NCBI GenBank assembly: GCA_036768485.1
Contig: JAVLUZ010000228.1
Location: 814,379-878,378 of the forward strand
Length of the DNA stretch: 64,000 bases
Source of the DNA: Mermis nigrescens
Lineage: Eukaryota > Nematoda > Enoplea > Mermithida > Mermithidae
Direction of reading: 5' to 3'
In this document: positions 1-64,000 of the stretch, piece by piece
Layout: each line of letters starts with the position of its first letter
How positions within the stretch are numbered: position 1 is the stretch's first letter
Made by a program: the position numbers and the translations under genes
The notes under the pieces: generated by a model
What the model was told of the DNA's origin: nothing
What the model saw: only the letters and a program-made list of their open reading frames with translations
Database searches by the model: none

Positions 1-290
1 ACGACCATGAGTGGGCGGCACCAAAATTATAGGAGGGGGGATGCAAAAATTTTTATAGGTCAAAAAATGGCCTTAAAAATGGTTGTATGGCGAAAAAACA
101 CCATTTTTCAACCTTTCTCTTTGAGCTGTATCCCTTTTTAATCAAAAAATTGGGAAAAAAAAACAAAAAAATTGAGAAATTGAATTCTGTAGGAAAAGGT
201 ATTTTGGTTTTCTGGGGAAGGTATTTTGGTTTCTAAGAGTGGTGCATACCCCGAAACTCCCTTCCCAGAGCACAACCCCAAAAGAACGAT
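1..290 (+). repeat. Dispersed repeat R1, copy 1
   Basis: This is one of at least ten copies in the window of a short dispersed repeat. In order it holds a G-rich segment, the word 'atggccttaaaaatggt', 'caccatttttcaacstttctc', a segment near 'tgccaatr' or its complement, A-rich DNA, and a second G-rich segment ending in 'gtgcatacccc'. No coding capacity is visible; short frames in it are incidental. It is probably a non-autonomous mobile element. Confidence 0.7.
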
Positions 291-789
291 CTCCATACAC
301 GCTTGTAATATGCTGATTCGTATCGTTACTAAAAGTGCAGCTATAAACAACATTAATCATGCTTTATATTGCTCGTCAAAACGACTGTTCAGTGGTGCGG
401 GCATTATTTACGACTCGCTGCGATCAAATTTGAAAGGCGAAACGGCAGAAAAATAGTAGCTTAATGAAATGCAATATGATTGATGATGACCTTATTTTAA
501 TGTTTGATGAGGCCATCAGTTTGTTGCTCAGTTGATTAAAATGTTGCGGAATGATTAGTTGCCTGTTTTAAATACCGTCATTTTTCGTTCGTTTCTGACA
601 CTGCGTGCAATATGCGCCGCGTACTTATATTTGAACCAAGTTTAACCTTTCATATTGAAGGCGGGCGGTCAAGTCGTGTTATGAATACGGCCGGGTCCTG
701 TCGGCAAATTTAGGATTGTCGGGTCCGGGTCCGGGCCCAAAATTTTTAGCCGGGTACCCGGCAATTCAGGTCCGGGTCTGGGTACCCGG

Positions 790-960
790 CACAACGCAAC
801 TATCCAATGGCATCAAAAAAAAATCGCTAAAAAGGAAAAAAAATTTCAAAAAATTGAATTATGGGGGGGTATTTCGATATCTGGGGGTTTCCAACTTCTA
901 GAGCCTGCATATCCCCAAACCCCCCGTCCACGCCCACATGTGGTTTGGACCCCTCCCCCA
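790..960 (+). repeat. Dispersed repeat R1, partial copy
   Basis: The 3' half of R1 is recognisable: an A-rich core, 'attgaattatggggggg' and a C-rich end with 'ccccaaaccccccgtcc'. It is followed by 'catgtggtttggacccc', which also ends the copy at 32705. The stretch from 290 to 790 and from 960 to 2040 holds no gene I can support, only short G-rich fragments of the same kind (around 1310-1560). Confidence 0.55.
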
Positions 961-2042
961 TTCTCCCAGAGCTATATGCCTGACATTGTTAGAAAGCGTT
1001 TAAAGCTAAACCCAAAGTTTTTCTGAGGTTTTCGAAAAATGGCGGATTTAAAGGAGTATGTTAACTTTTCTAAGCGAAAATTCCCGTAAAACTGAATTTT
1101 AAGGATTTTTGTTATTTTGATGTGGTTTGTTGCCACGGATTAGAGTAGGTATTGATGAAAAACATGAAAACAAACTTCCGTTAATCATTATTTCAAGTTT
1201 TAGCTCTCTTGAAATTCTGGACTGACCGGTTGCTAAAGATACCTGTGCATGTATACTATTCATGCATGCACATAGAGATTGCGGACTATGCAAGGGTAGC
1301 GACTAAATTCTAAGGGTCTGGGTGGTGTAAAACTGGCAAAAAATGTGCAAAAATTTAATTCTATGGAGTCTATTTATTTTTGGGGGTCTACCAGATTCTG
1401 GGGGTACAGACAGACTATAAGAATAAGTGAGCAGCACCCAAATTCTGGGGGGTCAGGATGAGGTAGATTGCCAAAAAAGCAAAAATGTTAATAAATAGAA
1501 GTCTGGGAGTCTGCAATAATCTGCAGGGGGTATTTAAAATTCTGGGGTGGTGCAGATGAACCCCTCCCTGCCACACGCCCACGTGTGCGCCCTTAACATT
1601 TGTTTGTACAAGGTCCCTTTGTACATGTACAGATAGTCCCCAAGTCTTTATACATTTGTAGTTACAAATTTTTGTGTAATGTAGTACAGTAGCAATTTTA
1701 GTGTGGTAAAACTGGATTTCTCGACCTTTAGTAGTGTATTTTTGCTAATTTCTGGGTTTCTGACTTAAAAAATTAATTAAAATTGTCTCAAAAGCGGTGC
1801 AAAGCGCCAAAAAGATAATTATTTTCGCATTCTAAATGTAATTTCTGTCAATATAAAGAGATAGAACAAACAATTACTCATTTTGGCGCGAAGCGTAACA
1901 AATTTGTAGGAATTTCAGACTTTTTTACCGTTTTTGTCTTCCCAAAGCTTCGTACATGTACAAAGACGGTCCTGAAAAGTCCTTGTTGTACATCGGCAAA
2001 GATCCTTGCTGAAAACAAAAAACCGTGGCCCCCAACTATATA

Positions 2043-2736
2043 CAGGCACGTAGCTCTGGGGGAATGGACGTCCGGACCACATTTAGGCGTGGAGGGGGTG
2101 GGGAGGGGGCTCGGGGGTTATGTTCCCCCCCCAGAATCCGAAATACTCCTCCCCGAAACAAAATAACTCCCCAGAAATTGATTTTGAAATTTTTCGTTTT
2201 TTTCGCGATTTTTTGATGCTAATGAATAGTGCTCAATGAGAAACGTCGAAAAATGGTGTTTTTGTCGCCACATCGATTTTTTAAAAAGGCCATTTCCACA
2301 TTGACATGCAAAAAATCTTGCACTCCCCCCAAATTTCTAGCTGCTCACGAATGGTCCGGACCATGTGTGCGAGAGGGGTTAAGGGTATGCACCCTCAGAA
2401 GTTTATATTCTCCCAGAAATCAAATAACCCCCCTCCGAATTCAATTTTTGATGTTTTTGTTTTTTAGCGATTTTTGATGCCATTAAGTAGTACTCGATGA
2501 GAAACGTGAAAAATGGTGTTTTTCGCCATACAACTTTCAAGACTTTTTTGACCTTTGCAAATTTTTTCACCACCTCCAGAATTTCGGTGCCACCTTGGCC
2601 GGACCCCCCAAAATCGAAAAAACGGGGGAAAATATGACTTTTTGAACGTTATGTTGTGCTATTTTGGCCTTTTTGGTTGGACCCCCCGAAAGTTGTTTTT
2701 TGAATTACACAAAACAAGACGGCAAGCTAGGTGCCT
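2043..2736 (-). repeat. R1 copies in tandem, framed by caggcacgtagct / agctaggtgcct ends
   Basis: Two R1-type copies lie head to tail on the minus strand (about 2065-2362 and 2363-2600). The block starts with 'caggcacgtagct' and ends with 'agctaggtgcct', which are imperfect inverted repeats. The same pair of ends bounds the 172-bp MITE-like insert found three times at 24.1-27.0 kb. A third R1 copy follows at 2740-2965. Confidence 0.5.
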
Positions 2737-2739
2737 ACA

Positions 2740-2965
2740 TACCTGGGTGGAAATGGGGGTTTGGGGGTATACTTTCAGAAACCAGAATACCAGAAATCAA
2801 TTTTTAAATTTTTTGTTTTTCGCGATTGTTTGATGCCAATAGATAGTGCTTGATGAGAAACGTTGAAAAATTGTGTTTTTTCGCCATACCACCATTTTGA
2901 GCCTTTTTAGACCTTTTGAAAAATCATGCACCTCCGCCTTAGAATATTGGTGCTGCCCACTTATG
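2740..2965 (-). repeat. Dispersed repeat R1 copy
   Basis: Reverse-oriented R1: 'agtgcttgatgagaaacgtt' followed by 'cgccataccaccatttt' and a C-rich end. Downstream to 3425 I see no gene or repeat. Confidence 0.6.
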
Positions 2966-4471
2966 ACCTCAACCTTTTTGCCTATGTGTAGTGCGGACTG
3001 ATACCCCCTCATTGAAGGGTCAGCCATACGGGTACTCTCTGACGATTCTGAGCTGACTGGGTGTTTTCTGCATCATTTTTGAGGAGAAAAGCAGTAAAAA
3101 TGTCAAAATTTTGTCGGATAATGCTTTTATTTGCTTTTTACTGGCTGTGCCGTGATTTCTTCGCTTGAATAGCAAAAAATTGTGAACTTTAAATTTACTG
3201 GTTTAGATTTCTGGGACTTAACCCGCCCCTGCCAAACCTGATCTTGTGCATCTCTATATTGAAGATAATCACGTTTTTCATTTTTCACTAGAAAAATATA
3301 TTAATTCCATAAAATACTAAAACGGAATTTGATCCGTTTTCCCTTCCGAAAGTGTGGAGGTAAGAGAAGCTAAATAAAGTTACAAATGGCATTTTAGATG
3401 GGTAAAATCGCATTTATAGTCGACAGTAGTGTTGTCGAATTCCAACTCTAATTGGCTTTTTCAATAGAGTTAACCCTATTTTGGTAGTGGCAACACCCAA
3501 CAGTTGGATACAATTGAAGAGTTAAAAAAGGGTGAGTAAGTTATTTATCCATGCGGTTATAACTAGTAATTTTCATTACTGTATTTAAGACAAGCAAAGC
3601 AACTTGAATTAGTTTTGAAAAATGAGCTTGCTTAAGCAGGAGTTGTAAACCAAAAGTAAACCAAACGAACTTGAATTAATTTTCCTGTCATTCCATCAGT
3701 GGTCAATTGAGCCGATGCGCTGTGTGTATGCTTTGCTTAAGTATGTATAGTCTGTTTCATTTTAAGTTTGCGGCTTTCTTTCAAATTCTTCCCCAAGAAT
3801 CAGGCTACAAAAGTAGTTTAAAATGTTGATGAATTAATGCGGCTTGGCAATGGCATACGTCTCCATATAACACATTATACTGTAGAACATTATATTTAAG
3901 GCATTGTTTAGAGCACTTTTGTAATCACTTTAAATTTTTTCAGAAACTCTAAGCTAAATGGAACAGTGTATACTCATTCTTCTGAGATGCTCTTTATTTT
4001 GTTTAATCAATCGTTTAGCCATTTGAGCTTATTTTGTTCAATTTGTACTATGCTTTTGCGAAAAGTTACACCATTATGATTATGTTTATAGGTTATAACA
4101 ATACTTACCTATACTAAGTAGGCTTTGGAAATTTGAAACAATTCTGCATTAAACATTAATAATCTTTTGTGGGACAATAATAAAGATATCACGTGAAAAA
4201 GATTTAATTAAGTTTGAGAAGATTTGAGGAAGGGCTTTCCGGCTTTTGACTTTGTTATGCCTCTAATTCGAATTACAAAATCCACCTCGCCTGCTGCTAA
4301 TTGGGTAGTTTTCTCATATTTTATCTTACCTGCACTAACACTTACCTACAAACTAGCTCTGATGGCAAATTTATGGTAGGGCATGAACAATGTTTTAAGC
4401 GTTTCTCAATTAGCTTCATGCATTGGCATTGGAAAATTGATTAGGAGTCACATGGCCTGCCGCTGTTCACT

Positions 4472-4644
4472 TGGCCAGCATATACTGATGGCCAGCGTAG
4501 TCAGATGCCCAACCGAAATTATCTATTTCCGACGCCCACTGTGTTAACATGGATAGCGTATTCAGATGGCCAGTGTATTCAGATGGCCAGCAAAATCAGA
4601 AAGGCCAGCATATTCACATGACCAGCATAGTCGGATGGCCAGCT
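4472..4644 (+). repeat. Minisatellite, 17-18 bp unit (ggccagcatattcagat)
   Basis: About nine imperfect copies of a 17-18 bp unit containing 'cagatggccagc'. The same unit occurs inverted at 6544-6725, so the two arrays are mirror images about a centre near 5600. Confidence 0.8.
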
Positions 4645-5195
4645 TAAGGCTTGGCGAGTAAGTGGGGGGTCGGTGCCAACTGCGCCACCGTGTTTGAGTG
4701 CGATACTAGAGGCACATTTACATGAGTAGTCCTACATGTTTTCAGATAAATTTAGTAATTGATAGGAAAGCATTATAGGGACACATTGGAAACCCCTCAA
4801 AATCGATAATTGGCACAATACCATCAATTGCAATTTTGCATTGTTTTCGACTTTACCCCATTTAGACCCTGAGCATGCTAATGCTGCCTGTGTATGGTCG
4901 TAGGAACACTGGGTGAATTATATGATTACAAACCACATGGGCACCTACTACCTATCTACTTACCTGTTACTGTCCACGTCAAACTACAATGTTGAGGTCT
5001 ACAATTAGGACCAGATTAGCAATTGTTAACTCAATAATAATTGAATAAAGAACGCAAGGGCTTTTCTAGTTAACAGTAGTTACATCAACAAAGGTTAGGT
5101 AAGACGAAGTGAACATTTTATTCTAAAATGGATGATGGAGAGGCTATTTCACTTTGAGTAAATAAGCCAGATGAATAGATATTTATGGATTGGGG

Positions 5196-5302
5196 GCCAG
5201 GTGCGCTGCCTAGTCCGAGTGCGCTGCCAAGACCGAGTGCGCTGCAAGGTCAGGTGTTAACGCCATAGTCGAATGCGCTTACAGGGCCAAGTGCGCTGCC
5301 AA
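5196..5302 (+). repeat. Minisatellite with gtgcgctgcc core
   Basis: At least five repeats of about 20 bp around 'gtgcgctgcc' and 'gaccgagtgc'. An inverted, more degraded counterpart lies at 6157-6230. Between the arrays (5303-6156) I see no gene. Confidence 0.65.
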
Positions 5303-6156
5303 ATAAACAGCATGTTATTACGCAAGTACGTAAGTAGGTAGATCTGTTCAATTATGTTTTTCCTACCGCTTTGTCTCTGAGTAGGTACGATTGATCACAG
5401 TGGAATCACTAAGTGTTTTTTAGGGAAATTTAAAGAAGATCAAGACCCCAAAATGGCTTACTGAGACCAGCAAAAAAGGATTTTCAGACTGACCCACCGG
5501 AATTCCCAAGCTTTACATACAAAAGTAATACCTTATTTTAGGCAGCCTCTTAGCAGATGTACAATAGTTATATATTAAACTGATTGTTAGTATGTAGTAT
5601 GTATTTTTATGTTATTGCAATGCTGCATTTAGCTTAGATATCTCTTATCGTTTTCCGTCAACACTTTTTGTTTGAGAATTTTTTGTGAACATAGATAAGT
5701 AGGTATGTATTTGCAGACAAATGTACGAGTATGTGACTATTATTCGTGCTAACGAGTGATTCTTGTGATCTTCAAATAAACGCGATCCATCTCAAGCTAA
5801 AATACTACACTTTTATTCTGCCATATAGAGGCACTGTTGACCTCAAATCTTTAAATATTTTGCATTTGTACGAATAGTTTGATTTGAGCTTTTGAAAGGC
5901 TATTAAAAAAATCTCCATACAGCAAGTCGAATTGCTTCATTTAGTTGAGATGTAATAATTGTGATAGCCTGTTCCATTTGTGTAGCTAGCAATCAACATC
6001 CATTTTAGAACATTGATGTCTCCAAGTCACTCATAGAACGACAGTTCATTCACCTACGGTAGCAGGTACTTAAATACTGTTTGCATAAAAAGTCTAGGAG
6101 AAACACCGTTTTTCAATAATTGGCGTTAATAATGTGCACATAAGCGGTTATATCTA

Positions 6157-6230
6157 TTTGGCAGCGCGCTCGACTATGGTAGCTCACTTGACCCAGCTCT
6201 CGGACTTAGGCGCCCAGTTAGCACCCGACC
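6157..6230 (-). repeat. Inverted counterpart of the gtgcgctgcc minisatellite
   Basis: Contains 'ggcagcgcgctcgac' and 'ggcgcccagttagcac', the reverse complement of units in 5196-5302. Confidence 0.5.
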
Positions 6231-6543
6231 CATATTTATGTATACGTGAAACTAGTTTTACAAGTACAATAGAATGTGTACTAATGACCGGCAGAAAGTA
6301 ACTAAAATGATGCCTGTGATTTTTATTTAGGGACCTTGGCGCTCTCAAATCCAATAGCGCACCAGCCTCTCATTCCTCTGGGATTGATAAATGGTAACTT
6401 CACTTGTGTGGCAAAGGTTAAAGCCGTGGGAGGTCGTGCGTGACCCCTTGCAGTATCAGCGAGAATCACACCTCGGTGTGTTGGTAATAGTCAGCATTGG
6501 ATGAAATTCAATATTTAACCTTTTTTTCTTAAGCATGGCCTTA

Positions 6544-6725
6544 TGCTGGGCATCTGAATATGCTGGCAATCTGAATACGCTGGCCATCTGAACTAGAAGG
6601 CTGGCCATCTGAATACCCTGGCCAACCAAATACACTGGCCATCTGAATATACTGGCCATCTGAAGTAGGCTGGCCATCTGAATACGTAGCCATCTGAATA
6701 TGCTGGCCATCTGAATATGCTGGCC
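6544..6725 (-). repeat. Minisatellite, 17-18 bp unit (ctggccatctgaatatg), inverted copy
   Basis: About ten repeats of 'ctggccatctgaata' with small length variation; the reverse complement of the array at 4472-4644. Periodic short open frames on the minus strand here are translations of the repeat, not genes. Confidence 0.85.
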
Positions 6726-7614
6726 AAGTGTCCCCTACCCGAAACATTACAGCGAAAACGGAAAATTTTTTAAAAAAATTAATTTCTGGGGCTGGGGGTC
6801 TAGCTGGCGGAATCTGATGTGGTTGCAATGTAAGTTAGGGTTTGCTGACTTCAAATGGGAATTTTTCATTGAAGCAACTTCAATAAAAGTACACAATTTA
6901 AAATCATAGTCTATTTTGAAACAGTTTTTTGAGTGCCAAAAAGCATGCTTTGTTAATCATATAAATGAATCTTTTAAATGGGTTAACTCTTTTTTAGGAA
7001 TAGGGTCAGAGTTAAGTCTAATTCTATTAACTTTTTTGAAATAGGGTGAACCCTAACTCTAACTCTATTGTAATTTACTAACTTTAGCAACGCTCGACAG
7101 GCATGTAGCTGTGGAGGGAAGGGGGATCATATCCCCAAAATTGTGAAAGTATTAGTTTTTTAACTGTTAACTGCCCGATTTGATTAAGGCATAATAAATA
7201 TGTCAAAATTTTATGTAGTCCTGCACATAATGATTGATTTTTTTCATATTGTCTTTCTTTGTGATACAGTACCAGTTGAGTACAAAGCAGGTTAGATACA
7301 GGATCAAGCAGCTTGAAAATAATTTTTCTACCTCTGACCTCCCTAGCCTGGGTACATATCACCAGTCTGATTCTGGCGCAGGAATGCTTTGCGAACCCCT
7401 TTCTGTTTTGCTCTTTCTTATGACATGCAATCCTTGTACATACACCTGTATGACGCTTGTTCATCTTATCCAGTGTCGCGTCTTGCTCTTTCTCATGATT
7501 CAAATTGCCTTTGGAGCTGTAACTTGTCAAAAATTTGATATGTTGCTAATAAAGTAAAATTAAAGTAGGTACTTACACAGTTCGTATTTTACAGATTCGC
7601 CTATGTAATCGTAC

Positions 7615-7850
7615 ACACCACCATAGGTTGGCAGCACCCAAATTGTGGGAAGGGGTTGCAAGATACTTTGAAGTTCAAAAATGGTCTTAAAAATGGTGGT
7701 ATGGCCAAAATACATTTTCCAACCTTTCTCATTGAGCACTATCCATTCACATCAAAAAATTGCGAAATAATTTCGAAAATTAAACTCTGGGGGGAAGTGT
7801 TTTGATATCTGGGGAGGGGAGGGTGCGCATCTCCCCATATGCACACGCTC
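7615..7850 (+). repeat. Dispersed repeat R1 copy
   Basis: All R1 landmarks occur in order: a G-rich start, 'ttaaaaatggtggtatgg', 'ccaacctttctcattgagc', an A-rich core and 'gggggaagtgttttgat'. The flanking stretches 7101-7614 and 7851-8240 show no supportable gene. Two long overlapping frames at 7084-7557 look like chance. Confidence 0.65.
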
Positions 7851-8240
7851 AATAAAATACTTCTCGAATTTTTTAAAGGAAATTTGAAAATCGCTAGAGA
7901 ATCTTTAAGAATTATGTAGATACATCATACCTACATAGGTACATTTCAGGCTTTGGAGAAGTCTTCAGAAGAGAAAGTAATTGCAGCTTTTTCTGCAATA
8001 AGAGTGAGCAAAGTCGACCAATCAATGATACGTCTGCAGGTTGTCTTTTCGCATCAAGAGCTTTGAAAAACTCGGTTTAACCCTACTTTTACCGAGCTCT
8101 AGATCCGTGATCTAGTAGCCTGTTTTTTGCAGTTTACTGTAAGGCCATAAATTCTTATGTGGCAAGCTTCTCAGTACCCTCTTTTTTTACTGCAACACAT
8201 GTTTTATTGAGCAAAAGAAAATGTATTGACCTATATTATA

Positions 8241-9540
8241 TAGCAAGAAAAAATGCTCCGATGGAACAAAAAAAGGTAGAATATACTTGGAACAAAGAAT
8301 TATCAAGGACGTAAAAGGAGGGGACTAGAAAAAGCTCCTATCTACAAATGTCACAAAATTTGCTAAAAGCCAGAAATTTCCTAAACAAAGAAAAAAATGA
8401 AAGTAAGTAAATCAAAGAAAAAACCTACCTGTGCCTAAAACTGCAAGATCTGCTAAAAATCAGACTTTTTCTAAGCAACGCAAAAGTCGAAGTATATTCT
8501 ACCGCCTGCAGAAGAAAGCAGCATCCTGTCGAACAAAGATAAAACATTGGGCTAGATAACTGAACCACTCAATCTGCTAAGCAGATATCGCCATTGCTGA
8601 GCAGCGCCATGTTGCAATATTTTTCTGGGTCAAAAAATAGTAATTATGGTATGTTGGAAAAACGGCAATTTTCGACGTTCTGATTGAACAATGGTGCATA
8701 CCCCTAACCTCCCATGCCTAATGGTTATCAGTTTACATGGGCAGGAATGAAATCCGGGTGGTCTGGTGGGATTAAACGCCAGAAGAGTACTGAATGGACG
8801 CATGCATTATATATAAATCACAGTCTTTTGTTGCGGTATCGCAAATAATCATAGGATATAACTTTTTGTAATATTTATCTAGCCACAATATCGAATAAAT
8901 TAACGTTGCAAGTGATTAGCAAAAACGCAGATTTGAGATTTATTTTATAAGCTTTATACTAAGCATTTGACACCATACCTAGACGTAGGGGGTTTGGGGA
9001 GTATGCACCCCAAGGCAAAATACCCAACAAGAAAACGCAAATACCTAACAATACCTCCAAAATTCAATTTTTCAAATCTTTCTGCTCTTTTTGGGTTTTT
9101 TTTGGTAGGTACCGATAGATAGAGCTCGACAAGAAACGTTCAAAAATGGTGTTTTCTTCGCCATAGCACTATTTTTAAAGCCAATATTATAATTTGAAAA
9201 CCCCCCTCAGAATTTTGGAACCGCCCACTGTATGGTGGACAATATGAGAAGGTTCACCTATTTTTTTCAGAGGCCGCAGAATATACTTCGATTTTTGCGT
9301 TGCTTAGAAAAAGTCTGATTTTTAGCAGATCTTGCAGTTTTAGGCACATGTAGGTTTTTCTTTGAATTACTTACTTTCATTTTTTCTTTGTTTAGGAAAT
9401 TTCTGACTTTTAGCAAATTTTGTGACATTTGTAGATAAGAGCTTTTTCTAGTCCCCTCCTTTTACGTCCTTGATAATTCTTTGTTCCAAGTATATTCTAC
9501 CTTTTTTTGTTCCATCGGAGCATTTTTTCTTGCTAGTACC
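8241..9540. mobile_element. M1 long-TIR element, copy 1 (non-autonomous)
   Basis: Terminal inverted repeats of roughly 260 bp: the left arm (8241-8515) starts 'tagcaagaaaaaatgctccg' and the right arm (9278-9540) ends with its reverse complement and 'tgctagtacc'. Both arms end internally near 'gaagtatattct'. The centre contains an R1 copy (8979-9235) and no transposase. At least three more copies lie at 9640, 36806 and 57754. Confidence 0.75.
8979..9235 (-). repeat. R1 copy nested inside M1 copy 1
   Basis: Reverse-oriented R1 with 'agctcgacaagaaacgttc' and 'cgccatagcac', inserted between the arms of the M1 element. R1 is therefore younger than this M1 copy. Confidence 0.6.
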
Positions 9541-9639
9541 CAACTTTTTGTTAACAAAAAACAGTAGTTATTCCTATCTTTGTCAGTGTTGTAGCGAATG
9601 TCATTAGGTATTTAGCAATTTATACTTGCATTGTGTATG

Positions 9640-10330
9640 TATTATACTAGGAAAAATCTACCTAAAGTCGCAAAATCTGCTAAAAATCAGACTTTCTCTA
9701 AGCAACGCTAAAAATCGAAGTATATTCTGCGATCTCTAAAAAAGTGTCTTTTTTTAATAATGTTCGAAGTTTCAGATAAGAGTGTACGAAATCTATCAAG
9801 GTTACTTTTTTAAATTGCTGGCACCTGATTGATAGAAAACTAAGAGGTATTGTATTCAAAGTTGTTTTATTTTGTTATGAGCATTATAGCAAGCAAAGCA
9901 GGGGCCGATGGATTAGTGCACACAATCGTTTCGGGCATGCTAGTGTATCTACATTTAGTCTGTTTCAAGTCAACTAACGCGTTTCCTACTGTTTTAAACC
10001 AACCATGTCTCCAATTGTCTTCGATGTTTGCTATTGCATTCAATTGGCTTAGAAGACTGTTAGTTTACTCAATATCATTTCCCATAGCTACTGCATCAGC
10101 TGAAGTGCTGCTTTTTCAATCATTTTTATGGTTAAATATTTATTTTAATCTGTTGGCCGCAGAATATACATCGATTTTTAGCGTTGCTTACAGAAAGTCT
10201 GATTTTTAGCAGATTTTGCGACTTTAGGTAGATTTTTCCTAGTTCCCTCCTTTTACATCCTTAATAATCCACAATTCCAAGTATATTCATCTTTTTTGTT
10301 CCATCAGAGCATTTTTCTTTGCTAGTACCC
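9640..10330. mobile_element. M1 long-TIR element, copy 2 (left end truncated)
   Basis: The right arm is complete to 'tgctagtacc'. The left arm begins only at 'ctaggaaaaatctacc' and so lacks about 100 bp of the terminus. The interior (9843-10140) is closely similar to that of the copy at 57754, including a stretch open on the plus strand. In the other copy that frame is broken, so I do not call a gene. Confidence 0.7.
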
Positions 10331-11528
10331 CACTTCAAATTAGTATGATTTGAGTACATCAGTCAGTAAACACATACAGTAACATGCCACAATAATGACA
10401 GCAGTCCAAGAACACGGAAAACAATACTGTTCTTAACATCAGCATTATCCTTTTCAAACAAGACAACCTTACATTATTTTAACAGATCAAAATTTTTCAG
10501 CATTAACCTCATGCAAATATCAATTGTAAGGAACACTAACGCTCAGATTTGGAAGTAAAATAAATTTGTAGTATAAACTACATTTTAACAACAAATGATT
10601 AGTGCAAACTTCACACAACTACTAGGTGTAGAGAAAACTGACAGTCAGATTCTCAATTCTGATTTTACGTAGAACATTTTGAAAAAATTAAGCTCCCGCA
10701 AAGCTCTAGAACAAGAGTTAATATGCAGTGTAAACTTTACACAATTACAGAGTTTAAAGAAAATTTCAGTCGGATTCGTAAATCTGATATTACGATCAAC
10801 ATTTATGAAAAAATTAAGTCTCCACAATGGCCCAAGGACAAATAAATAACAGATGTGTAAACGTAGACTCAAGCTACGTTCACTTCGCTTACTTCAACCG
10901 AATCTCAAGCTTATGCGCTCACACGGGGTTCTCGCCCTTTTTAGGAGGACGATCACCAGCCGGCGATTCGGGGGTAAGCGGCCCGGCCTATTCAAGGTAG
11001 CCCGGCCCTCTACGCACGCACCTAGTGAAACTTACTTACTTAACCCCTTTGAGATTAAGTACCTAATTAAAGTAAGTTCCCCGGAAACCTAATTGAGGGC
11101 TCAAAAAAGATTATTATTTAACTTGTTTTGGACCGAATTCCTATGCTTGAAAATATTAAGGGTTCCTAAGTATAGTGTAGCACAAGGACAGAATTCAACA
11201 GCACGGAAATTCAACCGAGCCCAATTTTTCCAATATTTTTTGGACGAAGCAATTAAATAGCGACAGCGTGGAGGATACATGCTGCCGACCGTCGTGTTAC
11301 GCTAATCGGGTAAAATCAAACAATGTAATTAAACAAGGGCACAAAGCCCTGCCAAAGGCATACAACTGATGCCGATTCGCACAAACACGAATGATTAAAA
11401 ACAAAGCGTACGGCGAAAAGAAGCGTGCACACTACGCACGGAAAACTAAGAGACGAGTTCTGCAGCCAAGCAGGCAAAAAGGCACGTACGGAGTCTGCTC
11501 ACGTACGGCAACGACTAAGAAAAAAGAT
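10331..11528. other. No gene seen
   Basis: Low-complexity intergenic DNA. A patch at 10905-11030 is clearly richer in G and C than its surroundings. I compared it in mind with rRNA and tRNA and could not identify it. The segment 11390-11440 shares 'aaagcgtacggc' with the LINE 3' region at 14610, so part may be another LINE 3' end. Confidence 0.4.
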
Positions 11529-12201
11529 ACGCTCAGCCAGTGTTGCCAGGTCCCAAGATCTAGATTCTCCTGCACAGAGGTAAAATTGGGGAAAAATTCT
11601 CCTGCAATTCTCCTGAAAATATTTTGATTCTCCTGAAAATTCTCCTGACTCATATTTTGCAGGAAAGCTTGTACAGCAGATCTACAATTGTATGTGCACA
11701 TGCATATCAAGCATGCTCAGGCCATTTTACCTTGGTTCACCCAAGTATTTTATTCTGATCTCTTGCCTGTTAATCCTAAGGACACTCAAGGCTAAATAAT
11801 GAACATTAATTCTCTCACAAAAAGCTCATGGAGCATATCTGCATTATACAGGCAGATGCAAAAATAATGGAAGACTAATGCTGCACCACAAAGTATAACA
11901 TTTTGTTCAACATCAACAGCTGACAAACATTCAATAACAGATTCCTGATCTTCATCAGGATATACTGCTCAAGGGCCTAAGCTAAAGTGGTCGCATTGTT
12001 TACAATACACATTATTCGAAAAAAACAGTTTCTGTGCTTAAAACAGTGACTGCCAATTTTCAGTTGCACTTACATCATCAAAAATTTCTGAAAAGAGCCC
12101 TGTTTGCAATGTCTTTTGAAAAAATAAATAATACTTTATTACTAATTGTATGTACTTCAGTAGCAAGCAAATCCTTACGTTTTGAAATATATCCAAAAAA
12201 T

Positions 12202-13302
12202 GTTTATAGGCGCTTTGCAAACACCGTTTTTTCCCCAGCAATTTGGTTGACATTATAGACCGAACCCAAAATTTTTTTCCACTTTTTCCGACTTTTTTCA
12301 ACATTATTTGGGAGGTCTACAAACGTTCAAAATAGAGCACCTGTGTTGAAAAATCAGTGTTTTTAAGTGGAAAATTTTATGTACACATGCAATAGCGGTG
12401 TTTGATGCACTTTTTGTATAAAAATTTCGCGCTCTACAAGAATATCACGATCAGTAACGTTATTTATGTTGATACTTGAATTTCCTTCCTTCAGTAAAGC
12501 ATTTTAGCCAATTCTGAAGTCGTTTTTGACAATTAAAACTATAATTTATCAAATGGCGCGAAGCGCTAGAAAATTTTGAAATTTTAGCTCTCTAAATCAT
12601 TTTTGCATTTCAAAAACTGTGCAGAAGGTAAGGATTTTCAATCGTAGTGGAGTTCTAGGACCAGATTATCGATAAAAAATGCTGCAATTGGCGACGCGCG
12701 GCTTAAACATCAATAACAAGTAAGAATTAAATCAATTCGGCGCGAAGCGCCTAAAATTTTTTGTAGTTTCACTTCTCTAAAACGCATTTTTGCATTACAA
12801 AAACTAACTGAATCCGTGCAGAAAATAAGGATTTTCAATCGTAGTAAAGTTCTAGATCAAATTGTCGATAACAATGCTGCAGTTGATGCGGCGCGGCTCA
12901 AATACTAATAACAAAAAAGAATTAAATCAATTCGTCGCGAAGCGCCGAAAAATTTTTGTAGTTTCACTTCTCTAAAACGCATTTTTGCATTACAAAAACC
13001 AACTGAATCCGTGCATAAGATAAGGATTATCAATCGTAGTGAAGTTCTAGACCAGATTGTCGATAAAAATGCTGCGATTGGCGCGGCACGGCTTAAGGAT
13101 TACTAATAAGTAAGAATTTAATCAATTCAGGGCGAAGCGCCGAAAAATTTTCGAAGTTTTAACTCTCTAAAACCATTTTTAACATTACAAAAAGTTTCCA
13201 CAAATGCCAAACAAGCCCAAAATTTTTTCCATTTCCCAAAATTCTATTTGACAAATAGACTAAAAAGTGGAAAAAAACGGTGTTTGCAAACGTCTATGAA
13301 AC
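12202..13302. mobile_element. Small inverted-repeat (foldback) element with internal tandem repeats
   Basis: The left end 'tttataggcgctttgcaaac' and the reverse complement of the right end 'catagacgtttgcaaac' match and continue into 'accgttttttcc' on both sides. 'cccaaaatttttt' follows on both arms. The interior is filled by four tandem 184-195 bp units (12543-13205). No coding is seen. Confidence 0.65.
12543..13205 (+). repeat. Four tandem 184-195 bp units, each with a gcgcgaagcgc core
   Basis: Units start at 12555, 12739, 12934 and 13129 with 'ggcgcgaagcgc' or a one-base variant. They share 'ttctctaaaacgcattttt', 'aggattttcaatcgtag' and 'gataaaaatgctgc'. The core is a near-perfect palindrome that also occurs singly elsewhere in the window. 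Confidence 0.85.
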
Positions 13303-13857
13303 TGATAAAAACAATTAGACGGTGTGTAAAGCTATGTATTTCTGCACTTCGTGATGTTAAGTGAATAAATAAATAAATGAATGAATGATTTACTACGGAA
13401 GCACGAAACTTATTTGGATATAGTTATAACTTAAGGCTAAACTTTACTATATGGTGTGAACGAAAAACTTGCAGATGTACGTGGAAAGGAACGATATTGA
13501 TTGAAATGAGGAGGACATGCATAAAGAAGGTGCGGAAAAAAAATTTTATGAAAAACGGACCAATATTGGTGAAGATAGAGTTACTCAGGATATGGCTACT
13601 TTAAAGTGAGGTATTTTACAGTTTACCAAAAATGTTCGAATTTGGGCTGAAAACATATGTATCTGACATTTTCAAGGTCGCTGATTACGAAAGAATAACT
13701 TTTATTTAACGAAAAAAAAAATTTTGTTTGAAAATTTTCAAATTTGAAAAAATGATTTTTTGCATGTCCTTTCTGTCTAGGTAATGTGAAAATTCAAGTT
13801 TCTGCTTAAATGACGCTTAGCTTAGGCTTATTTATCTGAGAAGGTGTTTTGGCCGCT

Positions 13858-13965
13858 TAGGTCGAGGTCGCTCCCGCTTAGGTCGATGCTTAGGTCAACG
13901 TATAGATGCTTAGGTCGATGTATAGATGCTCAGGTCGATGGCATAGATGCTTTTCAGGTCGACCT
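13858..13965 (+). repeat. Minisatellite, unit about 20 bp (gatgcttaggtcgatgtata)
   Basis: Five imperfect copies of a unit with 'gcttaggtcgatg' and 'gtatagatgc'. Confidence 0.75.
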
Positions 13966-14549
13966 AAGTTAAGCATGTTCTGCATTCCACTGTTTGAATC
14001 TTCAAATGGTTGGAACTTTGAGATAATCCAAAAAATGCTTGAATCGTATTTAAGTAGAAATCTTTAACTGGATTTAAACAATGCTAAAAAATAGTGAAAT
14101 TAGAAAAAATTTCTGAAAATTTGGGCAAAAAGGTAAAAAAATTTTTTTAATCTTGGTATTCATTGTGGTAACTTAATTTTTTGTAATTCAGACCTTGGTG
14201 GCAGGAAAATATTAATTAGTAAAAATTGGAAACCTTTGATAAAACTGCTAAGATTACTTAAAGTGGCTCAAAATGGTGAATGTCGAAGTATGATGTTTGA
14301 AGTACCAAAAATTTGCAGAGTTTTGTATGGATTTGGTTTATTATTTTTTTCCGCGTCTTTTAGTGACACAAAGTATCGTTTTTGTACTGTATGGCAGTTC
14401 TGCCGGGATTACAAAATTTACCAACATATTCTTCAAAAAAAACTCCTAACTTAACACTTAGGTCTTAACTATGAACGAAATAAATTCTTAATGTGAAAGA
14501 TCTCTAAGTATAAAATTATATACAACTAACTAACTACAGTACAATGGTA

Positions 14550-15075
14550 GAATGAATGAATGAAATAATTTATTACTGAACGCGACACGAAAGATGCAAA
14601 AGAGTAATAAAGCGTACGGTCAATAGAATAAGCGTACAGCAAAAGGCGATGATGAGTCATGAAAATGACGATTTAAGCCTCGCTCCTATAATAAATTTGG
14701 ATAAGTCGCATCAATTAATCTAGATTTATGGTTTAAGTTAGGGGAAGAGACTACAAAATCAGGTAGGTGATTCCAAACAGAGATATACTTATAGAAAAGT
14801 CAAATTTTTGTAAATTAGAACGGACAAGAGGAACAACTAGCTTGAAATGATTTGTGCAGCGAGTAGTATTTTGATTAAGCACAAAAAAATCTGTCATGGA
14901 AAGAAGATTTTTGATTAATAATTTGATACATCATACATAAATATGAAGGCGACGTAATTCTAATCGACAAGTTAAGTTGTTGGGCGTTCGTCGTAAGAAA
15001 GAGGGCTATGATATGCAACTATGTATTTAGTAAATTCACGCTGAAGAGCTTCCAGCCTGCTGGGATACTAATATA
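14550..15075 (-). pseudogene. LINE (non-LTR retrotransposon) reverse transcriptase C-terminus and 3' tail
   Basis: Read on the minus strand, 15075 to 14686 gives fragments typical of the end of a LINE reverse transcriptase: first 'RLEALQREFTKYIVAYHSPL', then, after a stop and frameshifts, a segment ending with 'SVWNHLPDFVV' and a terminal stop at 14686. Downstream (14685-14550) is a short 3' region that ends in 'ttcattcattcatt', a microsatellite-type tail common in CR1/L2/Jockey-like LINEs. The copy is 5'-truncated and dead. The clade cannot be fixed from this piece. Confidence 0.65.
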
Positions 15076-15317
15076 AGAAGTAAGAAGCTTAATGTATGAT
15101 AATTATAACTTGCTGTTCAAGTTTTGAAAATTCTCCTGAATTCTCCTAGGATTTTCAGATTCTCCTGAATTCTCCTGACATTTAAAATTCTCCTGCATTC
15201 TCCTGCAGGTTTACAATTTCTCCTGAAATTCCTGAAAAGCCCATTCTCCTGCTCCTGCTCCTAAAATGTTAGATTCCTCCTGAATCTGTGAGAGAATTTT
15301 GCACCTGGCAACCCTGA

Positions 15318-15335
15318 CGCCAGCGGAAGCTGGCG
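15318..15335. other. Perfect hairpin cgccagc-ggaa-gctggcg
   Basis: Seven-bp perfect stem with a ggaa loop, directly at the outer edge of the hAT-like element's right end. A second hairpin with a 9-bp stem (aaaactgcg/cgcagtttt) lies at 15393-15416. The remaining sequence to 16400 has no supportable gene. Confidence 0.5.
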
Positions 15336-16419
15336 GAGAGGCTCTCAGGCTCAAAAACTAATAGTAAAATGTAAAAATCTTAAAGTGCCGTCAAAACTGC
15401 GCTCGCACGCAGTTTTAACTGACGCGGAAAAAGAAAGTGCAACAACACGAACCAAGAGATATGAAAAGGATCTATGAATACGACAATAGGCCTATAAAAA
15501 AGCTACGGTAAAGGTATGCGTTAAACGAAATAGGCGCAAATATGAGACACATATGATCTTCTAACACACGTAAGATATGATAACACACATACAAATTCGT
15601 ACTCAAGTCGCATTAAGCCTGAGTGCCTATTTTCCTATCCCGGATTTTCATTAAATGATGCATCGTTCGTTATATACTTTAGGGGAAGGTGACCCGGGCG
15701 ACTCACTTAAGCGTTGCGCTTAACGGTCGTGTACGCGTATGGAAATTCGAGCACAAGAATGTACATCTGGGGCAATCAGGTTTTTACTGTTTCAAAAAAA
15801 AATCAAGTTTCCAAAATTTTTTTCAGTAAACGAGGTTATGTAACAACTGGCCCAAAACCGAATTTATTTACACTCAATGGGGATCGATTTTTGTAAAGTT
15901 TACACAAAAATAAAATGGCCACTTTCTTCGTTCCGAAGTCGGGAGAGGTCGAATAGGGTAAAATAAGCGCCTTCCTATGGGGTAAGCAATAAAATGTGAT
16001 AAACACGTATTTTTCACTGTCCACCAAGATTGAACACTTTGAATCTGAACCGAACGCCTCCCATTGAGTGTACATAAATTCGGTTTGGGCCAGTTTGTAG
16101 CCCTTTGATTGTAGTACGTTTGTATGTGCAAAACTTATGTTCCGCAAAAATATTTGATATGATTTTACTAATTAAATACGAAAACCTGTTTTTTTCGCCC
16201 ATTTTACACCTCAGATTTCGAGCTTTACACCCCTATAAACAACTCAATATTATGTTTTTTTTTGAATGCAATTTGCTTCGATGTGTAGCCCTTAAAGTTA
16301 CTTTATTTTTTATCTATTCAAATTATCTTAACTCATATAACCGAAAAAGTTGGCAGAGAAATCTTGGACAAAATCTGTTTTTTTACTCATCCACTAGAGG
16401 TAAAGTTTAAAACCCTGGT

Positions 16420-17575
16420 ACTGTGTATTGATTGTAGAAAAAGTTTGAAGGTCAGATTCATTATTCTGACCTCACAGAGAGCATTTTTAAAAATTCATCA
16501 TCTCCGACGTACTGGGTGGAAAAAATTTTTCAGTGTAAAGTTCACACTCTGCACTAATAACGTAATATTGATTGTAAAGAAACAAAATAAATTTTGACGT
16601 AAGTTAAGACGAGGCAGATTTTAAAGGTAGTTACCACGTTCTTTTCAATAAGTGAAGAATATGGCAAAAATATTTTTTGTTCCTTTGCACTCTTTACACT
16701 TCTAGATTCTAAATATTATTTTTAAGAAAATAAAAAGCCTCTGTGATTTTTTAACCAGTCTACCTTTTGAGACCAATCAGACTGCATAGAATGTAAACTG
16801 AGTTAGATATGCTCGGTCACACGAAAACTGTAAAAATACTAGGCTTACACTCCCAGTAACAACCAAATGATGTAAAGAAATTTTAAGACCAGATTCGTAA
16901 CCTACTACACGTTTTTTAAAAAATTCATCATCCACGCTAGGCGGAAAAAATTTTTTTTTCAGTGTAAAGTTTGTCTCGCACTAATAACGCAATATTGTAA
17001 AGAAAACAAATAAATTTTGACGTGTAGCGCCTAAGACGAGGCACATTTTAAAGGTAGTTACCTACGTTCCCATATACTAGAGAATATGGCAGGGAAAAAT
17101 ATTTTTTTTGTCCCAGCCTCTTTACAATAAACTGCCTCTAAATTGAAAATTTTACTTTTTAAGAAAAATAAAAAGTCTTTCCTAGATTTTTTAACCGTCT
17201 ACCTTTTGAAACCAATCAGACTGCATAGAATGTAAAAACTGAGTTAGATATGCTCTTGCACACGAAAACTGTAAAAATGTCTAGTTTACACTCCTGTGCA
17301 ACAACCAATGAGGAAGAAATTTTAAGACCAGATTCAACCTACTGATTAGGAAACATTTCTAAAAAAAACTGGCCCTCCGCAAATTATCTGAATTTTTGGT
17401 GTAAACTTTACACACTCACGACGCGCTCGCATTGAGTGTTAACAAGAAAAAAAATGGGGGCACCAAGTTTTTTTATTATCACCTTTTAAAAAAAACCCCA
17501 TCTCTCAGATGTGTGCCGTTATAGCTGTGAAGGGGGGGACATGCTGCTAGCAGGTGGTCACGCGCTACCTATGAT
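16420..17575 (+). repeat. Satellite-like block S, copy 1 (two units of about 450 bp plus tail)
   Basis: Two degenerate units (about 16440-16880 and 16880-17340) share 'cagtgtaaagtt', 'actaataacgcaatatt', 'aaataaattttgacgt', 'gtctaccttttgaaaccaat' and 'gactgcatagaatgtaaa'. A tail (17397-17575) contains 'gtgtaaactttacac' and 'gtgtgccgttatagctgtga'. The same arrangement recurs at 60370-61590, and the tail alone at 38395-38555. Confidence 0.8.
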
Positions 17576-17824
17576 TAGAGAAGCTTGATTTCATGATTTT
17601 ATAACATGTGTTATAAAAGTTGCAGATCGTATTTTACACATTTTTGAATGTTCAAATACGTTTTTTTTCACAGTTTTGTGCGAACTCAATGACATTTTTT
17701 GAATTTCTCATGCTCTGGCTACCAGAAATATGTATTTTTATTCATTTTTGTTATCTCCTAAATGACTAGATTTTCGATCTAGACCTTGGTAACACTAGTG
17801 TGCGACCCCTGGTAACAGGAGGGT

Positions 17825-18240
17825 TAATGTTTGCTGAGTTTGAAAAATTCTGTGCTATCTTTTGAAAACCTTTGTTGTATTTTACGAAGTTTGAAAATGT
17901 TTGCTTAGTTTGAAAAACTCTGCTATTTTGAAAACTTTGCTGTATTTTCGAAATTTGAAAAAACTTGGTTGAATGTTTGCTAAGTTTGAAAACTTTCTGC
18001 TATCTTTTTTAAAAACCTTTGCTGAATTTACGAAATTTGAAAACTCGGTTGTTTTTTGTTATTTGAAAACTGTGTGCTAAATTTTCTTAAAAACCTCTAT
18101 GTATTATACGAAATTAGAAAACTTGTCGTATTATCACTAAGTTTGAAAAAACCGTGTGCGCTAATTTTTTTAAAACCTTTGTTGTATTTTACAAAATTTT
18201 GAAAAATTCGTTTTTTTCCAAGTTTGAAAAACTCATAATG
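17825..18240 (+). repeat. Degenerate tandem repeat, unit about 75-80 bp
   Basis: Five or so imperfect units built from 'gtttgaaaactttgctgt', 'aaacctttgttgtatttta' and 'cgaaatttgaaaa'. No coding. The flank 18241-18690 contains no gene I recognise. Confidence 0.65.
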
Positions 18241-18689
18241 TTTTTCGATTTCATGGGGTAATTGCAGAGCATCAACAACACTCAATACTTACAAGCAAAA
18301 TTTCCAAGTTTTGCAAACATTATTCGAATCGCTTAGGATCATCTATTTTTCAGACTAAACGGTCTATAATTTTGAATTTTCTTTATGTCATTCAAACGTC
18401 ATTTTGAATGATGAATGCTAGTTTTTATTGAAATAAATCGTGCCTCTTGAGACTTCAGTTTGAATTTTCGAATGCATTTATCTTAGAGTTTGTACATGGA
18501 CATTCAACTTGCTTGACCTTATACGATGTTTTTTTCAAACCAGAAGGTTCATTGTTTTGGAAATTTTTGTTGATTGCTTTTTGAATTTCTTCGTTGTAAT
18601 TGCCACAAAGTTTGAAAACTTGGGTTGTAACTTGTAAGTATGCATATTAGTAATATTTTTCAATTGACCCTTTGTTTTCTGTACCAGAA

Positions 18690-18850
18690 TTCAATTTTCG
18701 TAAATTAGTTTTTGTTTTTTTCGCAATCTTTTGATGCCAATCAATAGTGCTCGATGAGAAACGCGTTGAAAAATGGTGGTTTTTCGCCGTACCACCATTT
18801 TTAAGGTCATTTTTTGGCTTTTGAAAAATCTTGCACACCCAGAACTTTGT
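18690..18850 (-). repeat. Dispersed repeat R1 copy
   Basis: Reverse-oriented: 'tgccaatcaatagtgctcga', 'tgagaaacgcgttgaaaa', then 'ccaccatttttaaggtcatt'. Confidence 0.65.
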
Positions 18851-19346
18851 TAAGCCGCACACCTAAGCAGATAATTCATTTAGTTTAGCAAAACGGCAGT
18901 TTTGCATAAATTTTTTTCAAAAATGGTCTATTTCGGTCTCTGGGCGTTCAGCAGTTAAACCATAGCGTAGAACGCCTTAATTTGCATTTAAATTGTGTTT
19001 TTGGTTGCGTTGTAATGCGAATCGAATAAAAAATTTGAAGAAAGCCTTTCGCCACATCCAAATGTCCACACCTTTTGGAAATTTTTGATCAGGTTTTATT
19101 CTACTTTTCAGTTTTGTTTGTCTACGCTCACCATCACGTGACGTTGTAAAGGAAGACACGTAAGGCAATAAACCATAAGTGAAAAATACACGTACCTAAA
19201 TATAAGATATTAAAAACAAAAAGCCGATGCATGATATACCGAAGCAGAGGTAATACTAAACATGATTTAACAACCGCGTATGAGTCATGCATAGTAATCT
19301 AGGGTTTTCCCAAAGTTCTGTAAGTTTTCTAAAACCGCTCAGATCC

Positions 19347-19560
19347 ATAGGTGGGCGCCACCAAAAGTTCTAGGGAAGGCAAATTTTTTCAGCGTCAAAA
19401 AAATGGCCTCAAAAATGCTGGTATAGCGAAAAACACAATTTTTTAACGTTTCTCATCGAGCACTATCCATTGGCATCACTAGAAAAGAACAAGGAGGAAT
19501 TTTGCTTTTATGGGGTATTTTGGTTTCTGGAGAGGGCATGCCCCAAACCCTACATGCTCA
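19347..19560 (+). repeat. Dispersed repeat R1 copy
   Basis: Forward R1 with 'gtgggcgccaccaaaa', 'aatggcctcaaaaatgctgg', 'tttctcatcgagcactatcc' and a G-rich end. The interval 18851-19346 shows nothing supportable. Confidence 0.7.
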
Positions 19561-19928
19561 AGCAATGTTCAGATCCTCAAAGGACAAACATATTTTAGTG
19601 ACTATATTTGACAAAAGACGAGTTTTTTGAGTCAGTCTCAGCATTTTATTTCCTAAATTAAGCTGAAATTTCTTGTTTAACATTTCAGTGCTAAAATCAG
19701 GCTGAATAAATTTAGTATTCCGATCAAAAACTACGTTTATTGAGAAGGACTCTAAAATGCGAAGTTTCCAGCCGCTTAATGTTTTTTACTAAATCTATTA
19801 TGTAAACAAACATTAGAGCCGATAATGTTTCGAAAATTTAAAACGCATTTCTATATGAATGGCAACACACGCCATCATAAACCTTTATAATTCGATTCAT
19901 TAAAGTGTCATGGACTGTACAACAAGAC

Positions 19929-19934
19929 TTTATT
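19929..19934 (-). terminator. Candidate poly(A) signal AATAAA of the transporter gene
   Basis: AATAAA on the minus strand, about 320 nt downstream of the transporter stop codon at 20254. Position and sequence fit a 3' UTR end; no transcript evidence. Confidence 0.35.
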
Positions 19935-20253
19935 ACCCACATTAATATCTTTTAATATCGTTCGTAACCGCTTGATTGCGTTTTTCGATATGTCCTTTAC
20001 GAACTAAACAGCTCTCATAAATTAAAACATCAATAAAGAGCGAAAGAACAAACGCATGAAGCATCAAGATTACGAAAAAGCCTACTTTACACGACGCCGT
20101 TGTTTTAATGTAAACCACAAACCGCACACTCCCAAATAGTTTAAACAACGCGTTGTACAAAAACCAATAACACATTATAGCAGTCAACCAAAGGTACAAA
20201 TAAGCACTAGAAACCAGCCAAAAATGGCTCGAAAGTTGAGTGTGTAAAGTGGT

Positions 20254-20547
20254 TTACACTGCGCCATTGACGAACGGAAACCGGGAATATACGAAAATGG
20301 CGCCGATGACGAGAGTCGTTCCGAGCATAAAGAAAGGGGTGGGCCAAAAATCGAACAAAAAAATGGATGCGATGCAGCTGACGACGATGGCGGCCGAAGT
20401 GGCGAACCCCTTCAGAATATTATCGGCGTATTTGATCACCACGGCCACAGTAAGACCGCCGAGCGCGTAAACCAACACGATGAGCCAAACTAGTTCATCA
20501 TAACCATACAGTATACCCTGTTTCCGTACAGCAGCGCCATCTGTGGT
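20254..20547 (-). CDS. Transporter exon 4 (C-terminal)
   Basis: The acceptor is 'aatatcag' just before 20547. The exon reads [20 protein letters not shown] and onward, with the strongly conserved '[13 protein letters not shown]' loop and two closing hydrophobic helices, ending at a stop at 20254. Phase 0 joins exactly to exon 3. The G+C content is visibly higher than in the surrounding intron, as expected for real coding sequence. Confidence 0.88.
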   Translation of the reverse strand, partial: TTDGAAVRKQGILYGYDELVWLIVLVYALGGLTVAVVIKYADNILKGFATSAAIVVSCIASIFLFDFWPTPFFMLGTTLVIGAIFVYSRFPFVNGAV

Positions 20548-20613
20548 CTGATATTTATTAAAATATGGCAATTAGTAATAAAAATAATTAATATATATAT
20601 TATTATTATATAA

Positions 20614-20687
<74 letters not shown>

Positions 20688-23600
20688 TAATAATAATAAC
20701 AATAATAATAATAATAGCAACAATAATAAAAATAAAAACAATTATAATATTATTATTATTAATAGTAATATTAATAGTAATTTTTGAATAGTTCATTCAC
20801 CCAAAATGAAGGCAGGGGTAAAAGCCGTCACAGAGGGGAAATCTATCGAGGCAAAGATACAGGGGTAGGCGATAAACTAGCCGAAAAATAGGGCACCCCA
20901 CCATAAACATACAGCCTTAAATATACAAAGAGCTAGGCCACCAATAATTTTTTCAAAGTAACATTTCCGTGCTAGAAACAATCGGTACATGTCAAAAACT
21001 CAATTTTTGTTGCGGTCAGCACGATCCCTTCTTTTCTAGAAATAATAAAACATGTGAGAATTTAAAAATTGGAAAAATTCGAAAAATTGAAGAAGATTCG
21101 AGTAAATGAACAGAATATATATAGTCAAAAACTCGAAATAGACGCAAAGTTATAAAATTTGGCACTTTTGAGCTAGAATTAAGCTAAAACGCTTAAAAGA
21201 CACGTTTAAAAAATAAATAGTTCTAGGATCAGAGCCACACTCGGGCGTCAGAGTGAAAGTGTGGGTTTAGGAAGGTTAAATTCCAGAATTGATTGACCCC
21301 CAGGATTGAGTTTGTGACATCTTTTTGAACTGTTAGACTTGTAATCCATTCAGACCACCCCCCGAGTATAGTGACTGTTATGAATATATTCTTTTAGATG
21401 TTTTGCAAGGAGACAGTAGCCTTGGGGGTTCAAAAAGCCAACGAACGCATCACACCAATCATGCTCAGCAAGAGGAATCTAAGTTGGGTGAGTGAAACCA
21501 AAAAAGTTTTTTAAGTGCCTGTTTGGGCTGGAAAAGGCGGATAACAGAGTCGGTGGCACCAACATTCTGAGAAGGGGTGTGCAAGATTTTCCAGTTAACA
21601 AAATGGCCTTAAAAATGGTGGTATTGCGAAAAACACAATTTTTAAACGTTTATCATCGATCATCATCCATTGGCATCAGAAATTGCGAAAAATTCCTCAA
21701 AACTTGAATTCTGAGAGGTGTTTTGATTATTTGGGGGACGTATTCGGCCTTCTGGGAAGTGCATACCCCCACGCCCACTTATGGTGGATAAGCGTATAGT
21801 ATGATCGCATGGCGTTTCTGACGATGTGACTCTTCTAATGTTGATAAGTAACAATAACTTTCTATGCTAAATTCAACAAAATGAAGGAAAAGATGGATGT
21901 TAGCGCGAAGCGCCAAAAAGATTATCATTATCGGACGTATAATGAGCAGTAGATATGCTTATCACAGGACGTTTTTGACGACTTATTTGGAAAATTCCTT
22001 GCGGGAAACGAATCATCATGTAACATCGTGAATGCAAAATGTGAGACGTGAAAATAGGAAAAAATAAGATAAAAGGTGACAAAAATGCGAAACGTCGAGA
22101 AATTGGGTATTCGCATTTCTATTCAATCGATAATTTTTGAATTTTGCTACCGTTTTTATTCTCCCTAATCTACTGACTCTTTTGTCAACATTGAATGAAT
22201 AAAGTGCAGAATGATGAAACTTCGACATCAATTACGAGATGAAACTTCTCAGGCAGGTGTTATTGAAAGGAAAAATGTGATCATCAGGCGCGTAAATACG
22301 AGGTTACTATCCAATATAATTAACTTTAGCAACAATAAAAATCATTCCATCAAGTACATACTTATTTTAATTTAGGGGATGAACAAGAAAAATCGAATTG
22401 TCAAAAAGCTTCTTGAATATATTATTTTTCAACGTAAACGCAACGAAATAAGATTAGTAGCCCAGACGTTTTGAGCGAAGAAATTTTGATAAAATTGGAT
22501 TAAATTAAATTAAATTGAACTTTGTGACAAATATGTAAAAGGGCAAGGAGCAAAACTTCCGACAAAAGATTAAACGAGTGAATAAAGATCGAAATAATAA
22601 TTTCTTACTCAAGAAATATTCCAAAAACGGAGCTGTTCTTCTCTTTTTATTCAGAGTAGAGCCAAGCGAGTCAGTAAATTTACACCGTTTTGTGCGTGGA
22701 ATGAGTTGAATTAATTTTACGAAAGTACGCAATATACAAAGTAAAAGCTGCGTTTGTATAATGATAGTGGAGAAATTCCGAATTTCGTATAGCCTAACAC
22801 TAAAATTTGAAAAGTTAAGTAGTTACCATAACAGGTGGGCGGCACGCAAATTCTGTGGGGGTAGCGGAAAAAAAAGGTGGTAGTATGGCGGAAAAAACAC
22901 AATTTTTTAATGTTTCTCATCGAGCACTATACATTGGCATCAATTGTGAATAAAACAAGGTGGGGATTTTGCTTTTTGGGGGTATTTTGGTTTCTGGGAG
23001 TGTATATCCCAAACCTCCCACGCCCAGGTGTAATTACCATCATAGTGAAGAAGCTGATAGGAAGGGCTAGCATGGCCAACTGAACGTTTCGCTCCAAAAC
23101 GGACACGTGACTACTTTTCAATATCTTCTCGAAATAAATGCCAGCAAAACCGGACAACAGGCAGGCAACTACGACTGCTGAAAAGCCGAGGAATGCGCCT
23201 GGGACGTCGGCGGTTTAAGGGACGTTGGCGGGATTGAGGTCAAAGACCACTGAGTAAAGGTCAAATTGAGCGCCGGTTCGGACGCTTTGGGGAACGACGC
23301 GGCCGTTTGCGCATTGACCAAAGAGATCCCGGCGAACAGGAGCAGCAGGGAGAACCATTGGGGCCACGAGAGGGGCTTGCGTAGTAGCCACACCGAGAAC
23401 AGGGCGGTGGTCAAGATCTTCAGCTGATAGGTCACCTTTAAGCGCGAGAGAAGAAAATTTAAAGCAAAGTTTGCTGCGCTAATAATGTAAAGCTGGAAAA
23501 GGTTAGCAGATGGAATCAGCAGTATGAGCAGGCGCACAGCTGGATTACTGATTTGGGGGGACTAAAATTTTGTAGTCAGATATCTTGACAAATACTTAAA

Positions 23601-26600
23601 GATGGATGAAAATAATGGTAATATGTGAGCGTTTTTCAGAAAGCTCTAATTATTGGGGCAGAAAAATTACAAAGAACTCAAAAAATTCATTTTTATTTAA
23701 ATTGTATTTAATATACTTTTGTCGTACAAAATGACCACGCAAAAGGATTTCAACATTATGTTCAAGCACGACCTGGCTGAAAATTGTTTCACTTCTTTTA
23801 TATTCAACTTTAGTACATTACAAAGAAAAGTAATATGGAAAATAAATAATTCTGCGTGAAGTGTCAGAAAAATCTGAACATGTTCGCCATATTTATACAG
23901 ACGGATTTATAAGATTCATCCCCGCCTTCTCGCCGAACCTGACTTGAGCAAGTTTCACTATGCAAAATTGTATTACTGTAGATTGTCTAAAAACCACTTT
24001 TGTAGCTACCCACTTAAGCGCTGAAAATTGATTTCAATGCACAAGGTTTCGTAAAATAGACAATAGCAGGTATCACGTGCACAGTATCAAATTAAAATCC
24101 AGGCACGTATCTCTGGGGGGATAGGGAAAGTTTGGAAATTTCAAAATCCAGGAAAATCGGGACAATATGACTTTTTAAACGTTATTCCGTGCTATTTTTG
24201 GCTTCTGGACTCAGTCCCCCAAACTTGGTCTTGCCCCTCCTCCAAAACTAGGACGGCCAGCTAGGTGCCTGTTAAAATCTGACGCTTTCAACTTTTGATC
24301 AGAAAACTAGGTATTTGAATCATAAAACGAAATGACCGTAAACGTAGCAGTTAAGTTTTTTACACCTTGTTTCAAAATTACTAATACTAATACTAATACT
24401 GGTACCTTATTAGGAAAAAACAAAAGGATAAAAGTAAGTCGCAAGGAAAATAATATAGCATAGTATAAAAATGCGAAATGCGCTGGACACACAGGCAAAT
24501 AGTGAATTGCGCTCACGTGTGCCCCTTCAAAAAATTCCCGAAATCAACCTTTTTCAAATTTCTCTTAAATGTCTCAACATTTGGAGAATTTTGAATATAT
24601 TGAGGAATATCGTTTCAAATTCTAGCTGATCTAGTAGCAAAACAATACTTTTTACAATCAAGTCGAAAATTAAATAAATAGATCATGATCGAAAATAATT
24701 ATAATACTGAATCGTTCGGACTCTAAATTAGGTCGATAACAAAGAGTCGTTTTCCTAAATTAAAAAGACAACGCAACTTAAGACACAAATTCAACCTTCG
24801 ACAATGGTGAGTTGTGATAAGTGAAAAAATTAATCATACCTCAGGACAACATATATAGCACAATTTCTTATTATAAACATCATAATGCTATTCATTTAAC
24901 TTGAACACATGAATTCACTGTGCTACAGTACGCCAAAAATTGTAACTTTCGCCATTTTCGCCATTTTTCATTACTTTTGTTAAAATTCGATTTACTACAC
25001 GAATAATTAATATCATTCATTCAAACAGATTTCAATCGATAGGAGTTAAAATTTTCTATTTGCTGAATGCAATAGACTAATATACACATCAAGTTACACT
25101 TTACACTGCGGTTTGAACTTAATGAGTATTTCTTAAACATTACAACTTTTTTTCACTTCTTTTTGATTCAACTTTAGTACATTACAAAGAAAAGTAATAT
25201 GGAAAATAAATAATTCTGCGTGAAGTGTCAGAAAAATTTGAACATGTTTGCCATATTTATACAGACGGATTTATAAGATTCACCCCGCCTCTCGCCGAAC
25301 CTGACTTGAGCAAGTTTCACTGTGCAAAATTGTATTACTGTAGATTGTCTAAAAACCACTTTTGTAGCTACCCACTTAAGCGCTGAAAATTGATTTCAAT
25401 GCACAAAGTTTCGTAAAATAGACAATAGCAGGTATCACGTGCACAGTATCAAATTAAAATCCAGGCACGTATCTCTGGGGGGATAGGGAAAGTTTGGAAA
25501 TTTCAAAATCCAGGAAAATCGGAACAATATGACTTTTTAAACGTTATTCCGTGCTATTTTTGGCTTTTGGACTCAGTCCCCCAAACTTGGTCTTGCCCCT
25601 CCTCCAAAACTAGGACGGCCAGCTAGGTGCCTGTTAAAATCTGACGCTTTCAACTTTTGATCAGAAAACTAGGTATTTGAATCATAAAACGAAATGACCG
25701 TAAACGTAGCAGTTAAGTTTTTTACACCTTGTTTCAAAATTACTAATACTAATACTAATACTGGTACCTTATTAGGAAAAAACAAAAGGATAAAAGTAAG
25801 TCGCAAGGAAAATAATATAGCATAGTATAAAAATGCGAAATGCGCTGGACACACAGGCAAATAGTGAATTGCGCTCACGTGTGCCCCTTCAAAAAATTCC
25901 CGAAATCAACCTTTTTCAAATTTCTCTTAAATGTCTCAACATTTGGAGAATTTTGAATATATTGAGGAATATCGTTTCAAATTCTAGCTGATCTAGTAGC
26001 AAAACAATACTTTTTACAATCAAGTCGAAAATTAAATAAATAGATCATGATCGAAAATAATTATAATACTGAATCGTTCGGACTCTAAATTAGGTCGATA
26101 ACAAAGAGTCGTTTTCCTAAATTAAAAAGACAACGCAACTTAAGACACAAATTCAACCTTCGACAATGGTGAGTTGTGATAAGTGAAAAAATTAATCATA
26201 CCTCAGGACAACATATATAGCACAATTTCTTATTATAAACATCATAATGCTATTCATTTAACTTGAACACATGAATTCACTGTGCTACAGTACGCCAAAA
26301 ATTGTAACTTTCGCCATTTTCGCCATTTTTCATTACTTTTGTTAAAATTCGATTTACTACACGAATAATTAATATCATTCATTCAAACAGATTTCAATCG
26401 ATAGGAGTTAAAATTTTCTATTTGCTGAATGCAATAGACTAATATACACATCAAGTTACACTTTACACTGCGGTTTGAACTTAATGAGTATTTCTTAAAC
26501 ATTACAACTTATTTTCACTTCTTTTTGATTCAACTTTAGTACATTACAAAGAAAAGTAATATGGAAAATAAATAATTCTGCGTGAAGTGTCAGAAAAATT

Positions 26601-29600
26601 TGAACATGTTTGCCATATTTATACAGACGGATTTATAAGATTCACCCCGCCTCTCGCCGAACCTGACTTGAGCAAGTTTCACTGTGCAAAATTGTATTAC
26701 TGTAGATTGTCTAAAAACCACTTTTGTAGCTACCCACTTAAGCGCTGAAAATTGATTTCAATGCACAAAGTTTCGTAAAATAGACAATAGCAGGTATCAC
26801 GTGCACAGTATCAAATTAAAATCCAGGCACGTATCTCTGGGGGGATAGGGAAAGTTTGGAAATTTCAAAATCCAGGAAAATCGGAACAATATGACTTTTT
26901 AAACGTTATTCCGTGCTATTTTTGGCTTTTGGACTCAGTCCCCCAAACTTGGTCTTGCCCCTCCTCCAAAACTAGGACGGCCAGCTAGGTGCCTGTTAAA
27001 ATCTGACGCTTTCAACTTTTGATCAGAAAACTAGGTATTTGAATCATAAAACGAAATGACCGTAAACGTAGCACTTAAGTTTTTTACACCTTGTTTCAAA
27101 ATTACTAATACTAATACTAATACTGGTACCTTATTAGGAAAAAACAAAAGGATAAAAGTAAGTCGCAAGGAAAATAATATAGCATAGTATAAAAATGCGA
27201 AATGCGCTGGACACACAGGCAAATAGTGAATTGCGCTCACGTGTGCCCCTTCAAAAAATTCCCGAAATCAACCTTTTTCAAATTTCTCTTAAATGTCTCA
27301 ACATTTGGAGAATTTTGAATATATTGAGGAATATCGCTTTCAAATTCTAGCTGATCTAGTAGCAAAACAATACTTTTAACAATCAAGTCGAAAATTAAAT
27401 AAATAGATCATGATCGAAAATAATTATAATACTGAATCGTTCGGACTCTAAATTAGGTCGATAACAAAGAGTCGTTTTCCTAAATTAAAAAGACAACGCA
27501 ACTTAAGACACAAATTCAACCTTCGACAATGGTGAGTTGTGATAAGTGAAAAAATTAATCATACCTCAGGACAACATATATAGCACAATTTCTTATTATA
27601 AACATCATAATGCTATTCATTTAACTTGAACACATGAATTCACTGTGCTACAGTACGCCAAAAATTGTAACTTTCGCCATTTTCGCCATTTTTCATTACT
27701 TTTGTTAAAATTCGATTTACTCCACGAATAATTAATATCATTCATTCAAACAGATTTCAATCGATAGGAGTTAAAATTTTCTATTTGCTGAATGCAATAG
27801 ACTAATATACACATCAAGTTACACTTTACACTGCGGTTTGAACTTAATGAGTATTCCTTAAACATTACAAAAAATTTAACGTATTTTCGGTTCCTTCGGG
27901 TCCCTTACACAAACAGCAAAAACTTTTGCCGTTTTTACACAGCTTGTGCCCTGGACTGAATACAAAAAAAATTTATCAAAAAAGTACCCTGGACTACCAA
28001 AACAAGCTCTCGAGTAACCCAATATACCCAAGTTTGCATTTAAAAACAGTGCATTGCATAAGCGCAGTCTTTTCCCAACGTATACATAATTAATATCATT
28101 CAATAAAACAGCGGATAGAAAAAAAATTTCTTATCAGCTGAATGCAAAAATGTTATACACCTTACTTTACACTTTATACTATAGTTTGAACTTAATACAT
28201 ATTCGCTAAAAATTACAAACATGATAACAAGTTCACGGTTCCTGCGGTTCTGTTACATGAAAAGCAAAATAGTTTGTCCTTTTTACACAGCTTATCCCGT
28301 AGTCTACACATAAAAAATTTTTAGCAAAACAATAGTACACTGAACTACCAAAACAAGCGACCGATTAACCCATCATACCAAAATTAATTTACACCTTACA
28401 TTGCGGTTTAAAGTTAATAGACAATCGTTAGAAATTACAAAAATTTTTAACATATTTAATGTTCCTGCGGGTCTTCTACATGGAAAGCAAAAATTTTTGC
28501 ACTTTTTACACAGTTCATCCCATGGTCTGAATATAAAAAATTATCAAAATAAAAGTACCCTGGACTGCTAAAAACGAACGTCCGATTGACCTATTATACC
28601 GAAATTTGCATATGAAAACAGTGCATTGCCTAAGCACATACATAATCATAGTACAAAAAAACCGTTTATGGGTAGAGCCACAGGCTGAAAATTTTTGAAT
28701 GAGGAGGATTTATCCTAGATAATTTGCTTGCCGTTTACACTATACATGAACAGCTCAAAATATTTAGTGTGTTTTAAAAACTTTCCAGTTCTTTCATTTG
28801 TATTTATCTCTTGATGATAGTGAAATAAAACGTATATACGTACATATATAAAGCTGCTGACATTGGCCTACCATGTTTAACACAATAACGCAGAATTATC
28901 TGCTTTTTGGAGCTGTAAAGTCCATGCTAAAACTTTTCTATTGTATGCAATATACTGTTAATTATTTATAACAACAGTTACATTATATGAGAAAAAGCAA
29001 ATTTTTTCGAAAGACTAATATTAATTTCATAAATCAAACAAATCATTTGGTTCTGAAAAAATATTCAGATATGAAGGTTAAAAATTGGAAAAATACTCAT
29101 CTTTTACTTTTTTGCATACTGTAATGCATTATTTTTCCCTGCGCAACCAAAATCAAGTAAAATATTTAAGTCAGGCCCACTACTGATGACTTGAAAATGT
29201 TTGACTCTTAGATTTTGGAAACATTAAGAGATGGTTATGTCTGTGCTCATGCATACACACAATGCACTCTTTTTCATGCAAATTTAGGGATAATGAGTCA
29301 ATCGGACGCTTGTTTTGGTAGTTCAGGGTACTTAAATTTATTAAAAATTTTTTTATGTTCAGACTAAGGGAAAAGCTGTGTAAAAAGGACAAACTATTTT
29401 GCTTTTCATGTAACAGACTCGCAGGAACCTTAAGCATGTTAAAATTTTTGTAATTTTCAACGAATATGTATTAAGTTTAAACTGCAGTGTAAAGTTTAAA
29501 GTAAAGTGAATAACAATTTTTTGCATTCAACTGATAGTAAATTTTTTTCTCTATCAATTAGTAGCTGTTTTATCGGATGATTTTAATTAAGTATTCGTTG

Positions 29601-32600
29601 AGAAAAGGCTGTGCTTCTGCAATGCACTGATTTTATATGCAAATTTGGGTATATTGGGTCAATCGGACGCTTGTTTTTGTAATCCAGGTTTTTTTTAGTA
29701 AAATTTTCTTTGTATTTAGTCTAAGGCACAAGCTGTGTAATAAGGGCAGAAGTTTTTGCTGTTTATGTTAGGGACCCACAGGAACCGAAAAATGATGTTA
29801 AATTTTTTTGTAATGTTTAACGAATACTTATTAAGTTTAAACCGCAGTGTAAAGTGTAAATTAATGTGTATAACAATGTTTTGCATTCAGATAATAGAAA
29901 ATATAACTGCCATCGATTAAAAAAACTGTTTGAATAAATGATATCAATTATTCGTGGAGAAAATCGAATTTTAATAAAAGTAATGAAAAATTGTGAAAAT
30001 GGCTGGCGTACTGTAGCACAGCGAATTTTTGTTTTCAAGTGAAATGAATAGCATCATGATGTTTTAAAGAAAAAACTGTGCTATGCATGTTGTTTGAGTT
30101 ATGATTAATTTTTGACTTATCACGAAGCTGGCCGAACTTCTCAGAAATTGTGTCTGAAATCACTTACTGGATTAGTATTGGCTTTGAAATCGCTACTAGT
30201 ATGTTACAGCGCCCGATAGTAATTACTTATCAGTTAACACTTTGTTTTTCGATTAGCTTATTACAACAAAACAAATTAGAATTTATAAAATAAAAAATGT
30301 TAAACGGCAGGCAGATTCCAAAACTAGAGACTGCACATTTTTGCAAATCAAATGACGAAAATGATCAACATGGAATAAAAAACAGTTTTATATGTGATAG
30401 CATCGGGTTGTTAGTCCTATTTTGACTGTAATAAAGTAAATTTGATTCTAAAAACAACTTCTGCTTTTGCCCTCAGGAATAATTCAGAAAATGTTTCAGC
30501 GGCTCAAAATCGCCCGGCATTTTTTATGATCAACTTTTCCAATAAAGATCGCAGGGGTAAATATGTCAACTTTTAGACGATGCCCTAAAACAGCGGGCTC
30601 CATAAATGAGCGTCAAGGTTTACGATTTAGGTGCCCAGAATCTGCAGGGTCCCGGAGTAGATTTCTACTTTTTTTGATTTTATCTATTTTTAGGGACGAA
30701 ATGCATCGAATCCGTAACATAATTTTTTTGCCACTTCTTACGCTTCAAATCACGTATATGTACATAAAGCAGTATACGTGATACAATATATAATTAAATT
30801 TTTTTATTTTCAATAGTGCGTTATATATAATTATGAATAATTAAATACATAAACTACAGTACGCTACCAGTGTTACCAACTCAAATTTTCAAAAAACCTC
30901 AAATCACTGGCCAAAAAAACCTCAAAAATCAGGGTAAAACCTCAAAATTTAGAAAATGAACTCTATCCAGTGTACAATAGAGTTAACAGGCTTAGTATCT
31001 ATTTTCATTTAAGCTTCGCCCAAATTTATGTGATTCTGCCTAAATGGATCTAATTTTATAGCTTTTACTCAGTTTTAGAATTGAATTAATTCATCTTGAG
31101 GTTGAATGTTTTGTAAGCCAAACATGATAGTATGAAAATACGCATATTAATAGCAGCCAACCTAAGTAGGATGTTCGAAAATTTGCAAAGTTGTAAATAA
31201 AGCACGTCGGTTATATCATCATTGCAGTGGTTCTCTTTGAGCTGAGCAGCATCATTTTTATGATCGTACATGGCAACATTGAAGCGTTTGAGCTTTGCTC
31301 GAGAAACACACATATTTACACAAGATCCATACTTAACGCACAAAATTGCATCTTGCATTTCTGTAAATAGACGATTCCCGAGCTCTTTTTTGCCAACATT
31401 CATGACCGAGAAATCTCGTCCTACAGTAGCATTAGAAAATAGTAAAGATAATATAGAAAAGCTGAATCGTGCAATATTTGCATATCGACACTCACCATCA
31501 GTCTTTAATTCACGACTGCCTTCAATCCAAAAATCAACACACCTACCTAGTTTATACCAACAACCAAACAGATTTTTTTTCCAGTGAAAGGAATTTCGAG
31601 ATTCTAAGCTGCGTATAATAAGTGCTCTGAATGATTAGAAAATCGAAGATTGATTTGTTATTCATAATTAATTATAATTACTTTTGGAACACCATTCCAT
31701 AGTCAGGTCAAGTGTTTTACCTAATGGGACCACGCAAAATAGAAATCCAGTTTGCTTATAGGCAGATGAAATTCACAAAACAATTTTATTCATTTTTTTC
31801 TTCAAATCAAGTTTTACATTACGAACACAGGCCTAACTAAACAAAAGAAGCGCAACACATCTTTAGTAGATATAGATATGCAACGTAGGTTGGTATGCGG
31901 AATCAGAACGAATGCGTGTATCAACGTATTTCAATTGGAAATAAAAGCTAACATTGACGTTGAAACAAATGACTAAATCCTGCTCTGTGCACCTGCACCA
32001 GCCATAAAGTAAGCAAAGAAAAAATTTCTTGTTGTTGTTGTTGTTGTTGTTGCTGTTGTACTTTTCATACGTTTTATGTATGTGGTAGGACTCATGCTTA
32101 GGTTATAATTATTCCCACGTTGGTTGATTTATTAAGTACTCCGGCTTACTCTGAGATTATAATCGTTACCTTCACTTCAGTTTCAGTTCTTCCAGTTCGA
32201 TCAATCGCGTCGCGAACAACGTTAAAATCAGCTACAGTAGTAGACACAAGTATTTTGACTGTAATCGATATCTATCTTGCTTATTTTAGAAAACCTCAAA
32301 TTTCCACCAAAACCCCAAAAAACCTCAAAAATTTTCAAAAACCTCAACAAGTAAAAACTTCTAAAAAACCTCAACATTTGAGGTGAGACCCCACGGTTGG
32401 CCACCCTGGCTAAGGCCGGAGAAGAATAACGTTCCTTTTTTCATACCATAAGAGTAGCAGCGTCCAAATAAGAAATGGCGGCGTACAGTAGATTATTTTG
32501 CAAAGTGTAAATGATGGCTGGTACGCAAACTTTCATCGTATCAAATGGCTGTTTAACAATGTGGTCGAAAACCATCGAAGCACACCTGTTTTATCAATTC

Positions 32601-35243
32601 AGAAGAGCGAAGGAATTCATATGAGCGTAGGTAGTCAAGAAGAACGAAGTTATAAACCGAATTTTTAGAGGCACATAATCACACATGGACGTAAGTGGTC
32701 TGGTCAATGCGTGGGCAGCACCAAAATTCTGGGGGGCGGGGTGCAAGATTTTTCAAAGGTCTAAAAATACCCTTGAAAATGGTGGTGTGGCGATGAAAAC
32801 ACCATTTTTCAACGTTTCTCATGTAGGCTTAAAAAAATTGCGAAAATAAAAAAATTTCGAAAATTGAATTCTGGGGAGGGGTTATTTTGGTTTCTTGGGG
32901 AGAGGGTGCATACCCCTGACCCCTACCCTCTCACGCCTAGGTGTGGTCTGGACCCTAGAATCTGGCGAACCCCCCAGAAATCGATTATGGCCGCTAGACC
33001 CCCAGAGTTTTCATGCTGCCCATCTAAGCACATAATGTATTTAAACGTTAAAATTATATTTTAGTTTAAGCTAAAATGATATTTTTGTGGATTAAAACAT
33101 TACCTAAACAGCCTTTCAATTGCAAATTTTAGCCAAAAATACGAAGACAATCTGGGAAATCTAAGACGTTGAAGCAGGACGTGAGAACAATCGAATAATG
33201 TACCAACCATAATACAACCCATCCCCAGAAGCGGATTTAGGGAGGGGGGCGGGGGGAGGCGGGTGGGGGGCGGCCGCCCCCTCCATTGGCCCAAACTAGT
33301 GCGCAAAATTAAGGATTTATGAGCGATTTTTAGCGATATTCGGGTTAAAACTGCTAATTTTTCTGCCCAAGTAGGGGTTACGCCCCTTAGGGAAATCCTG
33401 GATCCGCCACTGCCCATCTCCTTTCATAAACTAATGCTTAGCGTCTAGATGAACAACAGGGATGCAAGTAACAGGTCGGAAAAACACTTGTGTATGAGGT
33501 ATTTTTAGAAGAACTTGAAATTCATTTTCGGTTCTGCGTATCAAATGGAGGATTGCTTGCCTAAAGGCCCTGCTATACTTCGCCGCGTGGCGCCACGCGG
33601 CAAAGTAGCTGCTATACTTCCAACGTGGCGCCGCGTGGCACCGCGTGGCGCCGCACAGCATGGATTGTGCTGCTATACTTCCACGCGGCACTGCGCGGCA
33701 GAAAAAAATTTATTGACTACTGAATTTCATACTAGAATGGACGAAAATTTAATGTTGTTATTATTTTGTTATAGAAGACGAAAAAGAACAAAGCGGCGGT
33801 GGTATATTTGACCAGTGAACGAAAAAAGATTTTTTTACTGGGCAATTTCATACGCTAATTATGGAGTAAGAATCATATTTTTGATAATATCGTCCTTGCT
33901 GTCCATTTTAATATCCTTTTAATCTAATAAATCGTATCTAAATACAAGTAAATATTAAAAATATTAATGAACTTCATTTTCAGTTTCAACACTGCAAAAT
34001 TTCGATTGAACAACCGTTCATACCTTCTTCACTTATTTTCTTGACACAGATTACGGTATTCATTTTTTAGAATTTTTTAAATTGCACGCATTTACTGTAA
34101 TTACTAAATGTTGAACCATTATAGAGCGGTGAACAATGCAAGGACGAAATTTATTGATGTTGTAAACAAGCGTAAAACTGCAGTAAAACAGCAAAAAAAG
34201 TAAAACATGTGTAAACTGTATACAGTATTCTGTGTCAAGAAAACAGGCGAAAAGGGTATAGGTCAACGATTGTGCACATTACTCACTTTCGGTTTCAGCA
34301 TCATAAAAACAAGTTTTGAAAGGCATAGAAACACACATTTTCGCCCACAGACATCTTAAAAATTGATTATATACCCAATTTTCACGCTTTCACGTATTTA
34401 CATCAGTACATCATAAAAATTGCTAAAATCAAGCTATCCCTCAAAAATACTTGATAAATATAGGCCGCCGCGTCCACTGCGTGGCAACAGTTTGAACAGT
34501 GTTTAAACTTCAATTTATCTACCGTGCGGTGCCGCGTGGCGCCGCAGCAAATGTGCTGCTATACTTCCACGCAGCGCCGCGTCTGGAAGTATAGCAGCAC
34601 ATTTTGTCAACGCGGCGCCGCTCGGCGGGAAGTATAGCTGGGCCTTTACATTGCCTGCCATTACGCAAGTAGGCTAACGAAAAGTGAGAAAGGTGAATTT
34701 TCCAGTTATGTAAGTATACATGCCTACTTGTTTGTCCTAAGTTACATCGAGGGATACTTATACAAAGTCATAAATGAGGCATAATGCACGAAAAGGTTAA
34801 AAATCGCATTTCTTTGTCGTCAAATCTTCGAATTTTCGGCGCTTAGCGCCAGATATGAAGTATTTTTTAAATTTTGACTGAAAAACGCGATCAGAAAAGG
34901 ACACGTGTTATAGTTTTTTGAGTGAGATAAAATTTTTCCAAAAATCTTCGAATTTTATGATCTCAATGTAAAGAGCACGTCAAAAAACGTCAAAAATGGG
35001 GTGTTGCCAGCTATGCCGAGCCTGCTAGAGATGATATACGTACCTGAGGCAACTACTCTCCTGAATGCAGATGACTAACAAGCAGGCAATTAATTTAACG
35101 ATTTCGGTTAGGAAGACGGCCGACGTGGATGAATAAAGTTCACTTTTAACTCTAATCCTCGAATAGCGAATCAACAATACCTGACAAGCGTTCTGAAGCA
35201 CCAGAACCAATAAAATGACATATTTCAGCGAATTATTCGTCAT
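20254..35243 (-). CDS. UDP-sugar transporter, SLC35A (UDP-GlcNAc/UDP-Gal) family, four exons
   Basis: A Golgi or ER membrane antiporter that would import UDP-sugar in exchange for UMP. Exons, minus strand: 35243-35044, 32585-32447, 23435-23038 and 20547-20254, with GT donors and AG acceptors at each junction. The protein would be about 340 residues, the usual family length. Family marks seen in order are: an N-terminal '[17 protein letters not shown]'; '[12 protein letters not shown]' with 'LDAAT'; '[15 protein letters not shown]'; '[14 protein letters not shown]'; '[20 protein letters not shown]'; and '[11 protein letters not shown]'. Ten hydrophobic helices are expected. Exon 3 needs one change of frame in its variable linker, so either the locus is a young pseudogene, or the sequence has an indel, or a tiny intron was missed. 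A2 versus A3 type is not resolvable by eye. Confidence 0.85.
20621..20770. repeat. (TAA)n microsatellite
   Basis: About 25 near-perfect ataat units followed by interrupted ones, in intron 3 of the transporter. It creates Leu- and Ile-run open frames on the minus strand that are not genes. Confidence 0.95.
21545..21785 (+). repeat. Dispersed repeat R1 copy in transporter intron 3
   Basis: 'ggtggcaccaacattctgag', 'atggccttaaaaatggtgg', 'catccattggcatcagaaat' and a G-rich end in order. The rest of intron 3 (20800-21540 and 21790-22830) has no other recognisable feature except a single gcgcgaagcgcc word at 21902. Confidence 0.7.
22833..23025 (+). repeat. Dispersed repeat R1 copy ending next to exon 3
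   Basis: Forward R1 ending at about 23025, only about a dozen bases outside the exon 3 donor at 23037. Confidence 0.65.
23038..23435 (-). CDS. Transporter exon 3 (contains a frame change)
   Basis: The acceptor is 'cttaaag' before 23435 and the donor GTAATT follows 23038. The first part reads '[20 protein letters not shown]' to 'GISLVNAQ'. The last part reads '[19 protein letters not shown]' to 'LPISFFTMM', but in a frame offset by one base. The switch must lie between about 23165 and 23300, in the poorly conserved linker. A TAA lies in the second frame at 23214-23216. The first frame stops at 23169. Confidence 0.8.
23789..27870 (+). repeat. Three tandem copies of a 1362-bp unit
   Basis: The same sequence occurs three times with offsets of 1364 and 1362 bp (for example 'caactttagtacattacaaa' at 23805, 25169 and 26531). 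Copies differ at only a handful of positions by eye. Each contains a 172-bp MITE-like insert and a 69-codon frame with no family signature. The array lies in intron 2 of the transporter and runs into the inverted-repeat block at 27870-30160. Confidence 0.95.
24100..24271. mobile_element. 172-bp MITE-like insert (also at 25462-25633 and 26824-26995)
   Basis: The ends 'caggcacgtatct' and, on the other strand, 'caggcacctagct' form an imperfect inverted repeat. The body is related to 2600-2736. It was in the 1362-bp unit before triplication, because all three copies carry it at the same place. Confidence 0.55.
27870..28640 (+). repeat. Left arm of large inverted repeat (about 200-350 bp units)
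   Basis: Three degenerate units each carry 'ggttcctgcggg'-type, 'tttttacacagctt' and 'accaaaacaagc' words. They are also related to the end of each 1362-bp unit ('tttacactgcggtttgaact'). The reverse complement recurs at 29270-30160. Confidence 0.75.
29270..30160 (-). repeat. Right arm of large inverted repeat
   Basis: Two units in inverted order ('gcttgttttggtagttcagg', 'aagctgtgtaaaaagg', 'tgcaaatttgggtatattgg'), then sequence that is the reverse complement of the part of the 1362-bp unit near 24800-25140. Together with 23789-28640 this makes a giant foldback structure with a spacer at about 28640-29270. No transposase seen. Confidence 0.75.
31086..31439 (-). pseudogene. hAT transposase C-terminal (hATC dimerisation) fragment
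   Basis: On the minus strand from 31439 the frame reads '[20 protein letters not shown]' then '[17 protein letters not shown]'. This matches the hATC signature, in which small residues, an acidic-Arg pair, FS-M and an R-x-R-L pattern precede a hydrophobic helix. The usual Glu before Arg is Gly here. The upstream part of the transposase, with the catalytic DDE residues, is not recognisable, and the frame runs on to a stop at 31086 without further similarity. It is a dead remnant, but it fixes the surrounding element as hAT. Confidence 0.6.
32030..32057 (+). repeat. (TTG)n microsatellite
   Basis: Nine ttg/ctg triplets in a row inside the hAT remnant. Confidence 0.9.
32447..32585 (-). CDS. Transporter exon 2
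   Basis: Too short to appear as a long open frame. It has acceptor 'gataaaacag' and donor GTATGA. Coding phase 2 in and phase 0 out match exons 1 and 3. It reads '[20 protein letters not shown]' then '[16 protein letters not shown]'. At the junction the family's usual ATYQ is here ATLM, a visible deviation. Confidence 0.85.
32705..33010 (+). repeat. Dispersed repeat R1, well-preserved copy
   Basis: All landmarks occur in order: 'gtgggcagcaccaaaattct', 'aaaatggtggtgtggcgat', 'tttttcaacgtttctcatg', 'aaaattgaattctgggga', 'ggtgcatacccc', then the C-rich tail with 'gtgtggtctggaccc'. Confidence 0.75.
33226..33412 (+). repeat. Repeat R3 (gcggattta... / ...ggatccgccactg), copy 1
   Basis: It starts 'agcggatttaggg' followed by a G-run, and ends 'cctggatccgccactg'. 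The end is the approximate reverse complement of the start. A longer copy lies at 62539-63125. It is probably a non-autonomous DNA element. Confidence 0.6.
33563..34647. mobile_element. Long-TIR element with GC-rich subterminal repeats
   Basis: The left end 'aaaggccctgctatacttc' and the reverse complement of the right end 'aaaggcccagctatacttc' agree at 18 of 19 positions. Inside each end are stacked copies of 'gccgcgtggcgcc' and 'tgctgctatacttccacgc'. The centre is AT-rich and non-coding. The contrast between GC-rich arms (33580-33700, 34460-34630) and the AT-rich centre is striking. Confidence 0.7.
34660..35035. other. Intronic DNA, no feature except one ggcgcttagcgcc palindrome
   Basis: The start of intron 1 of the transporter. 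A 13-bp palindromic word of the gcgcgaagcgc type lies near 34839. Nothing else recognised. Confidence 0.5.
35044..35243 (-). CDS. Transporter exon 1 (N-terminal)
   Basis: It starts [20 protein letters not shown], giving the first transmembrane helix, then the 'RYSR' motif, '[19 protein letters not shown]' as the second helix, and 'ESSCLR'. The donor GTACGT follows 35044. The ATG at 35243 agrees with family N-termini. The promoter and any 5' UTR exon upstream are not identified. Confidence 0.85.
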
Positions 35244-35259
35244 CTGGTCATCTGAACGA

Positions 35260-36800
35260 TTTTAGGAGAATGCCAGTTTCATAAATAAGTAGACAAGTTT
35301 ACATAATTTTCGTGTTTTTAATGCTGATTGCCAAATTTCTATTAAATCTCTGAAATCTCTGAATCTCCGACGAATCTCTTAAAAGACAGAAAAACTAGAA
35401 AACGACTTTTTACAAGAAAAGGTCGGATTCGTGCAAGTAGCAGAGGGATGGGGATCCCCTCATATGTATATGTAATAGGAAGAGGTTTGAGAAAATCCCT
35501 TCATCTGTAGACGGTAGTCCCCCATTCCCCTCAGAAACAAAATTTTTGCCACCACCCATTTTTGGCGGAAACATGCATGCTTTTGGTTAGGTGCTTATTT
35601 GCCCTTTTTGGCCAAGAATTATAGGTGATTTAGCCCCCTCACCCTCTAGTAAATGATTTGGACCCCTCACACAATATTTCGTATGACAACATGTCTCGAT
35701 CCCACACTCAAATTTGGTAAACTCTCCTCATCCCTTCGATAACTGAGACACATCCAACCATGTTTAACAAAAATGGTGTTTAAGTCATTTTGTTAGAAAA
35801 ATAGGTCATCAATTATTCCCGTAAAACGGCCGAATACTACTCCCAACTTAGGTGTGCAAGGTCAAACTCTCAGGGAGGGGTGAAAATCAAAAAATGAATA
35901 TAGCTTAGTAGCTTGTAAAAAATGATTCTACCGGGAAAAAACGATGGTGTCGCTTTAAAACCATCGTTTCCGAGCATTCGGGGCAAATATATAGCCTTTT
36001 TGAGTTTATTAAGATAGCTACGATTATGGAGCCTTTTCGGACTAACAATAGCTATTTAGCCCTTTCTGAAGTCAGATTATTGCTATGAATCCCTTCGAAT
36101 CCCATAAAAAACCAGCTACATCTACAGCATTTCCGAAGTTTCTGAGCCCAAAAAAGGCTATATACCTGGTTTTTTTAAGCCCGAAGAAAGGCAATATAGC
36201 AATGTTCTTCGACCAAAATAGCTAAAAAGCTATCAGTTTTTTAGAGCTCAGGTATAGAATGCACGTATGTTCTCAGTAGAATGCACGTAAAACCGCGCGA
36301 AATTTCTTCATTTGAATTGCCCGACTTCGACACCTTTTACTTGCCGAAAAAATAATTTGAAAACTTGAAATCGTAGACCATCTAAAAAAATGTTCGTTTA
36401 AATGTTAAAACATAGAGTTCGATGAGAAATTCAAGAAATAGCGTGTTTTTACTCTGTTATAAATTTTTTGGCACTTTTTTGACTGTCTTATACCCCAGAA
36501 TTTAATCGCTGCCCCACTACCCTGTATTTATGACCAGGATCATTCATAAAGATACTAGACACATCCTAATTGTAGTGAAAGGATCAATTTTTTCTTCTTA
36601 CATAGCATAAATTAAAAACGACGTGATGTCATACAAATTTAAAATTGCATAATAAATAAAAAACCACTTATTTTCTCTTTGTTCCTTCTACCTTCTTTTC
36701 GACAAGATCTGATTAATTACTGATCAAAAGGATTTCTGAAGACGAATATTTGTCTTATAAGATTCCATATACTGATAAGAATGATGCTGCGATTCTATCC
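35260..36800. other. Upstream region of the transporter; no gene seen
   Basis: It should contain the transporter promoter, but no clear TATA or initiator could be picked. A degraded R1-like piece lies at about 36410-36530. Confidence 0.4.
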
Positions 36801-36805
36801 TATCA

Positions 36806-38201
36806 GTAAAGAAGAATTGTCCGATGGAACAAAAAGGAGAAATTTACTTGGAATCGCTGATTATTAGAGTTATAAAAGGAGGGGACTATGAAAAGGTCTC
36901 CTAATTACTCAAAAAATCATCCAGAATCTACTAACAATCATATTTATCTAAGCGACACAAAAACTGAAGTACATACCGCGGCCTACAGAGAAGGTAGTTG
37001 TGGCATCATTTTGAGTAATATCACTACTTTATTCTTTAAAAAACTGATGAATCTGAATTGAAGAAAACTACAAATTATGTTGTTTAAACTAAATGTTAGT
37101 CCGAACGACCGCCCTTTCAATTAAATACATAGGTAACAAGAAAATTCTGGGGATGAGGAGGGAGAACTCGCGAAAGATTGTCATAAATTTTACTAAAATA
37201 GAATTCTGGTGTTTACAGTAATCTGTGGGGGTGCATACCCCAGACCACCACGGTAAACTTAACGTTCCCTATCTATGGTTGTTTTAACGATCAAAATCGT
37301 CAAAATAGCCTATAAAAGTTTTTTCTATGTAATGTCGCATTTTAAAAGCATTTTTAGTGCATTTTGACTGGATTATATAACTTTTAACACTAGAATTGCA
37401 AAACTTTATCAGTTTTAAGCGCTTCTTGAGTAAAAAGTACATAAGAGTACTAATCTGGCGCAAAACACAAGAAAACTTCTGACGTTTTCACAGCTTTTGA
37501 CCTCAAAGATGATGCAAAAATGTTCCATAGCTTAGAAATCGCTGGACCGTACCTGTTCAGCTGAACCTACAGGAGGGGTAATACCCCCTCAACCCCTATG
37601 TGCATGTTTGATGGCATAGCAGCGCGGTAAGACACTAAACATTTGCAAACAGGTATGCATGAAAGAATTTGAGACATGACGCAAGAAGAGTGAGCGAGAT
37701 AACCATGCAAAGAAATGCAATAGTGCATAATGAAAGACCGAAAATTTCAAAAACTCATCATAGAATGTCGAAGCAGGAAAAAATGAACCTACATCATCTC
37801 ATCATGCTAGCACGACACACATAATTCTAGTGCCAAAATAAAGAGCATGATGCTGATGTCATAATTCGTTAATTGAGCCTTTGAATTTGATTATATAATG
37901 TCATGAAAAAGCGATCTCCAAGTAAATCGGCCACTTAGCGCAGGCCAAAAGTTTCCCTCCAAAATCTTCAGTAAAATAGTGAGAAGTGTTTTGTGAGGAT
38001 ACCTCTTGTTTTTAGAGGCCGCAAAATTTACTTCAATTTTTGTGTTGCTTAGATATGTCTGATCTTTAGCAGAAGGTTCTGATGATTTTTTGCGCACATA
38101 TGAAACTTTTCCTAGTCCACCCTCTTATGTCTTTAATAATCCCCTATTCCAAGTAAATTTATTCTGTTTGTTCCGTCATAGCATTTTTCTTTGCTAGTAC
38201 C
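36806..38201. mobile_element. M1 long-TIR element, copy 3
   Basis: Left arm 'gtccgatggaacaaaaagg', right arm ending 'ttttctttgctagtac'. The arms match those at 8241-9540, with more divergence. The interior is about 900 bp with no transposase. An R1-like G-rich fragment lies near 37135-37250. Confidence 0.65.
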
Positions 38202-38394
38202 CTACTTTTAATTCGAATGATTTGGAGTTAATCGATCAATAAACTCAGAGGCAGCTTGCCGAGTTACCATTAAATTATATAAGGCATTCACACTGAGTTG
38301 TATATAAGCTAGCGAAAGAACTGTCAAAAGATTCGATATGTTATAACGCTACGCAAAAACTTTATAAAACTCATTACAACCTAAATATCTAGTG

Positions 38395-38555
38395 TAAAGA
38401 AAAACAAAAAACAGTGGCATCGAATTTTTTTATTATCTTTCTTTTTAAAAAACCGCACCTCTCAGACGTGTCCCGTGATAGCTGTAGAGGGGTACTCATT
38501 GGGTATACCCAAGTATATTATAGGTACGCGCTATTGCGCTGCCTATGATCACTAA
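38395..38555 (+). repeat. Tail segment of satellite block S, isolated copy
   Basis: Matches 17450-17575 and 61450-61590: 'aaaccgcacctctcagac', 'ccgtgatagctgtagagggg', 'aagtatattataggtacgcg'. Confidence 0.65.
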
Positions 38556-38654
38556 ACTGGATCGGATAACCACAGTTCTAACCATACATCCATATGAGGG
38601 AGGGGTTTGAGGGATCCTGACCCCTCAGAATGGAAAGATGGAAAATTTTGTTGG

Positions 38655-38880
38655 GGAAATGAGACAAGATGACGGCGAAAAACGGATGAAAATTTAAAAA
38701 ATTTTGTTCAAAAATGCTATAGATTGACCAGAGACTGTGAAATAACGTAGTTTTAACGCTATTTTAGCGCTTATACCAGTTTTTGAGGTTATTTTGGCCC
38801 AAAAAAGCTCGATTTTAGACCCCTCTGCCCAGACAGGCTGCCCTCCCCCCAGATCGGCTATGCTGAGCACCTATGGTCCA
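38655..38880 (+). repeat. Repeat pair R4, copy 1 (copy 2 at 39896-40115)
   Basis: Both copies share 'ggcgaaaaacggat' or its one-base variant, 'tagttttaacgctatttta', a 'ccagac' block and 'tctatggtc' or 'cctatggtc' at the end. Non-coding. Confidence 0.6.
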
Positions 38881-39284
38881 AACCAAACATGCACGTGGGG
38901 ATTGGGGGTAAGGGGATCCAGAGCTTTCCCTCCAGAATGAAAAAATGGAGAATTTTCTTAATACTAGCACACCCAATACCGGTAAAAATTACCGTTATAA
39001 TGATCCTATATAATAGATGTTCTTCATAGTGTTAGCTATAAATAAATATAGTTAGTACAAGAGCAAAAAATGGTTTAACATTGAAACAGTAAAATTTGAT
39101 ACAAAGCTCAAAAATATGGAAATTTGGCAAAAATATGCCTAATATGCAATTTAAATAGTCTGAGTTAATTTTACCCCTTACACAGAATGAATGAGAACCT
39201 TTCTTATTTTGTTTGTTACGTGCCTTGCAGCTGTTGGAAGTATTACCAACTACTGCACGTAGCTCTGGCAATCATTTTTTCAAA

Positions 39285-39372
39285 TTTCATAAAAAACTTG
39301 ATAAAACCCTTATAAAACCCAAAAAACCAAAACAAAACCAGAAAAAACCACAAAAAACGCAGAAACCCAACA
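39285..39372 (+). repeat. Array of aaaaccc-type words
   Basis: A-rich array of 'aaaaccc/aaaacca' words following 'gtattaccaac' at 39239. It resembles the subterminal arrays of the two hAT-like elements, but I found no matching second end, so the call is tentative. The rest of 38900-39895 is empty of genes. Confidence 0.3.
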
Positions 39373-39895
39373 ATCAGAATAATAAGATCTTGGTTTTTCC
39401 GTCCCTGACTACCACCTACATAAATCTAAGCCTAATCCTAGTAAAAATAACGAAGTTTGACCATGAAAGGTGACTTCCAGAAAAAATTCAGAAAAAAAAT
39501 AATTTTTTGAACTCAAATGAGCGCACGCGCGCCGGCTATCATACTCCTGTCATGAACAATGTCTCCAGTCCAAATTTCTACTATAATGGCTCTTTTTATA
39601 GATGAATGGACAGCGAATCTCAATAAATAAAGTATGTGTAAGTATGTAAGAATTTGCATCAAAAATGCAGCAAACAACAAAAAAAATTTAAAAATTTGGC
39701 ATCGGACTTTAAAGCGATTTTTACCCGCTATAAAAAACCGTGCATGCTTAAAATTCTGACATTCGCGCCAGTATTAACTTGCGCAGCTAACAAAATATTA
39801 TTTAACGATTTCTAACCAATAGAAAGGAAAATATGTTGATTTCTTTATACCATACTTTTTCCCATATTTATATATAGTTGTGCCAGGGTTAAGAC

Positions 39896-40115
39896 AATGA
39901 GGCAAAATAAAGGCAAAAAACGGATAAAAATAGGAAAATCATTGCAAAGTGCTTCAAATTGACCAAAAATTGTGTAAGACATAGTTTTAACGCTATTTTA
40001 CAGGTTAAACAATTTTTTAGATTATTTAGCTTCAAAAAGCGCAGTTTTTGCCGTCCAGACCGGTTGACCTACCCTCACAAGATGGGTCATGTTGTACATC
40101 TATGGTCTTAACTTT
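39896..40115 (+). repeat. Repeat pair R4, copy 2
   Basis: See 38655-38880. Both copies have the same orientation and lie about 1.2 kb apart. Confidence 0.6.
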
Positions 40116-40518
40116 GACTGAAATTAGTGGACGAAAAATCTATCTTAAAATTCCTTTTAAAGCATAGATGTGCCATCCATTGTTTCAAGGAATGAATTGC
40201 AAACAAATCGCAATTGAAATTAATTTTCAAAACAAGAATTTCAGAACATTAAACATTCAATTCATTACAAATTATGGAACTTGATTTTAGCACGTGTTTT
40301 TAAACTTTATCTTTGAAATATGTATCGCATTTCACATGAAAACAGAAAAACAACAGAATAGCTAAGTTTCCTTCGATATTTTGAAATAATTTATTTCTTT
40401 ATAGCTATATATTTAGATTTCTTTTATTCAGGCAAACGTAAAATATAACACCGTGGACCTGGATATATGGCCCAAGGGCAGTTTGGTCCAATCTACAGCA
40501 TTGCCACGTTAGTAAAAA

Positions 40519-40594
40519 AGCCCCTTCGTTATCATTATCATTAAAGACAGTTTATCAAACAACGAAAACGACTTGTTAATGATAACGAAGGGCA
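40519..40594. other. Inverted repeat around cccttcgttatcattaa
   Basis: 'cccttcgttatcattatcat' at 40521 and 'taatgataacgaaggg' at 40576 can pair with a loop of about 30 nt. No promoter, gene or element end could be attached to it. The rest of 40116-41670 shows no gene. Confidence 0.5.
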
Positions 40595-41677
40595 AAATGA
40601 CGCCGTTAATGTTATAACATTGTTTTTTTATCTATTTTGCGATTTTTCACAATAATCATTTGGAAAATGATTATATGTACATATATTACAAGCTGCGCAT
40701 TATTAGACGGCTATACACCTTCAAAACTGAAATTGACCTATAAAGGTGAGGCAGCAATCATATTGTATAGGTTTTCACTGCAGGATGAACATTCTTAATG
40801 TACACTTACTGCATAGCTTTTGCTTACACAATCTATTTCGTTTAACTTTGCAATCTTTAAAAATTTGGAAGTAAAGGCTTTCAATCAAACTACAGCGCTA
40901 GGCTTAAACAGCCTGTACTTTACTTACTCAGTATTCCAGGTAGGTACAAAAGTAAAGCGACAATACACGGTCCTGCAGTTTTAATATAAAGATATAAATA
41001 AATAAAAAAATGCCAGGTGTTATAGGTATATTGTACAAGTGAAGAGTACTGACATTTACTAAGAAAGAAACGGGTTAATATACAAGTTGATCGAATACAC
41101 GAATATAGGTGAATAAACTTTATCAATGTGCTCTTGTCTTGAATTTCCAATACCACTGATATGGAGTGTAGGGCATTGTCCTTGTTCTATTAAATCATGT
41201 TTCCATTTATATTTGACAAACCAGAATATTGATACATTTCTCCCTATTTGGATTTAGATTGAGAGTTTGATGTTGAATTGATTTTGACTACTTAACTTTA
41301 ATGATATGTGAAATGTGAGTGTTTGTACATTTTTATGAAGTTTTGATTGTTTGCTAGCGAGAGGCTTGGTGATCGAGTACTCTTCCTTCAATTATATTAA
41401 GATAATGTTTGTAAATCCGTAGCTTATCATTTATTTGATTAAAATACGGCGATTATAATGGTTGTGTTATTGTATGAAAAGTTTTTGCGTTATCAGTAAA
41501 TGAGGCCCAACACCAACGTTGTTGCTTCTATATGAGTTATATTCACTTTAGTCCCACCCTTAATGTTCTTTTTATTAAATGAGTTCATATGCATTTTTAA
41601 ATGAGTTTATTTGTATTTCCCATCATAGTGAGCTTGTTCTTATTTCTAAATTACTGTGTATTTTCTTGGTCTAGAAT

Positions 41678-41892
41678 GTTTAAGCGCAGCAGTTTTAGTG
41701 CGGTCATTTTGGCGAGGCTGTTATGGCGCAGCCGTTTTTGCGCAAGGACATTTTGGCGCATGATAGCTTTGGCGCGGCTATTTTAGCTGCCGGCCGTTTT
41801 GGCACGGCCGTTTTGGTGCATCCGTTTTGGCGCAAGGACGTTTTGATGCAGCCATTTTGGCGCAGTCATTTTGGCGCAACTGTTTTTGTGTA
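41678..41892 (+). repeat. Minisatellite, 15-17 bp unit (cgttttggcgcagc)
   Basis: About 13 imperfect units around 'ttttggcgca'. Periodic frames on both strands (41601-41786 plus, 41778-41960 minus) are translations of this repeat. Confidence 0.85.
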
Positions 41893-41929
41893 ATTAGGTG
41901 ACAAAATTTTAATGTCTGATTAATAGAAT

Positions 41930-42080
41930 CATGGGGAGTACAAGATTTTTCAAAGGTCAAAAAATGGCCTTAAAAATGGTGGTATGGTGAAAAAACACCA
42001 TTTTAGATGTTTCTCATCTATTGGTTTTTTGCTCTTTTTGGGGGGTGCATACCCCCAAACCCTCCATGACCAGGTGTGTA
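41930..42080 (+). repeat. Dispersed repeat R1 copy (internally deleted)
   Basis: 'tttttcaaaggtcaaaaaat', 'ggccttaaaaatggtggta' and 'ggggtgcataccccc', with the A-rich centre lost. The stretch 42081-42930 has no supportable gene. Confidence 0.7.
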
Positions 42081-42930
42081 TATAAGGCGTTTTCTAAAAA
42101 GGTGTTCATTTTTCACCGTGAGCATAGTGAAAATTATAGGGTCAATAAACATGAATTTTTTCAAAGATAAAAAAAATTAAAAATTCGATAGATGAGTCAA
42201 AAACAGAACTTTCTGATGGCTGTAATTAGTTGCTGGCTAGAGTTAAAAAGATAAAATTGAAATATCAATGTGAATTTCGATTTATTCCAATTTTGGTGTG
42301 AGAAAAAATGGATTCTGGAGTCTGTTGAATGTTCTTCTGATTTTTCTGGTGCGAAAAGTTTCCAGCTCACAGTGATACGCATGCTTTTTGTCTTATGAAC
42401 TTAAGTTTAGAAAAGAAAAGCTCTTTTCGACGTTTTGTTCATATGGTGATGCATTGGAGAGAAGCACAAAACTTGCTGCGCTTCCATTTCCTCCCTATAT
42501 TCCCTTCTGAATAGATTCATAAGGGAATTTGGCTTTTACTAATGTCGCCTCCTATGCTCTTATGAACACATTTAAACTAAAATCAGGTGCAAGATAAGTA
42601 CTAAGATCAAGGAACGTACAAATGCTAGTGAATAAAACAAAGTCTTTACCCATTTCGTAAAATTGCTTTTGCCCATGTATTGTTAAATGGGTGCAGGAAA
42701 TAGATTGCATTCAATTAAATTTACATCAAATTTTTCCGAATTAAACCCATGACACATAACTTGAGTGCAATATCTGTGCAGCTTAGTTTTATTCCGAATC
42801 AATTTATTGAGTAAGCTTTTTTCTCATCTAACATCGGCTTCTTGCTCCTTAATATATTGTCAGGGATGTCAGCTGATGGCTGATACTCAGTGATATAAGT
42901 AACAAAGGTTCTTAGGCAAGAGATCCGGCC

Positions 42931-43012
42931 TTGGCGCAGGTGGTAACATAGCTAGGCTGGGAGTCAGCGCTGATAAAGGTTGGCTGGTTCAACACTAGCT
43001 GACACCGGTTTT
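42931..43012 (+). other. tRNA-like / SINE-head candidate
   Basis: 'ttggcgcaggtgg' resembles a pol III A box and 'ggttcaacac' a B box, about 40 nt apart. 'ggctgggagtcagc' between them could form an anticodon-like arm. I could not fold a convincing acceptor stem, so a tRNA-derived SINE fragment is likelier than a working tRNA gene. Confidence 0.3.
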
Positions 43013-43473
43013 GCTTTCATTCAGCATCCTCCTATTACTAATGTGACAATATGCTTCACTAATGCTTATTTTTGAATCAAGAGCCTCAAAAACATGTTGA
43101 AACGTTGATAAAAGAATAACACTTTGCGCCTTTTGAATTTATTCTAGATGATCAAAAAGCCATTTGACTAAATGACCCGGGTTACTGTCTACAAAACATT
43201 GGGACCGAAATCCTGGAACCTGTGTATGCACTGCATTAGAAATGGGCTGATGTTGAGCAACAAGTTTAAACTTTTCAGAAGTTTCTATGCATCTTTTTAC
43301 AAGCAGAGCATCATAGTCGTAAATGGCAAAGAAATTTCAAAAATGTTGCTCATTTGCAACCTGTATTTCATATTCCTGCAACTCCTCAAAAATCGTTTTC
43401 TTCAGCTGATATACCCCACCAGGAAACTTATGTTTTGCTTTGCTATGCCTGCTTTTGCCCATGTATTGTTAAG

Positions 43474-43522
43474 AGTACTACTATCATTGCAGAGCTTCAA
43501 GCTCTGCAATGATAGTAGTACT
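43474..43522. other. Perfect 49-bp palindrome (24-bp arms, 1-nt centre)
   Basis: The left arm 43474-43497 and right arm 43499-43522 are exact reverse complements around c43498. The arms begin 'agtactactatcattgc'. It lies 130 bp outside the Polinton left end. Confidence 0.95.
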
Positions 43523-43541
43523 CCTGAACCTTCTGGCTCTA

Positions 43542-43605
43542 CAATGGTTAAGCATATAGCAGTGCTTAAGCATACAGGCGTGCTTAAGCATATAACACGC
43601 TTAAA
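43542..43605 (+). repeat. Four tandem 18-bp repeats with gcttaagcat core
   Basis: Units carry the palindrome 'gcttaagcat' at about 18-bp spacing. The same word in a similar context recurs inside the Polinton at 44569-44600 ('gcgtaagcatagtacatgct'). Confidence 0.75.
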
Positions 43606-43652
43606 CATAGAAACTCTGCCTAGAAGGCGCTTTGTGCCCTTCATAGGCCCCT

Positions 43653-43771
43653 ACTACGCATAACTCTAAAACGTAGAGCCCCATTGAGTCGAACGAGAAG
43701 ACCAACCCGTGAATCATAAGCACAAAACGCCACACTAGAGGGACAACCCACTAAACTTTTACTTCAAAGCG
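43653..43771 (+). repeat. Polinton left terminal inverted repeat
   Basis: Pairs with 55232-55350; starts 'actacgcataactctaaaac'. Roughly nine in ten of the 119 positions agree, with no gaps. The match stops sharply at 'ttcaaagcg' on the inner side. Confidence 0.9.
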
Positions 43772-44231
43772 ATAAATTAATGCTCTTGAAACTATATTGA
43801 GCTGCACTGTAGGTGACATAAGCTTCGCCTAGCATAGTTCTTGTAGGGCAAAACATGTCATTCATGCTATACAGTTTTATTACTACTAAGCATTTCTCTT
43901 GAAACTATTTTGAGCTACACTGCGGGCGACATAAGACTGGCGTCTAGCTTTTTCAAAGATCAGCTTCGTCTAGCTAAGTTCTTGTAGGGCAAAACATGTT
44001 ATTCATGCTAAACAGATTTATTATTACTAAGCATTGCTCTCAAAACTATTTTAAGCTGTACTGCGGGCGACATAAGACTGGCGTCTAGCTTTTTCAAAGA
44101 TAAGCTTCGTCTAGCTAAGTTCTTGTACTGCAAAACATGTTACTCATGCTATACATTTTTATTATTACTAAGCATTGCTCTTGAAACTATTTTGAGCTGC
44201 ACTGCGTGTGACATAAAAGAGGCGTCTAAAT
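43772..44231 (+). repeat. Subterminal 141-bp tandem repeats inside the left Polinton end
   Basis: Two full 141-bp units (43890-44030, 44031-44171) lie between a shortened first unit and a partial last unit. Shared words: 'cttgaaactattttgagct', 'gcgggcgacataagactggc' and 'gcaaaacatgtt'. The right end of the element lacks this array. Confidence 0.9.
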
Positions 44232-44986
44232 GTTAATAAAACGAGCTTCAAGCTCATTTATCATTCATTTTCAATGCATCGAGATCATTTTTATTCATAG
44301 TTCATAGGCGCAAAGCGATTTTAACTAATTTACATATGTTATTCATTTCAACTTGGAGTGGAATCATTTCATTTCTTGCTCATCCATATAGTTTCATGTA
44401 TATCAAAATATAAAATTTTAGGTGTTCATTCCCATCTGATTAAACAAAATGCGCGCCAGTTCCTTAATTTAAGCCAACTTTTGTAGGTATAAATGAATGA
44501 AAATTTGTGGACTGTGCCATTCTTTTATCATTTCAACTCCCCTTCGCCCTGGCCCCTTCAGCGTTACAATGCGTAAGCATAGTACATGCTTAAGCATAGA
44601 GACTCCATGAGGCGCAAAGCGCCGACAATGGGGCTATACTACTAGGAAGATGCCGAAGAAATTCCAACAACAACGACCAACGCAGGAACAATCATCAGCA
44701 AGGGTGAGTATTTTTCAATTTTATTTTATATTTCATAAATTTTGCTGTATTCTTTCTATATTGTATGAATCACTTACATCATTCGATTCAACAGTAAGTA
44801 GGGCTCTGAATATTGGGTCGCCATTTTCGACTTGATATGACTCCATTACAGAACATAGAGTCCAAGCAAAAACTTAATGCTCAGGTTGATAAGCAGTGGC
44901 GCATACCCCTTTCATTTGCTTCTTTTACCTCTTCTTAGAACATGGTTGGGTGGGTTAAAATGCGTATGTGCTGTCATCTTCTCTTC
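44232..44986. other. Non-coding left interior of the Polinton
   Basis: No Polinton gene is recognised. A plus-strand start at 44650 reads MPKKFQQQRPTQEQSSAR and runs straight into 'gggtgagta', a good splice donor. It could be the first exon of something, but no continuation was found. Confidence 0.4.
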
Positions 44987-45583
44987 TCAATTTAGCATCT
45001 CATAATATAGCCGCATGGGTTGAATTGAAATGCTACACTGTTGACCTCTGTATGCATACAATCCTGCGTACAGTCTAGCGTAAGCAAACTTATTTTTTGC
45101 ACAACGTTTAGAATAAAAATGCGACTTTAGCCTATGATATGCGCGTATTTTGAATGCATCAGTCGAACACATTATGCGTTTTTGGAAGCGTTTCAGTTGC
45201 GCTTCGTTTCTGGCGCCAGTTATAATAATTTTTCTCATTGTAAATATAAGGGCAGATGGCGGACCATCTGGAAATCGTAGTTTTAAACCAGGGAATAATT
45301 CTTGCTCGTATTCAACAAATTTTTTGTATGTTTGTGCTAAAGCTCGTAAATTTATATTTGCGCCTAAATTTCCTGATCCGACTATATTGTGAATTTTATG
45401 TTCAGTTAGTTTTAGCTCGTATTCACTTTTCTCGAACATTTTGCAAATTTTTTCGTTCGCAATTTTGTTTTGTTCAACGCCTTTAGCACCAATGCAAACT
45501 AGTTTGCCGCTACTAAACAACAGGCCTGTACATTTTGGCTCTGTTATTCGAATTACTGCAGCGTTAAACTTTTTTATGATCAA
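44987..45583 (-). CDS. TATA-binding protein (TBP) homologue encoded by the Polinton
   Basis: 198 codons without a stop. Residues 6-137 follow the TBP core. The first repeat has 'FNAAVIRITEPKCTGLLFSS' and 'GKLVCIGAK'. The link is 'KIHNIVGSGNLG'. The second repeat has 'YEQELFPGLKLRF', 'ALIF' at 111-114 and 'IITGAR'. In TBP these strands form the saddle that binds and bends TATA DNA; the aromatic residues of the LLF, LFPGL and LIF motifs, which include the DNA-kinking positions, are present. The first strands of the core, about 40 residues, are missing, and the frame has no upstream ATG (a TTG opens it after a stop). A basic 60-residue tail follows the core. It begins 11 nt after the minor capsid gene on the same strand. 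A host TBP retrocopy inserted by chance is the alternative; the position argues against it. Confidence 0.8.
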   Translation of the reverse strand: MIIKKFNAAVIRITEPKCTGLLFSSGKLVCIGAKGVEQNKIANEKICKMFEKSEYELKLTEHKIHNIVGSGNLGANINLRALAQTYKKFVEYEQELFPGLKLRFPDGPPSALIFTMRKIIITGARNEAQLKRFQKRIMCSTDAFKIRAYHRLKSHFYSKRCAKNKFAYARLYAGLYAYRGQQCSISIQPMRLYYEMLN

Positions 45584-45594
45584 ATTCTACACCC

Positions 45595-46253
45595 TCACAC
45601 GTCTTTTATATTTATTTCTATGCTAGAAATATCTTTTACGAGGACGGGTATGTAGTGGGCAAAATCATAGATTCTGTCAATGATGTTGGGGTATGTTCCT
45701 TCCACGTTTATGATGCGCAAAAGAGGGGCTGAAACGTCTCCTACGATCTGGGGTTCTAAAATGTTGGCATAGACGTACATGGTTTCAAGACCACCCCCAC
45801 CAAGTCCGGCTCCCTATCCGACCATCCTGTATCTTTTAGTACTCTTTCTTTGAATCATAAAATATGTGCTATTCTTTCGGACAGTTTCACTAATTCCACA
45901 AAGGATTTAAGCATCATTACAGAAATGCGTTTTATTGAAGTGTAATAATTGAATTCTACTCCTTCTACTTTTTCTACACAAAATTTCATAGCCTCTATAA
46001 ATTCCTGGATGGAGTCGCAGCATCCTTCCTGTATTTGAAGTTTAAATTCAATACCATGTGCATCTATAATTTTTATTTCCGTTTCGTGTTTTCTTATTGT
46101 TTGCCAATTATTGGGGTAAATGAATTCCGAGAGACCACACTCCCAATCATCGATTAATTTTAATTTTTGCGGAAAATGCACAATAAACTTCGAAAGCGTA
46201 TTTTGCCTATCGCTTATCGTATTGCTAGGCAAAGTTATGTAAAATTGATCCAT
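45595..46253 (-). pseudogene. Polinton minor capsid (penton-like) protein
   Basis: Starts MDQFYITLPSNTISDRQNTL, then 'VHFPQKLKLIDDWECGLSEF', the characteristic N-terminus of the jelly-roll minor capsid protein of Polintons. It is broken by a stop at 45855 after 'SERIAHIL'. The C-terminal half resumes with 'YVYANILEPQIVGDVSAPLL' and 'PVLVKDISSIEINIKDV', ending at 45595. In the virion-like particle predicted for Polintons this protein would sit at capsid vertices. Two parts with one stop and an intervening stretch of shifted frame; not functional as it stands. The role is inferred from the family, not shown here. Confidence 0.65.
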
Positions 46254-46745
46254 TTTTCACAAATTTGGTTTATGATAAAATCTTCTTCTATGACTGAGGT
46301 GTTTATCTTAAATAGACTATTTACAGAACCCGTTACAAATTTGTATGCGTAACTTTTTTCTAAACTTTTTAGGATTAGTTTCATGGGTACCCCTCTGTAC
46401 CTCCAAATTAAAAAGTAAACACACATTCGGCCGCACATAGACGTTAGTGGCTACTGCACGCATTTTTTATTATGTTTAATTTTTGTAGCATACTGTAGAA
46501 TATAATTTTGTGTTTGGTTATCAGGCGCTAAGCCGTAGCTGTTGAAATAGTCGCATGAGTCATGCGCGTCAAAATACATGCACGTCCAATGCGAATCAGG
46601 TTGAGTACTAGAGTCCATATTCATTACCAATGCAGCAGGCTTGCTAAAAATGGGTGGTAATTTATCGCTCCGGAAAACACCAAGAAAATTTTGATCGACC
46701 GCTTGGTCGCTTTTTAAAAAGGTTTGAGAGTTGAAAGGTATTCAT
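46235..46745 (-). pseudogene. Polinton adenovirus-type cysteine protease (PRO)
   Basis: The frame contains 'FLGVFRSDKLPPIFSKPAAL', then 'SHWTCMYFDAHDS' with the likely catalytic His, 'DYFNSYGLAP', and, after an in-frame TAG, 'MCGRMCVYFLIWRYRG' with the likely catalytic Cys. This His-acidic-Cys order is that of the adenovirus maturation protease, which would process capsid proteins. The start (ATG near 46745) is out of frame with the body across a t/a-run. It overlaps the start of the minor capsid gene by about 20 bp. One nonsense codon and one frameshift are seen. Confidence 0.7.
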
Positions 46746-46767
46746 TTTTAAGCATTATAATCATACA

Positions 46768-47045
46768 TTACGTTTCTGACTTATCTAACATTACTGAATT
46801 ATCAAACTCGGCATAAAAAATCACTTCGAGGCCCGTATCGGGAATTTTTCCGGAAAATGATGTCCGCCGTCATCTTTTTCTGGAGTGAAATCAAATGCAA
46901 ACAGACACTGACCGTTTTTTAACCCTTCTCTTATCACCCGTTCCCTTTATTGTCCCGACAAATATCAAGTGTTTCAAATAATTGATCAGAAGCTCTAAGG
47001 TACTTGTTATTTTTAAAGTCTAGCCTGAATGGGTCCTTTTTCTTT
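46768..47045 (-). pseudogene. Polinton major capsid protein, C-terminal fragment
   Basis: Frames in succession give 'KYLRASDQLFETLDICRDNK', 'NGQCLFAFDFTPEKDD' and 'TGLEVIFYAEFDNSVMLDKS' before a stop at 46768. The FAFD-TP and YAEFDN words are typical of the last barrel of the double jelly-roll major capsid protein of Polintons. Only about 90 residues remain out of a protein normally several hundred long. The upstream side joins directly to a different gene (47050 onward), so an internal deletion of over 1 kb is likely. At least two frameshifts are seen. Confidence 0.6.
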
Positions 47046-47328
47046 TTTACTGATATTTTTGAGGCAGATGGGTTGCGCAGCTGTGTCTTAAATTTACTCA
47101 ATTTTTTAACTCGGGCGGTTTTAAAGGGTCATTACCATTTAATACGTTGAGTATGCATTCGCATAAGCATAAAATTAGGTCGTTTTCGGCATCTTCTAAT
47201 ATTGCCTTACTTTGCTTAGGTTTTGCCTTTGACAACACATCAATGTAAATAACGTGTTTTTGTAAACGTTCTGGAGCCATTTTCGGTAAAGCACGAAGAA
47301 GTTCTTTTATACTTTTTGGTGTAAACAA
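47046..47328 (-). pseudogene. Conserved basic Polinton protein (function unknown)
   Basis: 'PERLQKHVIYIDVLSKAKPK' and 'LCLCECILNVLNGNDPLKPP', then, after a frameshift at 47100, a Lys-rich stretch 'LSKFKTQLRNPSASKISVKK'. This combination of a 'lskakpk' helix, a 'clceCilnvLnG' segment and a basic tail is one I recognise as a recurring companion gene in animal Polintons. I do not know its role; a DNA-packing or core function is only a guess. It overlaps the ATPase end and is cut off by the deletion at about 47045. Confidence 0.5.
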
Positions 47329-47917
47329 CAGGATTTGTCGAAAGAATTTTAATGCGGAGACGTAAATTTTTAGGTGTAGATTGTGTCAAGTCGACCAAAA
47401 AGGAAAGAAAACGCTCCTTTTGTAGCATCATTAAAGGCTTCCAGAAAAAACTTGGGATTATGAGGGTAAAGCCGACGGGCTAACGTTTTCACCTGGAGCC
47501 GATCAGACGGATTCTTCATTAAAACTAAATATTCCGTGTTTATGCGACATGTTCTTAAACCTTTAAAAAATATGTTTTGAACGATATTTACGACAAAAAT
47601 ATCCCAATGATGACAACCGCGTGCAAATAATATATCATTTTTTGCTTCTTGCATAATATCGTATATTATAATTAATTGTGGTTCACTGCTATGCTGCCTG
47701 ACTAGACTTAAATCAGGGGTCCTTTCATAAAAATTACGCTAGTTTCCATGTCTTTATCCAAACTTTGATCTTCTGCGAAAAACCACCATATAAATTGCGG
47801 AGTTAGATGAATAAAATTATTTTCATTTTTTATAAGTTGTTGTACAAAAGTTGATTTTCCAGCCTTTGTGGGGCCAGCTACAATACAAGTAAAGTAGTGC
47901 TTAAATCGGAGATACAT
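47305..47917 (-). pseudogene. Polinton packaging ATPase (FtsK/HerA-type)
   Basis: Starts MYLRFKHYFTCIVAGPTKAG; the Walker A motif GPTKAGKST is at residues 15-23. After a frameshift near 47710, 'QLIIIYDIMQEAKNDILFAR' carries Walker B, then 'LVLMKNPSDRLQVKTLARRL' and 'EAFNDATKGAFSFLF'. After another shift, 'VDLTQSTPKNLRLRIKIL' closes the domain. The enzyme would pump the genome into the capsid. Length (about 200 residues) matches intact relatives. At least two frameshifts. Confidence 0.75.
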
Positions 47918-48094
47918 TTTGATTACGTGTATAAATTGTGCTTTTTTCGAATATATAGATGAAGCTCTCTCAGCCAGCTGCGTATGCAGCTGCCCAGCCT
48001 GCTGGACGAGGACCCAGAGCTTCAGCGCAGGCCATGTTTTTGAGTTTTTTAAAATTTTTTTTTATATATTTTTTTTCAGGCGAATGTACATTTT

Positions 48095-48241
48095 TTACAA
48101 ATTGAGGTTTTTTATATTTCTCATGATATGCTCAATTTGCGTAGCAACAGTATTTTCGGTTGACAGTGTCCAAATAACACGACGTTCTGGCCGAATATGT
48201 TGCCACATTTTGACAGAGAAAGATGTTTTGAAACTGGCCAT
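48095..48241 (-). CDS. Small hypothetical ORF, 48 codons
   Basis: MASFKTSFSVKMWQHIRPER and onward, ending 'MRNIKNLNL'. Intact, between the ATPase and promoter copy B. It may be the truncated or frame-shifted rest of the gene that starts at 48345 (whose own frame closes after 15 codons). No family recognised. A second very short Ala-rich frame (MACAEALGPRPAG) lies at about 47968-48034. Confidence 0.3.
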   Translation of the reverse strand: MASFKTSFSVKMWQHIRPERRVIWTLSTENTVATQIEHIMRNIKNLNL

Positions 48242-48342
48242 ATGCCGCTCTAAAGCAATAGCGAAATGCTAGAAACCGCGCCGTTTATTTTTTCCTGTCA
48301 ACTATCAGAACAAAAGGTAACAAATATTTGCTGACCAGAAGA

Positions 48343-48417
48343 CATTTTTGACCGCACAGTAAGTGAAAAATTTTAAAGAATGATGCTTTTTTAAATTTGC
48401 AATCCCTCATATATGTA
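48343..48417 (-). promoter_or_regulatory. Polinton promoter copy B
   Basis: Reading the minus strand: a TATA-like 'catatatgagggattg', then 'aaatttaaaaaagcatcatt', 'ttaaaatttttcactta', 'ctgtgcggtc' and ATG. The same words in the same order and spacing precede the gene at 48745 (copy A). TATA to ATG distance is about 64 nt. Confidence 0.6.
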
Positions 48418-48427
48418 GGCCCTAGCA

Positions 48428-48745
48428 CTATTCCGGCGCTATTTTTAGCAAGCTTTCTTCCCGTCGTGAAGCCATAGTTTTTCTTTCTTCCAAGTGTCTC
48501 TCAAGAACTGCAATCCCTGCCTCCAGTCTCGCCTTATTGTATTCCAAACATTTAGGGCACATTGCTATAGAAAAGAATAAATGTCCCGAATCTGTTCTGA
48601 AACAGTCTCGTTCTTTGCAAATTTTTTGGCAAAAATAACAAAGTTTGATCGTTAGTGCATAAATTGGTCGCAGCAGGTTGTGGGAGCACAGTTGAATTGG
48701 AGCTTTAATCTTCTTTGAGCGTAATTCAGGGGCAGAAGAGTCCAT
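48428..48745 (-). CDS. Polinton Cys-rich protein, 105 residues
   Basis: Starts MDSSAPELRSKKIKAPIQLC. Two Cys groups, CYFCQKIC (residues 41-48) and CPKC (63-66), could bind a zinc ion. A charged helix 'LEERKTMASRREESLL' closes the protein. The frame is intact, unlike most neighbours. Its promoter (copy A) shares a 40-bp block with that of the polymerase gene, which suggests co-regulation. Family not recognised; a DNA- or protein-binding accessory protein is an inference. Confidence 0.5.
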   Translation of the reverse strand: MDSSAPELRSKKIKAPIQLCSHNLLRPIYALTIKLCYFCQKICKERDCFRTDSGHLFFSIAMCPKCLEYNKARLEAGIAVLERHLEERKTMASRREESLLKIAPE

Positions 48746-48844
48746 TGTTCGACCGCACAGTTAAGCAAAAATTTTAAAAATGATGATTTTTAAATTTTCA
48801 ATCCCTATTATACTTTCTGAGATGAGTCTATTTTTAGCATCAGA
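48746..48844 (-). promoter_or_regulatory. Polinton promoter copy A
   Basis: Minus strand, 48844 inward: 'tctgatgctaaaaatag', 'ctcatctcagaaag', TATAATAGG, then 'gggattgaaaatttaaaaa' and 'ctgtgcggtcgaac' before the ATG at 48745. The upstream half matches the polymerase promoter (54988-55028), and the downstream half matches promoter B. Confidence 0.65.
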
Positions 48845-48883
48845 AAAACTGGATTACTTTTATCTGAAGTTTCTTATATAGAT

Positions 48884-49880
48884 TCATAATTTGATTAGTT
48901 GACTAACCCAACTATTAAATTTTTCAGGAAAACCGCGCCATTTAACTAAATATTCCGTTTTTTTCCTTTTTTGCGAGTGTTTGAAACTTTTTCTACTACG
49001 TAAACTACATCGAGAATGTTAACTTATTGTAGTTCTGGCTCATAGAATATGCCTTCTAATTTCTCACCCATCTGGTCCTTTAGTGTGTAAACGGGGGTTG
49101 CGTTTAAGTTTTTTATCTATTACGAACGTTTCGTCACTCCAATTGAGCTCGTAGCCCTTCTCAAAAGTTCTCTTAACCTTACTTATGCGAACTTTATCTC
49201 CTACAATAAATTTAAAAATTACGTTTTTATTGTCAATTTTGAATACTTTCCATAAAATTTGAGACTCGTTGTTAATATTAACGTTGGCCGGTTATATCCC
49301 TATTGTGCGATGTTTTGTATTATTGTAACCTTTAATCAAATCGTCTAAGATATCAATATATCTATAAGTCTTATGTTTTGTAAAATAGCGCCACATGCGC
49401 TCCTTTAGAGTGCGATTAAAACGCTCGGCTACGCATGCCTTAAGCTCACTGTTTGTTGTGAAGAAATCAATATCATTTTCTTTCAAAAAGGACTGATAGT
49501 CTTTATTTAAAAATTCTGTGCCTGCGTCACTTTGCACCTTTTCTGGTTTTCGACCTTTATCTAAAATAAGTTTGAAAGCATTGAGAATCGATGCTGCGCT
49601 CTTATTTTTTATGGGTATACTCCATGCATACTTGCTAAACACGTCTATACAGTTTAAGAGAAAAACATTACCGTCATTATGTTTTTTTAATGATTGCAAG
49701 TCTACTAAATAGATAGCCCATTGTTCATCTATCCTGGAAACTATAACTTTATTGCGCACATAATTTCTTCTCGCCGGTTTATGTAAAGTGTAGGTTGGTT
49801 GGGTTTCGAGCCAATTTATGACCTTATTTTTAAATAGTTATGTATGTGTTCGCAGAGTTCGACCCCCGTGTACCCTGTTT
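48884..49880 (-). pseudogene. Polinton integrase (retroviral-type, DDE) with C-terminal chromodomain
   Basis: The longest piece (49759-49292) has 'AIYLVDL' with the first Asp, 'VQSDAGTEFLN' with the second and 'ACVAERFNRTLKERMWRYF' with the Glu, 34 residues after the second Asp, as in rve-type integrases. Upstream pieces 'KTGYTGVELCEHIHNYLK' and 'WLETQPTYTLHKPARRNYV' form the N-terminal part but need a frame change at 49820. Downstream, after a TAA at 49292, come 'GDKVRISKVKRTFEKGYELN', a shift near 49100, and the chromodomain signature 'KWRGFPEKFNSWV' before a stop at 48884. It would insert the element DNA into the host chromosome. Three or more lesions. Confidence 0.8.
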
Positions 49881-49908
49881 TAGGATCGTAATATTTATTT
49901 TTTATGAT

Positions 49909-50340
49909 TTAATATAAATATGCGTTTTTGCCTTTAGTTACAGTGCAAAAAATATCAGTACACTTTTTGCAAAATTTGACTACAATTTTTATTTTTTTGT
50001 TTATAGAAATTTTTAAAATACAATTATCACATTCAACAGCAAAGCTTATATCGTTACGTTTTGGCTGAGGACCTTCCGAATAAAAGTACAACATGTACTT
50101 ATCTTTTTTAACAACTTAAATTTCACTTGAGCATTTCTCACAGATTAAAAATGAAAAACTCGGAGACTTTTTAGTTATCTTTACAACGCACTGTTTACAC
50201 CCAGCTTCAAAAAATCTGCACCATCTTCGTTGAAAACATGGCTTTTTATGCAGAAAATGGCAAATTTCGTAATGGTGTGTCGGTTTAGGCTTCATCAAAC
50301 ACTGTAGACATTTGTCGAGATCAATTTCTACTCGATCTTA
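49909..50340 (-). pseudogene. Tandem zinc-ribbon Cys-rich protein
   Basis: One frame from 50340 with one internal TAA (50116). CxxC pairs: CLQC, then AGCKQC and ICEKC, then VECDNC and KFCKKC. The spacing between the paired motifs is the same in both halves ('CKQCVVKITKKSPSFSFLIC' versus 'CDNCILKISINKKIKIVVKF'), so the gene looks like an internal duplication of a zinc ribbon. Zinc binding and a role in replication or transcription are inferences. A TATATAG lies at 50358-50364. Confidence 0.45.
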
Positions 50341-50739
50341 TGCTACGTAAACCGCTATATATTTTTTCAATCTGGTTCTTCAAAAGTTTGCACAAAACTA
50401 AAATAGAAAGAACAATTATAAGACCAATACAGCCCGAAATTTCATTATAAATAGGTTGTATGTGTATCAGTTATGCAAGTACCATTTAACATGTTTTGAA
50501 AACGAAGGAATGCTCAAGAAGCTTATATAGAAAAATGGGGGATGTGCATCACTTGGCCGCTGTAAAACAGCGTTTCCACTCTCGGCGCGGAGAGCCGGAT
50601 GCACGTGAGAACATAAAATTTTTAGGCGATTTTTAGGTTTTTTTCGATTTTTATGCACTTTTCTATTCTTTAAACAAAATGGAAATTTCTATGAAACAAT
50701 ACACAAAAAGATAGAAGAGTGAAGCAGAAGATGGATAGA

Positions 50740-51017
50740 ATATTCACAACTTTATTAAAACAATCCTTTTTTCATCCATATGCACATACAAATCCGCTAC
50801 CACCTGCCACGAACTTGCGTCCACAAGGTACAATCGGCAGTGGAAAAAGCAATCACACAGAACGCTGCTACCTCCTGCCACGAAGTTGCTTCCACAAGGT
50901 ACAGGCGTCAGTAGAAAAAATAATCCAGGAACTGGGTACACTGCACCACGTACCTGCTCCTCACAGGGTATGAAGTGCACCCAGAAAAAACAAACATACA
51001 ATTGAGTTATGGACATA
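50740..51017 (-). repeat. Short direct repeats downstream of the polymerase gene
   Basis: Two units of about 66 bp share 'cctgccacgaa', 'ttgcgtccacaaggtac' or 'ttgcttccacaaggtac' and 'cagtggaaaaa' or 'cagtagaaaaa' (50799-50866 and 50867-50932), followed by a fragment of a third. Open frames on both strands here appear to be translations of the repeat. From 50341 to 50740 I see no gene. Confidence 0.6.
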
Positions 51018-54000
51018 TTAAAAACCATATGGCACTGTTGAAAAATCGGGCTTTACAACCCGTTTATTGTAAACTATTTTGTACTTTTTAGACGCATCTT
51101 CTGTCACTATAGTATGATCAGGCAGGCGTCGAATTTGAGGAAAATATACAACTTTTTCAATGATATTGTTTTCCTGTACAAACGTTTTGACCATTTTTAG
51201 TAATGAACATAAATTGATTTTTGACGCCATAGCCGAATTCAAGGAAACTCTCACTTTTATATGATAGTAAAATTTGTTTTCCCGAGCCGAGTAGACTTTG
51301 TGAGCATAATTTTTAGGCCCTCCGCTCAGGAATGTTTCTATGCAAGTGCCAGGGCCGTAATACTTCAGTTCGTCAGTCATATTGCCCAAGTATGATCCAA
51401 TTGGCACTTCATACTAATCTTTATTCAGCGTCGATTTAAAAATCAGGCTGTCTGTATCAAAGTAAAGTACTCGGTCGTCTAATTTATCCAGATGTTCATA
51501 AAGTCTTAAGCGCGCCTGAGCTGTTGTGTAGGCGGCTATGACCGTATTTGTATTTCCCATAGCTTCAGCGAAATCATCCTCTTTTCCATGTGTAACGGCC
51601 ATCACATTTTCATTGATGGCGTTAATTGAATATATTACATTAGAAGGGTCGAAAATTAGGTCAAAATATGGGGCCGGATCAGTGAAAAATGAAACTTTGG
51701 TCATGTTGTTCCTTTGACCGAATTTGGCCCAAAAAGAATTAAGCATTAGCTTAGATAGTGCGCGCATTCCCGCATTTTTTGAGATTTCGGCTGGATCAAG
51801 TTCTATTCCCTCATGTCGTTTGTATTCCGATATATATTTTGTTTTGTCATCATCCATTTTTACCCATACAGGCCACCCGTCGGATTCTTGCTTTAATTTC
51901 ATGAAATTGTTAATGTATTTCGTAAATAGACCACCATCAGGGTTGGTAATGGGGTCGTATTTTCCGGATTTTTCATAATGACATACTTCGAAAATTTCAA
52001 TAATTTTGTAGCCCAACTCTAGTGCTTTAAACACTTCGAGCGTCACCCATGCACCCGCTATCGCTTGTTCTTCGACAGTGTGCTCACATTGATCCTGTTG
52101 ATGCGTTTCAGTGCATGTTCGGCATAAGGGGAAATATAATGTATCCCCGAATCTGTATGGCAAAACTGGGTGGTACAGGCCTTTGGGTGGTAAAATTTTG
52201 GCCTTAATTAGTCCCTCATATGATCGTTTTCAGCCAAAATTTCTAAACAGTTTTATGTCAAAATCTGAGGATGTCCAATAGGGTAAATGCCGTATTTGTT
52301 AAGTGTAGGGTACAAACTGCATATGTCCGTGTGACTAATTTTTTCCAAGGAAGCTCCATTTTGATCCTTTTTTATCTTTTCGAGCGATTTAATGGCATTT
52401 GTTCTTCCACCATAAAATGCTTCCCTGGGATCTAATGGGTCTACGATTTTGATTGAGTTGAAAAAAATTTTTATTTCAAAATTTGATCTAAGTTCTCGAT
52501 TAAGCTCGCACTCCCACATTTCAGTCACAGTGTAATCTTGTGCCTCTATCGTTTTGCGTCGCCTTATTGTGTTTTGGTATGCCTCTTCAGCCGTTGTTAT
52601 TTGGTCGGCTGTAAGCTTTGTTGGCTTTTTCATGCATTTTGGACAGCTGTGTCAAAAGCATCCATTAAACTCATGTTCGGTCTTTTCGTGTATGCCATCA
52701 ACTCGATACTTGCCTATTTTTTGCTCGCCTATATTGCGAGCATGTCTTATATTAATTTTTTGCGTTTCGCTTAACCACTTTAACCATTTGATTGCCGTGA
52801 TTGATTGTTTTTTCGCTCGTCTGTAGCCACCATGTGGTACAATGCCGATTGTATTTGCGTGCAAATAAGTTGTTCTAAAAACTTTGTTGCAAGCGCTTGC
52901 AATTGTTAAAGATGTTTCAAATAGGTCTAAGCCAGTTTCAGCCAAAGATAATTTTTGAAATTTGAGGCAGCTCCGGCGGAGTATATCAACATCCGACTCA
53001 CAGTAGGTCAAAAGTTCGGTTCTAAAATTGAACATTTTGCCTTTCTGCTCTTGATGCCAATTGTAAAAGTTTTCTCGGCTCTTAGGCTTCATTGTAGCTG
53101 GGCAGTAGTACCAGGCATCCGGCCACTAACCCTCATAATTTTCGTTTTCGGCCGTGTTGAAAAGATGCGGAAAATATCTTTTTTTCAATTCAGGTTCATC
53201 GAAAGTTTTTGGCAAAGGTGATAAAGCCATTGGCAAGAAATTGAAGGAATCGATTATTTTACAGAGCCTGCTGTTAATCTCATAATTTCAAGCCAACCGG
53301 TGACTATTGTGGGTACTATAGCTTGCTTGAAAAGATATTTTCGGATAAAATGGCCATCAAAAGCTTTTGCGTTATGTGCAATTGCTATAGCATTTTCGAG
53401 GCCAAATAAAAATCGCAAAATTCATTTTCGCAGTTTTTTCAAAAAATATTCGGCGATTTTCGCCGCGATGTTCGCAAATTCCAATTGGTAAATCCTTGCA
53501 CTTCACACATACTACGTGCGCTACGCATAAATTTGGCTCATGCTCTTATTGGAGTCCTGCCTTTGTATTGCCACAGATCTTTTCCTGGCGTGTTTTGAAA
53601 TTGGAAATCACATATTTTATGTTTTTCTTTTCATCCTTTTATATTTCTATCGGTTTCATGTAACATTTATGATCAACCGTAGGCACATCAGATTTACACG
53701 TTTTCCAATAAAAGTGGCCACATTTATGCTTCCTTATTTTATCGGCTCTATTTACATGCCGACCACAATTTTTACAGAGCATCTTTTGTTGACAAATCGA
53801 CTTTTCGTTTTCCGACTTTTTTATGATTTTCGAAGCAGCTTTGCCCCCTGAATAGACGATTACAGTCTGTACATTCTGTGAGAGCTACGCTTGGGCATGC
53901 AGGACCTTTACAACAAGGACATACTTTAGAGCACCGGTGATCGATCTTATCATTATAACCTTTGTTACAAGCTTCACAAATATATCCACGATTCATAAAG

Positions 54001-54703
54001 CCTGCCATACTACCAATTACGTCTAAATGATTATTGGTATGATACAAATGTACATTTTTTCTGCAGGCGGCCCCTCGAAAACTATGGCGTTACAGAAATC
54101 GGCACTTAAGACTTTAATTTGAAAGCTTGGCATTGCAGTCTGCAATACCTGCAGCTCCGGTATACTGCCAGGGCCTACATGGTCTCAAAGGCCTGCGAGA
54201 TCCATTAACTTCTTTGCACTATTTCGCTGCATCATGTACCAATATGCGTCACCCATGCACATAGGTTTATATTTAGATTTAAGAGTTTTATCGTTGGGTT
54301 TTTCCATGTGCAGCACACGCGCTTTTGCTACTGCTAGAGCCCTGGGCAAACATAAATTATCATTGTTCTTAATTTTTATGAAACATTATTTTGCCTTCAT
54401 TCCTTTTTCAAAGTTTATAAATCTGCGCTTATGCTGACCTGAACCGTTTGATGGGCTAGACTGCACTATTTTTATCCGCGTTTCCGGCTGCTTGAGCTGC
54501 ACTTCCTCGTTCGTCTGCAAAATTCGCCCAATCGTAGGTACAATTTGTTCACCTTTTATTTGTTCGCCTTTTTGGAATGGAACAATCGCCGGCTTTTTTA
54601 GTGTAGGATGCGTAATTTGTAGGCCCACCATGTCCATTGCACTAGAACAGTCCAAAATCTGTGTGATAGCACTGTCGAAAATTTCAGCCGAATTCTTCTC
54701 CAA
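51018..54703 (-). pseudogene. Polinton protein-primed DNA polymerase B
   Basis: In order along the minus strand: N-terminal part 'VGLQITHPTLKKPAIVPFQK' (54650); 'NNDNLCLPRALAVAKARV'; a Cys-rich block 'YICEACNKGYNDKIDHRC' (53980); Exo II 'AIAHNAKAFDGHFIRKYL' (53380); Exo III 'YCESDVDILRR' (53005); 'EAFYGGRTNA' (52420); palm motif A 'DICSLYP' (52327); motif B 'KLMLNSFWAKFGQR' (51730); motif C 'YFDTDS' (51455); and the C-terminal 'ETFLSGGPKNYAHKVYSA'. Total about 1200 codons, the usual size. It would replicate the element from a terminal protein primer. In-frame stops include those at 51414, near 53130, near 54195 and 54386, with several frameshifts. All catalytic motifs listed survive. Confidence 0.88.
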
Positions 54704-54721
54704 ATCGAGACGATCCTAATT

Positions 54722-54943
54722 TTAAAAATTCAGCATATAGGCACGTCCTTCCGTGTTGAATCGTTTTATCCTCTGCGTTTCCGGCTCCCTCAACTCGTAA
54801 AATTCCTCTGGCGGGTACCACTCGTCCACCACTTCGATGACTTCCACCATCATTTCTTCATCCGTTCTGTACCACGCGTCTTGTGTTTGCAAATCATCAA
54901 CCATTTCGATGTCGGAATCCATAGTAGCAAGAAGAAGAGTCAC
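54722..54943 (-). CDS. Small acidic ORF just upstream of, and in frame with, the polymerase
   Basis: Acidic frame (MDSDIEMVDDLQTQDAWYRT from its second Met at 54922) separated from the polymerase N-terminal frame by two in-frame stops (54722 and 54716). It is therefore either the polymerase's own N-terminus cut off by mutations or a short separate protein. The ATG at 54922 lies about 70 nt below the TATA box. No family recognised. Confidence 0.4.
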   Translation of the reverse strand: MTLLLATMDSDIEMVDDLQTQDAWYRTDEEMMVEVIEVVDEWYPPEEFYELREPETQRIKRFNTEGRAYMLNF

Positions 54944-54987
54944 TGAGCGAAAAATGTTGGAGAATGATTTTTTCCTCCCTGCTCCTT

Positions 54988-55028
54988 CCTTTTATACATT
55001 CTGAGAAATGACTATTCTTTGAATCAGA
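54988..55028 (-). promoter_or_regulatory. Polinton polymerase promoter with TATA box
   Basis: Minus strand: 'tctgattcaaagaatag', 'tcatttctcagaatg', TATAAAAGG (54996-54988). Nearly the same 40-bp block stands before the Cys-rich gene at 48745, 6.2 kb away. Confidence 0.65.
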
Positions 55029-55231
55029 CAAACCGGAAGTAATCGGTAATGGTTGGACTTTGGACTTTACAAAATGGAAAAACTTATAAAATAACAATTG
55101 TCTGCATTTTGAACTTAAAATAGGATAAAATAAAATTTGTAGACAGCAACTAATAATAACTGTCTGCATTTAGAAATAAAAATAGGATAAAATAAAATTT
55201 GTAGTCAGTATATAGGATAACCATCTCTGGG

Positions 55232-55350
55232 CGCTTTGAAGTAAAAGTTTAGTGGGTTGTGCCTATAGTGTGGCGTTTTGTGCTTATGTTTCACGGGTTA
55301 GCCTTCTCATTCGACTCTATGGGGCTATATGTTTTAGGGTTATGCGTAGT
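55232..55350 (-). repeat. Polinton right terminal inverted repeat
   Basis: Reverse complement of 43653-43771. The outer edge is 'gcgtagt' at 55350. Coding-like gag sequence begins directly outside it. Confidence 0.9.
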
Positions 55351-55352
55351 TA

Positions 55353-57386
55353 CGTCAAATAACCAGGAACCTGGTTCTGAGCCGCATAAATTAGCCTCCG
55401 ATGAAGAGTGCAATAATGGCTTAACCATAAAGACCGAAAATAATTGTGCCGAGCTCATTGTTACTAATCAACTTATATTCAAGACTCTGCAATGTATACA
55501 TATGCAGTTTTCGAACATTTCTTCACGTGTAAATCAAGATAAAGAGGAAAATTCGGAAGAAATGCGTAAACTTCGAGCGGAATTAAGTAATCTACTTAAG
55601 CCGCAAATAGTTTCTAAATGCATTAAAATAATCCATCTCAGAATTTGGATTATGCAGAACATTTACCTACAATTTTGCAGAAGTCGTTATCTCGGCCATT
55701 GCTTTTGTTAAATCGAAATGCGCCTTCATTTGTGCCTAATTCATTAAATTCGACTTCGCAGCCGAGCTTAAACCTCCTCCGCTGCAACATTTTCCTTCAA
55801 ACGTTGAATTACCGCCAAATAATTTTGTTTCGAATCCTTTGAATATCGAAATTCCGCAAAATACTTCTATTTTGCATTCTTCAAATATGTAAATTCGGCC
55901 ACAAGAACTTAACTTGTCTGGCGAAAATATCGAACCTAACAATCAGCAAAATTCATCTATGCAATTACCCGAGTCATCCGCAAGGAGACATCGTGTAAAA
56001 TTTTCTGATGAAAGTTTGAGTAGTTATGATCGCCCACGTCGCCATCATTCATGCAGTAGACATAGTCCACAACGTCATCGCCATCAGCCACCGTCACGAT
56101 TCGGATTCCTCATCCAGTTCTTCACATAGCAAGTCACACTTTGCTGATACTCTAAATTGTGGACCTTTCATGCAACAGATGCAAATTGCTATCGCAAATA
56201 AAAAATTTTTTAATGCGGATAAATCAGATATACGAGCATTTTTTGCAGAGTTTGAATTGCTTGCTGACACTTATGATATCAATAAATCGGTTTGTGTCAA
56301 ATTCATGTCATCATTTTTAGACCCCTACGCTTCGCGTCTATTCCATTCGTTATCTGCTGAGATAAGACAATCTTATACAAAATCGAAATATGCGTCAATA
56401 GCGGAATTTTGTCCTTTGGACACCAAAACGCTTTTTGATTGTTTTTTAGAATGTAAACCGCAGTCTAACGAATCGGTTAAAGCATTTTATCTTGCGATTC
56501 GTGAACAATTAATAAAAGCGTAACCGCATCTTGAAATCGACTATGATCATTTCAATCATTTGCTTCGTCATCAATTGAAAAAAGGCCTATTACCTGAAAT
56601 ATCAAAAAGAAGCGTATCATCGTGCGCCAAAAGCATCACTGGCTGAATTCTTAGATAACGCTTTAAACGCTGAGTTTGCGAATAACGTATATACGAATAA
56701 AAAAGCGTTAACGCCCTATGTATCGGTAGCAGCCGCCCCTACAGGAGGCGCAATACCCAAAGATACATTTTGTGCGTCTAACCAAACTGAGCCCAATCTG
56801 CTCGTTTCAGAATACATTTTATTGTTTGTCGCGCGTTGAGAAACAACAAAATTCTTCTCGTAAATATTGCACCTTTTGCAAATGCACAGGTCATGTCTAC
56901 AAAGAATGTTTCACGCGTCAGCGACAACAAACATCTAATAATAATTATTATTCTGACCGTAACAGAAACAATTCTATGGCTCACAATCGCAGCCAGTTGC
57001 CTTCTTTTAAGCAGCGACATCATTCGCCATTGCGTTCAAATTCGCAAAATCGAAATTATTCTCAATCTCGATTTCGTAACCCTAGTCAAAATCGCTCACC
57101 GAATTATGCAAATAATGATAATCGCTTTGATTCGAGGCAAGCACAATCGAATTTTTGGCAAAATCATAACGATTACCAACAAAATTCGCGTGCCAATTAT
57201 CAAAATTTGTGTTTCGATAAACGTTTTTCGCACCAGTTGCGACAAAACGAGCCTTATTTCCAGTTTCCTATCGAACAACGCTCCACAAATTATAATTCGA
57301 ATTATCGTACTGATAATGTTGCTGATCGCCCATATGTTCCATATGCCGACATAGAGCGGATCCATTGTATTTATATAATCTCTTAA
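55353..57386 (+). pseudogene. Retrotransposon gag polyprotein, decayed
   Basis: Pieces in order: a charged coiled-coil-like segment 'QDKEENSEEMRKLRAELSNL' (55530); a Ser/His/Arg-rich segment (55960-56130); a capsid-like domain 'DIRAFFAEFELLADTYDINK' to 'SVKAFYLAIREQLIKA' (56200-56520) with the pattern of Ty3/BEL-type gag; and a CCHC zinc knuckle C-x2-C-x4-H-x4-C ('YCTFCKCTGHVYKEC', about 56865) followed by an Asn/Gln/Arg-rich tail ending at 57386. At least four frame breaks. No protease, reverse transcriptase, integrase or LTR was found downstream, so this is a gag-only relic. It starts exactly at the Polinton's right end, so the Polinton may have jumped into it, although no gag piece is seen at the left flank. 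Confidence 0.65.
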
Positions 57387-57753
57387 AAATAGGTAATGGT
57401 ATTTGGTCAACTAAAACACTTTACGAATTGCATTTAAATGATGTTATCAATATACATGTCAGAGCAGCATCTATTTCTTAATCGAGCAGGGAAATATAGG
57501 AAGCATAGACGGCAAGGATTTAGTTTCTGATTTAGGACTTAGGTAGACGTCATTCAATGACCGGAACATGATTAACTGAGAACTCTATTGTAACATGAGA
57601 TCCATATTATCTTCAAGAATCATGCAAATATAAGTCGTTAGGAACAAACAAATCATGTTTAAGTTATCCGTATCTAATTACAAAAGACTTTCAGAGTAGT
57701 TGCACTATTAGCTGCCACATTCATGAGTGTAAACTTATAACAGCATATATGAC

Positions 57754-58536
57754 TACTAGCAAAGAAAAATGCTCCGATGGAACAAAAAAGATGAATATAC
57801 TTGGAATTGTGGATTATTAAGGATGTAAAAGGAGGGGACTAGGAAAAAGCTACCTAAAGACGCAAAATCTGATAAAAATCACACTTTCTCTGAGCAACGC
57901 TAAAAATTGAAGTATATTCTGCGGCCTCTAAAAAAGTGTCTTTTTTACATAATTTTCAAAGTTTCAGATAATGTTTATTTTTTTAAATTGCTGGCGAGTA
58001 GCAACGCTGACTAACTCCGTATCCTGATTGATAGAAAACTAAGTGGTATTGTATTTGAAGTTTTTTTATTTTGTTATAAGCATTATAGCAAGCAAAGCAG
58101 TTGCCAATTTATTAGTGCACACAACCGTTACGGGAATGCTAGTGTACCTAGATTTAGTCTGTTTCAAGTCAACTTACGCGTTTCCTACTGTTTTAAACCA
58201 ACAATTTCTTCGAATGTCTTGGATGCATAAATGTTTGCTATTTCATTCAATTGTTTAAGAAAGACTGTCATTTCACTCAACATCATTTCCCATAGCTACT
58301 GCATAGCTGACGTGCTGCTTTATCAATCATTTTTATGGTTAAATATTTATTTTGATCTGTTGGCGGCAGAATACACTTCGATTTTAGGCGTTGCCGAGAG
58401 AAAGTGTGATTTTTATCAGATTTTGCGAATTCAGGTGGCTTTTTTCTAGTCCCCTCCTTTTACATCCTTAATTATCCACAATTCCAAGTATATTCATCTT
58501 TTTTGTTCCATCGGAGCATTTTTCTTTGCTAGTACC
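57754..58536. mobile_element. M1 long-TIR element, copy 4
   Basis: Left arm 57754-57945 begins 'actagcaaagaaaaatgctc'. Right arm 58365-58536 ends 'ttttctttgctagtacc'. The interior is closely similar to the copy at 9640-10330. The stretch 57387-57753 holds nothing recognised. Confidence 0.75.
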
Positions 58537-58539
58537 TCT

Positions 58540-59060
58540 TTTTTAATTAGCATGATTTGATTACATCAGTCAGTAAACACATACAGTAACATGCCACAAT
58601 AATGACACCAGTCCAAGAACACGGAAAAGAATATTGTTCTTAACATCAGCATTATCCTTTTTAAACAAGACTTAAGGGCTTTCTGATAATAGACTCAAGG
58701 GCTTTCTGACTCCGATTTCAATACTTCAGGGTTTGAGCCGTTGAGCCAGACATTAATCTGCACGTGGTTTGAAGCTAAGATAATGTAATCGGGCTTAAGT
58801 TTGAAGTGATTGCAGCTCATTTTCAAATTTTTAGGTTAACATTTTTAGAATGATCTGAAATATGTGTATGCAATAAGCTTTTGGTCATTTTAGCTAGCTA
58901 AAGTATGATTTTGCATAAATTGTCTTTTTCTTCCTATGTTTGTTTTCTTCTGTCCTTTACGTTTAAAGGAGAAGTTTAATCATTCCATTTCTCCGCACAG
59001 TTATAAAAGAATGTGCTCAAAAGCTACAACAGTCCGAAATGCGCAACAAGAAATGAAAGG
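58540..59060. other. No gene seen
   Basis: The first part (58540-58660) continues to match sequence after the M1 copy at 10330-10450 ('cagtcagtaaacacatacag'), so the homologous segment is longer than the M1 inverted repeats. A short direct repeat 'aagggctttctgay' lies at 58674-58712. Confidence 0.5.
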
Positions 59061-59067
59061 TCAGCAG

Positions 59068-59385
59068 CTACGATCCATTCGATGACGAAAAGAAGAATGC
59101 CGATGCCGATTCTTCAATGAATGTTCTCCAAAATCCCTTATTGGGCTCCAATTGAGTAAAAACCCGCAGCCAATCAATGAAAGCTCCGACAATTTGATCA
59201 GCGAAAACGATCAAAAGCTCGGTACCGTAAATGTATAACAAATAATTGTAATATTTTCTGTTAACTAATTCGTTTCGTATCCGTATAATTTGAATTGAGT
59301 AAATTTTTTTTAACCGCGTGTATTCATCTACACTGCAAATAGGCATACCAATGTATTTTGTCATTGTAAACAGCTTATTATGCAT
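59068..59385 (-). CDS. Hypothetical ORF, 105 residues
   Basis: Starts MHNKLFTMTKYIGMPICSVD. A hydrophobic central stretch (YNYLLYIYGTELLIVFADQI) could span a membrane. Codon use looks less skewed than in the surrounding intergenic DNA. No family recognised and no splice partner found. It may be an exon or chance. Confidence 0.2.
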   Translation of the reverse strand: MHNKLFTMTKYIGMPICSVDEYTRLKKIYSIQIIRIRNELVNRKYYNYLLYIYGTELLIVFADQIVGAFIDWLRVFTQLEPNKGFWRTFIEESASAFFFSSSNGS

Positions 59386-60369
59386 CGTTAAAATAATTTA
59401 AACAGCGTTTAAAGAGTACGACATTTTGCAGTGCGCTGCGTTTAATGATCAGGGGTCGAAACTATGCTTTTTATTATGTTACTACTTCTACTGCTCTTTA
59501 CAATTCACTGATCTTCGTTATCTCTGGTTTACTGTATATGTACACCGTGAGTGTAATTCGCTTACTATGATGTCTAGTCGAGGTCAAATTCGATCAGTTT
59601 CGCTGATAATATGTTTTCCGTAGCTGGATTGACTTTGCGTTAAGCAATGTTTCTTTTCCATGCCGTATTGATAATTACAAGTGCAATCAATAGATGATTA
59701 TTTCCATGATATCTGCCTTGCTCACTCGTATTTACAACCTTTTTGAACATTGATTAAAATTTTTCATCCGTATCTTGCGTTTGATTGCTTTGGTTTACCC
59801 TTAGGTATACATAGTATCTATAGTCTCTTTCACACAACTTAAGTCATACATTTTAAAACCATCTCCGACAATAAACTGACCGCGATTGTAGCATTGATCT
59901 GATATATAATTATCGTAACCCTCGGCTTACTGTCGATGAAAATTCTTAGACTTTATGCACAAAGTTATGTGAAACAGACTATAAGCTCTAAATCGCCGTA
60001 TGAGATGAACACATTCTACTTTCTTGTTATTTATAAACAAAACAGTCTGTTTCACACCTTGACCCATTAGTCTTTTTATAAACCCGCATGCGAGAACGGA
60101 TGCGTCAGCCTCTGCGCCAACTCGACATATCGGCGGATTTTAATATTTAGTCAATTATTGAAAAAATATTCATCATTCTACTGAAGTTTAAGAATAGTGC
60201 ATTTATGATAATAAAAATAAGTATTTATTAAACACATTCAAAAACCTCTGAAATAAGAAAAATCTGATCAAACAATATGCAATACGGAGTTATCTATCGG
60301 CATTAGAAAATAGATGATAATTAAGAAAATAAGAAAAAAGATAATTCAAAGTTCACTTCTTCATACCTC

Positions 60370-61590
60370 AACAAACAGTGGCTGTAGAAAAGTTTAAAGG
60401 TCAGATTCGTAATTCTGACCTTACGGAGAACATTTAAGGAAAAATTCATCATCCATGACGCTCTGGGCGGAAAAAAATTTTTCAGTGTAAAGTTTACACC
60501 TGCACTAATAACGCAATATTGATTGTAAAGAAACAAAATAAATTTTGACGTGTAGCGCTTAGGACGAGGCACATTCTAAAGGTAGTTATCACGTTCTGTC
60601 TACTAAGTGGAGAATATAGCAGGGAGAAAATATTTTTTTGTCCCAGACTCTTTACAATAAACCGCCTCTAAAGTTTAAAATATTACTTTAAAAAAAAATA
60701 CAAAAAGTCTCACCTAGATTTTATAACCGTCTACCTTTTGAAACCAATCAGACTGCATAGAATGTAAAACTGAGTTAGATATGCTCGTGCACATGAAAAC
60801 AGTAAAAAACCGTCTAATTTACACTCCTGTGCAACAACCAATGAGTGTAAAGAAATTTTAAGACCAGATTCGTAACCTGCTAATATAGGGAAAAAATTTT
60901 AAAAAAAATCAACATCCACGACGCTCTGGGCGGAAAAAATTTTTTCAGTGTAAAGTTTACACCTGCACTAATAACGCAATATTGATTGCAAAGAGACAAA
61001 ATAAATTTTAACGTTTAGCGCTTAAGACGAGGCACGTTTTAAGGGTAATTACCACGTTCTGTCTACTAAGTGGAGAATATGGCAGGGAAAAAATATTTTT
61101 TGTCCCAGACTCTTTACAATAAACCGCCTCTAAATTTAAAAATATTACTTAAAAAAAAAGAAAGTCCCTCCAAGATCTTATAACCGTCTACCTTTTGAAA
61201 CCAATCAGACTGCATGGAATGTAAAACTGAGTTAGATATGCTCGGGCACATAAAAACAGTAAAAAACCGTCTAATTTAGACTCCTGTACAACAACCAATG
61301 AGTGTAAAGAAATTTTAAGACCAGATTCGTAACCTACTAATTAGGGAAAACATTTTTTAAAAAAATTGGCCCTCCGCAAATCATTTGAATTTTAGGTGTA
61401 AACTTTACACGCTCACGACGCGCTCGGTATTGAGCGTGAACAAGAAAAAAATGGGAGCACTAAGTTTTTTTAATATCTACCTATTAAAATAAACCGCACC
61501 TCGCAGATGTGTGCCGTTATATCTGTGAGGGGGGACATATGTTGGGAGTACCTAAGTATATTATAGGTATGCGCTAACGCGCTTCCTATG
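60370..61590 (+). repeat. Satellite-like block S, copy 2
   Basis: Two units of about 480 bp (60400-60880, 60880-61350) and a tail, in the same order and orientation as 16420-17575. Units here are more alike than those at 16.4 kb. 59390-60369 shows no supportable gene. Confidence 0.8.
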
Positions 61591-61637
61591 ATTGAAGGCT
61601 TCGTGAAAAAATAATCCATAGTAAGAATAATATAGTA

Positions 61638-62538
61638 ATGCTACATCTACACGATAAAGTGCATATACTCATAAATGTCACATATCCTAAAATTAAGACA
61701 AAGAAAGTCGAGCAAACCGATCCTGAAGACTCAAAACTTCAATATCTTGAGCAAAGGTCCATTGAAATTGAGCAAAAAAAAAGCTTTAAAATTGTGTGAA
61801 CCAAAATATGTAGAGCATCTGAAAGGCAATTGAATATTATCCAACAACTTTTGGATGATACAGCTTTAGGAGCTGAAGCTCTGCTCGGACGTCAGGACAT
61901 TCATGCTAGCTTTGCTGGAGACATTCTTATGATATGGGAATTCCAGAAAATTAATATCACTAAGATTTTTTGGGACTATAAAGTAAAAGACCTATCTTAC
62001 GAAGATCTGCCGGTTGAGACACAAATGGCTCATATTTTGTTTCTCCAGGGACATCTGATTTAATTAAAAATTTTAATAAAATGCAATGCAATCATCGAGT
62101 ACATGGCATACATAAGCAGGAGCAAACAGAAAAATACATTGGGGAGGTAGGAGGTTCACATGTTGTAATCATTTCAATGCAGCTAGCATGAAAGAAAACT
62201 AAAGACCTTTCACATTTGTATCACCTCCGCTTTATCATAAAAAAAATTGCAACTCATAGTAGACAGGATAAAGAAATAAGTGATTTAAAGCATAAAGTTG
62301 AACGCATAAACTGCCCATTATCTGAAAGCACTGATGAAATTTATTAAATTTTGGCAGGCACGGGAGATGCAGTTAATAATTTAATTGATGAAAATGAAAG
62401 ACGCATAAGAGGGATTTTAAATGCAGGAGTAAGTAATGCGTCGGGAGCAGCAGGTCATATACTGAGCAGCAGCTATCAGGCTCTCTCTAATATATTTGTA
62501 CTTCTTTCAGCACTTCTATTCATAGTTGGTTTAGCGAA
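61638..62538 (+). pseudogene. Membrane glycoprotein-like (env-like) remnant
   Basis: Three collinear pieces. The first (61638-61799) has 'LHLHDKVHILINVTYPKIKT' and ends at a TGA. The second continues in the same frame to 62063 with 'LLGRQDIHASFAGDILMIWE'. The third (62351-62538) has 'DAVNNLIDENERRIRGILNA' and a hydrophobic helix 'NIFVLLSALLFIVGL', which looks like a fusion-protein membrane anchor. It is cut at 62538 by repeat R3. The pattern suggests the glycoprotein of an endogenous retroelement or virus, but I cannot assign a family. Non-functional: one stop, one or more frame breaks, and truncation. Confidence 0.35.
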
Positions 62539-63125
62539 CAGGCGCGGATTTAAGGGGGGGGCGGGGGGCGGCCTATCCCATTGGCCAAAAATATTTGGCG
62601 ACATAAAGAATGGATATGCAATTTGCAATGATTTTTGGCCGTCAGTGACCATAATTTCTCAAATTTCTCCAGCGCTACGCACCGGATGATATCTATTAAT
62701 TACATTTATTAACATTCTTTGCGACCTGGAAGCATTTCCTGTTCTCTTTTTGCATAGTTTTCTTCTATTTTCAATTGAAAATTTCGATTTTCCGCATCAA
62801 ATGCTATAAAAACAGGAAATCAAGCAGTAAATCATGCTTCTAGACGTCTATCCACCTTAATTTGACAAATTTTCCGGCGCTACGCGCCGGATTCTTGTAA
62901 AAGTCAAAGAAATTTAATGATTTTTTCCCACAAAATTGTCGAAAATTTTAAAATTTTATGAAAAAAATATTGCGTCAAAAGTGATTTTATGTAAAAGCAT
63001 ACAATGTAAAACACCAAAAAACACGCTATTTCGCGCATTAAGGGCAAATTTTCGGACCTATTTTTGACTGTTTTTGAAAAAGTTGGGATACCGCCTCGCT
63101 TAGGAAAATTCTAGACCCGCCACTG
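62539..63125 (+). repeat. Repeat R3, copy 2 (long form)
   Basis: It starts 'ggcgcggatttaag' with a G-run and ends 'ttctagacccgccactg', like the 187-bp copy at 33226. The longer interior contains two 'gcgctacgc' words and AT-rich DNA. It interrupts the env-like remnant. Confidence 0.65.
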
Positions 63126-64000
63126 TCAGCGAATATTTCATACTTACTCGTTAGGAACCATTGCTATCAAAAAAGGCAAAAGCGTGTTTTATGATCTATA
63201 GCTGATGAGATACAGGCAAGTAGGAGTAGTAACACACGGCACGCTATGCTTGCGCGCATGCACTAAATACAAGATTACGATCCTAAGGCACAAGCAAGGT
63301 GATGCCATTACACTCTTCTAGTCGCATGTGTTACTACGATACCTATATTTATCGGCTTTCTACCCCTTCTCGACCCAAATTAGCATATCCGATTTACCTG
63401 GCGTTTAAGAATCTGCCCTCGATCAAGATTATTGGATAAATCAATTTTTAGGTCGCGTTGCGCTAAAATTATGTACTTATTGTATGATGCTCACAACTAA
63501 TCATTCTTATGCATGATCCTCAATTTGGCTGAAAATTAAATCAGCACAGCACATCTAACATAATATAAAATCACTCACGGGAGTGGAAATCTGAACCTCT
63601 AAAAGTCGGTAGACTTCCAGAATTGTATGTTTTAATGCTATTTTTGGCAATTTTGCCCCATTGGACCTCTTAGAATGTGGCTTCTGCTCACTTATGCATA
63701 TATTAGATAGACGTAATAAGAAATATTAAAGGAATTTTTACAGGACTAAAATGTGGTATCACAGAATAAATAAAATTAATACATAATTAGTAAACCGATA
63801 TGCAAAAAATAAATAATAAAAAATTACCTTGGCAACATCTTCGCACGTCGATGACGAAGTTTATGAATTCTTCTTATTGTCTCATATTAGTATTTGTATT
63901 AAAATAAATTTTACGCTCAAAAAGGAACTCAAATATTTGTATTAATTCAGCGAAAATAACGAAACTGGGTCGCACTTTTTAAAATTTATTTATTCATGAA
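63126..64000. other. No gene seen
   Basis: AT-rich intergenic DNA without a recognised gene or repeat. Confidence 0.5.

Follow-up and report, generated by a model that had tools for sequence, protein, structure and literature searches.

A TATA-binding protein gene in the Polintons of the mermithid nematode Mermis nigrescens

Polintons, or Mavericks, of the animal, adintovirus-like kind carry an rve integrase with a chromodomain, a PolB, a C5-type protease and inverted repeats, and all of these are shared by the Mermis nigrescens elements described here. Candidates for the Polinton ATPase and DJR-like major capsid protein are present too, with Pfam matches below the cut-offs. The Mermis elements differ from known Polintons in having a selected gene for a TATA-binding protein (TBP) and positioned TATA boxes and, additionally, a ZnR gene beside the TBP in some lineages and F-box genes in some loci. 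No report of a Polinton TBP was found in the part of the literature that was searched, and an existing one could have been missed. PMC10675990, PMC10132985 and PMC7786948 mention both TATA-binding protein and Polinton, the terms TATA and TBP were not found in PMC11071308, and TATA, TBP and transcription were not found in PMC10120064.

The giant viruses (Mimiviridae, Phycodnaviridae and relatives) carry a TBP fold of their own, as the Mermis Polintons do. When the structure model of the TBP studied here was compared with viral models, 16 matched at E <= 0.001 with identities of 12-25%. Six of the 16 are named TBP or TFIID, all from giant viruses, in agreement with the preliminary description's remark that some giant DNA viruses have TBP homologues; the rest comprise models without a name, uncharacterised proteins and a B263R homologue. 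PMC11464507 describes a Megavirus TBP that is activated together with the viral polymerase genes, in a virus that supplies its own polymerase subunits and TFIIB. Neither polymerase subunits nor TFIIB were recognised among the Mermis element frames examined, so the host polymerase is presumably used. The mirusvirus-like contigs of Cymbomonas tetramitiformis are, according to PMC10675990, endogenous DNA elements with sporadic TBP genes; they differ in being HK97-fold capsid relatives and not Polintons. The cellular TBP of the host (C73:2488114-2491278) shares the fold, four phenylalanines and Glu186/188 with the element TBP, but it was matched as two separate stretches about 2.9 kb apart, has a typical animal sequence and falls inside the eukaryote TBP group.

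The window, the 64,000-nucleotide stretch of contig JAVLUZ010000228.1 that was analysed, holds one dead Polinton copy of 11.7 kb. It belongs to the group of elements designated family A below, and its parts were compared mainly with L017, another family A locus. The features of the window element are as follows.

43653-43771: left terminal inverted repeat (at least its inner part), 119 nt, 92% complementary to 55232-55350
44990-45586, minus strand: TBP core, family A, recognised by Pfam TBP, similarity to L017 and fold
45601-46256, minus strand: presumed minor capsid remnant, two pieces, 46% and 79% to L017:3361-4113, last 27 residues missing
46244-46735, minus strand: adenovirus-type cysteine protease remnant, 68% to the L017 protease (PRO)
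46774-47050, minus strand: putative major capsid remnant, three pieces from the last quarter of the protein, 71-77% to the L017 major capsid protein (MCP), residues 340-445 of 453
47074-47301, minus strand: orf125 homologue, 65% to L017 orf125
47306-47311, minus strand: TATA site GTATAAAAGAA, 31 nt before the orf125 ATG at 47280
47312-47926, minus strand: putative packaging ATPase remnant, three pieces, 61-72% to the L017 ATPase (ATP)
48110-48301, minus strand: orf127 homologue, 38% to L017 orf127
48452-48718, minus strand: ZnR, small CxxC...CxxC protein, 58% to L017 ZnR (alignment A5)
48875-48880, minus strand: TATA site TCTATATAAGAA, upstream of ZnR, as before ZnR in L017 and L044
48887-49741, minus strand: retroviral-type integrase, Pfam rve 4.9e-11, 63% to the L017 integrase (INT)
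51021-53125, minus strand: PolB remnants in several frames, DNA_pol_B_2 3.3e-10 and 5.6e-6 in two pieces
54452-54922, minus strand: orf269 homologue at the element end, 83% to L013 orf269
54991-54996, minus strand: TATA site GTATAAAAGG, 74 nt before the orf269 ATG at 54922
55232-55350: right terminal inverted repeat, pairing with 43653-43771

The names orf125, orf127 and ZnR are provisional and were coined in the present analysis. The minor capsid frame gave no significant Pfam match, and it and its L017 counterpart are presumed to correspond to the minor capsids of Polintons. Several of the remaining assignments lean on L017, whose protease matches Peptidase_C5 above the cut-off (3.1e-7, versus 0.019 for the window piece alone) and whose integrase matches both rve (8.9e-14) and a chromodomain (6.9e-9). 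The L017 major capsid protein matches the DJR-like domain at 4.2e-4 with 20.1 bits, under the cut-off of 27, and its ATPase matches Pox_A32 (5.3e-4) and Adeno_IVa2 (0.0044), both under their cut-offs. The window PolB appears to be of the protein-primed type. No match to orf147 or orf235 was found in the window element at E 1e-4, and no 6-bp target duplication was found at the outer edges of the 119-nt repeats, whose ends may be eroded. With PolB spread over several frames and both capsid genes fragmentary, the element around the TBP is as ruined as first described.

Two structures lie outside the Polinton. Positions 57754-57926 and 58362-58534 are the two arms of an inverted repeat (173 nt, 92%), separated by 435 nt, that represents either a small mobile element or a hairpin. 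Just beyond the element, at 56020-57386 on the plus strand, are frames with a non-significant Retrotrans_gag match (0.13, 56020-56523), perhaps a retroelement.

The TBP frame of the window (44990-45586, minus strand) runs for 199 codons from stop to stop, with its stop codon at 44987-44989 and no start codon at its head. It matches Pfam TBP in two stretches with an E value of 3.2e-31 (107.4 bits; cut-off 22.9), and a PDB sequence search matched human TBP at 1.3e-27. Among the 36 PDB chains listed in that search, 35 were TBPs or TBP fusions, one of them named solely ECU04_1440, and the remaining chain was a weak, unrelated match. An AlphaFold2 model (mean pLDDT 75.4) was compared with the PDB by Foldseek, and ranks 1-44, assigned from title and chain length, were all TBP or initiation complexes that hold TBP (E 3.3e-11 to 1.0e-7; TM 0.55-0.66 over the query). 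The saddle fold is thus present, and the four positions that intercalate into DNA in TBP are all occupied by phenylalanine. These results bear out the identification made from the letters alone.

The window frame is nevertheless a truncated family A remnant and no working gene. It aligns to L017 TBP residues 43-184 with 62% identity, and relatives in the genome reach 86% among the matches listed. About 34 N-terminal residues of the L017 TBP are absent, and the first TBP repeat, complete in L017, L018, L014, L012 and L003, is shortened. At the other end, similarity to the L017 TBP stops at 45149, four residues short of the L017 stop, so the last 53 or so residues of the window frame probably lie outside the ancestral TBP; several relatives (77-86%) align into this tail, with a stop inside that region. 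The frame had been presented as uninterrupted, which holds in that its 199 codons contain no interior stop, but the N-terminus is gone and the tail is probably not TBP. Apart from one PolB fragment (271 aa), it is indeed the longest stop-to-stop frame of the element. Its place beside the minor capsid gene, on the same strand and inside the inverted repeats, was also correctly described, but the closeness of the two reflects a loss of about 215 nt. The last minor capsid residue lies 26 nt from the first TBP residue in the window and about 240 nt from it in L017, which indicates that the end of the minor capsid gene, the spacer and some 34 TBP N-terminal residues were lost.

The Mermis nigrescens assembly (523,963,438 bases, 860 contigs) was searched for further TBP genes. 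At least 368 TBP loci, many of them decayed, were found on 169 contigs, the host gene excluded. This number joins three search lists (Pfam TBP, D-family TBP and window TBP), merged within 1 kb per strand, each list holding the best 150 matches and that for Pfam TBP the best 150 of 2,552 first-look candidates. In the Pfam TBP list, 142 of the 150 matches had no stop inside, and two matches on C73 were the host TBP. Stops occur in most of the best 150 matches to the window TBP; as this query is extended at its tail, some of them may simply mark where the genes end. Thirteen further TBP loci, beyond the 368, were read directly in extracted stretches. Contamination is unlikely since copies lie on very large contigs, among them C61 (48.8 Mb), C51 (24.0 Mb) and C48 (23.3 Mb). 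The TBPs that were read fall into five divergent families, told apart by eye and by the tree.

Family A: window, L017, L023, L037, L039, L044
Family B: L016, L018, L019, L025-L027, L040, L041, L043
Family C: L013-L015, L021, L022, L030, L032, L038, L042
Family D: L012, L020, L024, L028, L035, L036, also L031
Family E: L003-L011, L029, L033 (L003, L004 and L007 being the same places as L009-L011)

The L017 TBP is 34-39% identical to nine loci of families B-E, versus 59% to the window, and the complete element TBP frames that were read are little more than the two-repeat TBP core. Four public proteins on short contigs (P0019, P0020, P0086 and P0134) resemble the family D TBPs, with 45-58% identity to L036, which indicates that a D-like TBP is present in other public records. 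No relative was found in viral contigs with the window TBP, the TBP alignments or the MCP, a weak negative because a scan with ordinary eukaryote-type TBPs likewise came back empty.

The TBP gene occupies recurring places in the Polinton gene order. In L017 the genes are collinear on one strand in the order INT-ZnR-orf127-ATP-orf125-orf235-orf147-MCP-PRO-mCP-TBP, where mCP is the presumed minor capsid gene. The same order is found in L044, where the TBP reaches the end of the extracted stretch, and, with gaps, in the window element. In family B the TBP lies between the integrase and the ATPase on the opposite strand, in families C and E it adjoins ZnR, and family D has it close to an orf127-like gene, with PolB or an F-box gene also nearby at some loci. 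Among the 72 best-matching MCP genes (ranks 1-72), 64 have a TBP within 5 kb, in every case 1-3 kb downstream on the same strand; chance would pair 0.65 of 93. No TBP was recorded for the 21 MCP genes of ranks 73-93 among the matches listed. The genes of ranks 24 and 73 had been chosen as TBP-free controls, and both elements contained a TBP; absence from the TBP lists is therefore not true absence. Likewise, 105 of 150 listed integrases had no listed TBP within 10 kb, and 11 of 12 drawn at random from these have a TBP beside them nevertheless, with a broken frame in four (L046, L053, L054 and L055); no TBP was found in the stretch examined around the twelfth, L050. The idea that many Polinton lineages go without TBP was accordingly rejected, since the counts behind it, 41 and 45 out of 150 integrases, were too low. 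A TBP gene is a near-constant component of these Mermis nigrescens Polintons, and the proposal that a Polinton encodes its own TBP holds more widely than was claimed for the single copy: the search for TBP genes in other Polintons of this genome returned hundreds of loci, in five families, at recurring positions.

Other genes and structures were seen at the TBP loci. F-box genes lie next to the TBP in C- and D-family loci (L014:7657-8541, L013:7724-8608 and L012:8264-9166), with Pfam F-box-like matches of 1.9e-11 in L014 and 4.9e-8 in L012; the L013 gene is 99% identical to that of L014. They may represent another gene through which these elements interact with their host. At L010:961-3995 and L009:4524-8853, ZnR and TBP stand alone between inverted repeats of 943 nt (100%) and 1552 nt (99%), respectively, as in a compact element or a palindromic end.

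A TBP tree was built from 40 rows, namely the 49 of a first tree minus 17 that were long, near-duplicate or redundant, plus eight added. Families B-E together with P0019, P0020, P0086 and P0134, which were grouped with the element TBPs after their similarity was seen, form one side of a branch (97/94), and family A is set apart on a long branch of its own that adjoins the eukaryote TBPs (94/79). The host TBP falls within the eukaryote group (97/93), with a nematode TBP as its neighbour (83/69). On the best tree two changes are required to account for the element TBPs, and 6% of 200 bootstrap trees unite them; the test does not reject a single clade (p-AU 0.156). The tree would allow either one or two ancient captures of TBP, from some eukaryote or virus. 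The gene might instead be a passenger that one element picked up recently as a retrocopy of the host TBP, and what speaks for this is that family A is placed closer to the eukaryote TBPs than families B-E are. That origin is scarcely credible given the path of 2.63 changes per column between window and host TBP, the identity of 30-43% to the host exons, the placement of the host TBP among eukaryotes beside a nematode, and the hundreds of TBP loci at recurring positions with low dN/dS. We therefore rejected it. The outcomes named beforehand as fatal to the original claim did not occur: the TBP profile match is strong, the tree sets the element TBP apart from the host TBP, and sibling elements carry the gene.

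Selection was assessed by the Nei-Gojobori method in 15 TBP pairs, which share branches and are not fully independent. In eight of the 15, dN/dS was 0.12-0.17 (dS 0.22 to 2.29). The ratio was 0.26 for L009/L029, 0.28 for window/L039 and 0.72 for L009/L010 at a dS of 0.016; of the remaining pairs, one had a dS of 0 and three were saturated. We read these ratios as purifying selection on the TBP between element lineages.

Contact residues were tabulated for 28 element rows, the window and near-copies included, in yeast TBP numbering. The phenylalanines that intercalate into DNA in TBP are present in 28 of 28 rows at positions 99 and 116, in 27 at position 190 (missing in L033) and in 21 at position 207, where five family E rows have Tyr and L021 and L042 of family C have Ser. 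Glu186 (28/28) and Glu188 (27/28), which face TFIIB, are also kept. Other positions have changed. N159 is replaced in families B and C and in L029; among 12 element loci, R141 is basic in three and K145 is kept in three; and the span from F190 to F207 is 16 residues, not 18, in eight of the 11 loci printed (families B, C and D). These changes make normal use of partners uncertain.

Promoters were examined in 22 loci with 95 gene starts, of which 70 were kept after near-identical upstream stretches were dropped; the set leaves out PolB and genes without a covered N-terminus. TATAWA occurs within 120 nt upstream of 55 of these 70 non-redundant genes, versus 17.6 on average and at most 27 in 200 dinucleotide shuffles, and in the first 120 coding nucleotides of seven. 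The complementary strand of these upstream stretches gave 34 of 70, in part because such sites can read both ways. An earlier hand-listed set of 34 genes, largely within the 70, gave 24 with a TATA box versus 8.9. The boxes are positioned, with 48 of 77 TATAWA sites lying 30-49 nt before the ATG. At 25-60 nt before the start codon, TATAWA was found in 46 of 70 element genes versus none of 28 baseline frames, which are arbitrary window frames outside the element and not host promoters, and slightly less AT-rich (0.640 vs 0.683); the Fisher value of 2.5e-10 is only a guide because the 70 genes are related by descent. Since both intended TBP-free controls carry TBP, the boxes are attributable to the TBP or to the Polinton group alike. 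Over the whole window, TCTATAWA occurs six times versus 7.4 expected, no excess over chance.

Boxes at 25-60 nt were found in six of 14 family A genes and 40 of 56 genes of families B-E. Of the 40, 34 have TATAAATA and three TATAWAAG, and five of the six family A genes have TATAWAAG; TATATAAGG precedes two D-family TBP genes (L020 and L024) as exceptions. These small numbers suggest that the TATA dialect of family A differs from that of the others. Among the 13 TBP genes examined, 10 have TATAWA upstream; it is absent in L028, in L009 and before the partial L012 gene. Of the 15 genes with no TATAWA in 120 nt, nine belong to orf235, PRO or mCP and overlap or directly adjoin the preceding gene, and besides the three TBP genes the rest are INT, MCP and orf147. 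In L017, L044 and L018, orf235, PRO and the family A mCP overlap or abut the preceding gene, mostly without a TATA box, a hint that they share transcripts with the preceding genes.

We think it probable, from the sequence comparisons above, that the TBP is encoded by the element to read its own TATA promoters and works with host TFIIB and RNA polymerase II. The gene itself, its membership of the element, purifying selection, conserved contact residues and positioned TATA boxes are the parts of this account that the sequences show. The element TBP would bind the TATA boxes found 25-60 nt ahead of many of the element's genes, the TBP gene often among them, and its conserved phenylalanines would bend the bound DNA. 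Its E-x-E-[LI]-F edge would then recruit host TFIIB and RNA polymerase II, and the element genes would thereby be served without dependence on the level of host TBP/TFIID. The host TBP could read the same element boxes. The suggestion in the preliminary description that the element could direct RNA polymerase II to its own genes thus gains independent support from the positioned TATA boxes, but its further steps (DNA binding, polymerase recruitment, timing and independence from TFIID) are ones that we infer.

More tentatively, the elements may have a semi-private promoter system, in which lineage TBPs co-evolved with TATA dialects (TATAWAAG in family A; mostly TATAAATA in families B-E), altered TFIIA/NC2 surfaces and shortened stirrups escape host repression, and ZnR is an initiation partner. 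ZnR is a conserved small CxxC...CxxC protein found beside the TBP or the integrase and a candidate transcription partner; a PDB search found no relative of it, which leaves the idea of ZnR as a partner without sequence support.

Other roles for the protein were weighed against that of a factor for the element's own promoters. The element TBP could interfere with the host by competing for TFIIB, TFIIA or promoters and so shifting the host machinery, with host TBP mainly reading the element boxes. Retention of the glutamates towards TFIIB alongside changes in several TFIIA/NC2-side residues would suit such a role, as would complete frames that hardly exceed the core. We consider it unlikely, since DNA-contacting phenylalanines kept in most rows under purifying selection, together with positioned boxes before element genes, accord better with binding to the element's own DNA than with a purely decoy role. 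A TBP that acted as an autorepressor or controlled copy number, occupying element TATA boxes without supporting initiation, would account for TATAWA upstream of most TBP genes, for the altered partner surfaces and for many copies in one genome, but it would not need the nearly invariant Glu186 and Glu188, and we regard it as quite improbable. There is little probability that the TBP bends DNA to help integration or packaging, or directs insertion to promoters at which TFIIIB or TFIID is bound. The family B gene does lie between integrase and ATPase, and the chromodomain of the integrase makes target choice through host chromatin factors plausible; the TBP is placed elsewhere in families A and C, however, and the TATA boxes would be left unexplained.

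If the element TBP does serve the element's own promoters, an animal Polinton would bring along the protein that comes first in polymerase II initiation, a trait not known to occur outside larger DNA viruses. Were the semi-private system also true, an animal genome would harbour a mobile DNA element that has its own promoter-recognition factor without a polymerase of its own. The finding bears on whether Polintons are viruses with a programmed cycle of gene expression and on the source of viral TBPs, and hundreds of extra TBP loci raise the question of how the host tolerates them. The Mermis nigrescens elements offer a natural set of divergent TBPs and TATA boxes in one nucleus, a model for how a general factor becomes specific.
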